NCBI GenBank assembly: GCA_005223185.1
Contig: NJBN01000009.1
Coordinates: 73,451-137,450, forward strand
DNA: 64,000 nucleotides
Direction: 5' to 3'
Source: a candidate division LCP-89 bacterium B3_LCP
Lineage (GTDB): Bacteria; Electryoneota; B3-LCP
The notes below the pieces were generated by a model. The model was not told the origin of the DNA. It saw nothing but the letters and a program-made list of their open reading frames with translations, and ran no database searches. Made by a program: the position numbers and the translations under genes. Below, piece by piece: positions 1-64,000 of this stretch (position 1 is its first letter; each line of letters opens with the position of its first letter).

Positions 1-2
1 AT

Positions 3-668
3 GGCGTTATTACACTATCAGGATTGACTGCATTTTTCTGGTACATATTCATCTTCAAAGCAGAGTCTCGTTCCCCATTAAGGCTGTTAATCTTTCCTTT
101 TGCTCATTTCTCCCAGGCGTTTTATACCTATAACAATCCCGAAGTGTTTCCGATTATGTTAGGTTATGTTACCTTCTCCTGTAGTTTGATTCAATTATTT
201 TTTCCATCAAGTCAGTTAATATATCTGTTTGTATGGGGTACGATATTGGCCTATGAGATATTCGGTGTTACGACCTATGTTATTAGGGTTTCTAAAATCC
301 AGTTTCTTATTATTTGTATTGCGTTAACTACTATTTTAATAGGTTACGGAATTATAAGAACAATGCAGATAGAAAATTACCAGCTGATGACTCGCTTTGA
401 TTTTATTATCAGTATTTATCTTTTCATCGCTTCGGTTTATATTTTAACAAGAATCATCATCAAAGATAGTTTTACGGAAGATATCGAAGCCTTTTTCGTC
501 TTCTTTGGACTGATTATATATTCATTCCTACACCTTCTCGCTGCGAGTATACTGGCTCTTGGGATCGTCGAAAACTTCGATTACGCCTTCTATGCAACTC
601 TCATTACCATGCTGTTCTGGATACTGGTCATACCATGGATTCGTTATCTCAAATCAAAACTTTCCTGA
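3..668 (+). CDS. Multi-pass membrane protein, probable sensor partner (5' end outside window)
   Basis: The reading frame is open to the left edge of the window, so the true start is probably outside it; the first in-window start codon is a TTG at 24. The visible part has about 220 residues, mostly hydrophobic, with six or more likely membrane segments separated by short polar loops, and it ends in a basic tail. I recognise no catalytic motif. The stop lies inside the first codons of the following histidine kinase (34-base overlap), which implies translational coupling. By analogy with systems where a separate 7-TM protein feeds a kinase, it may be the membrane sensor for that kinase; this is inference. 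It could also be an unrelated permease-like protein. Confidence 0.6.
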   Translation, partial: GVITLSGLTAFFWYIFIFKAESRSPLRLLIFPFAHFSQAFYTYNNPEVFPIMLGYVTFSCSLIQLFFPSSQLIYLFVWGTILAYEIFGVTTYVIRVSKIQFLIICIALTTILIGYGIIRTMQIENYQLMTRFDFIISIYLFIASVYILTRIIIKDSFTEDIEAFFVFFGLIIYSFLHLLAASILALGIVENFDYAFYATLITMLFWILVIPWIRYLKSKLS

Positions 669-1885
669 TAATCGCCTTCCTGATTTTCATCTGTTTCGTG
701 GGGATCATTCTCTATCTCTTGGTAAAACTTTTAGTCAATAGATACGATTTACGAAAAGCGCAGGAACAGTTAGAAGAGTATTCTGAACACCTCAAAGAAA
801 TGGTCGATATACGTACCAGAGAATTGAAGGCATCAGAACAGAAATATAGAGAACTCTTCATAAACGCTAAGGAAGCGATATTAATATGCGATAGACGAAC
901 CAATGAAATAATCGATGTGAATGACGAAGTAGTTTCCCTCTTCGGTTATTCACGAGATGAACTCCTGTCAATGAAGTTTAGTGATTTGAGGGTATTCGAC
1001 ATCCTTGGTAGCAAACAACAAGAGTGGAAAGAGCAAGCGATAAAGCACAGAGATAAAACCAGGCGATACCTAGATTGTGTGATTGGAGGTATTGTGTATG
1101 ATGGTGTTGATTGTCATCAAATCATATGCCGAGATGTTACGGATAAACGAAAGTTGGAAGCTCAACTGATGCAGGCTCAAAAGATGGCTTCACTAGGGCA
1201 ATTAGCGGCAGGCGTTGCACATGAGCTGAACACACCTTTAGGCACGATCTATAGTTCCTGTTATTATATCAAGGATTTCTTACATAAGAAACCGGAAAAA
1301 ATCCCCAAGCATGTTGAGATAGTCAGTACCCATATTGAACGGTGCCGGAAAATTATAAACGATCTATTGAATTTCTCCCGTGCTCCCAGTGCTACCATTG
1401 AGTTGGAGAAATCAAACCTGAACGAACTGGTGGAACGCTGTCTATCGTTGATAGGTAAAGAAATCAGATCTGGCGGAATTAGTTTGAACAAGGACCTTCA
1501 AAAGATCCCGGAATGTCTTATTGATCCTGCTCGAATCTCACAAGTGATATTAAACATCACACTAAATGCTGTCCAGGCAATGCCTTCCGGTGGACAACTT
1601 ACAATTATGAGCTGGCATGATTTAGAGTCGGATAATCTCCCCACTCCTTTAAACGGCTCTGGTTTTAACCACATATCCATTGCGGATACCGGTGTTGGTA
1701 TCGATGAAGGGGATTTACCTGAAATATTCACGCCATTTTTCTCCACAAAGAAAGCAAATGGTGGAATTGGTTTAGGTCTGTCCGTTGCTTATGAGATCGC
1801 CGAATCTCACATGGGGAATATTCAGGTTGACAGCGAAAAGGGTGTTGGTACTAAATTTCAGATCAACCTGCCTGTAGATAGGTAA
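635..1885 (+). CDS. Sensor histidine kinase with PAS domain
   Basis: This is a membrane-bound histidine kinase of 416 residues. It has one N-terminal membrane helix (about residues 9-32), a coiled-coil (about 40-70), a PAS domain (about 70-180), a HisKA dimerisation domain whose H-box reads GVAHELNTPLG, and a C-terminal HATPase. Visible ATPase motifs are the N-box NITLNAVQAM, the G1 box ADTGVGI and the G2 box GIGLGLSV. It should autophosphorylate on the H-box histidine and pass phosphate to the NtrC-type regulator that begins 5 bases downstream. It overlaps the upstream membrane protein gene. The HELNTPLG form of the H-box is common in kinases of NtrB/ZraS-like systems that drive sigma54 activators. 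The signal sensed is unknown. Confidence 0.9.
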   Translation: MDSLSQIKTFLIIAFLIFICFVGIILYLLVKLLVNRYDLRKAQEQLEEYSEHLKEMVDIRTRELKASEQKYRELFINAKEAILICDRRTNEIIDVNDEVVSLFGYSRDELLSMKFSDLRVFDILGSKQQEWKEQAIKHRDKTRRYLDCVIGGIVYDGVDCHQIICRDVTDKRKLEAQLMQAQKMASLGQLAAGVAHELNTPLGTIYSSCYYIKDFLHKKPEKIPKHVEIVSTHIERCRKIINDLLNFSRAPSATIELEKSNLNELVERCLSLIGKEIRSGGISLNKDLQKIPECLIDPARISQVILNITLNAVQAMPSGGQLTIMSWHDLESDNLPTPLNGSGFNHISIADTGVGIDEGDLPEIFTPFFSTKKANGGIGLGLSVAYEIAESHMGNIQVDSEKGVGTKFQINLPVDR

Positions 1886-1890
1886 ATTAA

Positions 1891-3255
1891 ATGAATGAGT
1901 TCCGAATTCTTCTAGTTGATGATGATGAAGGTTTTCTAGAATCTATGGCTGATAATTTAGAGGATCGTGGGTATGACGTCGATAAAGCACTTTCCTCTGA
2001 AGAAGCCTTGAAAATTCTTTCGAAGAATGATAATTACAATCTGGCAATCGTGGATCTGTGTCTCCCCGGAATGGACGGAATCGGTCTATTAAAGAGGTTG
2101 AACAAGAAGTATGTAAATATTCGAGTTGCCATGCTTACCGGTCATGGGACTGTCACGGCGGCGGTGGATGCAATGAAATTAGGAGCTATCGATTTCCTGC
2201 AAAAGCCTTTGCATCCCGAGAAATTGCTGATATTCGTGCAGAAGGAGTGCGAGCGCCAACAGTTGGTTGATCAAAACGCATATTTTATGGCAGAACTGTG
2301 CAAGAGGAACAATATCGACAACATAATTGGGACATCTCCGGCGATGTTGGAGGTTTTTAAACAAGTAAGAGATATTTCTGATGCTGATTCGACAGTCCTA
2401 ATCACTGGTGAAAGTGGCACAGGAAAAGAATTGATAGCAAACCATATCCATTATACCAGCCGAAGAAAGGATGGACCGTTTATTAAGTTTAGTTGTGCAG
2501 TACTAGCTCAAGGAGTCCTGGAGAGCGAACTGTTTGGGCATGAAAGAGGATCTTTCACAGGGGCTGTAAAATTGAGGCGAGGGCGATTTGAATCAGCCCA
2601 CAAGGGAACATTATTCCTCGACGAGATTGGCGATATTCCTCTTACTTCTCAAGTGAAACTGCTGCGAGTTTTACAGTCAACGGAGTTCGAGAGAGTTGGT
2701 CAAAGCAAGTCTATAAAGTCTGATTTCAGGCTGATTTGCGCGACCAACCATGATCTGATGGAGGATATTGATAATAGAACTTTTCGTGAGGATTTATATT
2801 ACAGAATAAGAGTATTGGAGATTATTCTGCCACCACTAAGAAATCGTAGAGAAGAAATCTCCATTTTGGTCAATCATTTCATAAAGATCTACTCCCATCA
2901 AACCAACAAGCGCATCAGAGGCATCTCCGATGAAGCTATGTCAATTTTGGTAGATTACGACTGGCCCGGAAATGTTCGTGAATTGAAGAATGCAATTGAA
3001 AGCGCTACTGTTTACTGTAAAGGTGATGTTATAGACACTCATCATCTACCTCATCTCATCCACACTCCCAAAATTGGCACTCTAAATTTATCACAATTAC
3101 CCACCCGATCATTAGCGGAAATCGAAAAAGAACTGATCGCTCTATGTCTCCAGGAAGTGAAAGGAAATAAAACCAAAGCTGCAGGCATGCTCGGCATCAG
3201 CAGACCCACCCTCTATGACAAAATGAAGAAACACGGTTTAACACCTCAGAATTAA
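1891..3255 (+). CDS. NtrC-family sigma54-dependent response regulator
   Basis: This 454-residue regulator has the standard order receiver, AAA+ ATPase, Fis-type helix-turn-helix. The receiver has the acidic pocket (VDDDE) and phospho-acceptor Asp55 ([12 protein letters not shown]). The ATPase has Walker A GESGTGKE, the sigma54-contact loop as GSFTGA (the usual form is GAFTGA), Walker [10 protein letters not shown] and arginine-rich sensor regions. The C-terminus ends in a Fis helix-turn-helix ([19 protein letters not shown]). It should activate RNA polymerase carrying sigma54 when phosphorylated by the adjacent kinase. The Ala-to-Ser change in the GAFTGA loop is seen in other members and need not abolish function. 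A possible -24/-12 element lies upstream of the next gene. Confidence 0.95.
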
Positions 3256-3424
3256 CAAAACACCATCTGTCGGTTACTTTACAGCCTTCCGTCGAATCCT
3301 TTACAAATACCTAATGGTTACCATCTGATCCGACCTCCATCCTCTCTGATTGGCCATCTTCATCATTCTGAATAATAAGACATTAGGAATACTTTTCCCT
3401 CGATTACTACAAAGCGAGAATTTG

Positions 3425-3438
3425 GGTATACGGTTTGC
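3425..3438 (+). promoter_or_regulatory. Possible sigma54 (-24/-12) promoter
   Basis: A GG and a GC dinucleotide are separated by exactly ten bases (GGTATACGGTTTGC), with TTTGC at the -12 side. The match to TGGCAC-N5-TTGC is partial, since the -24 box reads GGGTAT. It lies 60 bases before the pseudo-receiver gene and just after the NtrC-type activator, which is a plausible target position. The call is weak without other copies in the genome. Confidence 0.3.
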
Positions 3439-3497
3439 GTTCTACTCTGAAGAAAAGGCAATTCGATATACATGATAAAAATCTAAGGTAACAGACT

Positions 3498-3866
3498 ATG
3501 AGACATAGGAAGAGAACAATCATCCTCATTAATATGAATAATTTAACGGGCACTACCATTTATGATTTTCTTGAAGGATGGGATTATACCCCTCTACGGA
3601 TCAAGAATGCGGAAATTCTAACGCCGATATTGAGTGCTGGTAATCGACAATTGATTTTGTTTCAATTCCAAGAATTTTCAGAAAGTGAGTACGCAATGCT
3701 GGCGTTAATACGCAAGATGAATCCGCAGATTCCGATACTAGCTACATCGCCTTTTATATCCATAAGGGATACCATTAGGATTATTAAAGCTGGGGCCGTG
3801 GACTACATTTCCCAACCGTTCAATCCTATGGATTTGAAAAGAGCGATTCAGAAATATGATGGGTGA
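3498..3866 (+). CDS. Degenerate (pseudo-)receiver domain protein
   Basis: This single-domain protein of 122 residues has the CheY fold pattern: alternating strands and helices, a strand-4 motif ILATSP with the conserved Thr/Ser, and a C-terminal segment AGAVDYISQPFNPMDL resembling the DYLxKPF region of receivers. Key residues are missing. The N-terminal acidic pair is replaced by asparagines (INMNN), strand 3 reads LILFQFQEF with no phospho-acceptor Asp, and the conserved Lys is Gln. It therefore probably cannot be phosphorylated in the normal way and may bind a partner constitutively. It sits 242 bases after the NtrC-type gene, and an AAGG-type ribosome binding site precedes the ATG. Confidence 0.7.
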   Translation: MRHRKRTIILINMNNLTGTTIYDFLEGWDYTPLRIKNAEILTPILSAGNRQLILFQFQEFSESEYAMLALIRKMNPQIPILATSPFISIRDTIRIIKAGAVDYISQPFNPMDLKRAIQKYDG

Positions 3867-3910
3867 CCAAGGTTAAATAATTGAATGCCAGCTCAATAGA
3901 GGAGGCTGCA

Positions 3911-4162
3911 ATGCCAATGTTGACCTACATGACTAACTCAGCACTCGTCAGGGCAAATTTCCAATGCGAGTGTAAAGAACAGGATCACGATCATAAAGGA
4001 CGTTGTCAATGCAAGTTATTTCTGGATGCATACCGTAGAGATGATCCGCTCAATAAGGAGATAAACGAGGACACAGAACACATAATCCTTTGCAAACCAT
4101 GTTATACGAAAATGAGATTAAAGAAGGAACGATTAACTGATGAATTAAATCACCTCCCATGA
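3911..4162 (+). CDS. Small Cys-rich, probable zinc-binding protein
   Basis: This is an 83-residue protein. I place the start at the ATG at 3911 because GGAGG lies five bases upstream; a TTG at 3881 is in frame but has no such site. The sequence contains CECKEQDHDHKGRCQC followed about 40 residues later by CKPC, a Cys/His spacing typical of a zinc knuckle. The C-terminus is charged and helical. The N-terminal part (ALVRANFQCEC) loosely resembles the first zinc ligands of HNH-like proteins, but I see no catalytic His-Asn motif. Its function is unknown. It lies in the same direction as the two-component genes and the next small gene. Confidence 0.6.
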   Translation: MPMLTYMTNSALVRANFQCECKEQDHDHKGRCQCKLFLDAYRRDDPLNKEINEDTEHIILCKPCYTKMRLKKERLTDELNHLP

Positions 4163-4189
4163 TACGATTTACAACAAAAGGAGCTTACA

Positions 4190-4402
4190 ATGCAACAGAA
4201 TATGTACCCTGATAGTCTCAAAGACATGATTAGTATAGCGAATGAGTTGGATTTCCCGCTGACGCAAAGAAAAGCTAAGGACCTGTTATTATCGTGTGAA
4301 GACAAGCTTGACCATGCTGTACAATCAGCCATTAAAGAAGTGCTTCAGGAAGAAGTTGAAAGAGCCTGGTTGGATGATGAAGACAGGAGATTGTGCCTGT
4401 AA
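4190..4402 (+). CDS. Small hypothetical protein, helical and acidic
   Basis: This is a 70-residue protein with an AAAGGAG ribosome binding site eight bases before the ATG. It is predicted to be helical, with heptad-like Leu spacing in the second half, and is rich in Glu, Asp and Lys, with no cysteine cluster except a C-terminal Cys. I recognise no family. It closes the plus-strand run that begins with the membrane sensor and is followed by a rho-independent terminator at 4469-4510, which supports it as the last gene of the unit. Confidence 0.55.
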   Translation: MQQNMYPDSLKDMISIANELDFPLTQRKAKDLLLSCEDKLDHAVQSAIKEVLQEEVERAWLDDEDRRLCL

Positions 4403-4468
4403 GATTGGTTACAATTTATGATTCATGTCAATCTGGCAAGTGTGGTGCCACCAGAATTTGACATGAAC

Positions 4469-4510
4469 AAGCCGTCAACACCCGATCTATTGTGTATGGC
4501 GGCTTTTTTT
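4469..4510 (+). terminator. Rho-independent terminator
   Basis: A stem AAGCCG/CGGCTT, extended internally by ACAC/GTGT, is followed by a run of seven T. It ends the 3.5-4.4 kb plus-strand genes. The T run touches the stop codon of the minus-strand relic described next. Confidence 0.75.
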
Positions 4511-4815
4511 ATTTAAGCACCGTAATCCTCTCCGACGAGGTCTGCTGAAGCGTCTCAAGCTGGATTATGAACACCCCTGATGAATACCCCGCCGCATCCC
4601 AGATGTGGGTGTGAGTGCCGGGGGCTGGACGCCGGAGGTGAGGGTGGTAACTTTGGCTCCTAAGATCTTGTAAACGGCGAGCGTGGCTTTTACGTGGAAG
4701 GAAGGGTAAAGCTGATCCAGTTAACCGGATTGGCGGGATCGGGAAATGGCGGAAAGAGGTTGAATAAACGCGGTATTTCCAATAAGATTGATTCCTCAGA
4801 AGGTGCCATACCTAA
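4509..4815 (-). pseudogene. Decayed T9SS C-terminal sorting domain
   Basis: Read on the minus strand, three successive frames give pieces of one type A sorting domain. The first (about 4812-4690) ends FPDPANPVNWISFTLPST and then a stop. The second (from 4695) reads VKATLAVYKILGAKVTTL. The third reads IWDAAGYSSGVFIIQLET and ends RITVLK with a TAA at 4509-4511. Together they match the order PNPFNP...ISFxLP, xVYDxLG, WDAxxYSSGVY, ITLLK seen in the four intact secreted proteins of this window. At least two frameshifts are needed. Nothing of the N-terminal cargo domain remains, since the frame upstream closes within a few codons. This is the remnant of a secreted-protein gene. Confidence 0.75.
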
Positions 4816-4901
4816 AAATACCCCCTAATACACCAATATGCCAACTCGCCTAAAGTGAATAGCGACACCTATTAGTGCCGCTATTTCATCGTTTATGCTT
4901 G

Positions 4902-4975
4902 TGCACCCAGAGGGAATCGAACCCACAACCTGCGGATTAAGAGTCCGTTGCTCTACCTAGTTGAGCTATAGGTGC
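4902..4975 (-). tRNA. tRNA-Lys(CTT)
   Basis: The minus strand folds as a 74-base cloverleaf. The acceptor stem is GCACCTA/TGGGTGC with discriminator A, the D stem GCTC/GAGC, the anticodon loop CTCTTAA (anticodon CTT) and the T loop TTCGATT. One T-T mismatch is present in the T stem. No CCA is encoded. It lies 87 bases downstream of the addA stop and may be co-transcribed with it. Confidence 0.93.
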
Positions 4976-5062
4976 ATCACGCTAATATACGAAATCCCAA
5001 GCGATATAATCAAGCGATAAATAGCTATTTCATCATATTGGTTCTAAGCTTAAGATAGGGAA

Positions 5063-8000
5063 CTAATCAGGGATGAGGTTTAACGTTTCTTGAACTTCCT
5101 CCTCATCCAGCCCCACCTGGACCGCTTGCCCGTTTCGTAGAAAGAAGAGTATTAACCTATGCGGCAGTTCCCCGGTAAGAGCTCGCCAACCCAGTCCATA
5201 TAGCCTGAGTTGGTGTCCATACTTCTCCAGGACACTTTCAGATGCTGTGGTATCAATAGCATCACTCTTGTAATCAACCAGAGTCCACCCAGCGGGACTA
5301 TCAAACGCCAGGTCTATTTTCCCCCGAAATAATTGATCCTTTAACCTGAATAGTATGGGGAATTCACGTAGGAATTTCGCTGATCTGTGCGCTTTATCCG
5401 CCACTTTAGACTCAAAGAAATTTCGTAGCATGCAAATGGCATCCTCTACCAATTCTTCACCAGGCGTTGCGCCGAAAAGCTTTGTACCTTCTCGCGCAGA
5501 ACATTCACGCCATGCCGTTTCATCCGAACCGAAAGGTAATTTTTGCAGTAACAAATGCATCCATTGACCTACGGATGCGCCACTTTCGGCTGTCTCATAT
5601 TCCCCTGATGCAAAGTCTTCGTCAATCAGCAGTTTCGCGAATATAGAGTCATCTTTTCGCAATAGTTCCACTACCGAAGTCGGTCCGAATTTCTCCTCCG
5701 GTTCTGCTGGAAAGCCGGGTGGGGGAGAGCCGACTGGTTCTTCAAGTTTGAGTGCTTGATCAGTCGTTGAAATGTATAAATGCTCGGTCTGCCATTGTCT
5801 GTTTAACAGGAGCCCTGTATCGATGTTCTCTTTGTTTATTAGAGACACAGGACCTGAGGGTTCCACATTCTGTTCGAAAAGATAATTGTCAGCCAAATTC
5901 AGATGTCTCTGAATATCCGCAAACCAACCTCTCAGTTCTCTTCTTTCACCGCCAGAATTTTTTGATGCAGAAAGTATCAACTTCTCTTTCGCCCGCGTCA
6001 TAGCCACATACAGTATGCGTTCGTTTTCTGCATCCTCCTTATCCTTGATTTCCTTCTTGGTATGGAAATAGTTCGATAGTTCAACCAGCCTACGATTAGA
6101 ATCTTGAAGACAAAAAGCAGCGCCGTTGGAAAACGAATGAACGAAAGCACCAGTATTCGATCTGGGTTTGTAGTTCATGTCGAAAATTGCCACGATGGGT
6201 GCTTCCAAACCCTTTGCCGCGTGAACGGTCATGATCGCTACTGATCCTTCGGTCGAAAACGGTTCAGCTGCTTGACCTTCCCGAACTTCCCGCATTCTGA
6301 CATCATCAAACATTTCCCTCAGCGCGCTCGAAGATAAACTGCCGTAACTATCGCAGAGCCTCAAGAATTTTCGCAGGTTTTTAACCTTTGATTCGCCGCC
6401 CTCCTGACTTGTCCAAAACGCTTCCAGATCTGTTTCATTTACCCAGGTTTCAATTAACAACCGAGTTGGCAGGCGGTTCTTCATCTGTAACAGTCTATCA
6501 AAGATCTCCAGGAAATCTGCCGCTCTACGAGCCAGTGTGTCTTTCTCTGCACTTTTATCAGCAACTTCTTGCAATCCTTGATAAAGGCTGCGCCTTTGGG
6601 GGTGGCTCTCTGCAATGCCGTCTGGATTCTCCTCCAAGTTAAACCTCAGGTGGATCAGATCATCGTTTCTGAAAGCTCCAGCCGGAGATCGCAGCACGCA
6701 TGCTAAGCTGAATGAATCTCCGGGATCTTCCAGCGCCCTCAGCAATGCCATCAAGTCGCTTATCTCCAGATTATCCCAGAACCCGATACCTGTCGAAGCT
6801 ATGCAGGGAATGTTCAATTCGTGAAAAGCTTCTTCAACGAACCGGATACTGCTGCTGGAACGCACCAGTACAATCACGTCATGCCATTGAGGATCCCGGT
6901 ATGCGGTAGTTTTCCCCTCCCTGTCGTGTACTTTGAATGACTTACCCTTAACGATCTGTAAAATTCGCTGAGCTAAATGCTGCGCTTCCTTTTCCCTGGC
7001 TTTCTGCCTTGTTTCACCAGCGGAAAGCAGCATCTCCACCTTGTGAGTCCCTTCTTTAGAATCATGCGGAGGATATTGATATCCTGCCAGCAACTTGAGC
7101 AGTTCAACATCTGATGATTCTTTCCAGAGAGAAGTAAATATCTTGTTGACCGTTCCTAATATTTCGCTTCTGGATCGGAAATTATATTCCAGTGGTATCT
7201 TCACGCCGCCCTCAGCTTCTGCATTTTGAGCCGCTCTGGCGAAGGCAGTGACGTCAGCGTGACGGAATCCGTATATAGATTGCTGAGCGTCGCCAACTGC
7301 GAAGATAGGGACATCCTCTGCCAGCATGTTGATGATCTTCCACTGCATGGGGTTCAAATCCTGCGCTTCATCGATTAATATGCAATCGACAACTGGTTTT
7401 TGCAGTAATGCACTTGACAGTAATTCTAAAGCTGTTTCCTCTAAATCGGAATAATCGAGCACTCCCAACTCGCGCTTTCGATCGGAAAAGTCAACTAAAT
7501 AATTAGCGTGGAGCTGGTTGAGAATAGTGCGAATCTTTTCATATACATCAGCGTGAACTTCATCGCGAAGTTGGGGTAGAAGTTCGTTTCTGATCTGGTC
7601 TTTTACGGCTCTGAGTGGTGCTGACAGGCTACCCTTTAATTCATTGATTAGACCGATGATTTCATCATATTTGGACTTATCGTCACCTGAAACCCTCAGG
7701 TATAGCCTTAAACCCCGTTGCGCAGTCGTTGCTCTTCTTATTGAATTTTCTGTAAGTGATCTGGAATCCGCCAATATGCTATTCAGAATCTTCAGACAAT
7801 CATCGGCGAACTTTTGGTTACTCTCGAAATCTACCGATAGCGGGCGGAATGGTTCTTCCCTGAATTCTCCCGCACAGCGAACAGCATCTACCATCGCCAG
7901 AAACTGCCTGGAAAATCCTCGTGACGCCGGCGTGCGACCGCGCCGCAATCTATAGTCTGATCTCCATGATAGATTTTCCACCAGCTCCTTGAGCCGATCC

Positions 8001-8437
8001 GGATGCTGCGAACGCCAGCGATCGAACACGACTAATAGCGATTCCTCCTGCAGCAACCTGACTTCATACTCCTGAGTCACTCTGAATCCGGGATCGATAC
8101 CTAACTTAAGCGTGTTCGATTCAATTAACCTCCTGCAGAAAGCATGCAGTGTGCAGATTGGTGCTGAGTTCAACTCCCTTATGATCTCTTCATCACTCGA
8201 TTCCAGAAGTTGTGCAGCTACTCTTTCCTTCATCTCTTCAGCAGCTTTATTGGTGAAGGTGGCTGCTAAAATCCTGCCCGGGCGGTATCCCTCCTTAAGT
8301 AGCAGACGCAGATAGCGGCTGACCAGAACACGCGTCTTGCCGCTTCCAGCACCAGCGTATATAACGGCAGGATTGGCTTTCGTATGGATCGCTTCTCGTT
8401 GTTTGGGAGTCGGGTTTATTTTGTTATCTGAAATCAT
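5063..8437 (-). CDS. addA: AddA-type helicase-nuclease
   Basis: This 1124-residue UvrD/RecB superfamily 1 helicase has a C-terminal RecB-like nuclease, the layout of AddA in the AddAB double-strand-break resection complex. Visible are the Q-motif (NPTPKQREAI), Walker A AGAGSGKT, motif Ia ATFTNKAAEEMKER, motif II LIDEAQDLN, motif IV LEYNFRSR, motif V TVHAAKGLE and motif VI ILYVAMTRAKEKL. The nuclease shows GQWMHLLL (active-site His), GKIDLAF and VDYKSD (metal ligands). The length is normal for AddA. The start lies one base after the addB stop, so the pair is one operon. The complex should unwind and degrade DNA ends and load recombinase. Confidence 0.93.
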   Translation of the reverse strand: MISDNKINPTPKQREAIHTKANPAVIYAGAGSGKTRVLVSRYLRLLLKEGYRPGRILAATFTNKAAEEMKERVAAQLLESSDEEIIRELNSAPICTLHAFCRRLIESNTLKLGIDPGFRVTQEYEVRLLQEESLLVVFDRWRSQHPDRLKELVENLSWRSDYRLRRGRTPASRGFSRQFLAMVDAVRCAGEFREEPFRPLSVDFESNQKFADDCLKILNSILADSRSLTENSIRRATTAQRGLRLYLRVSGDDKSKYDEIIGLINELKGSLSAPLRAVKDQIRNELLPQLRDEVHADVYEKIRTILNQLHANYLVDFSDRKRELGVLDYSDLEETALELLSSALLQKPVVDCILIDEAQDLNPMQWKIINMLAEDVPIFAVGDAQQSIYGFRHADVTAFARAAQNAEAEGGVKIPLEYNFRSRSEILGTVNKIFTSLWKESSDVELLKLLAGYQYPPHDSKEGTHKVEMLLSAGETRQKAREKEAQHLAQRILQIVKGKSFKVHDREGKTTAYRDPQWHDVIVLVRSSSSIRFVEEAFHELNIPCIASTGIGFWDNLEISDLMALLRALEDPGDSFSLACVLRSPAGAFRNDDLIHLRFNLEENPDGIAESHPQRRSLYQGLQEVADKSAEKDTLARRAADFLEIFDRLLQMKNRLPTRLLIETWVNETDLEAFWTSQEGGESKVKNLRKFLRLCDSYGSLSSSALREMFDDVRMREVREGQAAEPFSTEGSVAIMTVHAAKGLEAPIVAIFDMNYKPRSNTGAFVHSFSNGAAFCLQDSNRRLVELSNYFHTKKEIKDKEDAENERILYVAMTRAKEKLILSASKNSGGERRELRGWFADIQRHLNLADNYLFEQNVEPSGPVSLINKENIDTGLLLNRQWQTEHLYISTTDQALKLEEPVGSPPPGFPAEPEEKFGPTSVVELLRKDDSIFAKLLIDEDFASGEYETAESGASVGQWMHLLLQKLPFGSDETAWRECSAREGTKLFGATPGEELVEDAICMLRNFFESKVADKAHRSAKFLREFPILFRLKDQLFRGKIDLAFDSPAGWTLVDYKSDAIDTTASESVLEKYGHQLRLYGLGWRALTGELPHRLILFFLRNGQAVQVGLDEEEVQETLNLIPD

Positions 8438-8438
8438 G

Positions 8439-11201
8439 CTATCTGTATCTGCATAGATCTGAAAAATCGCATCTGCCGGGTCCGCAGTTGTTATAATTTC
8501 TGGGGCGAGCCGGTATCTTTCCTGATGATATTTCCATCGCTGCTTTTTCCAGTGTTGCCACAGATTTCTCTATAGCCTCGTCAATAGATGAAATTTCAAC
8601 TTCATTTTTACCGTATCTGTAATCAGGCGGATCCGGGAGGTCTTTTAATTTTATCCCGCGGATTATGCCTGAACGGAGGTATATCTGCAGGAGCATCGCT
8701 GGCTTCTTCTTTAACAGTTCCTTAGTCGCCAGGGCATACAAAGGTAGTTGGGGGAGAAGACCAGCCTTCAAACCTTCAAAGAAGTCTCCCTTGCTCTCTC
8801 CGCTGACGCTACGATACTTGTATTCAGTTATCACAGCTAAGTGATCACCTGAAAGGTCTAATCGGTCTATTTTACCTTCTAACACAACCTCTCCGACCTC
8901 CAGGTGCAGTTTCAATGCAGTTTCTCCTCCGAATTTCCACTCCGGTTCAGCGGGCTTAAAATCCGGAAGTAATTCTATAAGTCCCCTCTCCACAAAGGAA
9001 TTCAGATTATCTATCAGTTCCTCAAGGTCTCTATCCGCTTCCAAGTGCGGCTTAAACCGCCCGCTTCGTCGGTGAAACTCATCTCTGGTATATTTCTCAA
9101 GGTCGAATGATACGCCAGAGCGGGCTTCCCGCAAGTATGCTTCCAGAGCTGCATGTGCAATTGATCCCAATATCATCGCAGTTACGCCGGTTCGAATCTG
9201 GTCATCGCGTGGTGATAACGTCATCACGTCTCTGGCAAAGTGCAGATAAGAGCACTGTATGGCGTTGTCCAGTTGCGTCGGGCTCCAGCGGAGATTTTGT
9301 GTTTGCAAGAAGGTAAGAGCCTCTTTCTCCCTTATTTTCCAATTGGTCGTATTTTGATCCACCTTCCTTTGTGTGACGGAAATATTTCCAGATGGATACC
9401 ATATTTCGGGTGTACCCTTATCCTTCAGTGTGATTCCTGCTCTGCTGGAAAAAGTTTTTAGCAGGGTTGACTTAACTAACTTATCACCATCGTCACTGAA
9501 TTTCGGACATGATAAATGAACTTCATATTGAGCGTTTGCAAGCAGTTCACTGAAATGTCGGAACTGGCCCAAATAATCATCAGAATCAGGTGTTTGCAGG
9601 AATGCGCTTGAGCGTTTAGAAGCAGGCACTCTCGAATCCAGGGATAAATATAATGCTACTGAAACCGGCAGGTGGTCTTCACGGGTACCCGGACATAGTT
9701 CCACCGCATCTGTGCGATTATCACCTGGTGAGTACCTGCACATCTGCAATGAGCGTTTGAAAGCTTTAACGAGCTGTCCTCGAGGTATTGACTTCTTAAA
9801 TGCTGCTTTGAAGGAATCAATCAGAGCTTCTAGAACCTGCCAGCTTCTTTCTATCTCTTTTTTGGCCTGCACATCTTCAAAAGATAGTTTCTGCCAGACT
9901 TTTTCTCGACCCTTGATAAAACCGGTGCATTGAATCAAACAATCACTGAATTCTTCACCGGATGCCTTTTTCCCTGATTCTAAATCGATCTTAAGGAGTT
10001 CTCTCAATTCTTCCGCTATTGCGGGACAGTTGTTATCTTCGGCTAATTGTATCCAATATGCTGCTGATTCGGTTTTGGGCGGTTGACCGTAACGCAGAAT
10101 GACCATAACTAATTCTGTTATCTCTGCAACTGGCGCCTTGAGGATACCAGTTCGGAGAATCTGAAGAATCCCTACGCGGTCCCAGCAATTGTCGAACAGG
10201 CTAATTATCTTTAAAAGCGAGATTGCAGAGGTAGAGCGGTCTAGGCCCTGAGAGAAAGCGTCTTTTAAAGGGACACGATAACGCCGTGCTGTTGCCGCCA
10301 CTCGCGGGTATTCATCATTCAGGAAAGGGTGATAGATGCGAAAATCACCGTATCTGTATCTGCCAGCCGCGACCGCTTCGGCAATGAAACCGAAGGTAGC
10401 GTCCAATTCAGCCTCAGGCGTCGTCGGTTGAGTGAATGAATAAACGGTATTCTTCTCTTCTTGCCCTTTAACTTCTAGCTGGTTCTTATCCGATATTTCG
10501 ATCCAGGTGCTGTCTCTTCCGGGAATCACAATAACGCGCATAAAGCAATACGCAAGATTGTGGATGAAAGCCTTCTCCAGTTTTGTAGGATTGGAAAGAG
10601 GACCTATCACGACGGGCATATCTGCATCGACCGCCGAATTATCCTGGCGCAAAGCATAGATCGCACGGTGGAGAATTTCACCGGGGGTGAGTTGACCTTT
10701 CACTGTCAAGTTTTTGTGCAGTAAGCTATGCAGTTCTCTGAATTCCTGCGGAGGAAGATCCGTTCGGATTCCTTCCACCACGCCATCAGGGAAGATCCCG
10801 TTTGATTCAGCCTCCTGAGTGGCATTCCAGAAGGATGATATAAATCCCGGTGTGTTTTGCGATTGAGTGTAGGTCGCAAGCTTAGTATAGTGAAGAATTT
10901 CTCCGATTGCGATACCGGCAGTGTGATTGTTCACTACTGTTTCAAATAGCCCTATCCCCAAAATATCACAGGCGAAAGATAGCAGAGTATGAATCTTCTG
11001 TGTGGGTATTGCCTGTTGTTTTACTGCTTTCAAAAGGGATAATTCTGCAGCGGCTTTATGCCGGGTATCGCAAGCGATCCAGAAAGGCAAATTCCAAACG
11101 TCGCCACCTGATAATTCGGCAACAACTCTGCAGGTCATATCCCAGAGGTTCTTTTCAGATTCCGGAGTGATAAACTCTATTTGGTTGGCTAAATCGGTCA
11201 T
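8439..11201 (-). CDS. addB: AddB-like subunit with Fe-S nuclease domain
   Basis: This 920-residue protein lies directly upstream of addA. The C-terminal third is a RecB-like nuclease: GSIAHAALEAYL supplies the His, GKIDRLDL the Asp, and ITEYKYR the Glu and Lys. A cysteine in AIQCSYLHFAR and three in CGPGRCDFSDLC near the end form the split ligand set of the AddB iron-sulfur cluster. The N-terminal helicase-like part is divergent. I find no Walker A motif, so ATP hydrolysis by this subunit is unlikely. It should provide the second nuclease and the Chi-recognition-type surface. The family call rests mainly on the nuclease, the cluster cysteines and the operon with addA. Confidence 0.88.
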   Translation of the reverse strand: MTDLANQIEFITPESEKNLWDMTCRVVAELSGGDVWNLPFWIACDTRHKAAAELSLLKAVKQQAIPTQKIHTLLSFACDILGIGLFETVVNNHTAGIAIGEILHYTKLATYTQSQNTPGFISSFWNATQEAESNGIFPDGVVEGIRTDLPPQEFRELHSLLHKNLTVKGQLTPGEILHRAIYALRQDNSAVDADMPVVIGPLSNPTKLEKAFIHNLAYCFMRVIVIPGRDSTWIEISDKNQLEVKGQEEKNTVYSFTQPTTPEAELDATFGFIAEAVAAGRYRYGDFRIYHPFLNDEYPRVAATARRYRVPLKDAFSQGLDRSTSAISLLKIISLFDNCWDRVGILQILRTGILKAPVAEITELVMVILRYGQPPKTESAAYWIQLAEDNNCPAIAEELRELLKIDLESGKKASGEEFSDCLIQCTGFIKGREKVWQKLSFEDVQAKKEIERSWQVLEALIDSFKAAFKKSIPRGQLVKAFKRSLQMCRYSPGDNRTDAVELCPGTREDHLPVSVALYLSLDSRVPASKRSSAFLQTPDSDDYLGQFRHFSELLANAQYEVHLSCPKFSDDGDKLVKSTLLKTFSSRAGITLKDKGTPEIWYPSGNISVTQRKVDQNTTNWKIREKEALTFLQTQNLRWSPTQLDNAIQCSYLHFARDVMTLSPRDDQIRTGVTAMILGSIAHAALEAYLREARSGVSFDLEKYTRDEFHRRSGRFKPHLEADRDLEELIDNLNSFVERGLIELLPDFKPAEPEWKFGGETALKLHLEVGEVVLEGKIDRLDLSGDHLAVITEYKYRSVSGESKGDFFEGLKAGLLPQLPLYALATKELLKKKPAMLLQIYLRSGIIRGIKLKDLPDPPDYRYGKNEVEISSIDEAIEKSVATLEKAAMEISSGKIPARPRNYNNCGPGRCDFSDLCRYR

Positions 11202-11304
11202 AAAGGGACGACAAAACAGTCATTCTGGCCCCTGGATAAGGGCGCCGGTGGGTTAATTCTGTACTTATATGTTGCTATATATTAATACAACTGGTGTAGA
11301 GAAT

Positions 11305-11499
11305 TCAATTCTTGGGAAGGTTAGCGGTCCATCCGACGTCGAAGCGGGCGCCGCAATCCGGGCATATCAGGAGCAATCTGACAGGAACGTCAATATCTTT
11401 CTGAAACGAAACGTGAAATCCCATATCGTACCCGCACACAGTGCAGACTTTAAATTCATCTGCAACGGTGATTTTCTGGACGCTATCTGAAGTGGTCAT
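11305..11499 (-). CDS. Small zinc-ribbon protein
   Basis: This 64-residue protein has two CxxC pairs, CTVCGYDMG and CPDCGARFDVGW, about 28 residues apart: a classic zinc ribbon. There is no other domain. It lies between the degenerate GGDEF gene (16 bases upstream) and addB (about 100 bases downstream) on the same strand, so it is probably in the same transcript. The open frame on the opposite strand here is a shadow. The function is unknown; such proteins can be nucleic-acid or protein adaptors. Confidence 0.7.
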   Translation of the reverse strand: MTTSDSVQKITVADEFKVCTVCGYDMGFHVSFQKDIDVPVRLLLICPDCGARFDVGWTANLPKN

Positions 11500-11515
11500 A
11501 AATATCCCGCAATTA

Positions 11516-11965
11516 TCATACTGTTTCCCAGGCTACGTCCTGTTCTTTTGTTTCCTTTAATGTAGTTTCCAGATCTCTCTCTGCGGCTCTTAAGAGTTCC
11601 CGGCTGCTTTTACCGTCTGTTGGAAAAATAGCGATTCCGATGTTTATCGGTCCCCATTCCTGCATTCGCGAGGTGAACTGGATTCTATCTTTTACTGTAT
11701 GCGCAGAATCGCTCTCGTGTAGATTGGGGAGCATCACAAAATATCTGCGCAGCTTGGTCTTATAAATGACGTCATACTGGCGCAGCATGCTGCGAAAATG
11801 GTGCACGTTCACTGTTATGCCCGGCAGATGTTTATGAACGCCCCTCGGAGTAGTTTCCGCCACATCTAACAGGAGAATTCCTATGTAGTAACCGAATCGC
11901 GCTGCTCGAACGATTTCACCATTTAGAGACTTGCGTACGCGCCGAGTGCCAAAACCCAACATCAT
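11516..11965 (-). CDS. Degenerate GGDEF-like domain protein
   Basis: This 149-residue protein follows the diguanylate cyclase fold. It has an early strand GYYIGILLLDV, a central LRQYDVIYKTKLRRYFVMLP in the place of the usual RxxDxxxRxGGDEFxxLLP, and a late strand INIGIAIFPTDGKSSREL typical of the SIGIAxYP segment. The GGDEF signature is replaced by KLRRYF, so cyclase activity is very unlikely; a binding or structural role is possible. Two adjacent ATG codons (11965 and 11962) follow a G-rich tract, and either may be the start. A consensus promoter lies upstream at 12024-12052. Confidence 0.7.
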   Translation of the reverse strand: MMLGFGTRRVRKSLNGEIVRAARFGYYIGILLLDVAETTPRGVHKHLPGITVNVHHFRSMLRQYDVIYKTKLRRYFVMLPNLHESDSAHTVKDRIQFTSRMQEWGPINIGIAIFPTDGKSSRELLRAAERDLETTLKETKEQDVAWETV

Positions 11966-12023
11966 CCCCCCAGTGATTATCTTAAGTAAAGCTTATCTAC
12001 CCCCTCATTACCTTAGATAGATA

Positions 12024-12052
12024 AATATAAAGCCTCCAAACCGAAAGATCAA
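12024..12052 (-). promoter_or_regulatory. Housekeeping-type promoter for the GGDEF-like/addAB run
   Basis: On the minus strand TTGATC is followed by 17 bases and TATATT, and it lies about 60 bases before the start at 11965. Spacing and -10 box match the other promoters in this window. It may drive the GGDEF-like gene, the zinc ribbon and addBA. Confidence 0.6.
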
Positions 12053-12143
12053 GGATTTGCTGCAATAATTCCCCCACGAGATGGCTATTTCCGCTAAGTG
12101 GATAAATTATGAAGCCATCTTCAGCAGATACTCAACAAAAGGA

Positions 12144-12172
12144 TTGACTTTTGCCCGCTGGAAAATTATATT
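12144..12172 (+). promoter_or_regulatory. Housekeeping-type promoter for secDF-purA
   Basis: TTGACT, a 17-base spacer and TATATT lie about 70 bases before the secD start. This is the only good match in the 278-base divergent gap between the GGDEF-like gene and secD. Confidence 0.7.
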
Positions 12173-12243
12173 TATTCTTTCGTGAAATAACGTAATCACA
12201 AGATACCATAAATTGACCATACAGCCTTTCTGTCGGACTTGAT

Positions 12244-14334
12244 ATGAAAAAGCGCAACACAGCTTTTCGCTTAGGGATGACGATCTTCTTCATCCTCATA
12301 GCGTTATATTACTTATACCCTACTTATCGCTACAACAAGCTTGAAGAAAACCAGGATTTAGAAGTCCAGGCTTTAGCGGAATTGACGGGAGCACCTGCAA
12401 TCGACTTGCAGCGCGCTGTGGTGGAAGGCCGCGGAAATGACGTAATGAACTTAGTCGCCGCGGCTGAAGACCTGGAAGAGGCACAGCTAACAGTAGCCAA
12501 TGAAAAGGCACGGTACCTCATAGGTGAATTCGCCGACAAGCTTGATAAGGACAGGAAGAGATCGCTGAAACTTGGACTTGATCTACAGGGAGGCATGAGG
12601 TTGGTTCTGGAAGTCAACCTTGTCGAATTGATGTCCCAGTTGGCGAAGAATCGTGATGCCCAATTTGACACCTTGCTGGTGGACGTTTCCCAACGCCTCA
12701 AAGACCCCACTGCCGATTTCGATCAGACGGTGCTCACTGCTTTTGAAGAATCGAAGGTCAGACTGTCCCGCTATTTCCTGGAAACGCAAGCTTCCAACAG
12801 GCAGATTTTAGATTACCTGAAGGAAGAAGCTGACGACGCCATCACCAGGTCGCTGGAAATCATGTACAACCGGGTTGACCAGTTCGGCGTCAGTGAACCT
12901 TCCATCACCCGGCAGGGAAAACGCCGCATTGTGGTGGCTCTGCCCGGCGTGCAGGATCCTGCCCGAGCACGTGATTTGATCGGAAAAACGGCACTGCTTG
13001 AGTTTAAATTACTAAGTGAACCTGAAATTGCCCAGGGCATCCTGGAGAGTATCGACGAGTTCCTGCGTCAGGAAAAAGGTTTGATCAGTGAAAAAGATAC
13101 ACTTGATACAGCCACGGCTGATACGGTTGTAACTGAAAGCGAAACAGAAGAAGTTGAACCAGCTCCGGTGGCGAAGGATCAGGTTGTCGATGCCGCTGAT
13201 CTATTCGGAACGGAAACCGATCTCACCACGCTCGGTGAGGATGCTTCATTAGTCGTTGCTGAAGGCATTATGGATGAACATCCATTCTACGCATTGCTGA
13301 GAAATGTGGGCGAAGGAATAGCCGTTATAAGTCAAAACCGGCGGGCGGTGGATATCATTCTGGCGCGGCCTGACATTCGCGAGATTATTCCACAGGACGT
13401 TGAATTTCTATGGTCGAATGACACCATGCAGGGTCCCGATGGTAAAGAGTACTGGAATCTCTACGTTGTCAATTCGCAGGAGGAGATGACCGGTACTTAC
13501 CTGACCAAGGCAGAGGTCGAGATCGGATCGGGCGGAAGTCCCGGTACCGAAGGACAAGCCATCGTCTCTCTGGCGATGAACCGCAAAGGCGCTCGCATCT
13601 TCTCGCGAGTTACGGGAGCCAATGTCGGACGCAAGCTTGCTATCGTCCTGGATAAACACGTTTATATGGCACCAGTAATCAAGGTTAAGATTCCGGATGG
13701 ACGCGCCATTATCGAAGGTTCTGATTCCATGGAAGAAGCTCGTGATTTAGCCATCGTGCTGCGAGCTGGCGCCTTGCCTGCTCCTGTAGATTTCATCGAA
13801 GAGCGAACCGTTGGTCCATCACTTGGCGCTGATTCAATCGCCAAAGGTAAATTTTCGGCTCTATTGGCATTTGCTTTAGTTGCTCTTTTCATGCTGATCT
13901 ACTACCGCTTTGCAGGTATTCTGGCAGATTTTGCTTTAATACTGAACATTCTGTTCTTAATGGCGATTCTAGCAGGTTTTCAAGGCACGCTGACGATGCC
14001 GGGAATTGCGGGGATCATCCTCACAATCGGTATGGCTGTGGATGCCAACGTCCTCATCTACGAACGTATTCGTGAGGAGTTGCGCACGGGTAAAACGGTG
14101 CGCGCTTCAATTGACGCCGGTTATGCTCGAGCAACGGTAACCGTGCTCGATGCCAATATCACCACCATAATAGCGGCTGTCGTCCTCTTTCAGTTCGGAA
14201 CGGGACCGATTAAAGGCTTCGCATTAACCTTGATGATCGGTATCGTCGCTTCGCTCTATACAGCTTTGATCGGAACGCGTCTGCTATTCGATCTCTATAC
14301 CCAGAAGTTTGCACCAAAGAAACTTAGTATTTAA
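12244..14334 (+). CDS. secD: Protein translocase subunit SecD
   Basis: SecD is the membrane partner of SecYEG that uses proton motive force to pull secreted proteins across the inner membrane. The 696-residue protein has one N-terminal membrane helix, a large periplasmic region (with the family motif LGLDLQGGMRLVLEV near residue 115) and a C-terminal RND-like bundle of five helices (TVGPSLGADSIAKGKFSAL; GMAVDANVLIYERIREEL). It is longer than most SecD because of an acidic, Thr/Val-rich low-complexity insert at about residues 275-335. secF begins 21 bases downstream. The heavy load of exported T9SS cargo in this window makes Sec function relevant, since cargo first crosses by Sec. Confidence 0.97.
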   Translation: MKKRNTAFRLGMTIFFILIALYYLYPTYRYNKLEENQDLEVQALAELTGAPAIDLQRAVVEGRGNDVMNLVAAAEDLEEAQLTVANEKARYLIGEFADKLDKDRKRSLKLGLDLQGGMRLVLEVNLVELMSQLAKNRDAQFDTLLVDVSQRLKDPTADFDQTVLTAFEESKVRLSRYFLETQASNRQILDYLKEEADDAITRSLEIMYNRVDQFGVSEPSITRQGKRRIVVALPGVQDPARARDLIGKTALLEFKLLSEPEIAQGILESIDEFLRQEKGLISEKDTLDTATADTVVTESETEEVEPAPVAKDQVVDAADLFGTETDLTTLGEDASLVVAEGIMDEHPFYALLRNVGEGIAVISQNRRAVDIILARPDIREIIPQDVEFLWSNDTMQGPDGKEYWNLYVVNSQEEMTGTYLTKAEVEIGSGGSPGTEGQAIVSLAMNRKGARIFSRVTGANVGRKLAIVLDKHVYMAPVIKVKIPDGRAIIEGSDSMEEARDLAIVLRAGALPAPVDFIEERTVGPSLGADSIAKGKFSALLAFALVALFMLIYYRFAGILADFALILNILFLMAILAGFQGTLTMPGIAGIILTIGMAVDANVLIYERIREELRTGKTVRASIDAGYARATVTVLDANITTIIAAVVLFQFGTGPIKGFALTLMIGIVASLYTALIGTRLLFDLYTQKFAPKKLSI

Positions 14335-14355
14335 ACCAAGAAAACGGATACTCCT

Positions 14356-15276
14356 ATGGAATGGTTTAAAGATTCCAACATAAACTTTCAGCAAGTAAGA
14401 AGACCGGCAATGATGCTATCTGCACTGACTATTGCCGCTGGAATTCTGGTTATAATCCTTCAGGGTGGACTGAACTACTCGATCGATTTTTTAGGCGGCA
14501 CCGCCATTCAGTTGCGCTTTGAAAAACCGGTCTCTGAAGGAGAAATCCGCGCTGCTCTTACTCAAATTGACATGAATGACAGTGAAGTGCTGCGCATAGC
14601 GGCTTTAGGTGAAGATCCGGAAATACTGATTCGCACGAAAAAAAGCGAGATCAGTGAAGCCAGCGTTGAAAATATCAAAGCTGCTATTAGAACAAATCTT
14701 CCTGATAATCCCTTTGAAGTTAGAGCTATCGACGCTGTCGGTCCCAAGATGGGTTCGGAACTGCGCACGCAGGCACTGTTGGCTACATTGATTGCTCTTG
14801 GCGGAATTCTCATATATATCTCCATACGCTTTGAGTTCATCTTCGCATTGGCTGCGGTGCTGGCTATATTCCACGATGTGGTGATTACGATAGGGCTATT
14901 CTCTATATTGGGCAAGGAGATCTCTCTGGCGATTATCGCCGCCTTCTTGACCATCGTGGGGTATTCCTTAAATGATACCATCGTGGTGTTTGACCGCGTT
15001 CGGGAAAATCTCAAGCGCATGCGAGCCAAGGGTCTTGAAGAGGTTATCAATACCTCCATAAATCAGACGTTATCTCGTACGATCGTCACGGGTGTGACCA
15101 CGCTTTTAGCATTAGTGGTGCTGTATATTTTCGGTGGCAGCGTAATTCGTGATTTCACGCTTGCCATAATTGTGGGCGTGGTGATCGGCACTTATTCTTC
15201 CATCTACATTGCCAGTCCTATACTGATTGAGTGGGGTGCACGGGCAGAAAAACTGCAGAAGCGTAAACCCAAATAA
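14356..15276 (+). CDS. secF: Protein translocase subunit SecF
   Basis: SecF, 306 residues, has a first membrane helix, a periplasmic domain beginning with the family motif YSIDFLGGTAIQLRF, the VGPKMGSELRTQAL junction into the RND-like bundle, and NDTIVVFDRVREN in the fourth helix, where the Asp and Arg of the proton path lie. The length is normal. It lies in an operon with secD and purA, 26 bases before purA. It forms the SecDF complex that completes Sec-dependent export. Confidence 0.97.
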   Translation: MEWFKDSNINFQQVRRPAMMLSALTIAAGILVIILQGGLNYSIDFLGGTAIQLRFEKPVSEGEIRAALTQIDMNDSEVLRIAALGEDPEILIRTKKSEISEASVENIKAAIRTNLPDNPFEVRAIDAVGPKMGSELRTQALLATLIALGGILIYISIRFEFIFALAAVLAIFHDVVITIGLFSILGKEISLAIIAAFLTIVGYSLNDTIVVFDRVRENLKRMRAKGLEEVINTSINQTLSRTIVTGVTTLLALVVLYIFGGSVIRDFTLAIIVGVVIGTYSSIYIASPILIEWGARAEKLQKRKPK

Positions 15277-15302
15277 ATGATCATTTTCAGGAGGTACGCT
15301 TA

Positions 15303-16589
15303 ATGCCCGTCATCGCTGTGATAGGTGCACAATGGGGGGATGAAGGTAAAGGCAAGATAGTCGATCTGTTCGCTGAAAAAGCTGATGTTGTGGTGCGGTC
15401 GCAAGGCGGAGCTAACGCTGGTCACACCATTCAGCGCGATGGGCAGAGAATCGTTCTGCATTTGCTCCCTTCAGGAATATTAACCCCCTCTATTAAATGC
15501 TTGATTGGTACTGGAGTAGTCTTAGACCCTGACGCTTTCCTTCAGGAGATTAGCGAAGTTGAAGCGTTGGGCATCAACCTAAAAGACCGCATAGTTCTCG
15601 ATTACAGAACCCATCTCGTATTTCCTACACATAAGCTGATTGAAGCATGCCAGGAAGAGGCGCGCGCGGGAGAGATGATTGGCACTACACGGCGGGGTAT
15701 TGGTCCGGCGTACAGCGATAAAGCAGCCCGTCGCGGTGTCCGCGTGGGGGATTTATTGGATAAAAACATCCGTGAGAAGATCTGTAATCAGTTATATGAT
15801 CAGCATGCCGCTCTTTTAGATAAACTATACGGGAAAAAGCCACCAGAACGAGGTGAATTCCTTCGTGATGCTGAACGCTGGGCGGATGCTCTTCACCAAT
15901 ACGCAGGTGATGCTGTTCATCGATTTCATGAAGCTCTGGATGCTGAGCAGACGATACTACTGGAAGGCGCTCAAGGAGTGCTGTTAGATCTGGATTTAGG
16001 CACTTATCCATTCGTTACCTCTTCGCATCCTTCCATTGGTGGACCTGTCCTGGGTATAGGTATGCCGCCCCAAAGAATCGATTTCACCCTGGGCGTGATT
16101 AAAGCTTATTGCACGCGAGTGGGTTCTGGACCATTCCCCACAGAAATGGATGACGATACGACTGCTATAATCCGGGAAAGCGGCGCTGAATTCGGTTCGA
16201 CTACGGGAAGACCCAGACGCTGTGGCTGGCTTGATCTATTCGTAGCGAAGCACGTTGCCAGATGGAACGGTTTTGACGGTTGGGCTGTGACCAAGGTTGA
16301 CGTCTTAGATGGTGTGCAGCCGTTGCGGGCTTGTATAGGCTACCAGATCAGAGGTAAAGTGCAGGATTCTCTGCCGGCAACTCAGGCAGCGTGGAACGAA
16401 GCTGAACCAGTTTACGGTAACCTGAAAGGATGGTCGGATACCAGGTCTAAGAAGAAATTCGAAGCTTTACCCAAGGGAGCTTTGGAATACTTGGAAACCA
16501 TCGAAAAATTCACCCAGGTTCCCGTGCATTTGATTTCCTTAGGCGCCGATAGAGACGCCACCATTCTCCCGCGTGGAGAAATATTTTAA
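15303..16589 (+). CDS. purA: Adenylosuccinate synthetase
   Basis: This enzyme joins IMP and aspartate using GTP, the first committed step to AMP. The protein has 428 residues, a normal length. The N-terminal P-loop is GAQWGDEGKGKIVD, with the catalytic Asp and the NAGHT histidine following, then GTTRRGIGPAYSDK (IMP contacts), the glutamine loop LLEGAQGVLLDLDLGTYPF and the GTP site TKVDVLDG. A strong AGGAGGT site precedes the ATG. It is the third gene after secDF, and the tRNA-Lys(TTT) gene starts only six bases past its stop, so the tRNA may be cut from the same transcript. Confidence 0.98.
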   Translation: MPVIAVIGAQWGDEGKGKIVDLFAEKADVVVRSQGGANAGHTIQRDGQRIVLHLLPSGILTPSIKCLIGTGVVLDPDAFLQEISEVEALGINLKDRIVLDYRTHLVFPTHKLIEACQEEARAGEMIGTTRRGIGPAYSDKAARRGVRVGDLLDKNIREKICNQLYDQHAALLDKLYGKKPPERGEFLRDAERWADALHQYAGDAVHRFHEALDAEQTILLEGAQGVLLDLDLGTYPFVTSSHPSIGGPVLGIGMPPQRIDFTLGVIKAYCTRVGSGPFPTEMDDDTTAIIRESGAEFGSTTGRPRRCGWLDLFVAKHVARWNGFDGWAVTKVDVLDGVQPLRACIGYQIRGKVQDSLPATQAAWNEAEPVYGNLKGWSDTRSKKKFEALPKGALEYLETIEKFTQVPVHLISLGADRDATILPRGEIF

Positions 16590-16595
16590 GATTAT

Positions 16596-16668
16596 GAGAA
16601 TGTAGCTCAGTCGGTAGAGCAGCGGCCTTTTAAGCCGTTGGTTGCGGGTTCGATTCCCGCCATTCTCA
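16596..16668 (+). tRNA. tRNA-Lys(TTT)
   Basis: This is a 73-base cloverleaf with acceptor GAGAATG/CATTCTC and discriminator A, D arm GCTCAGTCGGTAGAGC, anticodon loop CTTTTAA (anticodon TTT) and T arm GCGGG TTCGATT CCCGC. No CCA is encoded. It starts six bases after purA. Together with the CTT isoacceptor at 4902 it covers both lysine codons. Confidence 0.97.
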
Positions 16669-16740
16669 CAAGGGTAATATCTATGCATCCATAAGGCAGT
16701 TTAGGCGTCAGACGTGAATATCTAACGCCATATTAGTATA

Positions 16741-16775
16741 AAGGGCGCTCCACAGAAGTGAGAACGCCCTTTATT
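16741..16775. terminator. Terminator between convergent genes
   Basis: A stem AAGGGCG/CGCCCTT with an inner CTC/GAG pairing is followed by a T-rich tract on the plus strand and preceded by TATAA on the other. It lies between tRNA-Lys(TTT) and the convergent protease gene and could serve both. Confidence 0.65.
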
Positions 16776-16802
16776 TATACTTTATACTTCGAAATTATAC
16801 TT

Positions 16803-19800
16803 TTACTTCACTAACACCATCTTGTTCACCGCACTGAAACTTCCCGCCTGGATACGGTAGATATATATGCCGGACGCTAAACCCGATCCATTGAAGGTAA
16901 CTTCGTGTTTTCCAGCGGGATACCATGATTGTAGGGGTAGCCCTCCGTGACTACCCAGGTAAGCACAGAGGCTTGTTCCTATATTCCGCCCGCTTATATC
17001 AAACACTTCCAACTCCACAAAACTCGCAACCGGCAGATCGAAACTGATGACCGTCACCGGGTTAAACGGGTTAGGAGCATTCTGATAGAGGGAATATCTA
17101 TCAGGTAATTCCGCTGATTCTCGGGCTGCCACACCCACAGGCGGTCCCATCTCGTAAGCACCCATATCCGGATCGCTTCCGGCAGGGTTGGGGCGCGGAT
17201 TGCCTTCAATGTCTATTTCCGGAGCTGAATAGGAATTTCCACCCAGTTCATAAAAGGTATTTCCCGCGCTGAGGCAGGGGCTGTCATCAGTGAGGTGGTA
17301 GTCAGGAGCTCCCAGAAAAGCTGGATCTTCATCTATATTTCCCATTCCTTCCCAACCACCATCAACGTCACAGTAAACTGCGGTGCAGAAGGAGATCGCA
17401 TCTAAATAGATCTGGTCATTGCTATTGCCGTAGATGATGCTGTTCATGACCATTGGATCGGATCCATTGGCGCTGCCGATTCCACCGCCATCTCCTAAAG
17501 AAGTATTATTACAGATGGTGTTGTTGATAATTACCGGATCGGCGCCCAAAAGGTAAATGCCTCCACCCGAATTACCGTTGTTCTGCGCGATCAAGTTATT
17601 CACCAGTTCCAGATCTGACATGAACAGGAATATTGCGCCGCCGGAACCGATAGCCTGGTTCCCGCTAAAGCTGTTCTCTGAGATCGTTCCCTCGGCAAAC
17701 CAACCGTTAAACGCGCCGCCGTTCGATCCCGTGTTATTGTCAAACGTGTTCGATGTTATAACCATTTCTGCAGTGTGGCTGCGGATGGCTCCGCCGGTGG
17801 GTGCGTTGTTCTCAGTAAAGATGTTGTCATCAATGATGGTAATGCCATTATTGCCGTAAATCGCTCCTCCTTCCATGCTGGTATTCGCTTGGAATTGGTT
17901 ACTTTCCACTGTAACGTCGGAATCCAGACAACTGATTGCGCCGCCATGATTCGAAGAATTGCTGTTGAAAACATTCTCCGTGATCTGAAGAATAGTTTCC
18001 ACGCCCAATATAGCGCCGCCATCAGCACCAGCCTCGTTGCCACTGAATGAATTGGTGGAAATCTGTGGAATTGCGCCTGAACATAGGACCGCGCCGCCGT
18101 TATACTCGGCATTGTTATCCGTAAAAGTGTTATCCGTTATCTGCGGACTCGATTCTAAGTTGTAAATCGCTGCGCCATCATAGGCGTGATTATCAGTTAT
18201 CGTATTATCGATGATATTCGGATTTGAACTCTGCAGGTAGATTCCTCCGCCGTCTTCAGCTGCCGTATTGAAAGTAATCGTGTTACTGGATATTTCCGGG
18301 TTGGAATTCAGGCAGAATATAGCTCCACCATAGGCAGCAGTACAGAATTCGATGTTGTTATTTACTATCATCGGGTTCGTTTCAGAACAGAAAATCGCAC
18401 CACCGCATTCATCAGTGCCATCACCGATGGCTTTACCGTAGCGCAGATTACAGTATTCGATGCGGGAAGCATCAGATGCATTATCAAAGCGGATTCCGTG
18501 CCAGCCTATTGCGTAGATCAGGGGCGAAAACAGGATGGGATCGTCTGTTGTGCCCACTGCTTGCAGGTTAGCACCGTTTTCTACGTTTAGCCCTCCGTAT
18601 TCCAGGAACATAACCTGTGTACCCGGTTCGATGGTCAGAGTTGACCCTTCAGGGATGGTGATATCACCCATCACATAGTAAGGGTTGTTCTCCGGTGACC
18701 AGGTCCCACTGACTTCACCCAGTATGGTTGTTCCGCTCCCCTGAGTGATCTCTAAAGTGGCGTAAGCATAGAGGGTATCATCCGGTATGGGAACAGGGGG
18801 ATCTAATGATGAATTACTGGCAGGCCAGGTCGATTCCACAGCTGTGAAGTCAATTATCTGCCCGTCAAGGTTATTGCCGGTCCTGCGATCGTGCACGCGC
18901 ATGTAAAGCTGATTCTGCATTAGTGGGTCTAAATAGCTGACGCCGTCCGTCAAATCAATTACGATATTTGAGGCAGGATAGGTTCTGGCGGTATTGGCGT
19001 TGGCATACCAATCGAAGAAATCTTCAGACCACAAAGGATCGTTGTAATCACCAATACCGAACTGATACTGGCAGGCGTAGCGGTCGTCATGTTCGCAGCG
19101 GAAAACGCCCAAAACGGTGGGTTGGTAATCGGTGCGGTCAGTGCAGTAATAACCCCACTGCCAGGTGATAGTATCCACCTGTACTGCCTGGTAGGTTATC
19201 CAGAAGTAGCCTCCATCTCCCCAGCCGCTACCCCAACTGTTGGCAACTTTGAAAGCGCCATATCCATCTGCAGTCTCCAGGCTGTCGTCAAAACCGCAGA
19301 AGGTTACACAGTGCCCGCCCGGGTTAGTGCCCACTACCTGGCTGGCACAATAGATGTTATTGAAATTGCTGATGTTGTTGAAATTGTCATAAACCGAAAA
19401 CGCGAAGGCTGCAGCATTCCCATCTAAAAGATGATTCTTGAGTACGTCCAGGTCATCATACAGATCAATATAATAGACGTCCTGGCTTCGGTAGGGTATG
19501 GCGGTGTAGTAGGTTTCTTCATTGGGCTGAGTGGTACAGTTCTGATCGGTATAAGGCATCTGTGCCCAGCTCGCACACCCCAATTCTGTCAACAACAAGA
19601 AGGCATCGGAAGGGTAGGAACCAACATCATTACCACCATTTATTTGGTTGTAAACGAATGCCGGACTAAAGCGATGGTTTAAATCCTCTAAATCCCAGCC
19701 GTGTTCCTGCCATTCCTGATAGCTCTTGTAGTAGTAAGCCGTCGCAAAGGCTGTGCAGGACCCTTGTCCACCCTGGTTACCAACCGGCGGAAAATTCGGC

Positions 19801-19979
19801 GACAGATCGCAGCTTTCATCTAAATAATCAGCTGGTTGTATCGGAGATGGTTTAATCCAATCAGGAAGTTCGTACTCCCGCAAAGCACCCATCCCGTACG
19901 GCTGCGCATATACAGTCGCTACCGATACGAACAGCACAATTATACCAATAATCCCAAGCACAGTATTTCGCAGATACAT
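16803..19979 (-). CDS. T9SS-secreted papain-like protease with parallel beta-helix repeats
   Basis: This 1058-residue secreted protein has a signal peptide (about 1-25, ending VYAQ). A C1A papain-type peptidase domain (about 45-290) shows the oxyanion Gln and nucleophile in VGNQGGQGSCTAFATAYY, the catalytic His in GGHCVTFCGFDD and the Asn in VANSWGSGWGDGGYF. A linker follows, then a right-handed beta-helix of repeated SNPxIxxNTIxxNxAxxGGAI units (about 470-880), and a type A sorting domain (NAPNPFNPVTVISFDLP, ASGIYIYRI, ending MVLVK). Papain-like domains joined to such repeats suggest a surface-anchored or released protease that binds polysaccharide or cell surfaces. There is no inhibitory propeptide beyond about 20 residues. 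Its promoter is at 20048-20076. Confidence 0.92.
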   Translation of the reverse strand: MYLRNTVLGIIGIIVLFVSVATVYAQPYGMGALREYELPDWIKPSPIQPADYLDESCDLSPNFPPVGNQGGQGSCTAFATAYYYKSYQEWQEHGWDLEDLNHRFSPAFVYNQINGGNDVGSYPSDAFLLLTELGCASWAQMPYTDQNCTTQPNEETYYTAIPYRSQDVYYIDLYDDLDVLKNHLLDGNAAAFAFSVYDNFNNISNFNNIYCASQVVGTNPGGHCVTFCGFDDSLETADGYGAFKVANSWGSGWGDGGYFWITYQAVQVDTITWQWGYYCTDRTDYQPTVLGVFRCEHDDRYACQYQFGIGDYNDPLWSEDFFDWYANANTARTYPASNIVIDLTDGVSYLDPLMQNQLYMRVHDRRTGNNLDGQIIDFTAVESTWPASNSSLDPPVPIPDDTLYAYATLEITQGSGTTILGEVSGTWSPENNPYYVMGDITIPEGSTLTIEPGTQVMFLEYGGLNVENGANLQAVGTTDDPILFSPLIYAIGWHGIRFDNASDASRIEYCNLRYGKAIGDGTDECGGAIFCSETNPMIVNNNIEFCTAAYGGAIFCLNSNPEISSNTITFNTAAEDGGGIYLQSSNPNIIDNTITDNHAYDGAAIYNLESSPQITDNTFTDNNAEYNGGAVLCSGAIPQISTNSFSGNEAGADGGAILGVETILQITENVFNSNSSNHGGAISCLDSDVTVESNQFQANTSMEGGAIYGNNGITIIDDNIFTENNAPTGGAIRSHTAEMVITSNTFDNNTGSNGGAFNGWFAEGTISENSFSGNQAIGSGGAIFLFMSDLELVNNLIAQNNGNSGGGIYLLGADPVIINNTICNNTSLGDGGGIGSANGSDPMVMNSIIYGNSNDQIYLDAISFCTAVYCDVDGGWEGMGNIDEDPAFLGAPDYHLTDDSPCLSAGNTFYELGGNSYSAPEIDIEGNPRPNPAGSDPDMGAYEMGPPVGVAARESAELPDRYSLYQNAPNPFNPVTVISFDLPVASFVELEVFDISGRNIGTSLCAYLGSHGGLPLQSWYPAGKHEVTFNGSGLASGIYIYRIQAGSFSAVNKMVLVK

Positions 19980-20047
19980 TCTTCTCTTCCTACAGATAAA
20001 CGCGATTAAACTCCGTGTCCTGTATACGTTTTATATATTAACCTAAT

Positions 20048-20076
20048 AATATAATGCTTAAATCACCCAAAGTCAA
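20048..20076 (-). promoter_or_regulatory. Promoter for the papain-like protease gene
   Basis: On the minus strand TTGACT, 17 bases and TATATT lie about 70 bases before the protease start. The 322-base gap 19980-20302 also carries the tRNA-Leu promoter. I see no gene or other element in its middle part (about 20080-20240). Confidence 0.7.
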
Positions 20077-20242
20077 GTGAAATTATAAACTGTGATGCGG
20101 GATGCAACTAGACACTCTACGCCCCGCCCGAAAGGATAGGCTTAAATATTGTATTATAGAGCTTTCTTAAAAGGGTAAATATCATTCGGAGCGGTGCCGG
20201 ACTACCTCCCAATCTCTTCAAAACCAAACCCCTAACAAATCC

Positions 20243-20271
20243 TTGACTTCTGGATAATTATTTGATATATT
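20243..20271 (+). promoter_or_regulatory. Promoter for tRNA-Leu(CAG)
   Basis: TTGACT, 17 bases and TATATT end about 30 bases before the mature tRNA, a normal distance for a tRNA leader. Confidence 0.75.
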
Positions 20272-20302
20272 AAATGTCTTAAGATTACTGCACCAATCAG
20301 CC

Positions 20303-20387
20303 GCCGGAGTGGTGAAATTGGCAGACGCACCGGTTTCAGGGACCGGCGGGCTTTACGCCTGTGTGGGTTCGAGTCCCACCTCCGGCA
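20303..20387 (+). tRNA. tRNA-Leu(CAG)
   Basis: This 85-base tRNA has a long variable arm (class II). The acceptor is GCCGGAG/CTCCGGC with discriminator A, the D arm contains GGTGAAATTGGCAGACGC, the anticodon loop is TTCAGGG (anticodon CAG) and the T loop is TTCGAGT. No CCA is encoded. Confidence 0.96.
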
Positions 20388-20395
20388 CAACTCAG

Positions 20396-20425
20396 GGTGG
20401 CTTGAATTTAAAGCCACCTTTTTTA
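20396..20425 (+). terminator. Rho-independent terminator after tRNA-Leu
   Basis: A perfect 8-bp stem GGTGGCTT/AAGCCACC with a 7-base loop is followed by six T. It sits only 15 bases before the start of the helicase gene, so that gene needs read-through or a promoter overlapping the tRNA. Confidence 0.9.
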
Positions 20426-20439
20426 TTTCTACTTAGCAG

Positions 20440-22842
20440 GTGAGCCAGGTGCTTGTAGATTCTGATAAGAGACAGCTTACTCTTTCAGTCGGAGAGTTAA
20501 CCAGAATGTGCGGTGATTCCAACGCTGCTTCTTCCGGGTTTTCCTTTACACTACGAGGCAAGCTTGGCAGCGAAGCGCACCGCAAACTGCAGGATCAGCG
20601 AAATAAAACGGGTGGCTACCGTCAAGAAGTCCACCTGAATGTACCTCTGGTGCTGGCTGATAACGGTTCGGAAGAATGGTCTGTTCGTGTACGTGGTAGG
20701 TTGGATGGTCTGATTGAAGAGATAGACCGCACCGTTGTCGAAGAGATCAAGACGGTAGCGCTTTCCCCATCGAACTTCCAATCGTTTTCCCCCCTTGAAT
20801 ATCCCCGTCACAAACAGCAGATTGAAATTTACCTGCATCTGCTCGCCATCGCTAGACCGGACGCAAATTGCGTGGGAAACCTGATTTATGTCAACCTTCC
20901 AGATAATCGCAGGAGATCCTTTGAGATTCCTTATATAAGTGAAGAGATCGAATCACAGATAGCTGAGCTGATCGAAGATCTGGTCCTTCGCTTAAACCGC
21001 CGTGAAGACGAGAAAGAGCAGAAGCGCCAAACTGCAGTTGACCTGAAATTCCCCTTTCCAAAGTTGCGCCCTGGGCAGGAACGTATCATATCAGAACTCG
21101 AAGACACGCTGCAAACTGCCAATGATATATTGATCGAAGCGCCCACCGGTCTGGGAAAAACCGTCGCGGTGCTGTATGCAGCCTTGAAGTACGCGTTATC
21201 AAACGATAGACGTTTGCTGTTCCTGACCTCCAAGACGACCCAGCAAGACCTGGTTTTCAATACTACCAACTTGATCCGTTCTGATGCGCCCTTTCCACGC
21301 ACCTTGTGGATGCGAGCCCGTCATAAGATGTGTCTTCAGGAAGAGCAGCTCTGCCACCCAAACGAATGCGAACACCTGGTGGATTTTCAGCGTAGGGTGC
21401 GACGTAGTAAGATACTGGAGGAGCTACTTTTAAAATCCGCCATTCATCCTGATGATCTGGAAGCTATCGGAAAGGAACATACCCTCTGTCCGCATGAAAT
21501 GTCTCTTTTGCTTTGCCAGGACATGGACCTTTTAATCGGTGATTACAATTATGCCTTCGATCCTTCCTGCCGCCCTTCAGTACTTTTCGGTGAAGGTGAT
21601 CCTTCGGAAATGATTTTTATCACCGATGAAGCGCATAATTTACCTGAGCGCGCCAGAGGGTATTATTCTGCTGTTTTGCATTGGTCAAAAATCGAAGCCG
21701 CCCATGAAAAGCTGCGAGGCGAAGGAATCTCACGCTTCGATGAGGTTTTGGCAGCTATCAAATCGCAGTTTGCTTATTACCTGAACGAAGCTCCCCAGCA
21801 GCATGATCCTTATCCCATCCAGTTTTCAGATCAGCATTGGTTGGATATTATGCGGGAATTCGAAGAAGCAGTCGTACCTTATTGGTATCGCATCATGAGC
21901 AGCGATGGGAGTGGGGAAGAAGATCCCGTTTTCAACCTGCAGAGAGACCTGGAAGCGTTTCACCGATCTTTAGGATATGAAGGTGATAATTTCGTTGGAT
22001 TGATCAGACGAAGACCAGAAGTTGTGCTGGAAAACCTCTGCCTGGATGCATCACCGTTTTTAGGTGAGAATTTCGCTGAGGCGCATGCTTCGGTCTGTAT
22101 GTCGGCAACTTTAGAACCGTTTGACGTCTCCAAGCAATTATTGGGCTTGAATGAAAAGGCGGTAGCTCTTCCTCTGGAAAACCCCTTTCCACAAGAAAAT
22201 CGGCATATCGCTATAGATACCACAGTTACCACGTTGTATCGCACCAGAGAAGAGAATATAATTCCCATCGCTCAAAGGATAGAGAAATTCCACCAAATGG
22301 TTAACCGCCGAACCCTGGCGTTCTTTCCCAGCTTTGAATTGATGAATCGCGTAGCAGAACATATAAGCAAAGCGGATCTGTTGAAACAAGAAGCTGAAAT
22401 GTCAGATCGTCAGCGTTCTGATCTACTCAAACGTTTCAAGCAATCCGATCGCGGCCTGTTATTATGTGTAATGGGCGGTGTTTTTGCTGAAGGCGTGGAT
22501 CTGCCCGGTGACCAGGTTGAGGCTGCTGTGGTAGTCGGTGTGGGTTTGCCGCAGGTTTGCACCGAAAACGAACTCTTACGCGCCTACTTCGACCGGCTTG
22601 GATGTAACGGTTTCGGTATCGCTTACCTTTATCCGGGCATGAGGAGGGTGATTCAATCGGTTGGCCGCATTATTCGCAGTGAAGATGATCGTGGAATGAT
22701 ACTCCTCTTGGATAGTAGATATGAGAGAGAAGAATATATGAAGCTGATACCTCGACATTGGTACAATTCATCATCATCCGAACTGTTTAAGGAAAATTGG
22801 GAGGATTCCGTTAATGAATTCCTGCTGTCCTATAAGGACTGA
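20440..22842 (+). CDS. XPD/DinG-like Fe-S helicase with N-terminal RecB-like nuclease domain
   Basis: This is an 800-residue superfamily 2 DNA helicase of the XPD/Rad3/DinG class. Residues about 1-190 look like a PD-(D/E)XK nuclease: RGRLDGLIEEI followed by VVEEIKTVAL gives the Asp and E-x-K pattern. The helicase then shows LRPGQERII, Walker A EAPTGLGKT, a cysteine-rich insert (ARHKMC, LCHPNEC, TLCPHEM) matching the 4Fe-4S domain, the DEAH box as ITDEAHNL, and motif VI SVGRIIRS. The start taken is a GTG with a weak ribosome binding site; another GTG follows three codons on. It overlaps the PfkB gene by 29 bases. It is probably a DNA repair enzyme that unwinds and may trim DNA; the substrate is unknown. 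Confidence 0.88.
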   Translation: MSQVLVDSDKRQLTLSVGELTRMCGDSNAASSGFSFTLRGKLGSEAHRKLQDQRNKTGGYRQEVHLNVPLVLADNGSEEWSVRVRGRLDGLIEEIDRTVVEEIKTVALSPSNFQSFSPLEYPRHKQQIEIYLHLLAIARPDANCVGNLIYVNLPDNRRRSFEIPYISEEIESQIAELIEDLVLRLNRREDEKEQKRQTAVDLKFPFPKLRPGQERIISELEDTLQTANDILIEAPTGLGKTVAVLYAALKYALSNDRRLLFLTSKTTQQDLVFNTTNLIRSDAPFPRTLWMRARHKMCLQEEQLCHPNECEHLVDFQRRVRRSKILEELLLKSAIHPDDLEAIGKEHTLCPHEMSLLLCQDMDLLIGDYNYAFDPSCRPSVLFGEGDPSEMIFITDEAHNLPERARGYYSAVLHWSKIEAAHEKLRGEGISRFDEVLAAIKSQFAYYLNEAPQQHDPYPIQFSDQHWLDIMREFEEAVVPYWYRIMSSDGSGEEDPVFNLQRDLEAFHRSLGYEGDNFVGLIRRRPEVVLENLCLDASPFLGENFAEAHASVCMSATLEPFDVSKQLLGLNEKAVALPLENPFPQENRHIAIDTTVTTLYRTREENIIPIAQRIEKFHQMVNRRTLAFFPSFELMNRVAEHISKADLLKQEAEMSDRQRSDLLKRFKQSDRGLLLCVMGGVFAEGVDLPGDQVEAAVVVGVGLPQVCTENELLRAYFDRLGCNGFGIAYLYPGMRRVIQSVGRIIRSEDDRGMILLLDSRYEREEYMKLIPRHWYNSSSSELFKENWEDSVNEFLLSYKD

Positions 22843-23749
22843 GGTAAAACAATTCGATGTTGTCGGTCTGGGACTATGCGCCTGGGATAGAATATTTCTC
22901 TTCGATGAATACCCGGGTCCTAACCAGAAAGTAGAGACTGTCGCCAGCACCGGGTCGGGGGGAGGACCGGTGCCTAATGCGATGGTTGTCTTTTCTAAGT
23001 TGGGCGGAAAATCCGCCTTCATCGGAGTAACCGGCGATAAACAGGAAGGGCTGAAGATTCGTTCAGACTTGATCAAGTACAATGTTGATGTGACCCACCT
23101 TTCCATCCAAGCAGGGCGCAGGTCACCATGCGCTTATATCTGGGTTGACCGTCGTAACGGTCAGCGGACGGTCGCTCTGGATCCCGGTGATACCGATCCA
23201 GTTAACGCTGAGGAGTTGCCGGAAATTTTACTGAGTTCCACTCCTTTGCTTCTAATTGACGGACGCAACTCGGAAGTCTGCATCCGTGCTGCAGAACTGT
23301 GTCTGAAGGGTGACGGGAAAGTTATTCTGGATGCGGGTAGCCCCCGGCAGGGGATTGCAGATATTCTGAAAATAACCGATCACGCGGTCGTTTCATCCGA
23401 TTTTTTGCGTGGCACGTTCCCGCAAACCGGTAATGATGATGCCTTAAAACAGCTTCAGATGATGGGACCTTCTTCTGTAGTTGTAACCATGGGAGAAAAG
23501 GGAGGTCTCTGGCGTGAAGGGAAAGAGAACGGCACATATTCTGCGTTCAAAACGCCAGTTCTGGATACTACGGGCGCTGGTGATGCCTTTCACGGTGCTT
23601 ACCTGTTCGGCTTGAAAATGGGTATGGATATGGTCGGGCGCTGCCGGTTTGCTTCCGCTGCTGCAGCATTAATCTGCCGAAGCTTGGGTGGGCGGGCGAC
23701 TACGCCAGCCTATGAAGAAGTTCAGAAACTCATAGAGGATCAAACATGA
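22814..23749 (+). CDS. PfkB/ribokinase-family sugar kinase
   Basis: This 311-residue kinase phosphorylates a sugar or nucleoside with ATP. It shows the PfkB signature 1 region (TGSGGGPVPNAMVVFSKLGG) and signature 2 DTTGAGDAFHGAYLFGL with the catalytic Asp. The substrate cannot be assigned; the closest broad pattern is ribokinase-like or sulfofructose/aminoimidazole-riboside-kinase-like. It overlaps the upstream helicase by 29 bases and shares ATGA with the downstream peptidase gene, so all three are probably co-translated, although their functions are not obviously linked. Confidence 0.9.
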   Translation: MNSCCPIRTEVKQFDVVGLGLCAWDRIFLFDEYPGPNQKVETVASTGSGGGPVPNAMVVFSKLGGKSAFIGVTGDKQEGLKIRSDLIKYNVDVTHLSIQAGRRSPCAYIWVDRRNGQRTVALDPGDTDPVNAEELPEILLSSTPLLLIDGRNSEVCIRAAELCLKGDGKVILDAGSPRQGIADILKITDHAVVSSDFLRGTFPQTGNDDALKQLQMMGPSSVVVTMGEKGGLWREGKENGTYSAFKTPVLDTTGAGDAFHGAYLFGLKMGMDMVGRCRFASAAAALICRSLGGRATTPAYEEVQKLIEDQT

Positions 23750-26700
23750 GGTATGAGAAATTCTATCTGCTCGCATTAATCATCTCATCTTACACATTTC
23801 TGCAACCACGCTGCGCAAATGCTACGCGCATTTACTGGCAGCAAGACGTATCTTACCAGATGGACGTTCGTCTGGGTGATGACGGCAGAACGCTCTATTC
23901 AAACCTCGTTTTTACGTATAAAAACAACTCGCCTGATACCTTGCATGAACTTCGCTTTCATGCTCACTATAACGCCGCTAAAGAAGGCAGTCCCACCGAT
24001 AGGCGGCGGCGATACTTAGGTGATGACCGTCTAAAAAACGCATCGGAAGATGAATATGGATCCTTACAGGTTTCCAACGTGAGGGATGAAGAGGGCAGTG
24101 CTTTGGAGGCGGATTTCAACTTTTCCATCTTCAGATTGCCGTTGAATGAACCTCTATCGCCGGGTGAAGAAACTAAATTGAGCATGGACTTCACCAGCCG
24201 GATTCCCAAAGGGGGTATGTTGTACAGGTCATCAGTCGGTTTGGGGCAGCTTAAGATTGCACACTGGTACCCGCAGGTTTGCGTCTATGATCCTACCATG
24301 GGCTGGGTTGACAACCAGTACTTAGGCAGAGGAGAAGCCTACGGCGAATTCGGAACCTATGACGTATCCATTACTCTGCCGGAACCTTTCATTGTGGGTG
24401 CAACAGGTGTTCTCACCAACCGGGATGAAGTTTTGCCAGAAGGACTGTTGAACTTACTCGATTTGAGCAATTATGCCAACTGGCCCTGGGGAGAACAGCC
24501 GGCTAATAAGTATGGTGATGAATCAAAAACAAAATCCTGGCGCTTTCACGCTGAAAACGTGCACGATTTCTCCTGGGTAGCCGATCCTCAGTTCCGCATT
24601 GACCATACACGTTGCGGGAGTACCGATATCTGGATTTTAGCGAGGCAGGATCATGCTTCAGGGTGGCAGGATGCCGCTGAAGTAACCAGACAAGGGATGG
24701 AGATTTTAGAGAGGGAAGTTGGTCCCTTCCCATATCCCGAATTTACCGTCACCGATTGCTTTTCTGGCATGGAATATCCCGGAATTGTCTTCTGCGGTGG
24801 GCGCACTCCCAGATACAAACTGCTTATATGGCATGAGATGGCGCATAATTACTTCATGGGTGCTTTAGGGTCAAACCAGACCGACCGCCCCTTCATGGAT
24901 GAAGGATTCACCACCTATATGGAAATCCGTATCATGGATGAGGTATTAGGTGTTGATAATATATTTCGTGGTACCTGGGGACCCTGGACGGTGTTAGATA
25001 AAGACCGCTGGGCGAGGGCGCTTCGCCCATATCTGGTATGGCAGAAGAGCGGTTTTGCTCTGCCCCTGCACATCGAATCGGATCTACCCTACGAGTGGTT
25101 TCAGTACCGCGTATCTTCCTATTACAAACCGACTTGTCTCCTCTTCGCTCTGGAATATCTTTTAGGTCGGAAAAAACTGCAGGAAGTCCTTAAGAATTAC
25201 TACGCCGGATGGAAGTACCGCCATCCCTACGAAGGGGACTTTTTCCGCAGCGCTGAAGTGACTTTGGGTATGTCCCTGCAGTGGTTCTACGAAGCCTGGG
25301 TTAGAGGGACCAAGGATTTAGATTACGCAATATCGAGGGAAAGTACGGGTGATCCTGGTAAGATCGGCATAAGAGTCATCCGCAAAGAGGACATGATTCT
25401 GCCGGTCAAAGTCGGTTTATTCGATGATTCAGGGAATCAAGTAACATATTACATTCCCATCGATAGTGAGGCTACACCACCCGACTGCGACCTCAGACTT
25501 CCGCGCTGGGATCAGTTGAGAGATCCATATTTAGAATATACCTTTGTGGTGGATAAATCATCCTGCGATTATGCCGTGCTTGATCCGCAGAAGCTCTTAG
25601 CTGACGTAAATCCACTGAATAACGCCACCTCCATAATACCGCCTTTAAAGTGGGAATTCGATTACCCACTCTATCATGTATCTCCTGTAAGCGAATACCG
25701 TCTGCGCTGGTCGCCGACAGCTTTTTATAACGGCATCGATGGACTTCAGGTTGGCGCTTATTTAAAAGGTGATTACTTAGAAGAATGGTCCAATCTAAAT
25801 TTGGCGCTGCGCGTGGGTACGCTCACCGGAAATGTGGCAACAGAACTGTCATACCAAGATGATTTGCCGGTTTTAGGTCGGGGCAGTTCCTGGGAAATGT
25901 CAGGCTATCTGCACGAAGGACACCGGGGCACTGAATTAAAATTAGAGCATCAGCAAAAACGCGGACACGATCAACCGGTTAAATGGCGTGGCAGTATCCG
26001 CTGGGCGCTGCATGAGATGTACGATTCCCGCTACCTACCCCAATCTGATTTGTGGGAAGATGGTCTGATTAGCGCCTGGAAGTTGGATGGTGGTCTGTTT
26101 CCAAGATTGAAGGGGCTAAAGATCGAAGCACTCGGCAGCCTGGAAGTGGACGCTCCGTTAAGTGATTTCTCCTACTATCGCGGATCAGTGGAACTGATTG
26201 CCGATCGGAGAATAAGCAGGCCGTTGTTGTTCAAACTGCGCGGCTTTTGGGGAATCGCTTCGAACGGTACACCATTACAAGCCCGGTACGGTTTGGGAGG
26301 TTCCGGACCTCTGAACAGCGCCGCTTCACGCTGGCTGCGGAGTTGGGCTTCGCTTCCCCCCAATTGGTACGTTCGAGCTGAAGGAGAAGGCAATCTCAGT
26401 GGGTATTGCATAGGGAGCTACATAGCTCAAAACGTTGCTTCCCTTCAGGTTCATCTTTCCAGTAGAATGAGATTCTTAGAGCGATGGGTAAACCGAATCA
26501 ACCTGCCGCCCAGATTTCGCCCTGAGTTCGATGCCTTTATCTTCGCTGGCGCTGGTGATGTGGGTGATATTGTTGAAGAGTTGAGACTTAAGGATATCAG
26601 GAAGGAAGCCGGGATGGGACTTTCAGTCAATTTGCCGGCTGGAAGTGAACTATCTTTAGATTTTCCGATTTATCTGTCCGAACCGCTTGTGGGTGAAGAG

Positions 26701-26760
26701 AGCTGGGCGTGGCGCACCGTCCTGAGCTTTAAAATCAGAAAAAACTGGGACAATTTCTAA
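23746..26760 (+). CDS. M1-family metallopeptidase fused to a probable outer-membrane barrel
   Basis: This 1004-residue exported protein has a signal peptide (about 1-26) and an aminopeptidase-N-like region to about residue 560. The substrate-binding motif appears as GMEYPG, and the zinc site is HEMAHNYF at about 363 with the third ligand Glu386, giving the HExxH-x18-E pattern of gluzincins; a Tyr in RVSSYYKPT fits the transition-state tyrosine. Residues about 640-1004 have no peptidase similarity. They form alternating amphipathic strands with a late FIFAGAGDVGD and KEAGMGLSVNLPAGSELSLDF, like the barrel end of BamA/Omp85-type proteins. A surface-facing or periplasmic peptidase anchored in the outer membrane is the likely arrangement. 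The peptidase call is firm; the barrel is inferred. Confidence 0.85.
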   Translation: MRYEKFYLLALIISSYTFLQPRCANATRIYWQQDVSYQMDVRLGDDGRTLYSNLVFTYKNNSPDTLHELRFHAHYNAAKEGSPTDRRRRYLGDDRLKNASEDEYGSLQVSNVRDEEGSALEADFNFSIFRLPLNEPLSPGEETKLSMDFTSRIPKGGMLYRSSVGLGQLKIAHWYPQVCVYDPTMGWVDNQYLGRGEAYGEFGTYDVSITLPEPFIVGATGVLTNRDEVLPEGLLNLLDLSNYANWPWGEQPANKYGDESKTKSWRFHAENVHDFSWVADPQFRIDHTRCGSTDIWILARQDHASGWQDAAEVTRQGMEILEREVGPFPYPEFTVTDCFSGMEYPGIVFCGGRTPRYKLLIWHEMAHNYFMGALGSNQTDRPFMDEGFTTYMEIRIMDEVLGVDNIFRGTWGPWTVLDKDRWARALRPYLVWQKSGFALPLHIESDLPYEWFQYRVSSYYKPTCLLFALEYLLGRKKLQEVLKNYYAGWKYRHPYEGDFFRSAEVTLGMSLQWFYEAWVRGTKDLDYAISRESTGDPGKIGIRVIRKEDMILPVKVGLFDDSGNQVTYYIPIDSEATPPDCDLRLPRWDQLRDPYLEYTFVVDKSSCDYAVLDPQKLLADVNPLNNATSIIPPLKWEFDYPLYHVSPVSEYRLRWSPTAFYNGIDGLQVGAYLKGDYLEEWSNLNLALRVGTLTGNVATELSYQDDLPVLGRGSSWEMSGYLHEGHRGTELKLEHQQKRGHDQPVKWRGSIRWALHEMYDSRYLPQSDLWEDGLISAWKLDGGLFPRLKGLKIEALGSLEVDAPLSDFSYYRGSVELIADRRISRPLLFKLRGFWGIASNGTPLQARYGLGGSGPLNSAASRWLRSWASLPPNWYVRAEGEGNLSGYCIGSYIAQNVASLQVHLSSRMRFLERWVNRINLPPRFRPEFDAFIFAGAGDVGDIVEELRLKDIRKEAGMGLSVNLPAGSELSLDFPIYLSEPLVGEESWAWRTVLSFKIRKNWDNF

Positions 26761-26766
26761 AATGAC

Positions 26767-26795
26767 TTGACAAAGCTGTGTTTGTGTGTTATATT
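26767..26795 (+). promoter_or_regulatory. Promoter for mpl
   Basis: TTGACA, 17 bases and TATATT: a near-perfect housekeeping promoter that ends 27 bases before the TTG start of mpl. It begins six bases after the stop of the M1 peptidase gene. Confidence 0.8.
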
Positions 26796-26822
26796 AAAGA
26801 TAAGGTATCACCTTTAGAATAG

Positions 26823-28247
26823 TTGGAGAAACCTATTCGTTCCTATCATTTTATAGGTATTTGCGGCGTAGCTATGGCTCAGGTAGCCGCCGGATTGAAG
26901 GATATTGGTCATCAGATAAGGGGTTCAGATCAAGGTGTTTATCCTCCCATGAGCGATTTTTTAGGCTCGCGGGGAATAAAAATTCTGACGCCGTTCCATG
27001 AAGCAAATATAAATCCTGCCGACACTGTGGTAATTGGCAATGCTCTTTCCCGCGGCAATCCAGAAGTCGAAGCCGTTCTGGAAAAGCGCTTTCCCTACCT
27101 GTCTCTCCCGGAATTAATCCGTATAGAAATCCTAACGAAGAAACTTCCAGCGGTCATCACCGGAACGCACGGTAAAACCACCACCAGCGCTATTCTGACG
27201 CACATCTTCGAGCATGCCGGACTCCAACCTGGATACATGATAGGCGGTCTGCCGGTGGGAAAGGAAACCGGTTTCGCTACCGGTTCAGGCAAATGGTTTG
27301 TCATCGAAGGTGACGAATACGATTGTGCTTTTTTCGACAAGAGACCCAAGTTTCTGCACTATCGGCCCCATATAGCCGTAGTTAATAATGTCGAATTCGA
27401 TCATGCAGACATTTATAGTTCCTACGATGAAATAGTCCTGCAATTCCAGCGTTTGGTGAAGTTGGTGCCCCAATCCGGCTGCCTGATATTGAACGGAGAT
27501 TGGACGGGACTTGATACTCTGAGGAAGGATGCATTGTGTAATGTCGTTACCTTCGGCAGGGGAACAAATATCGACGTACAAAGTGAGTTAATTAAGGTGA
27601 GTTCCAAAGGAATGGAATTTGCCCTTAACTATACCTCAGGTGATAGGGAAATATGCACGACCTCGCTGTGGGGTGAACATCAGTTGGCTAACATCACCGG
27701 AGCAGCGGCAGCGGCAGAATTCGCTGGAATATCCCCTGCAATGATAGGGGAAGCCATAAGCTCTTTCAAAGGTGTTCAGCGCAGATTAGAGCTGAAATAC
27801 AGAGATGACAAATTCTGGTTGTACGATGATTTTGCCCACCATCCTACCGCAGTTGCGGCAGCTTTGCGGAGTGTGAAATCCAGGCATCCCGGACTTCCGG
27901 TCATTGCTGCCTTCGAGCCCCGATCCAATACCATGACCAGACGTGTTTTACAAAACGAGATAGCTGCAGCGTTGGAATTAGCGGATTTTGTGGCTATTGG
28001 AGGTGTTCACAGATCAGAAATAATACCTGAAAACGATCGGCTCGATGTTGAGAACGTAGCTGATCACCTTATTAACGCCGGAAAGACCACAATTTACAGT
28101 TCAGACGTTAATCAGCTTGCAGACTGGATCGTTGAAAAAAGCGCTGATGAAGCTGTCATTGTTACCATGAGCAGTGGATCTTTTCAGGGGATTGTTCCTC
28201 TGATCAGAAATAGACTTGAGAAGCTAAGAAATTCAGTTGTTCATTAA
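26823..28247 (+). CDS. mpl: UDP-MurNAc:L-alanyl-gamma-D-glutamyl-meso-DAP ligase (Mpl)
   Basis: Mpl reattaches the recycled tripeptide L-Ala-D-Glu-meso-DAP to UDP-MurNAc. This 474-residue Mur ligase starts with HFIGICGVAMAQVA (Mpl form of the nucleotide fold), has the ATP loop TGTHGKTTTSAIL, EGDEYDCAFFDKRPKFLHYRP specific to Mpl rather than MurC, NNVEFDHADIY, and the C-terminal YDDFAHHPTAV. The start is a TTG; an earlier ATG is not available in frame. It implies a meso-DAP peptidoglycan and recycling by this organism. It has its own promoter. Confidence 0.96.
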   Translation: MEKPIRSYHFIGICGVAMAQVAAGLKDIGHQIRGSDQGVYPPMSDFLGSRGIKILTPFHEANINPADTVVIGNALSRGNPEVEAVLEKRFPYLSLPELIRIEILTKKLPAVITGTHGKTTTSAILTHIFEHAGLQPGYMIGGLPVGKETGFATGSGKWFVIEGDEYDCAFFDKRPKFLHYRPHIAVVNNVEFDHADIYSSYDEIVLQFQRLVKLVPQSGCLILNGDWTGLDTLRKDALCNVVTFGRGTNIDVQSELIKVSSKGMEFALNYTSGDREICTTSLWGEHQLANITGAAAAAEFAGISPAMIGEAISSFKGVQRRLELKYRDDKFWLYDDFAHHPTAVAAALRSVKSRHPGLPVIAAFEPRSNTMTRRVLQNEIAAALELADFVAIGGVHRSEIIPENDRLDVENVADHLINAGKTTIYSSDVNQLADWIVEKSADEAVIVTMSSGSFQGIVPLIRNRLEKLRNSVVH

Positions 28248-28335
28248 GGAGAGTTATTAAGAGAATACTCACGTTATCGATTTGTTATTTCAAATAGCTT
28301 ATTACTGGATCACCGGGGAATAACTTGGCTGAATA

Positions 28336-29046
28336 ATGGATTTCCAGGATGCAAACGTCAAATGTATCACCTGTGGGCGGGAATTTATCTTCACTGCCAG
28401 AGAGCAGGAATTCTTTGCGAGTAAAGGTTTTAAAGAACCGAAGCACTGCCGGGAATGCAGGCAGCGTCGCAAGAGTGAGCGTGAAAGAGCCTTCGCAGAG
28501 GCTTCAGGGCAGCCTTATACGCCTCAGAGTAAGGATGCGTTCAAGGTAATTTGTGCGCAATGTGGGAGAGAAACTTACGTACCCTTCAAACCCATCACCG
28601 GGAAACCTGTGATGTGTAAAGACTGCTTTATCGCCCAGAGATATGGTGCGCAGGCGCCTCCCCAAGCCGATGAACCTGATAGCACAAAAGAGAAGGAAGA
28701 TGTCACACTTGAAGAACCGGGAAAGTCATCAGCGATTTCTGAAGCAATTCCCGATGAAGGTGGAGAGATTGATTTAGCTGAAGTTCAACCTGAAGTTGAA
28801 CCCTCTTCAGAACTTGATGAAGGGGATTCAACTGAGAAGGAAGAGCCTCCCGAACTTGAAATTTCAACCGATGAGGAGGTTCAGGAATCTGAGATAAAGG
28901 AGGCTGAGCCTGTCTCCGATTTGGAAGTTCCCGAAGCGGAATCTGATGATTCAGAGGAGATAATCAAGCAAAAAGCTGTTTCTTCGCAGGAATCTACGGG
29001 GGCAAATGCTGATGAGGAACCACCTGAAGTGGCTAACAGTTCATAA
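28336..29046 (+). CDS. Zinc-ribbon protein with long acidic tail
   Basis: This 236-residue protein begins with a probable zinc-ribbon domain of the CITCGREFIFTAREQEFF...PKHCRECR type (about residues 10-45). A second ribbon of the CxxC kind follows, VICAQCGRETYVPFKP and VMCKDCF (about 72-100). From about residue 115 the sequence is a disordered tail rich in Glu, Asp, Ser and Pro. Proteins with these two ribbons are common in FCB and Chloroflexi genomes and their function is not known. It stands alone between mpl and selC. The ribosome binding site is weak (GGGGA at a longer spacing). Confidence 0.8.
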   Translation: MDFQDANVKCITCGREFIFTAREQEFFASKGFKEPKHCRECRQRRKSERERAFAEASGQPYTPQSKDAFKVICAQCGRETYVPFKPITGKPVMCKDCFIAQRYGAQAPPQADEPDSTKEKEDVTLEEPGKSSAISEAIPDEGGEIDLAEVQPEVEPSSELDEGDSTEKEEPPELEISTDEEVQESEIKEAEPVSDLEVPEAESDDSEEIIKQKAVSSQESTGANADEEPPEVANSS

Positions 29047-29100
29047 TCTTCAATTTCACACGAATTTCTCACCTTAACGAAAGTTCCTTTACATATTCCT

Positions 29101-29193
29101 GGGAGTGGAAGTGATCCTGGTGGACGCCGCGGCCTTCAAAGCCGTCAGTTGGGTGGAAACGCCCAGGCTGGGTTCGATTCCCAGACGCTCCCG
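29101..29193 (+). tRNA. selC: Selenocysteine tRNA (anticodon TCA)
   Basis: This 93-base tRNA has anticodon loop CTTCAAA (anticodon TCA, reading UGA) on a stem CGGC/GCCG, a long variable arm (GTTGGGTGGAAACGCCCAGG region), acceptor GGGAGTG/CGCTCCC with discriminator G, the CCTGGTGG D-loop pattern common in bacterial selC, and T arm CTGGG TTCGATT CCCAG. These features fit tRNA-Sec rather than a suppressor serine or leucine tRNA. It indicates a selenocysteine insertion system elsewhere in the genome. A terminator follows at once. Confidence 0.93.
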
Positions 29194-29200
29194 CAAAGTA

Positions 29201-29228
29201 CCGCCTGTCAAAACGTCAGGCGGTTTTG
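29201..29228 (+). terminator. Terminator after selC
   Basis: A perfect 7-bp stem CCGCCTG/CAGGCGG with a 9-base loop is followed by TTTTGTT. It begins eight bases after the tRNA. Confidence 0.85.
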
Positions 29229-29359
29229 TTATCTATACTCATGCAAGATGGAATATAGTATTCTGCTGTTTTTTCGGCTATCCAAAGTCTGGCAAGTCGT
29301 AGGATTGGTCGACCTCGGAAATCGCTCTTTGAATCGAATCTGAAGGTTTTACATACAGT

Positions 29360-30202
29360 TCACCCAGTCTGTCCCTTACCCTGCGCCAAAAGTTTTTCCA
29401 GCAGTGTTCCGCTTTTTGAAGGTTTCCCATCAACAGAGCGCTCGAAGAGGATTTTTTCCAACTGCTTCTTCAGCCGCTCTCCGTCATAATCTCTCCCCAT
29501 GAAGTGTCCTTCACGTACCAATGATATCTTACCCGTCTCTTCCGAAACAACAATGACGGTGGCATCGGTCTCTTCGGTGATTCCTAAAGCAGCTCGGTGG
29601 CGAGTTCCCAGAGATGGATCAAGGTGCGGACTGTCCGAAAGAGGTAAGATACATTTGGCTGCCAGCACGATATCACCCTTTATAATCACTGCGCCGTCGT
29701 GCAGGGGCGTGCGGGGAAAGAAGATGGAGACGATCAGGTCTGCCGATACATCAGCGCGCACCGGTACACCGGTTTCAATAATCCCGCGAATTCCGGTTTC
29801 CCCCGGTAAAACCATCAATCCACCATAACGCTTTCGGGCTAATATTTCAGTTGCTTTTACAATTTCATCAATCGTCGAAGCCTCTCTTTCCTTAGCGATA
29901 GCTCGAACCAGACGCGTTTGACCTAATTGTACTAACAGTCTGCGTAATTCCGGTTGGAAGATGATAACGAAAGCTATCACCCAGACAGTTGTTACCGATT
30001 TTATCAACCAGGTCATGCCCTCCATGCCCAGCAATTGTACTATGAATGAGGCGACAAAGATCAGAATAAGCCCAGCGAACATCTGCGAAGCCCGCGTGCC
30101 TTTCATGATTAAATACAACTGATAGAAGACGATATAAACAGCCAAGATATCCAGGATATCTATTACCGTAAAGCGTAAAAAACCTATTCTAAACAGCTCC
30201 AT
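29360..30202 (-). CDS. cdaA: Membrane diadenylate cyclase CdaA
   Basis: CdaA makes cyclic di-AMP from two ATP. The 280-residue protein has three N-terminal membrane helices (about residues 10-85), then a DAC domain with the DGA motif (PLHDGAVIIKGD) and the RHR motif (GTRHRAALGITEETD), both needed for catalysis. The length matches CdaA/DacA of Firmicutes and Bacteroidetes. It is the last gene of a minus-strand operon after porX, tsaE and tsaB, three bases from the tsaB stop. No CdaR-like partner is adjacent. Its place beside a PglZ-domain regulator raises the question of nucleotide second-messenger control of secretion. Confidence 0.95.
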   Translation of the reverse strand: MELFRIGFLRFTVIDILDILAVYIVFYQLYLIMKGTRASQMFAGLILIFVASFIVQLLGMEGMTWLIKSVTTVWVIAFVIIFQPELRRLLVQLGQTRLVRAIAKEREASTIDEIVKATEILARKRYGGLMVLPGETGIRGIIETGVPVRADVSADLIVSIFFPRTPLHDGAVIIKGDIVLAAKCILPLSDSPHLDPSLGTRHRAALGITEETDATVIVVSEETGKISLVREGHFMGRDYDGERLKKQLEKILFERSVDGKPSKSGTLLEKLLAQGKGQTG

Positions 30203-30205
30203 AGC

Positions 30206-30877
30206 CTAAGAATCCTTCCTCGGAAAAGAATAACAGTAATTGGGCTCTGAGTTCATGACGTCATCAATTTGTCCTTTTAAAAAACGGTCAGCAGCCAATT
30301 TTGCAGTTGCAACTGCCAGTGGCAAAAGGGATTCAGTCTCCGGCAAAGTTACCCTTCTATTTAAAAACAGCCGATCCAAAACGTCCTGATGTTTAGTATA
30401 CCCTTCACCATACAGGAAGAGGTCTCTTTGGCAGACTTTCGCAAGATCAGCAATATCACTGACTGTATCAGAGCTTTTACTAACCCATTCCGATTTTTCA
30501 GCGTGAAACAACGCCCAGTACACTTCGGTAGCCCTGGCTGGCATCAACGTCATTGCATTGCCAGCGGAAAAGGGGACACAATTAGCCAATCCTTCCAGTG
30601 TAGGGACCGCCACCAGTGGTAACGACCAGGACAAACACAAGCCTTTGGCTACAGCCATACCGACGCGCAAACCGGTAAAGGATCCGGGTCCCGATGAAAC
30701 TGCTACTACGGAAATATCCGACGGTTTTACTTCGTTATTGTATAGAACACGGTCAATCAGTTTTAGGAGAACTTCATTATGCCGCAGAGCACCAGCGATA
30801 ATGATCGAATCAATCAGAGAGTCTTCCCAGAGTGCGGCGCCGCAATCAGTTCCGCTTGTATCAATTGCCAGAATCAT
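30206..30877 (-). CDS. tsaB: tRNA t6A modification protein TsaB
   Basis: TsaB is the inactive ASKHA-fold partner that holds TsaD in the complex adding threonylcarbamoyl to A37 of ANN-decoding tRNAs. The protein has 223 residues and begins MILAIDTSGTDCGAALW. It has LRHNEVLLKLIDRVL and the signature SSGPGSFTGLRVGMAVAKGLC typical of TsaB. The C-terminal half is variable, as is usual. It lies between tsaE and cdaA in one operon, with short gaps on both sides. Confidence 0.95.
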   Translation of the reverse strand: MILAIDTSGTDCGAALWEDSLIDSIIIAGALRHNEVLLKLIDRVLYNNEVKPSDISVVAVSSGPGSFTGLRVGMAVAKGLCLSWSLPLVAVPTLEGLANCVPFSAGNAMTLMPARATEVYWALFHAEKSEWVSKSSDTVSDIADLAKVCQRDLFLYGEGYTKHQDVLDRLFLNRRVTLPETESLLPLAVATAKLAADRFLKGQIDDVMNSEPNYCYSFPRKDS

Positions 30878-30886
30878 CTAAACGTC

Positions 30887-31378
30887 TCACTTCAGGTTGA
30901 TCATGGCTTGTCTCATACGTACAATCTCTTCATTATCAATAGGAATATTACACGGGATAAATTCGATAGTTCTGCTGTTATCGTCCTCTTGATTAAAGTA
31001 AAACTTCACCTTCCAGGCCCACCCGTCGAAATATTCAGAAATGACGTTACCCCATTCAACTAATAGAATATTGTTGCCCGATAGATAATCATCAAAGCCG
31101 ATTGATAAAAAATCCTTTTCATTGCGAAGACGGAAGCAATCCAGGTGGAAGATGGGCGTTTCAGTTTTGTATTCGTGGGCTAAAATGAATGTCGGGCTGG
31201 TAACATGTCCATGATAACCTAAGCTTCTGACAATACCCTTGACGAAAACCGTCTTCCCTGCACCTAATTCACCCTCCAGTGAAATCGCGTCCCCTGGTTT
31301 TAATATTTCCGCAAATATACCTGCAATTTCTCCTGTATGTTCAATCCCCCTTGACTTAACGATGATTGTGTTACTCAT
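30887..31378 (-). CDS. tsaE: tRNA t6A modification ATPase TsaE
   Basis: TsaE is the small P-loop ATPase of the t6A complex. The 163-residue protein shows Walker A GELGAGKTVFVKG, switch region TSPTFILAHEY and the Walker-B-like HLDCFRL, plus the late VEWG motif. Its start overlaps the stop of porX by four bases (ATGA), so the two are coupled. tsaB follows nine bases after its stop. Confidence 0.95.
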   Translation of the reverse strand: MSNTIIVKSRGIEHTGEIAGIFAEILKPGDAISLEGELGAGKTVFVKGIVRSLGYHGHVTSPTFILAHEYKTETPIFHLDCFRLRNEKDFLSIGFDDYLSGNNILLVEWGNVISEYFDGWAWKVKFYFNQEDDNSRTIEFIPCNIPIDNEEIVRMRQAMINLK

Positions 31379-32934
31379 CTCTGCTTAGGATTTAAGATGG
31401 CTACCGGAAGTATCATCTCTTCCAGTGAAATACCTCCATGTTGGAAGCTGTTTTTATAGAGGTTTACGTATTTGTTGTAGTTAGTTGGATAGACGAAATA
31501 ATAATCTTCCTTGGCTATGATGTAATCTATATTTATACCCCGGTTGGGCAGCTTGAAATCCTGGGGGTTTCTTATACACAACGCATGTTTATCATCGCAT
31601 TTAAGATTACGACCATGCTTATACCTGAGATTTGTGGAAGCGTCCTTATCAGAAATGACTTTTGTGTTTCTGTAGGTTTTAATGGAGCCGTGGTCAGAGG
31701 TTAACACTATCATGGTATCCTGATTGGCAAAAGCGCGCAGGATATTGTACAGAGATGAATGTTCAAACCAGGAACGCGTAACCGCCCGGTAGGAAGCTTC
31801 GTTGCGAACCATCTCCTTGATAACGTCAGAATCCGATCTGGCATGTGCTAAAATGTCCACGAAATTGAAGACCATGGAAACCAGAGATTGATTGAAGTAT
31901 GTAGAGACCTTGCGTTCAACAGAATCGGCTTCCTCCAGATCCAGGATTTTAACGTATTTTGAATCGGACTTTAGAGTGACTCCCAGCCGTTGCAATTGTT
32001 GATCCAATAGTTGGTGTTCATAGCGGTTCGATGATGATTCATCGTCTTCGCCGCGCTTCCAGAGATCGGGATACTGCTGTTCTAATTCTCGCGGATATAG
32101 ACCGCTGAAGATGGCATTACGGGAATAGGGAGTCGATGTCGGTAGAATTGAATAGTGGTATTCGCGCCTGACGTCGAATAACTCGGCTAAGAGCGGTTCA
32201 ATTGCCAGATATTGATCCATGCGCAGACAGTCAATAACTATGAAGAGCACGTTCCGCCCCTGCTTGAGTGGAGTGGCTAAGAAGTTAGTCGCGATGCCTG
32301 GTGAAAGGACGGGACCATCCTCTGTATTTATCCAATCTAAGTAATGATCTTCGACGAAACGGACAAATTCAGCGTTGCACTGCCTTTTCTGGTCCTGTAT
32401 GACATCGTTTAGCCCTAAGTCAGGGAAGCGGTCCAGTTCGATATCCCAACTTGATAGCTTAACATGAACGTCAATCCATTCTTCCCACGTTGCTCCCATG
32501 GAAACCAGAGTTGATATCTGGTTGAATTGAGCTAAGTAATCCTTGGCTATCCTATCTCGGTTAATCTTCGATGATTCGGTCAGTTTCTTCAGAGCCAGTA
32601 AAATTTGACTGGGATTCACCGGTTTTGTCAAGAAGTCATCGATCTGCTGTCCAATGGCTTCCTCCATTAGCGTTTCTTCCTCGCTCTTGGTGATCATAAT
32701 GGTGGAAATACCGGGGCGCAGCGCTTTTATTTCTGAAAATGTTACGATTCCGCCCATACCGGACATGTGTTCATCCAGAAGTATCACATCGAAACTGCCT
32801 CTGTGCACCTGCGCGATGGCATCTTCACCATTGGTAACGGCAGTTACGTCGTAACCTCTATCCTCCAAAAAGAGGATGTGAGGTCTCAACATCTCTATCT
32901 CATCATCAGCCCAAAGAACTCTCTTTCGTTCCAT
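31375..32934 (-). CDS. porX: PorX-type response regulator with PglZ domain
   Basis: This 519-residue protein has an N-terminal receiver (acidic WADDEI, phospho-acceptor Asp54 in VILLDEHMSGMGG, conserved Thr and the Lys in FLTKPVNP), a helical linker and a C-terminal PglZ alkaline-phosphatase-like domain (about 200-515). The metal-site motifs are LFIVIDCLRMDQ, the nucleophile-type Thr in LPTSTPYSRN and VLTSDHGS. This architecture is that of PorX, which controls T9SS in Bacteroidetes and for which phosphodiesterase activity on oligonucleotides has been reported. The four T9SS cargo genes in this window fit that role. The histidine kinase partner PorY is not adjacent. It lies in an operon with tsaE, tsaB and cdaA. 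Confidence 0.93.
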   Translation of the reverse strand: MERKRVLWADDEIEMLRPHILFLEDRGYDVTAVTNGEDAIAQVHRGSFDVILLDEHMSGMGGIVTFSEIKALRPGISTIMITKSEEETLMEEAIGQQIDDFLTKPVNPSQILLALKKLTESSKINRDRIAKDYLAQFNQISTLVSMGATWEEWIDVHVKLSSWDIELDRFPDLGLNDVIQDQKRQCNAEFVRFVEDHYLDWINTEDGPVLSPGIATNFLATPLKQGRNVLFIVIDCLRMDQYLAIEPLLAELFDVRREYHYSILPTSTPYSRNAIFSGLYPRELEQQYPDLWKRGEDDESSSNRYEHQLLDQQLQRLGVTLKSDSKYVKILDLEEADSVERKVSTYFNQSLVSMVFNFVDILAHARSDSDVIKEMVRNEASYRAVTRSWFEHSSLYNILRAFANQDTMIVLTSDHGSIKTYRNTKVISDKDASTNLRYKHGRNLKCDDKHALCIRNPQDFKLPNRGINIDYIIAKEDYYFVYPTNYNKYVNLYKNSFQHGGISLEEMILPVAILNPKQR

Positions 32935-32981
32935 ATTACCCCCGCGAAATCCTTTTTTAGTTTGAACTTCAAGACTCCCCT

Positions 32982-33899
32982 TTAGTCTTGGTCATCCAAC
33001 ACGTTTAGTATAGAATCAACCTTTTCTTTTTCAAGCCCTTTTTCAATGGCAAGTTCCAGTGCTTTGATGGTCAAAATGCGATACAAAGGCTCTGTGGAAG
33101 GATCCGTTTCTGATAACACTTCCAGGTGACATTTAACGGTTTCGGCGTCGCCGCGCACCACCGGACCGGTGAGCGCCTGAATTTCCCCGCTGTTCAGGCA
33201 GTTATTTAAGCTGGTTTCCATAAGCGGACGTAGCATTTTGCGTCCCAGGGTGGGGGGGACGTCCAACGAACTCAATAACAGGAGCGCTTCTCTTAGTAAT
33301 ACAGGAATAAAATTGGAAGCGAAAACAGCCGCTGCATGATACTGTGATTTGCCTTCCGGAGGCAATTTGACAGGAATGCCACCCATTTGCAGAATGACTT
33401 CTTCCATCAATTCAACTGCTTTTGAATCGCCTTCAATAGCGAAGTATGCGCCTTTTAATGAGGGGCTTTTATCCACTGAAGTGAAGGTTTGCAGAGGGTG
33501 CATTGAGCCGACTGCGATGCCGTTTCCTGACGAATTTTCTAAAATGGAAGCAGGTAACGCACCAGAGGTGTGAATGCAATAATGAAAACTTGAGGAGGAT
33601 GGAGATTTGTTGATAGAGCGATCAATATTAGCGATCTCCGCATCGGGAACGGCTATCAGAGCGACCTGGGTTTCCTCGCCGATCTTTTGTAATGAATAGA
33701 AACAATCTGGGATTGTGAGTTCATTAGCCAAATCGCGTGATCGGGCTGTGCGTTTGTCTATGCAGGCGGTGATTTTGTAACCTGCTTGATTCAAGTGCCT
33801 TGCCAGCGCACTTCCCACAGCGCCGGCGCCGATTATGGCAAAACCCAGAGTTTTCGTATCAACCCTAAATTGTCCAGAAGGTTCAGTAGAAACTTTAAT
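32982..33899 (-). CDS. DUF2520-type Rossmann-fold oxidoreductase
   Basis: The protein has an N-terminal NAD(P)-binding Rossmann domain and a C-terminal helical DUF2520 domain (about 305 residues), related to ketopantoate- and F420-dependent reductases. The nucleotide loop GFAIIGAGAVGSALARHL is split by the GTG at 33818, the first ordinary start codon; starting there would remove the first strand and the GxGxxG core. I therefore extend the gene to an ATT codon at 33899-33897, which follows a good GGAGGG site by three to four bases; no ATG, GTG or TTG lies in frame between. HTSGALPASILE and GSMHPLQTF are typical of the family. The substrate is unknown. It lies 47 bases upstream of porX on the same strand and probably leads that operon. 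Confidence 0.8.
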   Translation of the reverse strand: MKVSTEPSGQFRVDTKTLGFAIIGAGAVGSALARHLNQAGYKITACIDKRTARSRDLANELTIPDCFYSLQKIGEETQVALIAVPDAEIANIDRSINKSPSSSSFHYCIHTSGALPASILENSSGNGIAVGSMHPLQTFTSVDKSPSLKGAYFAIEGDSKAVELMEEVILQMGGIPVKLPPEGKSQYHAAAVFASNFIPVLLREALLLLSSLDVPPTLGRKMLRPLMETSLNNCLNSGEIQALTGPVVRGDAETVKCHLEVLSETDPSTEPLYRILTIKALELAIEKGLEKEKVDSILNVLDDQD

Positions 33900-33909
33900 A
33901 AGCCCTCCA

Positions 33910-33952
33910 TTCTGAATGCTTGTCAGATTCCAGACAAGCCGGAATGACTAGC
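33910..33952. repeat. Palindromic intergenic repeat
   Basis: CTTGTCAGATTCCAGACAAG is an imperfect palindrome and is followed by CCGGAATGAC. Read on the minus strand it begins GTCATTCCGGCTTGTC, the start of a common class of bacterial intergenic repeats. It overlaps the extreme 5' side of the DUF2520 gene region. Confidence 0.5.
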
Positions 33953-33990
33953 ATGGCTTCGGAAATTGTATTCACACCACCTTAACAAGA

Positions 33991-34020
33991 AACCGGTTCG
34001 CTGCGGGCGAACCGGTTTTG
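33991..34020 (-). terminator. Terminator of the subtilisin gene
   Basis: A stem AACCGGTTCGC/GCGAACCGGTT of 11 bp with a tight loop lies 32 bases beyond the stop of the minus-strand subtilisin gene, followed on that strand by TTCTTGTT. The stem is also symmetrical enough to act in the other direction. Confidence 0.7.
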
Positions 34021-34051
34021 AAAACAACTTCAAAACTGCGATCTGCCTGCA

Positions 34052-36703
34052 CTATTTCAACAGTATCATCTTATTTGTAATCGCATTTCCTCCTGCTTCC
34101 AGGCGGTAGAGATAGATTCCGCTGGCAAGTCCCTCACCGTTGAACACAACCCTGTGGTAACCTGCTTCCAGAGACCTATCGACAAGTGCGGTGATATTCT
34201 TACCCGTCAGATCGAACACGCTGAGTTTAACATATCCAGCAACAGGCAAGCTGAACTCGATCTCAGTTGAAGGATTGAATGGATTGGGATAGTTCTGTCC
34301 CAAACTAAACTCAACAGGAAGTTCATGAGGCTTATTCGGTTCGACCACTGATGGCTGATTGGAATCAAACCAGGCGAAAACGTCCGTCAATACTTCCGTT
34401 CGAGCAGTTGAATTCAAAGCGCCGGTGACCGCTTCAAAACAGAAGGGCAGGTAAACCAGCATTCCACCGCCTTCCTGCGACCAACGTATACCAGCGCCCA
34501 GGTCGTTGGAGTATTCATAAATCAGTTCAGCGGGCGACAGCGGTTCAATCGTTGAAGGGTCGTTGTTGTTGGGCGCACCGCCTGAACCTACTGATAGGTA
34601 CAGTGTATCGCTATCAGATACCGGATCACCATCCATACCGGTTAACAGCAGGGCCCCGCTGGAAGAGGTAGATAATGCGTATAGAGCATTAGCATAAAAA
34701 TCCGTCCCTGCCAGTTGTTCGTCAATGTCCTCGCCGCTCAACAGCAGGTAACCGCCGTTATTCAGGTGCTCTTCGATGGAAGACTGTTCGGATTGTGTCA
34801 GGGGATCATCTTCGTTGGAAGTGAACCAGATGACGATAGAATAATTGATGATCTCTTCTGAAGATAGTTCACCCACGCTGGTGACATCCCAGTGTTCGTA
34901 GGTAAGTTCAAGGGAATCCATATCCTGGATGTACCAATCTTCGAAATTGGCTCCCCCATCATCATCCACAATGATATATTCAGGGCGACCGATCCACTGG
35001 TTTATCTCTTCGATTTGTTCCAATCCCATGCCGTTTTCAACACGAGTCAAGGTAAAGGTTACTATATGTGGTTCTGCAAGAGGATCCACGGAAAAGATGA
35101 AAGGATCGCTGTGATTATTGGCTGAAGCGCCGGCAGCTATATCACCTAAGTTGATATATCCATTACTGATGACTATGCCTGGATCAGTGCATTCGAAGGT
35201 TACTTCCACGTTCACAGCACCCATAGTAATTGATTGATTTTCTATAGTGATCAGAAAATCCACCGTCTCCCCCGGATCAGGTCTTCCATCTCCATTTCCC
35301 GCTGTATCGTCGAATTCCTGCTGGGTATAGTATAGGTTGGGATAGAGGATGGAAATCGCCGTTCCGGCGTCTATCCGTCCATATCCTAACTGGCCTATAT
35401 ATGATGGATTTATGGCATCTATATTGAAGCAGGTATCAAAAATATGCTGGGCCACCTGCGCATTGGTCCAACCCGGTTTAGCAGCCCAGACCAGACATCC
35501 TAAACCAGCTGCAATGGGGCAAGCCATGGACGTTCCCTGAGCCAATTCGTAGTTATTTATGGGCCATGTGCTGTAGATTTCCATGCCAGGTGCGGAAATG
35601 TCAACCCAGTCACCGTAATTACTGAAGTAGGCTTTTCCATCATTCTGATTAGTTGCCGCCACCGCGATAACGTTGTCATACGCGGATGGATAGTGAAGCG
35701 TTGAAGTGTTTTCATTACCTGCCGCCGCAAATATCAAGACGCCCTGTCCCCAGGCATTCTGGATGGCAGCATTCTCCGGTCCCCAGAACTGATTATTGCC
35801 GTAGGAAAGAGTAATCACATTTACGCCGTTGTCCGCACAATAGGTAATACCTTGTGTGCCTGCATAAACATATTCACCATCTCCGGCTCTAGCTGTCATT
35901 ATCTTGCACTGATAACCCAAACTTGATATCCCCACGCCGTTATCCGTAACTGCCGCCGCATCACCTGAACAGTGGGTTCCGTGTCCGCCTTGAGGATCAT
36001 TATCCTGAACGTCGTTGGTCCAGATCCAGGTGTTCCAGCCCCAGAAGTCGTCTGTATAGCCATTAGCGTCGTCATCTATACCATTCCATTCGAGAGGATC
36101 GATTATACCGTTGCCATTCAAATCTTCACCGGGGTTTATCCAGAGGTTATCGCGCAGATCATCGTGAGTGGTGTCTATACCGGAATCCACTACGCCTATG
36201 ATTACCCTGTTATCTCCTGTACAATAGTCGAAAGCAACGTCGGCGTCAACCTGAGACATGTACCACTGGTTAGTCCAGTAGGGATCATCAGGAATATAGC
36301 ACTGCTTTCTGACGTAATATGGATCCGCAGTGATGATCAGGGGGTTATCACCGTAAGCATTGACCACTTCTTGCAGGTCTATTTCAAGCGGGAATTCCAG
36401 GATATAGTATCTGGAAAGATCTCTGATGGACGGATCAGCAGGTTCAGACGAGTTCCGGAAGAATTTCGTTATCTGAAAAATTCCATACTGACGGGCTAAA
36501 GCGTCTAAGTTATTTTCACCTAAAAGTGCAACGCCATCCGTGTTCTGAACTGTTATAGCGCCCAATTCTTCGGCGAATTCCACTACGATCCGCCCTTTCC
36601 ATTCCAGGTTTTCCGTCAATGGCGGTCTGGTGATCCCCTCTGATGCAAATGCAGTGATCTGAAACGTCAGCAGGAGTAGTACTACGTGGGATGATAGCTT
36701 CAT
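34052..36703 (-). CDS. T9SS-secreted subtilisin-family (S8) protease
   Basis: This 883-residue exported serine protease starts at the ATG at 36703, which follows AAAGGA at seven bases and opens a clear signal peptide; an upstream in-frame ATG lacks both. A short propeptide-like region follows. The S8 triad is visible in order: Asp in IGVVDSGIDTTHDDL, His in GGHGTHCSGD and Ser in GTSMACPIAAGL, with AAAGNE for the oxyanion Asn. After the catalytic domain come a CARDB/DUF11-like stretch and a glutamine-amidotransferase-like segment (about 610-790, with EQSSIEEHLNNGGYLLLSGE). The end is a type A sorting domain (NYPNPFNPSTEIEFSLP, ASGIYLYRLEAG, MILLK). Its promoter lies at 36825-36853. Confidence 0.93.
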   Translation of the reverse strand: MKLSSHVVLLLLTFQITAFASEGITRPPLTENLEWKGRIVVEFAEELGAITVQNTDGVALLGENNLDALARQYGIFQITKFFRNSSEPADPSIRDLSRYYILEFPLEIDLQEVVNAYGDNPLIITADPYYVRKQCYIPDDPYWTNQWYMSQVDADVAFDYCTGDNRVIIGVVDSGIDTTHDDLRDNLWINPGEDLNGNGIIDPLEWNGIDDDANGYTDDFWGWNTWIWTNDVQDNDPQGGHGTHCSGDAAAVTDNGVGISSLGYQCKIMTARAGDGEYVYAGTQGITYCADNGVNVITLSYGNNQFWGPENAAIQNAWGQGVLIFAAAGNENTSTLHYPSAYDNVIAVAATNQNDGKAYFSNYGDWVDISAPGMEIYSTWPINNYELAQGTSMACPIAAGLGCLVWAAKPGWTNAQVAQHIFDTCFNIDAINPSYIGQLGYGRIDAGTAISILYPNLYYTQQEFDDTAGNGDGRPDPGETVDFLITIENQSITMGAVNVEVTFECTDPGIVISNGYINLGDIAAGASANNHSDPFIFSVDPLAEPHIVTFTLTRVENGMGLEQIEEINQWIGRPEYIIVDDDGGANFEDWYIQDMDSLELTYEHWDVTSVGELSSEEIINYSIVIWFTSNEDDPLTQSEQSSIEEHLNNGGYLLLSGEDIDEQLAGTDFYANALYALSTSSSGALLLTGMDGDPVSDSDTLYLSVGSGGAPNNNDPSTIEPLSPAELIYEYSNDLGAGIRWSQEGGGMLVYLPFCFEAVTGALNSTARTEVLTDVFAWFDSNQPSVVEPNKPHELPVEFSLGQNYPNPFNPSTEIEFSLPVAGYVKLSVFDLTGKNITALVDRSLEAGYHRVVFNGEGLASGIYLYRLEAGGNAITNKMILLK

Positions 36704-36824
36704 GATAATTCCTTTGAAGTAAAGCATTCTATCAGATTACGAGCGGTATCAGAGAAGGTTAGTCCTCAACTTATATACTGAGTTCAAGAAACGTTGTAAG
36801 GATCACCCTCTTACTTCTTTAACT

Positions 36825-36853
36825 AATATAAAAAATAAAAAGTTCGGTGTCAA
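36825..36853 (-). promoter_or_regulatory. Promoter for the subtilisin gene
   Basis: On the minus strand TTGACA, 17 bases and TATATT lie about 120 bases before the start codon, leaving a long leader in which I see no obvious structure. Confidence 0.7.
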
Positions 36854-36939
36854 GATAAAACTATATCACTTTACACCCCAAAACGCAAATATTACCTCAT
36901 TCAGGGCAAAGACCAATATCCAACTTTACCTGATTTTGA

Positions 36940-36968
36940 TTGACATTCAAGACCTATTAACGTAAATT
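36940..36968 (+). promoter_or_regulatory. Promoter for the mltG-pcrA-nadC run
   Basis: TTGACA, 17 bases and TAAATT end 23 bases before the mltG ATG. It is back to back with the subtilisin promoter in the 288-base divergent gap. Confidence 0.75.
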
Positions 36969-36991
36969 AAAAGTTTAGGGATCATTGTAGA

Positions 36992-38095
36992 ATGCCTAAC
37001 TATCCAATCTTGAAATTTCTAATGAAATTTGATCTCAAGACACCCCTCATTATCGCTATTATCTGTGCTGCCATGCTGTTGGGCGTGGTGACAGGAAGAA
37101 CCTACAACGCCATATACGGGCACAACGAAACCATCGGTGATGGGATATATGCTATAATACACGTAAATCCCGGGATGACCGTTTTGGATGTGGCTCACTT
37201 GCTGAAAGAAAGCGGACTGATAAACAGTACTAAAGACTTCACTTTCTCAGCAAAATTTCTTAAATTTGAGCAGAGCATTCAAACCGGAGAATACGCACTT
37301 CCATACGGGCAATCCAATTGTGCGCTGTTATCGAGGCTGGTGAACGCCGGATCAGCCGCTAATTTGATAGCCATCCCGGAAGGTTATACAGCCCGCCAGA
37401 TCGCGCTATTGTTGAGCAGAGAAATTGATCTGGACACTTCAGCTTTTATGTATGCTATAAGGGATACGAGCCTTCTAAATAAATACGGAATCGAAGCTCC
37501 TTCATTTGAAGGATTTCTATTCCCTGATAGTTATAATTTCTACCGGTCCATATCAGCGTCCTGGATTGTGGATAAAATGGTGAGTCGCTTTTTCGAAGTG
37601 TTCGATTCTGCTATGAAGGCGCGAATCGAGCATTATGAATTCACTATGATTGAAGCGATTACGCTGGCATCTATCATTCAGGGCGAAATGATACATCAGT
37701 CGGAAGCGCCGCTTATATCGGCGGTTTACCATAACCGCCTGAAGCGTAAGATGAGATTGCAGGCTGATCCGACAATTCAGTATTTAATACCCAACAGCCC
37801 CAGGCGCTTATGGCAGCGGGACCTTGAAATTGATTCCCCTTATAATACCTATAAATATCGCGGGTTGCCACCGGGTCCTGTCTGTAATCCTGGTCGCAGA
37901 GCTTTGGAAGCCGCTCTGAATCCAGCGGATAAGCCGTATCTCTATTTAGTTGCCAAAGGCAACGGTGAACACGCTTTCAATTTCGATTTCGCAGGTCATC
38001 TGAAAGACAAAGCTAAATTGGATAGCCTGAGAGCCGCCATAAAGCGAACTCAGCGCAGTTTTATAGCCGGTGAAACAAAGGATCCTTCTCGTTAA
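36992..38095 (+). CDS. mltG: Endolytic murein transglycosylase MltG
   Basis: MltG cuts nascent glycan strands in the periplasm and acts as a terminase for peptidoglycan chains. The 367-residue protein has one N-terminal membrane anchor (about 17-33), a LysM-like region and the YceG domain. The catalytic Glu lies in LASIIQGEMIHQSEAPLIS, with VYHNRLKRKMRLQADPTIQY and NTYKYRGLPPGPVCNPG following, and the end VAKGNGEHAFNFDFAGH; all are family hallmarks. pcrA begins six bases after its stop. Confidence 0.96.
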   Translation: MPNYPILKFLMKFDLKTPLIIAIICAAMLLGVVTGRTYNAIYGHNETIGDGIYAIIHVNPGMTVLDVAHLLKESGLINSTKDFTFSAKFLKFEQSIQTGEYALPYGQSNCALLSRLVNAGSAANLIAIPEGYTARQIALLLSREIDLDTSAFMYAIRDTSLLNKYGIEAPSFEGFLFPDSYNFYRSISASWIVDKMVSRFFEVFDSAMKARIEHYEFTMIEAITLASIIQGEMIHQSEAPLISAVYHNRLKRKMRLQADPTIQYLIPNSPRRLWQRDLEIDSPYNTYKYRGLPPGPVCNPGRRALEAALNPADKPYLYLVAKGNGEHAFNFDFAGHLKDKAKLDSLRAAIKRTQRSFIAGETKDPSR

Positions 38096-38101
38096 AACTT
38101 G

Positions 38102-40315
38102 ATGAACTTCAACGATTTAAATACTGCACAGGCGAAAGCAGTGCGTGCGCATGAAGGACCCGTTCTGGTTTTAGCGGGCGCTGGAAGCGGTAAAACGCGT
38201 GTGATAACGTACAGAATAGCCTATCTATTACAGGAGGGCTTGGCGAAACCCTGGCAGATCCTGGCGGTAACCTTCACCAATAAAGCTGCCGCGGAAATGA
38301 AGCAGCGCGTTTTCAAAATGCTGAAATCTGAAAACCGCGATCTCTATATCGGCACCTTTCACGCTTTCGGCGCCAGGTTCCTGCGCAGACACGCAGAAGC
38401 CTTCGGGAGAAATTCTAAGTTCACCATTTATGACGTAGATGATCAGGAGCGGCTGCTGCGTTCCATATTGAAGCGTAAGATGGGTAGCACGGAAGTGCGC
38501 AGCCTCATGCCGGTTGTGAAAGGGTTCATCGGAAAAGTAAAAAACGGCAACGAATCCGCAGAACTGTTAGCAGAAATATCTCAGCACCAATATTCCCATT
38601 ATTTCAACGATACCTATAAAGAATATGAAGCATTACTTAAAACTAACAATTCCTTTGATTTCGATGATCTGATTTCGCTGCCGTGCGAACTGCTGCAGAG
38701 AGATTCCGATATCAGGGAAAGCTACAGACAACGCTTCCAACACGTCCTGATAGATGAATTCCAGGATACCAATTACAGGCAGGGAGAATTGGCCCGTCTG
38801 TTTACGGCGCCATCAGGTAATATCACCGCCGTCGGTGATGATGATCAATCCATCTATGGATGGCGCGGTGCTCATCTTGGCAACATCCTGCAATTTGAGC
38901 AGGATTACAAAGACGTACGCATCTTCAGACTGGAGCAGAACTATCGTTCCACGCAGGCTATTCTCAATGTAGCGCATAATGTGATCAAGAAAAACCCATC
39001 CAGACATCCGAAGAAACTGTGGACAGACCGCAAAGGAGGAGAAAAGCCTCTGCTAATCGCTTCCAATGATGAACACGAGGAAGCTGGAAAAGTAGTGGAG
39101 CGCATCGAGGAATACAGTTCATCAGACAGTTACAAGCCGGGTGACATGGCGATATTGTACCGCACCAACGCTCAATCGCGACCTTTTGAAGATATGCTCA
39201 GGCAGAAACACATCCCCTACGTTATCGTGGGAGGATTGAAGTTTTACGAACGCAAGGAGATAAAGGATTTCTTAGGTTATCTACGGTTGTTGGTTAACCC
39301 TAACGATGTGGTATCCATACAGCGTGTGATAAACTTGCCGCCTAGGGGTATCGGACAGAAGACGGTGGAAAATCTTCAGAATCATGCCAAGGAAACAGGT
39401 TGTACCTTCTATGAAGCGATAATCGCAGCGGAAATGGACAATGAGATAGGGGGGAGGTCTTCAGGTAAGGTTGCCCAGTTCGGAAAATGGATAGAGAGCC
39501 TACGTGCTTATGCGAACAGTGCAAATATGTTCAAGGTGAGCGAAAGGCTGCTTTCTGAATCCGGATTGCTGGAATTTTACCGTAAGGAAGATGCGGAAAA
39601 AGCCCAAACGAGAGAAGACAACTTGAGTGAGTTGTTGAATGCTCTGCGGGAATACTGCTTTAATAGTGATCACAGTTGCTTGGAAGATCTGGACAATTTC
39701 CTGCAGGAAGTGGCACTGGTTACCGATATAGATAGCTGGCAGTCGGAAGAGCAGACCGTTACGCTTATGACCCTGCATGCAGCCAAGGGTCTGGAGTTTC
39801 CCATCGTATTCATGACCGGACTTGAGGATGGTCTGTTCCCTATACAGCGTTCAATAGATGAACCACAAGAGCTGGAAGAGGAGAGACGCCTGTTTTACGT
39901 TGGCACTACCAGAGCGATGAATCTGCTGCATCTAACTTATGCGCGCAACCGTATGAGGTGGGGTCAGGATTTGCTCTGGCAACGCCCCTCTCGTTTTTTG
40001 GATGAAATACCTGAAAAACAACTGAATATAGTTGGCGATTATTTCGCTGAATCATCTGCTATGACAAACGTCACCCGGACCTCAAAAAGGGACTCCGTTA
40101 TTAAGAAGAAAATAGCTGAATTGAGGGCAACCCATCAAGACGAATATGGGGAACTGCAAATAGGGTGCAGAGTAGAGCATTTTAAATTTGGTGAGGGCAT
40201 CGTAATCCAGACTGAAGGTCGTGACAGCGATTTGCGCGTTCTGGTGAATTTCGATGGCCTGGGTGAGAAACTGCTCTTGGCAAGCTTCGCTAAGCTGAAG
40301 GTACTGGCTGACTGA
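38102..40315 (+). CDS. pcrA: UvrD/PcrA-family DNA helicase
   Basis: This 737-residue superfamily 1A 3'-5' helicase of the UvrD/PcrA type acts in nucleotide excision and mismatch repair and in removing recombinase. The motifs are LNTAQAKAV, Walker A LAGAGSGKTRVITYR, AVTFTNKAAAEMKQRV, GTFHAFGARFLR, motif II VLIDEFQDTNYRQ, GDDDQSIYGWRGA, EQNYRST, TLMTLHAAKGLEFP and RRLFYVGTTRAM. The C-terminus carries the Tudor-like UvrD tail (VEHFKFGEGIVIQ). I take the ATG at 38102 rather than the TTG one codon before. nadC follows one base after its stop. Confidence 0.96.
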   Translation: MNFNDLNTAQAKAVRAHEGPVLVLAGAGSGKTRVITYRIAYLLQEGLAKPWQILAVTFTNKAAAEMKQRVFKMLKSENRDLYIGTFHAFGARFLRRHAEAFGRNSKFTIYDVDDQERLLRSILKRKMGSTEVRSLMPVVKGFIGKVKNGNESAELLAEISQHQYSHYFNDTYKEYEALLKTNNSFDFDDLISLPCELLQRDSDIRESYRQRFQHVLIDEFQDTNYRQGELARLFTAPSGNITAVGDDDQSIYGWRGAHLGNILQFEQDYKDVRIFRLEQNYRSTQAILNVAHNVIKKNPSRHPKKLWTDRKGGEKPLLIASNDEHEEAGKVVERIEEYSSSDSYKPGDMAILYRTNAQSRPFEDMLRQKHIPYVIVGGLKFYERKEIKDFLGYLRLLVNPNDVVSIQRVINLPPRGIGQKTVENLQNHAKETGCTFYEAIIAAEMDNEIGGRSSGKVAQFGKWIESLRAYANSANMFKVSERLLSESGLLEFYRKEDAEKAQTREDNLSELLNALREYCFNSDHSCLEDLDNFLQEVALVTDIDSWQSEEQTVTLMTLHAAKGLEFPIVFMTGLEDGLFPIQRSIDEPQELEEERRLFYVGTTRAMNLLHLTYARNRMRWGQDLLWQRPSRFLDEIPEKQLNIVGDYFAESSAMTNVTRTSKRDSVIKKKIAELRATHQDEYGELQIGCRVEHFKFGEGIVIQTEGRDSDLRVLVNFDGLGEKLLLASFAKLKVLAD

Positions 40316-40316
40316 T

Positions 40317-41141
40317 ATGAATCTTGAGGAATTAGTCAAATTCGCTCTAATAGAGGACGTTGGAAGCGGTGATATCACCACAGAGATGCTTGTCGATCCA
40401 CTTCAACGGGGCCAAGCAGAGGTAATCACCAGGTGTGAAGGGGTTCTTTCCGGATGTGCACCTTTCAATGAAGTATTCCGTCAGGTGGATAAATCGCTGA
40501 AAGTGGACTGGCAGAAGAAGGATAGCGACAGATTTGCGCAAGGCGACACAATCTGTCATCTTAATGGGTCAAAATCGTCCATACTGACGGGTGAACGAAC
40601 CGCGCTGAACTTTTTAGGCAGACTTTCTGGAATAGCCACTCTCACCAGAGCCTTTGTGGAACGAGTGCGAGGGACAAATGCAGTTATCCTGGATACCAGA
40701 AAGACCACTCCACTTCTGCGCAAATTAGAAAAAGACGCCGTACTTCACGGTAGAGGCTCAAATCACAGGTTTGGTTTGTACGATATGATTTTAGTCAAGG
40801 ACAACCACGAATCTGCTGGGGGCGGTATAGGAAACGTACTCAAAGGATTATTCGCCAATAACACTATTCCTACTAAAGTAGAAGTTGAGGTTAAAACACT
40901 GGAAGAACTCCAGATAGCTCTCCAATTCAATGTTGATCGTATCATGCTTGACAACTTCAGCATTGACATGATAGAGGAGGCGGTGAAATCGTCAGGCGCC
41001 AAGGTCCCTCTGGAGGTATCCGGCGGCGTTACGATTGACAACATAAGTGATATTGCCGCGACCGGTGTGGAATTCATCTCCATCGGCGCTTTGACTCATT
41101 CAGCAGCAAGCATTGATTTTTCACTGCAGATGATCTCATGA
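40317..41141 (+). CDS. nadC: Nicotinate-nucleotide pyrophosphorylase (NadC)
   Basis: NadC converts quinolinate and PRPP to nicotinate mononucleotide in de novo NAD synthesis. The 274-residue protein has the N-terminal EDVGSGDITTEML, the conserved GERTALNFLGRLSGIAT, ILDTRKTTPLLRKLEK and GGGSNHR-like GRGSNHRFGLYDMILVKDNH, and the late VEVKTLEEL, IMLDNF and LEVSGGVTIDNI phosphate-binding segments. The length is normal. nadA and nadB are not in the window. It is tightly packed between pcrA and the sensor kinase gene, whose start overlaps its stop by four bases. Confidence 0.97.
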   Translation: MNLEELVKFALIEDVGSGDITTEMLVDPLQRGQAEVITRCEGVLSGCAPFNEVFRQVDKSLKVDWQKKDSDRFAQGDTICHLNGSKSSILTGERTALNFLGRLSGIATLTRAFVERVRGTNAVILDTRKTTPLLRKLEKDAVLHGRGSNHRFGLYDMILVKDNHESAGGGIGNVLKGLFANNTIPTKVEVEVKTLEELQIALQFNVDRIMLDNFSIDMIEEAVKSSGAKVPLEVSGGVTIDNISDIAATGVEFISIGALTHSAASIDFSLQMIS

Positions 41142-43744
41142 ATAACAGCGATTTCAAAATATTAGTGTGCGATTCCAATTCTCGCGTTTTATCGCGCCTT
41201 CGCAGAATTTTGTCAGAGGATAAGTTCAATGTCTGGACGTCAAGCGATCCCGGAGAGATTCTGCGTATATGTGAATCAGGGAACTTCGACCTGTTGATTT
41301 TGGATATTACCATTTATGCACAATTAAAGAACCAGGGATTTTCCATAGATTCGGAGGATATGCGCGCCGCGCCGGTAATCATAATGACCACGAATGAGGA
41401 TTTTCCTTTAGCGATTGAAGCTATCGAGGACGGCGCTATCGATTTTTTGGATAAACCGATTAAGGTAAAACGGTTGCTGATTACGATTAAAAATACGCTT
41501 CTTCATAGCAGCAAGCTAAAGCAGATGCGCATCGATCAGGATGAACTTACTACTTTGAAGGAGCTTTATGAGGCGATCATCAACGGCATCGATTACGGTA
41601 TAGTGGTCTTAGATCAGCATTTACGGATAGAATCTATCAATGAACATCAGAAGCGTAAACTGAGGAGTGTACACGCTACTGTTGCAGGCACGCATTGCTA
41701 CCGCTATTTCTACGACAGAAATACCATTTGCGACGATTGCAAGATAAAAGAAGTATTCTTAAACAGGACTCCTGTAAAGTACAGCATTGTTAATAAAGCA
41801 GTTGGGGGACTTAACTACTACTTAGAAGTTGAAGCTTTCCCACTTTTTGACAAAAAAGGCGATGTGACGCGCGTTGTCCAATTGATTAAAGATGTAACCG
41901 AGAGAGTACGCTTAGAAAAAGAGTTATTAGAAAAGAAGGAATATTTGGAAAGCTTAGTTTCGCATGCGCCGGTGGGTATTTTTACAGCGGATAATTCTGG
42001 CTTTATACGCACTGCTAATCCAACCTTCGCAGATCTATTAGGCGCGGACAGTTCAGAAGCCGTTATTGGACTCAATGTTTTAGAATCAGAAGAATTCACC
42101 AAGGAAGGACTGGATGCTGAATTTAGCCTGGTATTAAGTCAGGGCAAGCATCTGGATTTACCTTCAGTACATTGCAATTCACGCTGGGGCAAGGAATGGA
42201 TCTGCGGTCTGCGCTGCGTACCTTTAAAGGGTGGGGAAGGGGAGATAACCGGACTGATTGCAACTGTGGTTGACGTTACTGAGAAATGGAAGTTGGAAGA
42301 GAACTATCGCAAGAGAATAACCGAACTTACCATCTTCAAAGCGGTAGGGGAACTGCTTCAGAGCACTATTGCATTATCGGACATCTTTGCCATAGGCTTA
42401 ATTGGCGTTACTGCCGGAAAGGGTCTGGGATTCAATCGCGCCTTCCTGCTCCGCTACGATAGACGAAATAATACACTCATTGGCGAAACTGCCATCGGAC
42501 CATCCGATACAGCAGAAGCAGGGCAAATATGGACTGAGTTATACGAAAAGGATCTCTCCCTGGAGGACATTTTTCGGAATTACGTGCAGAATGCCGACGA
42601 ACGTGATGCTCAGGTCAAAGAGGTCGTTAAGGGATTAAAGATTCCCATTACCTGGGATGAAGGCTTTCTCCATGACGTTTTATTTGACAATATTCCCAAA
42701 TATATAAATAACGCATCGAAGAGTGAGGATGCTGACCAGCGTTTAATAGCACAGGTGTTAGATTCTGATTCATACGCGGTAGCGCCGCTGATCAGCAGGG
42801 GAAAAACCGAGGGCGTCATAATTGCGGACAATTTGATAACCAGTAAGGATATTACCGCTGAAGACCTGAACAGGTTAAGCATAATTTCCAATCAGTTGGG
42901 CGCCGCGATTGAAAATTCTCAACTGCTTCAGAATTTAGAAGAGAAAATCGGCGATCTGCGACAGGCGTACCTTGATTTAAAGGAGAATCGAGATCTACTC
43001 CTGCGGGCAGAACGCTTGTCGGTGGTGGGAGAAGTGGCAGCTTCTGTGGCTCATGAAATCCGAAATCCACTCACTTCCATAGGTGGTTTCACACGAGCAG
43101 TGCTGCGAGATCTGGACAAAAACGAAAAATTCAAAACCAACCGCCGCTTCCTTTCAATCATACTTGAAGAGGTAAAACGGTTAGAAAGAATCGTCAATGA
43201 CATCTTAGGGTTCGTCAAGCCGGTAACGTCGCGCTTTGAAAACAGGGATTTAAGCCAGGTTGTCGAACAGACCTTCAGTATGATGGCAGGTGAAATTGAT
43301 GAGAATAGTATTATTATCACCAGGGATTATGAGGAAAATCTATCCGCAGTGTGGATAGACGAAGATCAGATACGTCAGGTTTTTCTTAATTTGTTCCGTA
43401 ATGCCTTACATGCCATGAAGGGCGGTGGCATGCTATCGGTGATCACAAAAATGGACAATGACACGGTAAAACTGTATATCTCAGACACAGGAGTGGGCAT
43501 ACCGGAGGAGCATAAAAATAAACTGTTTACTGCGTTCTTCACGACGAAATCGACAGGTTCCGGTCTGGGATTGACAGTGTCGTCGCAAATTATAAGAAAT
43601 CATGGTGGAAAAATCGAGGTAGAAAGCCAGGAAGGTGAAGGCACAACTTTTATCATCACACTTCCGCTTAGTACTCAGGAGGATAGATATGAAGAAACGA
43701 ATTCTAGTCGTGGACGACGAGAAAAATCTCCGCATTCTCTATAA
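41138..43744 (+). CDS. Multi-domain sensor histidine kinase (receiver-PAS-PAS-GAF-HisKA-HATPase)
   Basis: This 868-residue cytosolic kinase has no membrane helix. The domains in order are: a receiver with Asp56 in LLILDITIY and Lys in FLDKPIKVKR (about 1-125); a PAS with CYRYFYDRNTICDDC, a CxxC-type PAS (about 140-265); a second PAS (about 270-390); a GAF-like domain (about 395-600); a coiled-coil; HisKA with the H-box SVAHEIRNPLTSIGGF; and HATPase with NLFRNALHAMKGGG, SDTGVGIPEEHKN and GSGLGLTVS. The receiver at the N-terminus makes it a phosphorelay intermediate. The downstream single-domain regulator overlaps its last 56 bases and is the probable partner. The input signal is unknown; the cysteines in PAS 1 could bind a metal or sense redox. 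Confidence 0.92.
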   Translation: MNNSDFKILVCDSNSRVLSRLRRILSEDKFNVWTSSDPGEILRICESGNFDLLILDITIYAQLKNQGFSIDSEDMRAAPVIIMTTNEDFPLAIEAIEDGAIDFLDKPIKVKRLLITIKNTLLHSSKLKQMRIDQDELTTLKELYEAIINGIDYGIVVLDQHLRIESINEHQKRKLRSVHATVAGTHCYRYFYDRNTICDDCKIKEVFLNRTPVKYSIVNKAVGGLNYYLEVEAFPLFDKKGDVTRVVQLIKDVTERVRLEKELLEKKEYLESLVSHAPVGIFTADNSGFIRTANPTFADLLGADSSEAVIGLNVLESEEFTKEGLDAEFSLVLSQGKHLDLPSVHCNSRWGKEWICGLRCVPLKGGEGEITGLIATVVDVTEKWKLEENYRKRITELTIFKAVGELLQSTIALSDIFAIGLIGVTAGKGLGFNRAFLLRYDRRNNTLIGETAIGPSDTAEAGQIWTELYEKDLSLEDIFRNYVQNADERDAQVKEVVKGLKIPITWDEGFLHDVLFDNIPKYINNASKSEDADQRLIAQVLDSDSYAVAPLISRGKTEGVIIADNLITSKDITAEDLNRLSIISNQLGAAIENSQLLQNLEEKIGDLRQAYLDLKENRDLLLRAERLSVVGEVAASVAHEIRNPLTSIGGFTRAVLRDLDKNEKFKTNRRFLSIILEEVKRLERIVNDILGFVKPVTSRFENRDLSQVVEQTFSMMAGEIDENSIIITRDYEENLSAVWIDEDQIRQVFLNLFRNALHAMKGGGMLSVITKMDNDTVKLYISDTGVGIPEEHKNKLFTAFFTTKSTGSGLGLTVSSQIIRNHGGKIEVESQEGEGTTFIITLPLSTQEDRYEETNSSRGRREKSPHSL

Positions 43745-44042
43745 AGAGGAGTTGAAAGAGGATGGTTACGACGTCCAGGTAGCTGATTCTGCGGAAACCG
43801 CCTTTAAGATATTGGATAAACAAGAGTTTGATGCGATTGTTCTGGATGTTCAAATGCCAGGGATGAACGGTTTAGAAGCGATGGGACACATGCTTCATAA
43901 GAATAGAAAGCAGGCAATAATTCTTAATACCGCTTATTCCCAGTTCAAGGACGATTTTGAATCGTGGTCTGCAGATGCCTACGTGGTTAAATCGAGTGAC
44001 CTCTCTGAGCTTAAAGAAAAATTACGGGAACTGGTCGGCTGA
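43689..44042 (+). CDS. Single-domain response regulator
   Basis: This is a CheY-like receiver of 117 residues starting at the ATG at 43689, chosen because a strong AGGAGG lies seven bases upstream and because the protein then begins at once with the canonical KKRILVVDDE. Asp53 in AIVLDVQMPGMNG is the phospho-acceptor. The Lys position reads YVVKSSDL, a normal form in FrzZ/Spo0F-like regulators. There is no output domain. The first 56 bases overlap the end of the kinase gene in another frame, so the two should be coupled. A polar ATP-kinase to receiver phosphorelay is likely. Confidence 0.92.
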   Translation: MKKRILVVDDEKNLRILYKEELKEDGYDVQVADSAETAFKILDKQEFDAIVLDVQMPGMNGLEAMGHMLHKNRKQAIILNTAYSQFKDDFESWSADAYVVKSSDLSELKEKLRELVG

Positions 44043-44146
44043 GATCTGGTATGACATGTTACTATTCGCAGTATTTACATGTGCGACATAGCGATGCTCA
44101 GTAAACCACTTCATACTTAAAATAACCCCCACGGAGAAACAATATA

Positions 44147-45862
44147 ATGGAATCTATCGGTTCTTTCAGTTTAGTCCTGCATTCGCATCTACCGTACGTA
44201 ATATCACACGGGAAATGGCCGCATGGAATGGACTGGCTTAACGAAGCTGCAGCAGAAACCTACTTACCCCTTCTGCGTATCTTCGATCAACTTGTCCACG
44301 AAGGTCATTCCCCTAAGGTTACAATCGGGCTCTCCCCGGTTCTTTGTGAACAGCTAACTGATGACGTATTCAAAGCGGATTTCAAGGAATATTTGAACAT
44401 GAAAGTAGAAGCCGCCAGACTCGATCAATCTTCATTTCAGAAGGCTGGAGAGCAGGAAATGGCTCAGTTGGCAGAGAATTGGGAGAAATTCTACGAACAT
44501 ATAGCACAGGATTATAAAGATAAATATGATGAAGATATCCTATCCGGTTTTAAAAGGCTGCAAGATGATGGTCATATTGAAATTATAACCTGTGCCGCGA
44601 CGCATGGATACCTGCCACTTTTGGGCGAAGACGAATGCATCAATGCACAAGTAAAAATAGCAGTGGAGAACTACCTTAAGCACTTCGGCCGCAAACCTAA
44701 CGGCATTTGGCTGCCGGAGAGTGCTTACCGTCCCTGTCGTCAGTGGAGTTCGCCAATCAATGGCGAAGATTCCAGACTCAGGGTCGGAATAGAGGAGTTT
44801 CTGCACATGCACGATCTGCGCTATTTTTACGTTGATTCTCATATGATAGAAGGTGGGAAAGCGCTGGGGATTTATCTGGAACGATTCGAAGCATTAAAAA
44901 AGTACCATGACGAGTTTGCCAAGGGCTATACCAAAATAAGCGACGAATTTAAACGCACGCCGTACCAGAGTTACATGGTAAGGTCGCGAGATGAATTCGA
45001 TGGCAGGATTCATGCTTTTATACGCGACCCTAAAACGGGACTGCAGGTCTGGTCTGGTGAACACGGTTATCCCGGTGATGGGGAATACTTAGATTTCCAC
45101 AAGAAACACTTTCCCGGAGGGCACCGTTACTGGCGGGTTACTTCTGCAAAGGCGGACCTGGGTGATAAAGAGCTGTATAACCCGCAATTAGTACAGAAGA
45201 GAATAGACGAAAATGCCGGTCATTTCAAAGAGGTTGTGCGACAGGTATTATTAAATGAAGGCAAAGACGCTGACGGGCTGCCTCTGATATGCGCACCGTT
45301 CGATACGGAACTCTTCGGACACTGGTGGTTCGAAGGCCCCAGATGGATGTATCAGGCACTCAAGTGGATCGCCCAGGATCAGGAAATTAACCTGGTAACA
45401 GGTAGTGAATACTTAGATCAAGTCGAGAGCAGCCATATTGTATCATTACCTGAGGGTTCCTGGGGTGAAGGCGGTCATCATCATATATGGTTCAATGAAG
45501 ATACGAGCTGGAGTTGGGAACTGATCTATGAGGCGGAAAAGAAAATGATCGATGCCGTAGATAAATGGATCGATCACCCGGGCAAACGCGTACAGGATCT
45601 ACTTGCGCAATTAGCCCGAGAACTCCTGCTGCTGGAAAGTTCAGACTGGCAGTTCCTGATTTCCACCTTCAGCGCTCGTGATTATGCGGAAACTCGGTTG
45701 GTCAGGCATCACCTTGACTTCGACATGTTATACAAAATGTTGGAAAAACTCACCAGCGGCGGGGAACCGGATGAAGAAGAATGGGTTAATTTCCTTGCTG
45801 TGCGGGATAGAGACACTCTCTTTTCCGAAATAAAGCCTGAATACTGGGCGAGTTTGGAATAA
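44147..45862 (+). CDS. GH57-family 1,4-alpha-glucan branching enzyme
   Basis: This 571-residue protein is in the GH57/DUF1957 group that makes alpha-1,6 branches in glycogen-like glucans. The N-terminal beta/alpha barrel begins SFSLVLHSHLPYV, with CAATHGYLPLL, the catalytic nucleophile Glu in NGIWLPESAYRP and the general acid Asp in APFDTELFGHWWFEGPRW. A C-terminal helical domain of the DUF1957 type ends the protein. The length matches known branching enzymes of the family. A GalT-like enzyme follows 86 bases downstream, which fits sugar-nucleotide and glucan metabolism. Amylopullulanase-type activity is a less likely alternative. Confidence 0.88.
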   Translation: MESIGSFSLVLHSHLPYVISHGKWPHGMDWLNEAAAETYLPLLRIFDQLVHEGHSPKVTIGLSPVLCEQLTDDVFKADFKEYLNMKVEAARLDQSSFQKAGEQEMAQLAENWEKFYEHIAQDYKDKYDEDILSGFKRLQDDGHIEIITCAATHGYLPLLGEDECINAQVKIAVENYLKHFGRKPNGIWLPESAYRPCRQWSSPINGEDSRLRVGIEEFLHMHDLRYFYVDSHMIEGGKALGIYLERFEALKKYHDEFAKGYTKISDEFKRTPYQSYMVRSRDEFDGRIHAFIRDPKTGLQVWSGEHGYPGDGEYLDFHKKHFPGGHRYWRVTSAKADLGDKELYNPQLVQKRIDENAGHFKEVVRQVLLNEGKDADGLPLICAPFDTELFGHWWFEGPRWMYQALKWIAQDQEINLVTGSEYLDQVESSHIVSLPEGSWGEGGHHHIWFNEDTSWSWELIYEAEKKMIDAVDKWIDHPGKRVQDLLAQLARELLLLESSDWQFLISTFSARDYAETRLVRHHLDFDMLYKMLEKLTSGGEPDEEEWVNFLAVRDRDTLFSEIKPEYWASLE

Positions 45863-45882
45863 TTAACTGCACAGATTCATAA

Positions 45883-45917
45883 ATGTCACTCTGAGCAAAG
45901 CGAAGAGTCTCTTAGAA
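45883..45917 (+). repeat. Short intergenic repeat (GTCACTCTGAGCAAAGCGAAG type)
   Basis: This element reads TGTCACTCTGAGCAAAGCG and then AAGAGTCTCTTAG. It matches, with a few changes and a 7-base deletion, the left half of the larger element at 48877-48956. It is a dispersed intergenic repeat. Confidence 0.6.
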
Positions 45918-45948
45918 AAACGTCCACAACACATATGCTGGAGAATTA

Positions 45949-46977
45949 ATGCCGGAACTGCGCCACGACCCCATTCAGAAGCGCTGGGTTATTATTGCTA
46001 CGGAGCGGGGGAGACGTCCCTCTGATTTCGCCAGATTGGAACCTGAACAATCCGGAGGATTCTGCCCCTTTTGTGAGGGAAATGAGGATAAAACCCCTCC
46101 GGAAGTTCTGGTATTGGGACGTGATGGGCGTGCGCCGAACTCTCCCGGATGGGATATACGCGTAGTTCCCAATAAGTTTCCGGCGTTGCGCATAGAGGGA
46201 GAAATAGACAGAATCGGAGTGGGTATCTTTGACAAGATGAACGGCATAGGGGCGCATGAAGTCGTTATAGAATCTCCTCACCATGAAATCAACCTTGGAG
46301 ATCAACTTGTCGAACATTTTAAAAAAATAATGACGGTGTATCAGGTACGCCTGAAGGATTTGATGCAGGATCTCCGCTTTCGTTATGTGTTAATATTTAA
46401 AAATCAAGGCGTTACTGCTGGCGCTTCATTATCTCATCCACACACGCAGATAATAGCGACGCCGGTTACACCGCGCACTGTCGCCATGGAATTGGAATCA
46501 GCTCGCAATCACTATGACGTCAAGGAACGCTGCCTTTTCTGCGATATTATCAGGCAGGAAATGGAGAGCGGCGAGCGGGTAATCTGCGAGGTAGATGGAA
46601 TGGTGGCATTCGCTCCTTTCGCGGCTCGCTTTCCATTTGAGATCTTCATCGCACCTATCAAACATTCGCACGATTTCAGTGAGATGACCGAAGATAGCCT
46701 ATTTGCTTTGGCACGGTGTTTAAAGGAGGTTCTGGCTCGCTTGAAAATCGCCTTGAATGATCCGCCTTACAATTTCATGTTGCATACAGCGCCTAATACC
46801 AAGTCCAAAACCAGACGCTTGAATTACTGGGCTACGTTGCCGATGGACTTTCACTGGCATTTCGAAATAATCCCCCGACTGGTGCGCACCGCCGGATTTG
46901 AATGGGGGACAGGTTTCTACATAAATCCTACTCCGCCGGAAGATGCAGCCAGATATCTTCGTGAAATTGAATTGTAG
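45949..46977 (+). CDS. galT: Galactose-1-phosphate uridylyltransferase-like protein
   Basis: This 342-residue HIT-superfamily nucleotidyltransferase exchanges hexose-1-phosphate and UDP-glucose (or another NDP-sugar). It starts with LRHDPIQKRWVIIATERGRRP, has the zinc pair CPFC (about residue 38), the NKFPAL region, the second half site and the active-site triad GASLSHPHTQIIATP, where the second His is the nucleophile, and a second zinc pair CLFC. WATLPMDFHWHFEIIPRL closes the fold. The split of zinc ligands fits GalT. An ADP-glucose phosphorylase role cannot be excluded. The upstream gene is the branching enzyme. Confidence 0.9.
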   Translation: MPELRHDPIQKRWVIIATERGRRPSDFARLEPEQSGGFCPFCEGNEDKTPPEVLVLGRDGRAPNSPGWDIRVVPNKFPALRIEGEIDRIGVGIFDKMNGIGAHEVVIESPHHEINLGDQLVEHFKKIMTVYQVRLKDLMQDLRFRYVLIFKNQGVTAGASLSHPHTQIIATPVTPRTVAMELESARNHYDVKERCLFCDIIRQEMESGERVICEVDGMVAFAPFAARFPFEIFIAPIKHSHDFSEMTEDSLFALARCLKEVLARLKIALNDPPYNFMLHTAPNTKSKTRRLNYWATLPMDFHWHFEIIPRLVRTAGFEWGTGFYINPTPPEDAARYLREIEL

Positions 46978-46989
46978 AGACAGGAGGAT

Positions 46990-47289
46990 ATGATGAGTAC
47001 CTGCAGTATTTCCATCATCCCTAAAACGAAGGAAGTGTCCGTTTCTGCCTGGGTCGCCAAATGCCTTAAGGTCCTGGACGACTTTCCTGATCTGAAGTAC
47101 ACTCTCACGGCCATGTCAACACAGATAGAAGGACCTACAGACCGCCTTTTCGAAGCCATTCGCGCCATGCATGAAGCGCCCTTCAAAGATGGCGTGAAGC
47201 GAGTCTATACCGTCGTTCACTTAGATGATCGCCGCGATAAGGAATTGACCTTGGATGGCAAGGTCACGTCCGTACAGAAGAAGCTTTAA
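46990..47289 (+). CDS. Thiamine-binding (DUF77/YqgV) protein
   Basis: This 99-residue protein has the ferredoxin-like fold of the MTH1187/YqgV family, some members of which bind thiamine. Visible are ISIIPKTKEVSVSAWVAKCLKVL, the central YTLTAMSTQIEGPTDRLFEAIRAMHE (the TxMGTxIEG region) and a C-terminal strand KRVYTVVHLDDRRDK. A strong AGGAGG precedes the start. It lies between galT and a flavoprotein gene. The binding of thiamine is inferred from the family only. Confidence 0.85.
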   Translation: MMSTCSISIIPKTKEVSVSAWVAKCLKVLDDFPDLKYTLTAMSTQIEGPTDRLFEAIRAMHEAPFKDGVKRVYTVVHLDDRRDKELTLDGKVTSVQKKL

Positions 47290-47311
47290 AACCACAAGGA
47301 AAACCCTGCCT

Positions 47312-48679
47312 TTGAACCGCGTTAAGCTATTAATCATCATCGGGGGAAATGCCGCTGGAATGTCAGCAGCCATGCGCGCGCGCCGTCTTGCGCCCGATTG
47401 CAGCATCAAGGTAATAGAACGAACCGACCGCATTTCAATTTCCAACTGCCTGATTCCCGAATACTTAAGCGGAACCATAGAGAACATCGATTCCCTACAG
47501 CAACTAAAAGCTGAAGTTGTCCGGAAAGAACATGATATTGACGTTCTACTTAAACACGAATTGATAGAAATCGACCACCGATCACGCCGAATATCTATAG
47601 AAAACCTGGAAACAAACCAGAATTATGACCTTCCATACGACCGTCTCATCTTAGCTACCGGCGCTGACCCGATAATCCCCAACCTTCCGAATATCCATGC
47701 AAATGGCGTATTTACCCTTCGTAATCTGACACAAGCAAAACATTTCAGACAATTCTTGGAACTTCGTAAACCTGTGCGTTTTGCAGTATTAGGCGCAGGG
47801 ATTTTAGCTCAGGTATGTGCTTCAGCCCTCAGTTCGTATGGAATGGAAGTATTTCTCATAGATAACAGAGCTGAATCACACATAGACAAGTTAGAAGAAC
47901 CCATCGCAATGTGCATTAGTGATAAACTGCATAATAACGATATTAACGTATATTACGTAGATAATATAGCATCCATTAATCTATCACATGAAGGTATTGT
48001 AACAGGTATAACCACTAATTCCAGAGTATTTGAATGCCAGGGTATCTTGATTGCTACCGGTATAAAACCGAACCTTCATGTTGCAAAGCAGGCGGGAATT
48101 GTTACAGGTATAGATAACAGCATCAAAGTTGACCGCCATTTGAACACTTCAGCAGGTGGAATCTACGCTTGCGGTGATTGTGCTCAGACATTTAACAGCA
48201 TTACGCAAAAAACAGTATATTGGCCCACAGCCACCAATGCATCCAAACAAGGCAGAATAGCAGGAGAGAACGCCGTGGGTGGTAACGTTCACGACAAAGG
48301 CACATTGATGACGCGCATCTGGAGCTGCTTCGATCTTCAGATAGGCAGAGTCGGATTATCATCCCACTTAGCTGAAAAGGCTGGGATAAAATATGAAAAG
48401 GTCAGCGTGAGCACGGAGTCAAAACCGCAATTATTTGGTGGTAGCGGTATTGAACTAACCGTTATCTTTAAGAGTGATGGCGGCAGACTTATAGGCGCTC
48501 AACTGGTTGGTACTGATGGTGTTCACGCGCGTCTGAACACTCTATCAACCGCTATTAGCGGCAAATTGACCATCAACGACCTGGAAGAACTTGATCTCGG
48601 TTACACACCGAAATCATCAGCGTTATGGGATCCGGTACAGATAGCAGGTAGGTTGGGGGGTAGGATTGGAAGGAAATGA
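47312..48679 (+). CDS. FAD-dependent CoA-disulfide-reductase/NADH-oxidase-like protein
   Basis: This 455-residue pyridine nucleotide-disulfide oxidoreductase is placed at a TTG at 47312, just before the first strand KLLIIIGGNAAGMSAAMRARR; an earlier start would overlap the upstream gene. It has the FAD loop, the single redox cysteine in SISNCLIPEYLSG, aligned with Cys43 of CoA-disulfide reductase, the NAD loop AVLGAGILAQVCASAL, ATG at RLILATGADP, and GGIYACGDCAQTFN. The C-terminal dimerisation domain is of the Pyr_redox_dim type with GAQLVGTDGVHARLN. There is no rhodanese domain. It could reduce CoA disulfide, a persulfide or oxygen; the substrate is uncertain. Confidence 0.88.
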   Translation: MNRVKLLIIIGGNAAGMSAAMRARRLAPDCSIKVIERTDRISISNCLIPEYLSGTIENIDSLQQLKAEVVRKEHDIDVLLKHELIEIDHRSRRISIENLETNQNYDLPYDRLILATGADPIIPNLPNIHANGVFTLRNLTQAKHFRQFLELRKPVRFAVLGAGILAQVCASALSSYGMEVFLIDNRAESHIDKLEEPIAMCISDKLHNNDINVYYVDNIASINLSHEGIVTGITTNSRVFECQGILIATGIKPNLHVAKQAGIVTGIDNSIKVDRHLNTSAGGIYACGDCAQTFNSITQKTVYWPTATNASKQGRIAGENAVGGNVHDKGTLMTRIWSCFDLQIGRVGLSSHLAEKAGIKYEKVSVSTESKPQLFGGSGIELTVIFKSDGGRLIGAQLVGTDGVHARLNTLSTAISGKLTINDLEELDLGYTPKSSALWDPVQIAGRLGGRIGRK

Positions 48680-48784
48680 AATAATCAGATCTATTCATTG
48701 AAATGTGTTACTTGACATAATATATCTTATGCGACATTGTAAGTGCTTGTCGTTCTGGCTTCTGAATGACCTTCTAAGTGTGTG

Positions 48785-48848
48785 CGTCTGGGATTCAGAC
48801 AAAAGAGCGTCAGGTCACACCTCCCTAAAGGGAGCCAAGACCTGACGC
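48785..48848 (+). repeat. Two nested hairpins downstream of the flavoprotein gene
   Basis: GTCTGggattCAGAC is followed by an outer 10-bp stem GCGTCAGGTC/GACCTGACGC that encloses CTCCCTAAAGGGAG. No T run follows, so this is not a classic terminator. The inner TAAA-loop hairpin is of the same type as those at 52795-52880. The rest of the 371-base gap 48680-49050 holds the inverted repeat below and a GC-rich tract with CCCCTTTGGGG; no gene is seen. Confidence 0.65.
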
Positions 48849-48876
48849 AACAACTAATGCATATAAATCAGGATTG

Positions 48877-48956
48877 TCATTCTGAGCAAGCCGAAGGCGT
48901 AGCGAAGAATCTCTTGTTCTTCTGTAGCTTTCTTAGGCGGACTCAGAGTGACATTC
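48877..48956. repeat. Inverted-repeat element, MITE-like
   Basis: The element starts TGTCATTCTGAG and ends CTCAGAGTGACA, terminal inverted repeats of about 12 bases around 55 bases of unique sequence (including AGCAAGCCGAAGGCGTAGCG). The left half matches the repeat at 45883. There is no coding capacity. It is probably a non-autonomous or transcribed palindromic intergenic repeat. Confidence 0.65.
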
Positions 48957-49050
48957 GTTTAAATCGCTCCCTCCGGCCCCGATCATTATAATATCCCATA
49001 TTCGGAGTCGCCTGCCCCTTTGGGGCCTCTGACCCCGACCAGTATATCAT

Positions 49051-49827
49051 CTAATTCGCCGGAAACAGCATTGGTACCCAATCGAATAAGCCGTTAATTA
49101 TGTCTATAATATCGTTCAAGGTGGGATTGAGCTTTATCATCCACCATAAATTCTCTATCTGGGAAAGTCCGTAGAAAGTAGCCGCGCTTACTACGATACA
49201 TATAATGTACGCGCCGGAAGCCTTCCGTAGAGTGCGTAACCTCCTGACGCCAAGATACTCGAAGTAGGTTCTTATTTTGGCATCCTGAAATTCGCGATCG
49301 TCAATGCGGAAGGAGTCTATACTCCAGAAGGAGGCGGTAAAAAGCGACATGATCAGGATGTAGGCGGGCATCAGGGAAAGAACGTTGAAAGGGCCGACCA
49401 CCACCACACTTACGATAAATCCCACCAACAGTGCAGTATTAGTCCCCTTGCGAAACTTCCTGATGATCAAGCGGTCCACCCAGTATTCGCCCGGATAACC
49501 GGGTCGTGTTTTGGTGTTAATGCACCTGATTACCTTGAGGTGAGCTGCGGCATATATGAACATAACCAGGCTGACGAATTTGTGGTGATCCAATAATCTG
49601 GCTAATGTGCCTGGTCCTAAAAGGTGTTCTATGACGGCTAAAAGTGAAACAATTAGAGCAAATACCAGCAACCAGAAGAAGAAACCTCTTTCCTCGGTAT
49701 AGGTCCTGGCTCTACGTCCCCAATCACTTAATATAGAAGTGCTGATGGGAAGCGGATCACCGCAGGATGGGCAGGTTCTCCCTTTATGATCAGTCGGTAT
49801 AGCACCTTTGCAGTTGGGGCATTTCAT
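49051..49827 (-). CDS. Membrane protein with N-terminal zinc ribbon
   Basis: This 258-residue protein starts with a zinc ribbon (CPNCKGAI and CPSCGDPL, residues 3-25) followed by four or five membrane helices (about 50-68, 80-100, 130-170 as a pair, 205-225) and a short tail with a further hydrophobic stretch at the end. I recognise no enzyme motif. The ribbon on the cytoplasmic side of a small membrane protein is a common layout in uncharacterised bacterial proteins. It is the last gene before the convergent intergenic region and lies downstream of the redox cluster on the same strand. Confidence 0.7.
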   Translation of the reverse strand: MKCPNCKGAIPTDHKGRTCPSCGDPLPISTSILSDWGRRARTYTEERGFFFWLLVFALIVSLLAVIEHLLGPGTLARLLDHHKFVSLVMFIYAAAHLKVIRCINTKTRPGYPGEYWVDRLIIRKFRKGTNTALLVGFIVSVVVVGPFNVLSLMPAYILIMSLFTASFWSIDSFRIDDREFQDAKIRTYFEYLGVRRLRTLRKASGAYIICIVVSAATFYGLSQIENLWWMIKLNPTLNDIIDIINGLFDWVPMLFPAN

Positions 49828-49855
49828 AGCAGTTCGCTGTTTCCCCTAGATAACC

Positions 49856-50350
49856 CTATTTTTCCACCCATATTCTACGCCGGCAGCAATCACCACCCTC
49901 AGGCAGTGAACACAGGGTCTCGATTTTAACATTTGTACCAAGCGTTTTATTAATATCCTCAATACAGGTTCCGAACCAAAGATCACAGCCAGGTTGATCT
50001 TCTTTCAAAAGACCCAAGCGTTTGTGCCAATGAAACCAGGGACAATCAGAATGAATAACGTACGCCTCGGAATCGTCCTTCCCAGCTTCCACAACGGCGC
50101 TCTCCCCCATTGATTCACTCGACCAGACCATACTTTTAGCTATCTGCAGCGGCAACGGTTGTTCCGGATCCAGCCGTTTCAGATAGGCTTTTGCAGTTTC
50201 ATGGCCGGTTATCTCCCACATACGATAGGTAACTTTTTCAGCATCGACGTCAGGACATGATTCAGCTGCCGACTGCCGCCAGGCGAAGTGCTGAGCTCTG
50301 GTTATCTCACAGAGTACCTTGAATTTCGTCTCTAAAGGAATTGGGCTCAT
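49856..50350 (-). CDS. Small Cys-rich protein, L-2-amino-thiazoline-4-carboxylate-hydrolase-like
   Basis: This 164-residue soluble protein has cysteines clustered late: DCPWFHWHKRLG, QPGCDLWFGTC and ETLCSLPEGGDCCRRRIW. The pattern of an aromatic CPWxxW segment, a CDxWxxxC segment and a final SLPEGxxCCRRR resembles the ATC hydrolase/4-vinyl-reductase-like fold found next to redox enzymes, but I cannot confirm it by alignment. It starts one to five bases after the ferredoxin gene on the same strand. A role in handling a thiol- or sulfur-containing substrate, or metal binding, is inference. Confidence 0.5.
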   Translation of the reverse strand: MSPIPLETKFKVLCEITRAQHFAWRQSAAESCPDVDAEKVTYRMWEITGHETAKAYLKRLDPEQPLPLQIAKSMVWSSESMGESAVVEAGKDDSEAYVIHSDCPWFHWHKRLGLLKEDQPGCDLWFGTCIEDINKTLGTNVKIETLCSLPEGGDCCRRRIWVEK

Positions 50351-50354
50351 ATCT

Positions 50355-50579
50355 TTACCTCACCGGTCGGTACGCTTCGTGTACTTCATAAGGTTGATAG
50401 TGCGGCAGTTTGAAATCCACCGCATCGATGGGACAGACGTCATTGCATATACCGCATTCTTCGCATAAATCCGTCAAAATGACGGCAACATTCTGCACCA
50501 TTCCGATGACCTGCGGCGGGCAGGCACGAACGCATATCTCACAACCGTTGCACTTGAAAATATCTATTGTCGGGATCAT
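50355..50579 (-). CDS. 2x[4Fe-4S] ferredoxin
   Basis: This 74-residue ferredoxin has two complete binding motifs, CNGCEICVRACP and CEECGICNDVCP, each with the CxxCxxCxxxCP spacing. It begins after a strong AAGGAG site. It should carry electrons to or from the neighbouring flavin reductase. The short C-terminal extension (HYQPYEVHEAYRPVR) is not part of the fold. Confidence 0.93.
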   Translation of the reverse strand: MIPTIDIFKCNGCEICVRACPPQVIGMVQNVAVILTDLCEECGICNDVCPIDAVDFKLPHYQPYEVHEAYRPVR

Positions 50580-50640
50580 TATTTCTCCTTAGTTGAGTAC
50601 ATTTAAATACTTGTCGGAGTCAGGTTCGACCCCGACTACA

Positions 50641-50668
50641 GGATTATAGAGGATTATAGAGGATTATT
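50641..50668 (+). repeat. Direct repeat GGATTATAGA, about 2.8 copies
   Basis: GGATTATAGA is present twice in tandem and a third incomplete copy (GGATTATT) follows, lying across the 3' end of the FAD reductase gene. It is preceded by GTCGGAGTCAGG...CCCCGAC, a weak palindrome. Confidence 0.6.
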
Positions 50669-52613
50669 ACAACCGCATTCCCATCCTGAAGCCGTCTAAG
50701 AGCGCCGAGTTAGCTCTTCGGGTCATCTTGGCATCGCCGATGGTGTTGGCGTCCTTTACTTTTAAAGGCGTATAGCTTGCCATGCTGGACAGAACCACCG
50801 TGTCAACAGGGATGCGGACTTCCTTACCGTCAGGCGCCTTAGCGATGACTTCAGATGGTTTTATTTCCAGCAAAGTGTGAACTGGATACTGTACAACGCC
50901 GCTCTTTTTCAATTTCTTGATATATCTCCAGATGTAGCTTGGATTAACGTCGCGGCCTAACTTTTTCACGCCGGATAAAGTACTGACCTGTTTATCAGGG
51001 AAATGGTGAATAATGTACAGCGTGGTGGATATGGTAACACCTAAGTCGCCTAATACCAGTACTTTATCGCCTATGTCCACCCCACCCGTGAGCACGTCCA
51101 GGCAGCTTACCACATGAGGTAAATCAGCGCCGGGCACATCGGGACGTTCAGGCTCTGCTCCAGTAGCAATTATAGTGACATCTGGATTCTGTTCCTTGAT
51201 AAACTCGTCGGTTACTTCGTGGTTTTTATGGATTTTGCCACCGTATCTCTCGGTCATAAACGCGAAATGGTCGATCAGCCGCATGAATTCTTCATCACCC
51301 CCGGGACCGTGGGAAGCGGCTTCCAGTTGTCCTCCTAACTTGTCTGCCTTTTCATATACGGACACCTCATGACCTTTCTCTGCCGCCACGGCTGCTGCCT
51401 GCAAACCGGCAACACCCGCGCCCACTATCAGAATCTTCTTCGGCTTCTCGGTTTTGGCGAAACCGTAAAAGCCGTATTCGGGCTCAGTTTCATGACCTAA
51501 TGAAGGTCTAACCATGCAGTTCAGTTCTGCATCCCTGAAAAGCCTTGCCAGACATATATTGCACGCCATGCAGGGCAGGATCTCGTCCTGGCGATCTTCC
51601 ATTATCTTAACTGGTAGCATGGGATCGGCGATCATGGCGCGGCAGCTTTCCCAGAAGTCTAATTTGCCATCTGCTATGGCTTGATCGGGAATTTCAGGTG
51701 TGAACAGGCGGTAAGCCATGGAAATCGGCACTTTCAGATTGTTCTTCATCTTCTCAGCAATGTACAACCAAGAACCCATGGCCCGGTCTCGGCTGATAAC
51801 CGTTTCCGCTGATTCCTGCCAGCCGACCGTAACGGACAGACAGTCAATTCCCGCTGTTTCGGCAATCTTTATAATTTCCAGGCACTCTTCGGGTGTATTT
51901 CCACCTCGGTCATCTAAGAGTTCTTCTCCGCAAAGCCTGATTATGATGGGAAAATCCGGACCAACTGACTTGCGAATACCCTCCACTATTTCACGCATAA
52001 AGCGTGCGCGTCCGGCAACGGATCCACCGTATTCATCGGTTCTCTTATTAGTATATTTGGAATTGAAATTGGAAACCAGATAACCTACTATTCCAGAAAT
52101 CTCTACTGCATCGAAATCAGCTTCCACCGTACGGATAGCGCCATCCACATGCTCCTGAACGGCTCGCTGTATGTCTTCCACCGTCATCTCGCGCGGTTCC
52201 CGGAACCTGGGGATTTTCTGCGGCACTACCGATGGTCCCACAGTATAGTCTAGTTCCACACCTCCCACTCTGCCACAGTGCATAAGCTGCAAAACGGCTT
52301 TGGAATCGTATCTATGAATGGCATCAGCTATCTTCTTCAAGCCTGGGATGAACTTATCATCCCAGATGCCCATCATACCGACATAACCTTTGCCTTCAGC
52401 GCTGTGATCGGTGTAGGCGCCCTGCGTGGTAACCATACCTGCGCCGCCTCGCGCCTGCGCCTCCATATAAGCTATTTCCTTTTCGGATACGAATCCATCG
52501 CCGTAGTTGAAATTGGTCTCGGTAGATGCATACTTTATCCGGTTCTTGGTCTCCATCTTCCCTATTCTTCCAGGACTAAAAATATGAGGGTATTTCTTTT
52601 CACCAGGTAGCAT
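50667..52613 (-). CDS. Old-yellow-enzyme/2,4-dienoyl-CoA-reductase-type flavoprotein
   Basis: This 648-residue multi-cofactor oxidoreductase has the FMN barrel first (GRIGKMETKNRIKYASTETN, VLQLMHCGRVGG, VDGAIRTVEADFDAVEI, IIRLCGEELLDDRGG), then the 4Fe-4S motif MACNICLARLFRDAELNC, then FAD (KILIVGAGVAGLQAAAVA) and NAD loops. This is the FadH/enoate reductase/BaiCD layout. The start is the ATG at 52613, which follows AAGGAGAGG; an ORF with an earlier ATG starts inside that site. It reduces activated C=C bonds using NAD(P)H, or a ferredoxin-linked electron source given the ferredoxin next to it. The substrate is unknown. It begins the minus-strand redox cluster. Confidence 0.9.
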   Translation of the reverse strand: MLPGEKKYPHIFSPGRIGKMETKNRIKYASTETNFNYGDGFVSEKEIAYMEAQARGGAGMVTTQGAYTDHSAEGKGYVGMMGIWDDKFIPGLKKIADAIHRYDSKAVLQLMHCGRVGGVELDYTVGPSVVPQKIPRFREPREMTVEDIQRAVQEHVDGAIRTVEADFDAVEISGIVGYLVSNFNSKYTNKRTDEYGGSVAGRARFMREIVEGIRKSVGPDFPIIIRLCGEELLDDRGGNTPEECLEIIKIAETAGIDCLSVTVGWQESAETVISRDRAMGSWLYIAEKMKNNLKVPISMAYRLFTPEIPDQAIADGKLDFWESCRAMIADPMLPVKIMEDRQDEILPCMACNICLARLFRDAELNCMVRPSLGHETEPEYGFYGFAKTEKPKKILIVGAGVAGLQAAAVAAEKGHEVSVYEKADKLGGQLEAASHGPGGDEEFMRLIDHFAFMTERYGGKIHKNHEVTDEFIKEQNPDVTIIATGAEPERPDVPGADLPHVVSCLDVLTGGVDIGDKVLVLGDLGVTISTTLYIIHHFPDKQVSTLSGVKKLGRDVNPSYIWRYIKKLKKSGVVQYPVHTLLEIKPSEVIAKAPDGKEVRIPVDTVVLSSMASYTPLKVKDANTIGDAKMTRRANSALLDGFRMGMRL

Positions 52614-52751
52614 TAATCCTCTCCTTAAAAGGCGGTTCAAATGTTTGGTTAAATCAAGTAATTATATCTGGCATAATTTATCAATTTATTTGTAAAAAGC
52701 AAGTAATATTTGTTCTTAAAGTGGAAAATGGGGTGCGGCGCACAAGAATGG

Positions 52752-52880
52752 ACTCTCACCCGATTAATATTCGGGTGCTCACCAGAGTAATTCAAGTCTC
52801 TAAAGAGACTGAGTTTATTCAAGATCATTGACTTTAGTCAATTAGTTTTAAAAATTGAGCACCGGAACTTTAGTCCGGTG
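52752..52880. repeat. Array of four palindromes with TTTA/TAAA-type loops
   Basis: Four separate perfect palindromes lie in line: CACCCGA-TTAATAT-TCGGGTG (52757-52777), AGTCTC-TAAA-GAGACT (52795-52810), ATTGAC-TTTA-GTCAAT (52827-52842) and CACCGGA-ACTTTAG-TCCGGTG (52860-52880). The stems differ, but three share a TTTA or TAAA loop. The first has an outer ACTCT/AGAGT arm. The gap 52614-52937 contains no gene; it also has the terminator below. Confidence 0.75.
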
Positions 52881-52887
52881 TTATAAC

Positions 52888-52917
52888 AAAAAAGGGGCAC
52901 GCTACAGCATGCCCCCT
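52888..52917 (-). terminator. Terminator of the 52.9-54.2 kb gene
   Basis: On the minus strand GGGGGCATGCTGTAGCGTGCCCC (stem of 6-8 bp) is followed by six T, 20 bases beyond the stop. It is a strong rho-independent terminator. Confidence 0.9.
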
Positions 52918-52937
52918 TGAGTATACCTATGCAGCTC

Positions 52938-54221
52938 CTACTTCAGGAACAGCATCTTTTTCTGCACAGTTCTTCCGTTGGCTTCTAAGCGGTAGAAGTA
53001 CACTCCTGATGATAGCGAACTGGCATCGAAATTAATCGTATGCAAACCAGGAATGTACGATTGATCGGTTAATACTGCTACCTGGCGTCCCATCGGGTCA
53101 AAAACGGACACCTTTGCCATACCAGCTTTTTCCAGCATGAAGGTGATGGAAGTACTGGGATTGAAAGGATTCGGTGCATTCTGGTGCAGCGCAAAGACGT
53201 TCGGTTGTGAAACGCTGCCTGGTTTTTCTACACCAAGTGGCACATCACCGAAGATAGCGCGTGCGAAGAGGTCGAATACTATCGTAGTTGGTGGAAAACC
53301 TGTCTGACCCTCGAAGAAGTGTCCTTCGCCGTGAACCATAGGTGATGATCCCATTATACGAGCGGAAGTATCCAAGACTTCTAGCCAGACCCAGAATTCT
53401 CCGTTGGTATTCTGTAAGTATGAAGATATGTCGAATACCTGCCATTCTGGAAAAAATGTACTTACCCATGCTTCCCAGTTTGCAATTTCAGCTCCCGGCT
53501 GTGTAGGTGTTCCTGCATTATATAGATGCACCTTGACCACGCCTTCACCAACTTCTGGAGGGTCATATGCAAACATAGCACGTATATAGTGAGCATAGAG
53601 GGGTATTGTGACACCATCTGCTGCTGGTGTAAAACGAATCATAGCACCGGTAGTAAGCGGGAAGTTCAAATAGGACAAATTAGTAAAATCCCAGCTATAC
53701 TGCCGGTTATCATATCCGAATTCGAATGTGTTGGCATCGGTCACTTCAACCCATCCAGCTTTGGAGGTGTCGTTGTCGCTGTCTTCATCCGTTGGCAAGG
53801 TTGTGTAAGCTTGCATGAAATACGAACCCGGTGCTGGAATTGTCCAAATGTGCTCTCTTTCCTGCATTCCTCCGGAAAGAATACCGTCCCATGGCAGGAG
53901 CTGAACCGCCGCGCCATCCACCGCGAACCAGGATTCCACCCCACCTTCATCTTGAAGACCTAAATTGTGAATCTCCACTGTACAGGTTTTCTCAGTGAAA
54001 TAAGCAGAAGTGGGCATAGGTACATGGAATTTCTGCGCGGATACGTCGTGGTCGGCATCAGTTGGATTGATCACTATCTTAGAACTAGCCTGTCCCAGTA
54101 GATTGTACGGGATCGCCTTATAGGCGATTGTTGTTTGATCCACTGATACTGCTTTCCCCCATACCTGTCCCCCAAAGATCAGAACGAAGGACAGGAGAAT
54201 CCATACTGTTTTTTTTAACAT
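52938..54221 (-). CDS. T9SS-secreted protein (427 residues)
   Basis: This exported protein starts at the ATG at 54221, which has GAGGAGA seven bases upstream and opens the signal peptide MLKKTVWILLSFVLIF; the earlier in-frame ATG lacks this. The body has beta-rich, CARDB-like segments (about residues 30-165), then a domain (about 150-300) with GWVEVTDANTFEFGYDNRQ shared with the neighbour at 54369. The end is a type A sorting domain (LHQNAPNPFNPSTSITFML, SSGVYFYRLEANG, MLFLK). No catalytic motif is visible. It is probably an adhesin-like or surface protein. Confidence 0.85.
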   Translation of the reverse strand: MLKKTVWILLSFVLIFGGQVWGKAVSVDQTTIAYKAIPYNLLGQASSKIVINPTDADHDVSAQKFHVPMPTSAYFTEKTCTVEIHNLGLQDEGGVESWFAVDGAAVQLLPWDGILSGGMQEREHIWTIPAPGSYFMQAYTTLPTDEDSDNDTSKAGWVEVTDANTFEFGYDNRQYSWDFTNLSYLNFPLTTGAMIRFTPAADGVTIPLYAHYIRAMFAYDPPEVGEGVVKVHLYNAGTPTQPGAEIANWEAWVSTFFPEWQVFDISSYLQNTNGEFWVWLEVLDTSARIMGSSPMVHGEGHFFEGQTGFPPTTIVFDLFARAIFGDVPLGVEKPGSVSQPNVFALHQNAPNPFNPSTSITFMLEKAGMAKVSVFDPMGRQVAVLTDQSYIPGLHTINFDASSLSSGVYFYRLEANGRTVQKKMLFLK

Positions 54222-54282
54222 TTTGTCTCTCCTCATCACTTTATTGATTTGATTAGTTTCTGCAGAGAAAGTTTTAGTTTCG

Positions 54283-54311
54283 AATTTACGCGAAGTTGTT
54301 CAGGAATGCAA
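54283..54311 (-). promoter_or_regulatory. Promoter for the 427-residue T9SS protein gene
   Basis: On the minus strand TTGCAT, 17 bases and TAAATT lie about 60 bases before the start codon. The -35 box is less good than in the other promoters. Confidence 0.55.
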
Positions 54312-54368
54312 GAATAAACTATTATATTTAGTCCTATCGGCGATTCGGCGAAAGATAATGAGGTAAGA

Positions 54369-56768
54369 TTATTTCAGTAGGGTGATTCGGCGAGTGATCA
54401 TATTGTCGTTCGTCGTCATTTGCAGCCAGTATGAACCTGAAGGAAGGCTATCCCCAGACCAGTCAACTGAGTGTTCACCCGCTTGATATTGCTGATCTAA
54501 CAGCCGCAATATAAGTTGTCCCTGCAGGTTGTAAAGATCAAAGTGAACGTTAGAAGGCGCTGGCAACACGAAAGAAATCCGGGTGGAAGAGTTGAAAGGA
54601 TTGGGGTAGTTTTGCAGTAGTTGCAGTTGGTAGGGCGTCGATTCAATAATTGGTTGAACTCCTGAAGTACCGGTCATGATCGTTCGCACATTGAAATTGA
54701 GGATCGATGCATCTGCATCAGAGCCATCATAAGTGTAGAAATGTCCGGGCGTGAAGCAATCTTCTATATGACCGGTTATGTGGGGAGTATTATTTAAGGA
54801 AGTAACTTCCAACCACACCCAGAAATTGGGATGACCATTCTGCAGATAGTTGCATCCGGAAATGTCTATCTCAGCCCATTGAGGAGCTATACTTCCAGCA
54901 TCGATGTTGACAGTTGCAGAATACACCTCCGCACCAGGATTATCCCCTACGCCATCAGCAAATATATGCAGGTTGACGTCACCTGCAGTATTGAACATTG
55001 CCTTTAGAGTCTCTGCCTGAAGATTTCCGGCTAGACCGTCCTCTTCTGGAGTAAAATGCACCAATGCCCCTGTATACTGCCCGAAGTTGAAAGGATACGG
55101 TCCCATATAGGTAACTTGACGATGATCGTACCCTAATTCGAAGGTGCCCGCAGGTGTTACTTCCACCAAACCCGCCAGTGAAGTGTCGTTAGACAGCTCT
55201 TCATCACCGGAGAGTTGCGTGTATGCTTTAAAATCGTATATACCCACATCAGGAGACGTCCAATCGAAGGTGCGTGTCAGTGTGTCGCCCGCGTTGATCT
55301 GCGACCATGGGGTTAAAGGCGTGACAGTCCCGTTCACATTATAGTAAGCAGGCACGTGGACCTGGTTAGCGGTGCCGTAGTTTATCAAATCAACCGAGCA
55401 TTCTAAGGTGAGTTGATTTTCATACGTAGGAAATGGGATTAGAAGCCGGGAAGCTCCGGTATCATTTTGGGGTAACTCTTCCGATAGCAAGCTAATATCG
55501 TCAATGAAAAGTCCCTCCCCCACTCCGCCATCATCGTTACCATCCGTGATAACTCTGAAACGTAAGCGTACATCCTGTCCAGCCCAGGGAGAAAGATCGA
55601 TACTGTTAGTGGGGAAACCTTCATCTCCCCAATAACCGTAGCTTCGTTCAACCCACTGCAACTGTGAACCATCATGCGCCCAGTCATAAACTATAGGAGT
55701 CCATGTCGGAGTTCCTGTCGGAGCAACTTCAATAAAGTAGAAATCGTCCAGGATGTCATCTCCTTCGCCGTCGTAATCGGGCAGATCGCAGTAAACCCAG
55801 TAGGTCATCCGAGTGCTCATACCTGATGGAATGGAAATAGCCGGTGAAATCAATGCATCTGACAGAAAAGTCTGATTTTCACAATTGAAACTGTGGCTGT
55901 AGCTGTGATAGTTATCTTGTGTGAGGTCCCAATAATCTCCCGATATGTTTCCTGTTTCCAGTGTAAACTCATCCGGATAACTGTTGCCCTCAGCGAAATT
56001 GTGGAGATAAACAGTAGCGCCCTCAGCTATTTCGATGTTATCGACGAAGAAACCAATCTGCAGGGGGTCATCAGCGGTACAGTGGGCATCATCCGAAGCG
56101 AACCCAAACCTGATTTTTATTTCATCCAGAGTGTACGACGATAGATCGAAGCTGGCAGGAAGCCAACCGTTGGAAAGATCTGCCCAACCCGGAATACCGG
56201 TTCCCATCTCCCAACGCCAACCAAAGCTACGCAGGCTCTGGCAGGTATATTCAGGATAATCAGGTACTAGTACTTCCCAATCATCCACTAGAGGATCAGA
56301 ATTGAAAACCCACACGTTACAGCCGTCGAAGCCGTCGTAATCACCCATAGTGTCAGGTTCTTCTACAGCCCAGAAGAGATCGAAACTTAAAACCGGATTT
56401 ACCGTGCCTGATAAGTCAATTTCTGGGCTTACTAAGTATTGCAGCCAGTTGTTATCATACCCCATCAAACCGACGTTACCACACCACCAGGAAGAATCGC
56501 CACTATATGCGTTGTACGTTTCCGTGTGCCACATGGCGCCTGGGTCCGTCAAATCAATACTGAACCACCCACCCGTGCCCTCTTCAAAATCCTGTTGGTA
56601 AATAACAATCTCTTCATCAGTCAAGTTCAATTGGATGTAAGCGGGATCCATTGAACCGTAACCTCTTATTCTTAAAGGACAGTCTGCATGGGATGGCGTT
56701 ACTGCCATTACAATCAAGCAGAGAGTTACAAAACTAGTAAACGCCTTTGTAAGGGTGTTGAGCTTCAT
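54369..56768 (-). CDS. T9SS-secreted multidomain protein (799 residues)
   Basis: This exported protein has a signal peptide (about 1-28, ending PSHAD). Two related jelly-roll-like segments follow (about 50-260 and 270-440); each has FxxDNIxI/LFIDDISL-type turns and a WxxxD pattern, as in MAM/carbohydrate-binding-like lectin folds (EIKIRFGFASDDA, DVRLRFRVITDGND). Then a CARDB-like region (about 445-540) and a domain (about 540-700) matching the neighbour at 52938 (GLVEVTPAGTFELGYDHRQ). It ends in a type A sorting domain (LLQNYPNPFNSSTRISFVLP, PSGSYWLQMTTND, ITLLK). No catalytic residue is recognised; it may bind glycans. Confidence 0.85.
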   Translation of the reverse strand: MKLNTLTKAFTSFVTLCLIVMAVTPSHADCPLRIRGYGSMDPAYIQLNLTDEEIVIYQQDFEEGTGGWFSIDLTDPGAMWHTETYNAYSGDSSWWCGNVGLMGYDNNWLQYLVSPEIDLSGTVNPVLSFDLFWAVEEPDTMGDYDGFDGCNVWVFNSDPLVDDWEVLVPDYPEYTCQSLRSFGWRWEMGTGIPGWADLSNGWLPASFDLSSYTLDEIKIRFGFASDDAHCTADDPLQIGFFVDNIEIAEGATVYLHNFAEGNSYPDEFTLETGNISGDYWDLTQDNYHSYSHSFNCENQTFLSDALISPAISIPSGMSTRMTYWVYCDLPDYDGEGDDILDDFYFIEVAPTGTPTWTPIVYDWAHDGSQLQWVERSYGYWGDEGFPTNSIDLSPWAGQDVRLRFRVITDGNDDGGVGEGLFIDDISLLSEELPQNDTGASRLLIPFPTYENQLTLECSVDLINYGTANQVHVPAYYNVNGTVTPLTPWSQINAGDTLTRTFDWTSPDVGIYDFKAYTQLSGDEELSNDTSLAGLVEVTPAGTFELGYDHRQVTYMGPYPFNFGQYTGALVHFTPEEDGLAGNLQAETLKAMFNTAGDVNLHIFADGVGDNPGAEVYSATVNIDAGSIAPQWAEIDISGCNYLQNGHPNFWVWLEVTSLNNTPHITGHIEDCFTPGHFYTYDGSDADASILNFNVRTIMTGTSGVQPIIESTPYQLQLLQNYPNPFNSSTRISFVLPAPSNVHFDLYNLQGQLILRLLDQQYQAGEHSVDWSGDSLPSGSYWLQMTTNDNMITRRITLLK

Positions 56769-56800
56769 GAATTATCAGCCATTAAGCAATTAATATAAAG

Positions 56801-56829
56801 AAGATAACACCTTTTTGGGGAAAAAGCAA
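56801..56829 (-). promoter_or_regulatory. Promoter for the 799-residue T9SS protein gene
   Basis: On the minus strand TTGCTT, 17 bases and TATCTT lie about 35 bases before the start. It overlaps the short gap after the membrane protein gene at 56867. Confidence 0.55.
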
Positions 56830-56866
56830 GAGAGTTTTGGAGATTGGCAAGCGAAGGTGGGGCTTA

Positions 56867-57253
56867 TCAGAAAATACTACCTAAAACGAATCCGACTATG
56901 ATGCCGAAGAGAAATACCATGGTCAACACTCGGTAATTCATCACTTCCTTGGCGTAACCTCTCTTGATGGCAAACACCGAAAGAAAGTAGCCTATTCCAT
57001 TAAATACCCAGAAGATAGGCAGCGCTACCACCTTGATAATCAGAGGTCCTATAAACGGAACGAAAGCGATCAGAGTCATCAGACCTGCAAAGGCGTTGGT
57101 GAGCACGCCAAAAACAGTTACCGAAACGCCGATGACTTTTTTATCAACGCCGAAATAGATGCCTAAAGCAACCATAGCGAAAATTATCGCCCATATCAAT
57201 AATATTTTTGATAGAGGGCGCAAATAAGCCCAAAGTTGTTTCGGCGTTTTCAT
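56867..57253 (-). CDS. Small membrane protein downstream of the BMC genes
   Basis: This 128-residue protein is mostly hydrophobic, with three or four membrane helices (about 16-35, 40-75 in two parts, 105-126) and few charged residues. There are no cysteines or catalytic motifs. It follows the second BMC gene by 26 bases on the same strand, so it is probably in the same transcript. A membrane protein is unexpected for a shell protein operon. I cannot assign a function. Confidence 0.65.
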   Translation of the reverse strand: MKTPKQLWAYLRPLSKILLIWAIIFAMVALGIYFGVDKKVIGVSVTVFGVLTNAFAGLMTLIAFVPFIGPLIIKVVALPIFWVFNGIGYFLSVFAIKRGYAKEVMNYRVLTMVFLFGIIVGFVLGSIF

Positions 57254-57279
57254 AATATGCGGGCGTTAGGTGTGAGGAA

Positions 57280-57783
57280 TTATTCCGGTGGGTAGAATTT
57301 ACGGAGCTCGTTAACCAACTGCTTTTTACCCGCTTTGGATATTTCACGACCGGTCAGCGTGAAGTTCTCTGTTTTCCGAGCCAGGGATCTCAAGTCTTTA
57401 ACGGTCATCTCTACGAGGGATGAAAATTTAACTTCCCTCTTCGTGGTTTTCGCCCTCCGTTTCTTCACAGTGCCTGTTTCCGGATAGAGCATTATATCTT
57501 CCACATTGTCATGAGGCCGGGGAATAATATGTGTGGATATGAGTTCACCCACTTTTTCAGCCGCTCGAGCGCCAGCGTCCACTGCAGAACGCACCGCACC
57601 GACTTCCCCGACAACCTCTATGACCACCAAACCACCACGAGTCCTTTCCTTGCGTAGCAACTTGACCTTGGCAGCTTTAACCATGGCGTCCGCAGATTCG
57701 ATGGCTCCCACCAGACCGCGTGTTTCAATTAAACCGAGAGCACATTCGCCGGCAGAAGGTTTACCTCTTGCCGTCTCATCCAT
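57280..57783 (-). CDS. BMC shell protein with SAP/Rho-N-like C-terminal tail
   Basis: This hexameric shell protein of the single-domain (BMC-H) type has residues 15-95 fitting the family ([57 protein letters not shown]). It then carries an unusual extension: a basic linker at 107-118 (KKRRAKTTKREVK), then 126-162 in the pattern of a SAP or Rho N-terminal helix-turn-helix (MTVKDLRSLARK, then GKKQLVNELRKF). The total is 167 residues against about 90-100 for ordinary BMC-H. In the hexamer the tail would lie on one face. A role in binding nucleic acid or cargo is inference. It follows the first BMC gene by nine bases. Confidence 0.9.
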   Translation of the reverse strand: MDETARGKPSAGECALGLIETRGLVGAIESADAMVKAAKVKLLRKERTRGGLVVIEVVGEVGAVRSAVDAGARAAEKVGELISTHIIPRPHDNVEDIMLYPETGTVKKRRAKTTKREVKFSSLVEMTVKDLRSLARKTENFTLTGREISKAGKKQLVNELRKFYPPE

Positions 57784-57792
57784 TATAATAAC

Positions 57793-58104
57793 CTACTCGA
57801 TATTGGGGTTATCGCGGTGCGGAACGATCATCTCCACTTCCTGGTGCGGTCTCGGAATCACGTGAACGGAAACTAACTCTCCAACTTTTTCAGCAGCGGT
57901 AGCACCGGCATCCGTCGCAGCTTTAACAGCACCTACATCCCCGCGCACGAAGACCGTAACGTAGCCGCCTCCGATCTTTTCTTTACCAACGAGTTGCACC
58001 TTGGCAGCCTTAACCATTGCATCGGCTGCTTCGATCGCGCCTACTAAGCCGCGCGTCTCGATCATTCCCAGGGCTTCCAAAGTTTTCATGCTCTCCTCGG
58101 GCAT
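57793..58104 (-). CDS. BMC shell protein (BMC-H, PduA/EutM/CcmK type)
   Basis: This 103-residue BMC-H protein starts at the ATG at 58104, which has AGGA six bases upstream; a second ATG at 58089 also follows a GAGGAG and may be used. The conserved features are [63 protein letters not shown] and [12 protein letters not shown]. The KAAK segment lies at the hexamer interface. It is likely to be the major shell tile. No pentamer (EutN/CcmL) or signature enzyme gene is adjacent on this strand, so the full organelle set must lie elsewhere, or this is a satellite locus. Confidence 0.94.
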
Positions 58105-58145
58105 TCTTATTCCTAGAAAATTCTGATATCTTTTTACTTGCGCTA

Positions 58146-58174
58146 AAATTAGCAAATTCTAAGATCATTGTCAA
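58146..58174 (-). promoter_or_regulatory. Promoter for the BMC operon
   Basis: On the minus strand TTGACA, 17 bases and TAATTT lie about 40 bases before the BMC start. Confidence 0.65.
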
Positions 58175-58217
58175 CGCTTTTTTTCAGAAACTACGGGCAG
58201 AATTTCAAGGAAAATGT

Positions 58218-58246
58218 TTGCTTTTTTTAAAGAGATTATTTATATT
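58218..58246 (+). promoter_or_regulatory. Promoter for the methylmalonyl-CoA mutase genes
   Basis: TTGCTT, 17 bases and TATATT lie about 40 bases before the TTG start at 58286. It is back to back with the BMC promoter, 43 bases apart. Confidence 0.65.
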
Positions 58247-58285
58247 TGCGGTGAGACTAAATGAATATGGCATACCGGAGGCTAT

Positions 58286-58690
58286 TTGAACGAGGCTAAA
58301 AAGATTCGTATTCTGTTGGCAAAACCTGGACTGGACGGACACGATCGCGGCATAAAAGTTGTCGCACAAGCATTAATAGAAGCGGGCTTTGAAGTCATTT
58401 ATACCGGATTGCACCAGAGCATTGGCGGAATAGTCCAAGCTGCGCTTCAGGAAGATCCGGATATTATTGGTTTGTCCATCCTGTCCGGAGCTCACCTCCC
58501 TATTTGTAATCAACTGCATAAAAAACTCCGTGAAGCCCAATTGGATGAGGTCCCCGTTGTATTGGGTGGCGTTGTTCCCCGGAACGATTTCCAAGAACTT
58601 GATGATATGGGAGTTAAAGCTATATTTACAGCGGGTGCGAAATTCGACGCTATTGCTAAGGATCTGAGATCTTTGGTCGAAACCAGTTAA
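58286..58690 (+). CDS. Methylmalonyl-CoA mutase B12-binding subunit
   Basis: This 134-residue cobalamin-binding domain is split from the large subunit. It has the DGHDRG motif with the histidine that ligates cobalt from below (AKPGLDGHDRGIKVVAQAL), IGLSILSGAH and the glycine-rich loop VVLGGVVPRNDF. It matches the C-terminal part of the fused human-type enzyme. The start is a TTG with GGAGG four bases upstream. The large-subunit gene follows by 12 bases. Divergent from the BMC genes. Confidence 0.95.
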   Translation: MNEAKKIRILLAKPGLDGHDRGIKVVAQALIEAGFEVIYTGLHQSIGGIVQAALQEDPDIIGLSILSGAHLPICNQLHKKLREAQLDEVPVVLGGVVPRNDFQELDDMGVKAIFTAGAKFDAIAKDLRSLVETS

Positions 58691-58702
58691 AGATTAACTA
58701 TA

Positions 58703-60301
58703 ATGTCTGAAGATATAAAAAAAGTAATACTGGAATCTGGGATAGAGGTAAAGCCGGTTTACGGACCTGACGACATTGCCGCGGGCGATCCAACTGGCAG
58801 TATAGGTCAACCTGGTGAATATCCCTTCACGCGCGGTATCCACAAACTGATGTACCGCAAACGCCCTTTCACAATGCGGCAGTATTCGGGATTTGCCTCA
58901 GCATCCCAAACCAACCAGAGGTTCCGCTTTCTGATCGAACAGGGTCAGACCGGATTGAACGTAGCCTTCGACCTTCCCACTCAAATGGGTCTCGATTCCG
59001 ATGATGATCGTTCCTTTGGAGAAGTCGGACGTGTCGGTATGGCTGTCGATAGCTTAGCTGACATGGAAACTGCCTTTGAAGGAATTCCACTGGACAAGAT
59101 CACTGTTTCGCTAACGATAAACGCAGTGGCAGTCGTTTTGATGGCAATGTACTTCGCCATGGCTGAAAAACAGGGATATGATCTGAAGTCACTGCGCGGT
59201 ACTGCTCAGAATGACATATTGAAGGAATACGTCGGACGTGGCACCTGGATATTTCCGGTGGAACCGTCCATGAGATTGATCGGTGATACCATTGAGTTCT
59301 GCGCCAGGGAAGTCCCCAAGTACAGCCCGGTTTCCGTCTGTGGTTATCATATCCGCGAATCAGGCGCTGATCCGGTGCAGGAAATGGCATACGCTTTCGG
59401 TATCGCCCGCGCCTATGCCGATGAAGCGTTGAATCGGGGACTAGATATCGATGAGTTTGCCGGGCGTCTGAGCTTCAACTTTGACATTTTCGGCAGTCTC
59501 TTCGAACAGGTGGCTAAATTCCGCGCGGGAAGAAGATATTGGGCGCGCATAATCAAGGAAGATTATGGAGCAAAGGACCCCAGGTCACTGTGGCTGCGTA
59601 TGATCGCAGGCGGTGGTGGCGGTGGATTGACCATCCAACAGCCGGAAAATAATATAGTCCGAGGGGCATATTACGCACTGATTTCGGCTCTGTCCGGTAC
59701 GCAGACTATGGCGTTATGTTCCTATGACGAAGCATATACGATTCCATCTGAAAAGGCTGCCTTGATCTCTCTTCGCACTATGCAAATTTTAATCGAAGAG
59801 ATGGGCTTGGCTGATACTGTAGATCCATTAGGTGGATCGTACTACGTGGAATCTCTGACTGACGAAATGGAGAAGCTCATAGAGGAATGCTTGAATGACG
59901 TCCTGGATCGCGGCGGCATGGTTAAATTGATCGCTGATGGTACGATCCAGCAGCAAGTCGCCAAACAGGCATACCAGACCGAGAAGAAAATTCAATCTGG
60001 TGAAATCCACAAGGTGGGTGTAAACTGCTATCAAACTGAGGATGAAGAACGAAAAGTCGAATTACATCCTTATGATGAAGATGCTGCTGAAAAACAGAGA
60101 GAACGCATACGGCAGATTCGTCAAAACCGATCACAATCCGATGTGGATCGCTGCTTAAGTGAGGTACGACATATCGCAGAAGATGGAGGTAACCTGATGC
60201 CGCCCATTATCGAAGCTGTTAAGACGTATGTAACTCTGGGTGAGATAACGGACGTTCTGAAGGAAACCTTCGGTGAGTTTAATGAGCCGGTGAGATTTTA
60301 A
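58703..60301 (+). CDS. Methylmalonyl-CoA mutase large subunit
   Basis: This catalytic chain of 532 residues catalyses the reversible rearrangement of succinyl-CoA and (R)-methylmalonyl-CoA with adenosylcobalamin. It shows EYPFTRGIHKLMYR, FTMRQYSGFASASQTN, the barrel AFDLPTQMGLDSDD, NDILKEYVGRGTW, CGYHIRESGAD and ADTVDPLGGSYYVE. Tyr61, Arg179 and His216 align with Tyr89, Arg207 and His244 of the P. shermanii enzyme, including the exact 118- and 37-residue spacings; the Tyr/Arg pair separates methylmalonyl- from isobutyryl-CoA (Phe/Gln) mutases. It is not fused to a B12 domain, which is the small subunit upstream. No epimerase or MeaB chaperone is adjacent. Confidence 0.95.
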   Translation: MSEDIKKVILESGIEVKPVYGPDDIAAGDPTGSIGQPGEYPFTRGIHKLMYRKRPFTMRQYSGFASASQTNQRFRFLIEQGQTGLNVAFDLPTQMGLDSDDDRSFGEVGRVGMAVDSLADMETAFEGIPLDKITVSLTINAVAVVLMAMYFAMAEKQGYDLKSLRGTAQNDILKEYVGRGTWIFPVEPSMRLIGDTIEFCAREVPKYSPVSVCGYHIRESGADPVQEMAYAFGIARAYADEALNRGLDIDEFAGRLSFNFDIFGSLFEQVAKFRAGRRYWARIIKEDYGAKDPRSLWLRMIAGGGGGGLTIQQPENNIVRGAYYALISALSGTQTMALCSYDEAYTIPSEKAALISLRTMQILIEEMGLADTVDPLGGSYYVESLTDEMEKLIEECLNDVLDRGGMVKLIADGTIQQQVAKQAYQTEKKIQSGEIHKVGVNCYQTEDEERKVELHPYDEDAAEKQRERIRQIRQNRSQSDVDRCLSEVRHIAEDGGNLMPPIIEAVKTYVTLGEITDVLKETFGEFNEPVRF

Positions 60302-60328
60302 GGTGGTTATTATATATACTGTAGAAGA

Positions 60329-61807
60329 ATGCAGCGTTTTGCAAAAATACTGATTATAGTCGGAGGAATCTTTCTGATTGGAGGACTCCTGATGCCGATC
60401 CTCGCTTTTGATCCGATTAAATTACAGGGTGTTTTAACCTCTGACGGACACTTTGATTCAATAGCTTATTTTGTTTTCAGTGAGCTTCAAAATGGCTTGA
60501 TTTTAGCTGGAATCACTCTCATAATTCTGGCGATTCTTTTTCTCCTCTGCCAACGGGAAATAATAAAACTATTCAGTTGGCCACAGCTCTACTTTCTATT
60601 GTTGGTACTTGCCATACAGTTCATACTTGGACTTATATATATCACCGCAGCTTCCTATATTCCTGACGGTGATTATGACTGGTACCATAGGCAAGCGTCC
60701 AATATTTCTAAGGGTTTAGGCGTTATTACTATTTTGGGCGAACCAACAGCATTCTGGGGTGTCGGTTATCCACTCTTATTATCCATATTCTATAAAATAT
60801 TCGGGGCTGATCCTTTTGTAGCTAAGGTTCTTAACTTATTTCTATTCGGTGGAATTACTCTGTTCTCTTTTCTGGTGGCGGAAAAACTCTTTGGAGGGCA
60901 TCTCGCACGTCGAGCCACCCTTATTATGGCTTTTTTACCATCGGCGATATTTTATGCAATCACTCCGACATCTGAAGCACCTCTTACGTTATGCACAATC
61001 ATCATTCTCTATCTGACTCTGAGAAAATCCTCAATAATCAATTCATTACTAATAGGTATTTTATTAGGGTATGCAAATCTGGTCCGTGCTGTTTTAATAT
61101 TTTTCCCAGTTATCATAGGAATTTTCGTGTACCTGAGAGATGGAAAATTGAAACCAGCTCTGCTTCATATCCTGTTGATTTTTACCGTCGCCGAAGTTGT
61201 TATGCTTCCCTGGCAGGTCCGAAACTATAAAGTCTTTGACAGCTTCGTCTTATCATCGACTAATTCCGGATATAACGTCTATATGGGGAATAATCCTGGA
61301 GCAACTGGTGGGGTCAATCCACCAGGGCGGTACATCTCATCCGAGGATCGGTTGAAAATGACGTCAATGAACGAAGTAGAGAGAGATAAATATTTCTACA
61401 AAATGGGCATACAATACATGCTATCGAATCCAGGGCATGTGCTTATCCTTTCGCTAAAGAAAGTTATTCATTTGTTTATCAAGGACAGCAAATGTGTGAC
61501 ATACGCATTTAACGAGCAATTCGAACAGTTCAATCCCGCGATTCTAATGAGTCTTCTTCTGATAACTGAAGGCTACTATTATTCATTGGGAATAGCTTTC
61601 TTAATCGGGTTCTTCTTTTTAATGAAATATAAGAGTATTCGTGAAAGAATTTGGATCATAATCGGTACAATTCTGTATTTCATACTTATATATTTACCTT
61701 TTACAGCCGAAGGCCGCTATCACATGCCCTTATTGCCTCTATTTGCTATAGTGGCTTGCTTACCAAAATTTATTGATAAACAAAATGAAGTGAAGCAAAT
61801 TGCATGA
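60329..61807 (+). CDS. GT39/PMT-type membrane glycosyltransferase
   Basis: This 492-residue integral membrane protein has about eleven membrane helices. The first periplasmic loop carries a conserved acidic position (DGDYDWYHRQASNISKGLG) and GVGYPLLLSIFYKIFG, the typical order of ArnT/PMT_2 glycosyltransferases, which use a polyprenyl-phosphate sugar donor. A loop with GNNPGATGGVNPPGRYIS follows. The acceptor is unknown. The two following genes encode sugar-nucleotide enzymes, consistent with surface polysaccharide or protein glycosylation. The N-terminal 110 residues include two extra helices not typical of every member. Confidence 0.8.
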   Translation: MQRFAKILIIVGGIFLIGGLLMPILAFDPIKLQGVLTSDGHFDSIAYFVFSELQNGLILAGITLIILAILFLLCQREIIKLFSWPQLYFLLLVLAIQFILGLIYITAASYIPDGDYDWYHRQASNISKGLGVITILGEPTAFWGVGYPLLLSIFYKIFGADPFVAKVLNLFLFGGITLFSFLVAEKLFGGHLARRATLIMAFLPSAIFYAITPTSEAPLTLCTIIILYLTLRKSSIINSLLIGILLGYANLVRAVLIFFPVIIGIFVYLRDGKLKPALLHILLIFTVAEVVMLPWQVRNYKVFDSFVLSSTNSGYNVYMGNNPGATGGVNPPGRYISSEDRLKMTSMNEVERDKYFYKMGIQYMLSNPGHVLILSLKKVIHLFIKDSKCVTYAFNEQFEQFNPAILMSLLLITEGYYYSLGIAFLIGFFFLMKYKSIRERIWIIIGTILYFILIYLPFTAEGRYHMPLLPLFAIVACLPKFIDKQNEVKQIA

Positions 61808-61847
61808 ATAATATCGGATCAAAAAGACTAAATATGGGGGTAACGCA

Positions 61848-62777
61848 ATGAGAAACATTCTTGTTACGGGGGGAGCAGGATATATCGGATCGGTTCTGGT
61901 TCCCTTACTGCTGAATCGCGGTTACAACGTTCGCGTTCTGGATAACCTGATGTACGGCGGCAGAGCACTGCTGCCCTGCTTCGCCCACAAAGAGTTCGAA
62001 TTCATGCGCGGGGACGTGCGCAAGATCGAAGACTTGCGGACTGCAATCGAAGGCATGGACGCCATTTACCACCTGGCTGCTATCGTGGGTTTTCCAGCCT
62101 GTAAGAAATTTCCCAAGCTGGCAGAAGAAGTCAACCAGGAATCAACCATCCTCCTGGAAGGTTTGCGGCATGATCGACCCATGTTTTACGCCTCCACCGG
62201 TTCCAATTATGGCGCTATTGTCGGTGACGTCTGTACGGAAGAAACACCGCTTAATCCGCTGACCATTTATGGAACTACGAAGACAGAAGCAGAGAAATAC
62301 TTATTGAACCGCGGCAATGTTGTTGCTTACAGGTATGCTACTGCATTCGGGGTAGCTCCACGCCTGCGTTTAGATCTCCTCATCAACGATTTCGCTTATC
62401 AAGCAGTAAAAAACCGCAACCTGATCATTTATGAGAAAACCTTCAAACGCACGTTTATCCATGTCAGGGATATTGCCAAATCGCTGGTTTACGCGCTGGA
62501 GAACTTCAACACCATGCGCGATGAAGTGTACAACGTCGGTTCCAACGACATGAACTTCTCCAAAGAAGACGTCGCTCTTATGATTAAGAGGCGGATTGAA
62601 TACTATCTCCACTTCGCGGAAATTGGCAAGGATGAAGATCAGCGCAATTATGAAGTGACGTATGAGAAGATCAATAAAGCAGGATTCCAAACCACTATCA
62701 GTATTGATGAAGGCATTGATGAACTGTTGAAAGTGATGGACGTCATCGATGTTGTCAATGAATACAGTAACGTTTAG
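61848..62777 (+). CDS. NAD-dependent sugar-nucleotide epimerase/dehydratase
   Basis: This 309-residue extended short-chain dehydrogenase has the Rossmann motif TGGAGYIGSVLVPLLL, LDNLMYGG, the Tyr-x-x-x-Lys in IYGTTKTEAEKYL with the Ser/Thr before it in FYASTGSNYG, and RTFIHVRDIAKSLVYAL. It resembles NAD-dependent epimerase/dehydratase proteins of the UDP-glucose 4-epimerase or dTDP-glucose type; the precise substrate cannot be read. A short AT-rich gap of 40 bases separates it from the glycosyltransferase gene and 8 bases from the next. Confidence 0.9.
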   Translation: MRNILVTGGAGYIGSVLVPLLLNRGYNVRVLDNLMYGGRALLPCFAHKEFEFMRGDVRKIEDLRTAIEGMDAIYHLAAIVGFPACKKFPKLAEEVNQESTILLEGLRHDRPMFYASTGSNYGAIVGDVCTEETPLNPLTIYGTTKTEAEKYLLNRGNVVAYRYATAFGVAPRLRLDLLINDFAYQAVKNRNLIIYEKTFKRTFIHVRDIAKSLVYALENFNTMRDEVYNVGSNDMNFSKEDVALMIKRRIEYYLHFAEIGKDEDQRNYEVTYEKINKAGFQTTISIDEGIDELLKVMDVIDVVNEYSNV

Positions 62778-62785
62778 AGGGAAAC

Positions 62786-63739
62786 ATGTCCTTTTGGCGG
62801 GATAAACGCGTGGTAGTTACCGGCGGAGCAGGCTTCGTCGGCAGCCACGTTGTGGATATTTTAAAGCAAAACGGCGCTGAAGTTTTCGTACCCAGGAAAC
62901 GCGATTTCGACTTGATGAAACTGGAAGATGGGTTAAGGTGCTTTTTGGATGCGAAACCGGATATGGTCATTCATGGAGCCGCATATTACGGTGGCATCTG
63001 GATCAACCAGGTTCATCCGGGGAAAATTTACTACGAAAACTTAATAATGGGCGCCAATGTCATCGAAGCCTGCCGCTTGGCAGGTATTGAGAAATTCGTT
63101 GGAGTGGGCACTGCCTGTTCCTATCCGGGCTACTTGGAAGGCAACCTATCTGAAGAGAACCTCTGGGATGGACCACTTCATGACAGCGTCCGCAACTATG
63201 GTCTCACCAAGAAGATGATGCAGGTGCAGTGCTGGGCATATAAAAAGCAGTATGATTTCAACGGCACTCATTTGATCCTGACGAATCTCTATGGTCCTCT
63301 GGATTCCTACAACGAACAACGCTCGCACGTCGTCGCTGCATTGATACGCAAGTTCGTTGAGGCGACTTTAGAAGATAAGCTTGAGGTGGAAGTTTGGGGC
63401 ACTGGCAAACCGGTCAGGGAATTCCTGTTCGTTGAAGATTGCGCTGAAGCAATCGTACGCGCCGCTGAGATATACAATGACGTTGAACCTCTAAACATCG
63501 GCACCGGCATCGGTACCAGCATCAGGGAATTGGTTGAATTAGTACAGGATATAAGCGGCTTCAGAGGTGAACTGCACTGGAACACGGACAAACCTGACGG
63601 ACAGATGGTGAAGATCCTAAATGTGAATAAAATGCAGGGCACACTCAACTGGAAACCACCCACAGACTTACGAACCGGTCTGGAGAAGACCATTAAATGG
63701 TACAGGGAGAACAAACAGGAAGCTGACGCAAGATTCTGA
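62786..63739 (+). CDS. GDP-L-fucose-synthase-like epimerase/reductase
   Basis: This 317-residue extended short-chain dehydrogenase has TGGAGFVGSHVVDILKQNG, the Ser-Tyr-Lys set in GTACSYPGYLEG and NYGLTKKMMQVQCWAY, and EQRSHVVAALIRKFVEA with WGTGKPVREFLFVEDCAEA, which are signature segments of GDP-4-keto-6-deoxymannose 3,5-epimerase-4-reductase (WcaG/FCL). No GDP-mannose dehydratase is in the window. It begins eight bases after the previous epimerase, with a GAGGGAAAC-type site before the ATG. A terminator follows. Confidence 0.9.
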   Translation: MSFWRDKRVVVTGGAGFVGSHVVDILKQNGAEVFVPRKRDFDLMKLEDGLRCFLDAKPDMVIHGAAYYGGIWINQVHPGKIYYENLIMGANVIEACRLAGIEKFVGVGTACSYPGYLEGNLSEENLWDGPLHDSVRNYGLTKKMMQVQCWAYKKQYDFNGTHLILTNLYGPLDSYNEQRSHVVAALIRKFVEATLEDKLEVEVWGTGKPVREFLFVEDCAEAIVRAAEIYNDVEPLNIGTGIGTSIRELVELVQDISGFRGELHWNTDKPDGQMVKILNVNKMQGTLNWKPPTDLRTGLEKTIKWYRENKQEADARF

Positions 63740-63760
63740 GTTGGAATCTGCATAACATTA

Positions 63761-63786
63761 ACCGGGTGCGATGCCCGGTTTTTTTA
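63761..63786 (+). terminator. Terminator after the epimerase pair
   Basis: A stem ACCGGG(T)/(G)CCCGGT with a short loop is followed by seven T, about 20 bases after the stop. The last 210 bases of the window hold no recognisable gene. Confidence 0.85.
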
Positions 63787-64000
63787 TTAGCAATAAGTCT
63801 GTTTAACGAAAAACGGCTTTGTTTTCACCATAATTTTATGTAATTTGAGACCGTCTTCAAGTGTCATTCCTGCGTACGAGTCTGTCCGAGAATATTTATT
63901 ACCGGACATAACATAATCTCTTTGGAGATACGAATACTAAGATAGCGTGGATCAGCAATTCAATTGTTCTTTGAAAATCTGCTAATCTGATCCCATGCGG

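Follow-up and report, generated by a model that had tools for sequence, protein, structure and literature searches.

What does a bacterial microcompartment (BMC) shell protein do with a second folded domain at its C-terminal end? This question is raised by a gene of the candidate division LCP-89 bacterium B3_LCP, located at 57280..57783 on the minus strand of the window (the whole stretch of 64,000 nucleotides of contig NJBN01000009.1 that was analysed). The gene starts with ATG and codes for a BMC-H shell protein of 167 amino acids. The first-pass annotation, made from the sequence alone, attributed to this second BMC-H of the locus a basic linker and a C-terminal segment with the pattern of SAP, HeH or Rho N-terminal modules.

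The tailed BMC-H gene and its locus

The protein carries a single BMC-H domain, PF00936 at residues 15-90 (E-value 3.8e-26; 91.3 bits against a curated cut-off of 24.5), which was the only match in a Pfam scan of the entire 167-residue protein. Together with its C-terminal end, this domain takes up about residues 10-99 (57487..57756, minus strand) and contains the facet motifs KAAK and PRPH, motif types whose roles in BMC-H proteins are taken from PMC8217296. The full-length AlphaFold2 (AF2) model resembles the crystal structures of EutM, PduA and the Haliangium (HO) BMC-H. About 67 residues extend beyond the BMC domain, in agreement with the stretch of about 70 that had been annotated. The accompanying statement that ordinary BMC-H proteins stop at about residue 100 has to be qualified, since longer ones have been published (PMC8217296, PMC12058022). 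For instance, BMC-H extensions as long as 200 residues are on record (PMC8217296), and EutK, PduK and CmcE have 40-70 additional residues each (PMC12058022).

An untailed BMC-H gene (57793..58155, minus strand; PF00936, E-value 7.3e-30) is located 9 bp upstream of the tailed one. Its listed open reading frame begins at TTG and an internal ATG is a likely start. The tailed gene adjoins an untailed BMC-H in most relatives too. On the other side, 26 bp downstream, a gene coding for a small membrane protein of 128 amino acids (56867..57253, minus strand) is probably co-transcribed with the tailed BMC-H. No Pfam or NCBIfam family matches this protein over its cut-off. The gene is present directly 3' of the tailed BMC-H in four of six genomes of the family (the source and three others), and it was not found in the stretch examined of the other two, nor at the other loci examined.

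Two big exported proteins with type-IX-secretion-like C-terminal sorting domains are encoded at 52938-56768. The B12-binding and large subunits of methylmalonyl-CoA mutase are encoded at 58286-60301, in divergent orientation to the BMC-H pair; genome G001, but not G005, has the same arrangement. A linkage between this enzyme and the tailed BMC-H was rejected: the genes are neighbours in G000 and G001, whereas they do not adjoin in G005 and the other families seen.

Structure of the C-terminal extension

The linker, residues 100-119 (57427..57486, minus strand), is mostly predicted to be disordered; in the AF2 model, built on an eight-sequence alignment, the disordered stretch comprises residues 93-118 (pLDDT below 50). 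The basic character assigned to it holds for the source protein (net charge +6 across 19 residues) but is no family trait, because the linkers of the relatives span from -5 to +6. The basic linker is therefore a local feature, and it was rejected as a functional element since its charge is not conserved.

The linker is followed by the tail domain, residues 120-167 (57283..57426, minus strand). Predicted helices comprise residues 121-125, 128-137, 145-150 and 153-161. An AlphaFold check for disorder had been proposed along with the annotation; residues 121-161 are predicted to fold, with pLDDT values of 81-88 within the full protein and 86 when the tail is modelled alone. Foldseek gave nothing at E below 1 for the tail model, its pyrin-domain matches being poor (rmsd 3-5), and no meaningful match came from searching solved structures with a sequence profile of the tail. 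In a second look with VIA-align the top rank corresponded to TAF1 of TFIID (Z 6.2-6.3, as high as Rho). Five entries of Escherichia coli Rho were matched over residues 3-48 (Z 5.3-6.0, rmsd 1.6-2.3, 43 of 48 residues), and the SAP domains of Tho1 and FAN1 reached Z values of 4.5 and 4.0, respectively.

These Z values are modest for a helical domain of 48 residues and Foldseek alone is insignificant, so that the sequence evidence matters. A profile of 22 tails was compared by hhalign with SAP, Rho_N and E3_binding, using 40 column-shuffled controls. The match to SAP reached 94.0% (score 34.9; best shuffled control 13.3) and that to Rho_N 43.5% (score 22.0; best shuffled control 13.5). The E3-binding or peripheral subunit-binding domain (PF02817), considered because the tails share an R-LAR...GRI look with it, was rejected, as its match (1.4%, score 12.2) falls within the range of the shuffled controls. 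Among all these searches, the VIA-align second look and the profile-profile comparison are the two that show the kinship of the tail to SAP and Rho_N.

Judging from models and profiles, the tail is classified as a SAP/Rho_N-like helix-extended-loop-helix (HeH) domain that is a member of neither Pfam family, which bears out the pattern first read in the sequence. The Pfam cut-off for SAP (PF02037; 23.9) is not reached by the source tail (11.9 bits) or by the best tail (15.9 bits), nor is that for Rho_N (PF07498; 24.9), for which the best tail scores 13.8 bits. The tail shares with SAP domains such as those of Tho1 and FAN1 the HeH fold, the helix 1 pattern LTVxELRxLA and a basic character, but about six residues (GR-E-I-S) are inserted between its helices. 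The likeness to Rho_N lies in the repeated structural match; on the other hand, the profile match is the weaker one and the tail lacks the RNA-binding OB domain that follows in Rho. The inserted loop, absent from SAP and Rho_N, is the distinguishing mark of the tails and, together with the scores below the cut-offs, sets them apart as a new subfamily.

Residues V9, L12, R13, R17, G26 and R27 (tail numbering) are invariant across the 22 tails. Net charge ranges from +1 to +7 in 21 of them and is 0 in the remaining one (G147), while 46-residue windows of the proteins encoded in the 64-kb window have a mean charge of -1.05 (sd 3.3); as the tails are related, this excess is no independent statistic. 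An encapsulation peptide, which would be a short amphipathic helix on cargo, was rejected: the tail belongs to a shell protein and folds into several helices over about 41 residues.

Distribution of the tailed BMC-H

The tail profile matches 8 of the 39 genomes of the phylum (candidate division LCP-89 and its allies), in a single copy each and well past chance expectation (E-values 6e-25 to 6e-22). Three wider, overlapping samples of 386 genomes gave 20, 55 and 15 genomes with a match, and the combined number of distinct tail-bearing genomes is about 65. The search for other tailed BMC-H proteins that had been suggested was thus productive: the tail is preceded by a BMC-H in 42 of the 44 genomes whose open reading frames were inspected, and three further contigs (from WOR-3 and two other bacteria) add three more tailed BMC-H proteins. 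In one of the two exceptions masked bases make the stretch unreadable. The other is a weak match to ribosomal protein S2 (G144, L197/L123; E-value 5e-4), the sole non-BMC match of the profile; this S2 has a C-terminal SAP/Rho_N-type domain that is found by Pfam SAP too. The tail is near-exclusively associated with BMC-H.

In genome G090, which is counted among the 42 only across its frameshift, a run of ten A (L042:10548-10566) separates the reading frames of the BMC-H and its HeH tail. This run could be either an assembly error or a slippage site through which a single gene would yield the protein with and without its tail.

A tree of 57 BMC domains, based on only 86 columns, contains a supported clade (96/93) of 20 rows, 19 of them tailed and the other being the frameshifted G090. 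Three divergent tailed rows are placed outside this main clade, on long or unresolved branches, so that a single origin is plausible but not proven.

BMC-H proteins with tails were already known. A search of the freely readable literature brought up no SAP/Rho_N-like tail, and no relevant paper in it that names SAP domains alongside bacterial microcompartments.

The compartment and its scattered genes

Shell genes are present at several places of the host genome. The BMC-H pair is on contig C13 and a BMC-T gene adjoins PduL on C14. Two BMC-P genes are on C6, with a phosphopentomutase (DeoB) gene about 2 kb away, and a third one, on C4, directly adjoins DeoC and a phosphomutase-like gene. The DeoC protein (TIGR00126; L077:8671-9510) has an N-terminal extension of about 70 residues. 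An acetylating acetaldehyde dehydrogenase (TIGR02518, above the cut-off) is encoded on C8, a pyrimidine-nucleoside phosphorylase on C14, and two copies of RpiB, one of them N-terminally extended, on contigs other than that of DeoC and BMC-P. In several other genomes, the neighbourhood of the tailed BMC-H includes aldehyde dehydrogenase and/or PduL genes. The compartment is probably a deoxyribose-5-phosphate/acetaldehyde metabolosome with dispersed genes, all of which would serve one organelle.

Two BMC types described by Sutter in 2021 are relevant here. FRAG types, called enigmatic, are marked by three BMC-P genes and by shell genes at separate sites of the genome, and the SPU signature comprises DeoC, RpiB and aldehyde dehydrogenase, with a proposed use of DNA-breakdown products (PMC8217296). 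The host genome resembles FRAG in its BMC-P triplet and scattered shell genes, with three BMC-P genes on two contigs and the BMC-H pair and BMC-T on two others, and it resembles SPU in encoding DeoC, RpiB and aldehyde dehydrogenase. However, most of its SPU-type enzymes are encoded away from the shell genes, and no SAP/Rho-like tail appears in the main text of that survey (PMC8217296).

Other features were observed around these genes. The DeoC extension has an encapsulation-helix-like start and contains a CSACGRC motif. The N-terminal extension of the L199 RpiB resembles the C-terminal end of PduL from the same genome (IILIEKDTILTPSALDL / IIFLTDERLTPAAQDL), and this likeness, seen between the two sequences, is perhaps a BMC-associated module common to both. 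BMC-T is followed by a gene for a 143-residue protein (L035:10038-10469), kept in G001 (L037:9537-9956), that matches an ACT domain weakly and has a helical N-terminus like those used in encapsulation. About 3.5 kb separate a ParA/MinD-like ATPase gene (L091:5649-6686) from that of the aldehyde dehydrogenase.

Relation to known tailed shell proteins

EutK is the best functional precedent for the tailed BMC-H. Both have one BMC-H domain, a linker and a C-terminal domain of a nucleic-acid-binding type, and both are minor paralogues beside an ordinary BMC-H. The EutK tail belongs to PF16365 (PMC12058022), is positively charged and may bind nucleotides, and deletion of EutK renders Eut BMCs polar and static (PMC12487888). 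In contrast, the tail described here matches SAP/Rho_N; PF16365 gave no match in the protein at E-values up to 10, and the NCBIfam EutK equivalog scores 70.9 bits against a cut-off of 218. The protein is therefore at most EutK-like in its working and not a EutK. PduK and CmcE are also BMC-H proteins with a C-terminal extension, and PduK likewise influences BMC location (PMC12487888). However, apart from a small Cys-rich motif that is possibly of the Fe-S kind, the PduK tail largely lacks structure (PMC12058022).

Possible roles of the tail

The N- and C-termini of BMC-H proteins are on the external side of shells (PMC6787980). The tail would thus be displayed outside, since BMC-H C-termini face the cytosol. 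Among the tethers proposed with the annotation (to the nucleoid, to RNA or to a cargo protein), this outward position and the EutK precedent favour the nucleoid, RNA or a cytosolic partner over luminal cargo. In a tentative reading, to which we give somewhat less than an even chance as a whole, the tailed BMC-H would be a specialised minor tile of a deoxyribose-5-phosphate metabolosome. Its BMC domain would insert as a hexamer among ordinary BMC-H tiles, and flexible linkers would let each hexamer carry as many as six HeH domains on its cytosolic side. Hexamer formation by a tailed BMC-H is not to be assumed, because EutK and PduK run as monomers in size-exclusion chromatography (PMC12058022). 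The basic HeH domains may bind nucleic acid, either nucleoid DNA or RNA, weakly and multivalently, and compartments could thereby be distributed across the nucleoid and passed on to both daughter cells. A different domain would then do what EutK does in Salmonella. The stronger proposal of a direct multivalent nucleoid tether that works without a ParA/McdA-type ATPase, independently of the EutK solution and in many bacterial families, appears unlikely.

HeH folds bind proteins too, as in the LEM-BAF interaction. The tail could therefore be a protein-binding module that docks a specific partner on the cytosolic face, such as a positioning adaptor or ATPase, the co-encoded membrane protein, a feeding cytosolic enzyme or a neighbouring compartment. 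This is a serious possibility, nearly as likely as nucleic acid, given how specific the extra loop and the invariant positions look. A specific partner would account for such strict invariance, most of all in the GR-E-I-S loop, better than sequence-blind binding to a backbone; the residues are kept across unrelated genomes, and the loop is missing from SAP and Rho_N. Within the family, the conserved membrane protein of the operon also points to a protein partner, but its absence from the stretch examined in two of the six genomes and from the other loci examined weakens this argument. Moreover, nucleic-acid proteins are among the closest folds, the tails are basic, and no partner gene other than those of aldehyde dehydrogenase and PduL was seen to recur across the loci.

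The proximity of these two genes in several genomes could also indicate a tail that contacts cargo of its own compartment or aids assembly, as an enzyme docking site during shell closure. This is improbable, given the external C-termini (PMC6787980), the presence of a folded domain of 40 residues on a shell protein instead of a short amphipathic cargo helix, and the fact that the cargo enzymes bear extensions of their own. The likely substrate, deoxyribose-5-phosphate, is a DNA-breakdown product (the SPU logic of PMC8217296), and the tail might capture nucleic acid or its fragments as substrate, or moonlight in RNA or transcription control. We consider this very improbable: the enzymes work on nucleosides and sugar phosphates rather than polymers, and no nuclease gene was seen adjoining the shell genes.

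The tailed BMC-H may bear on how metabolic compartments that are not carboxysomes are placed and inherited. In EutK, a shell protein of metabolosomes, a nucleic-acid-type tail goes along with a shown effect on distribution. A second, unrelated domain of nucleic-acid type on shell tiles of many bacteria, if it proves true, would make outward tails look like a general solution. The tail is also a small domain that may be usable for addressing synthetic shells. It occurs with a BMC of the enigmatic FRAG type, in a host genome whose enzymes point to the breakdown of deoxyribose-phosphate.
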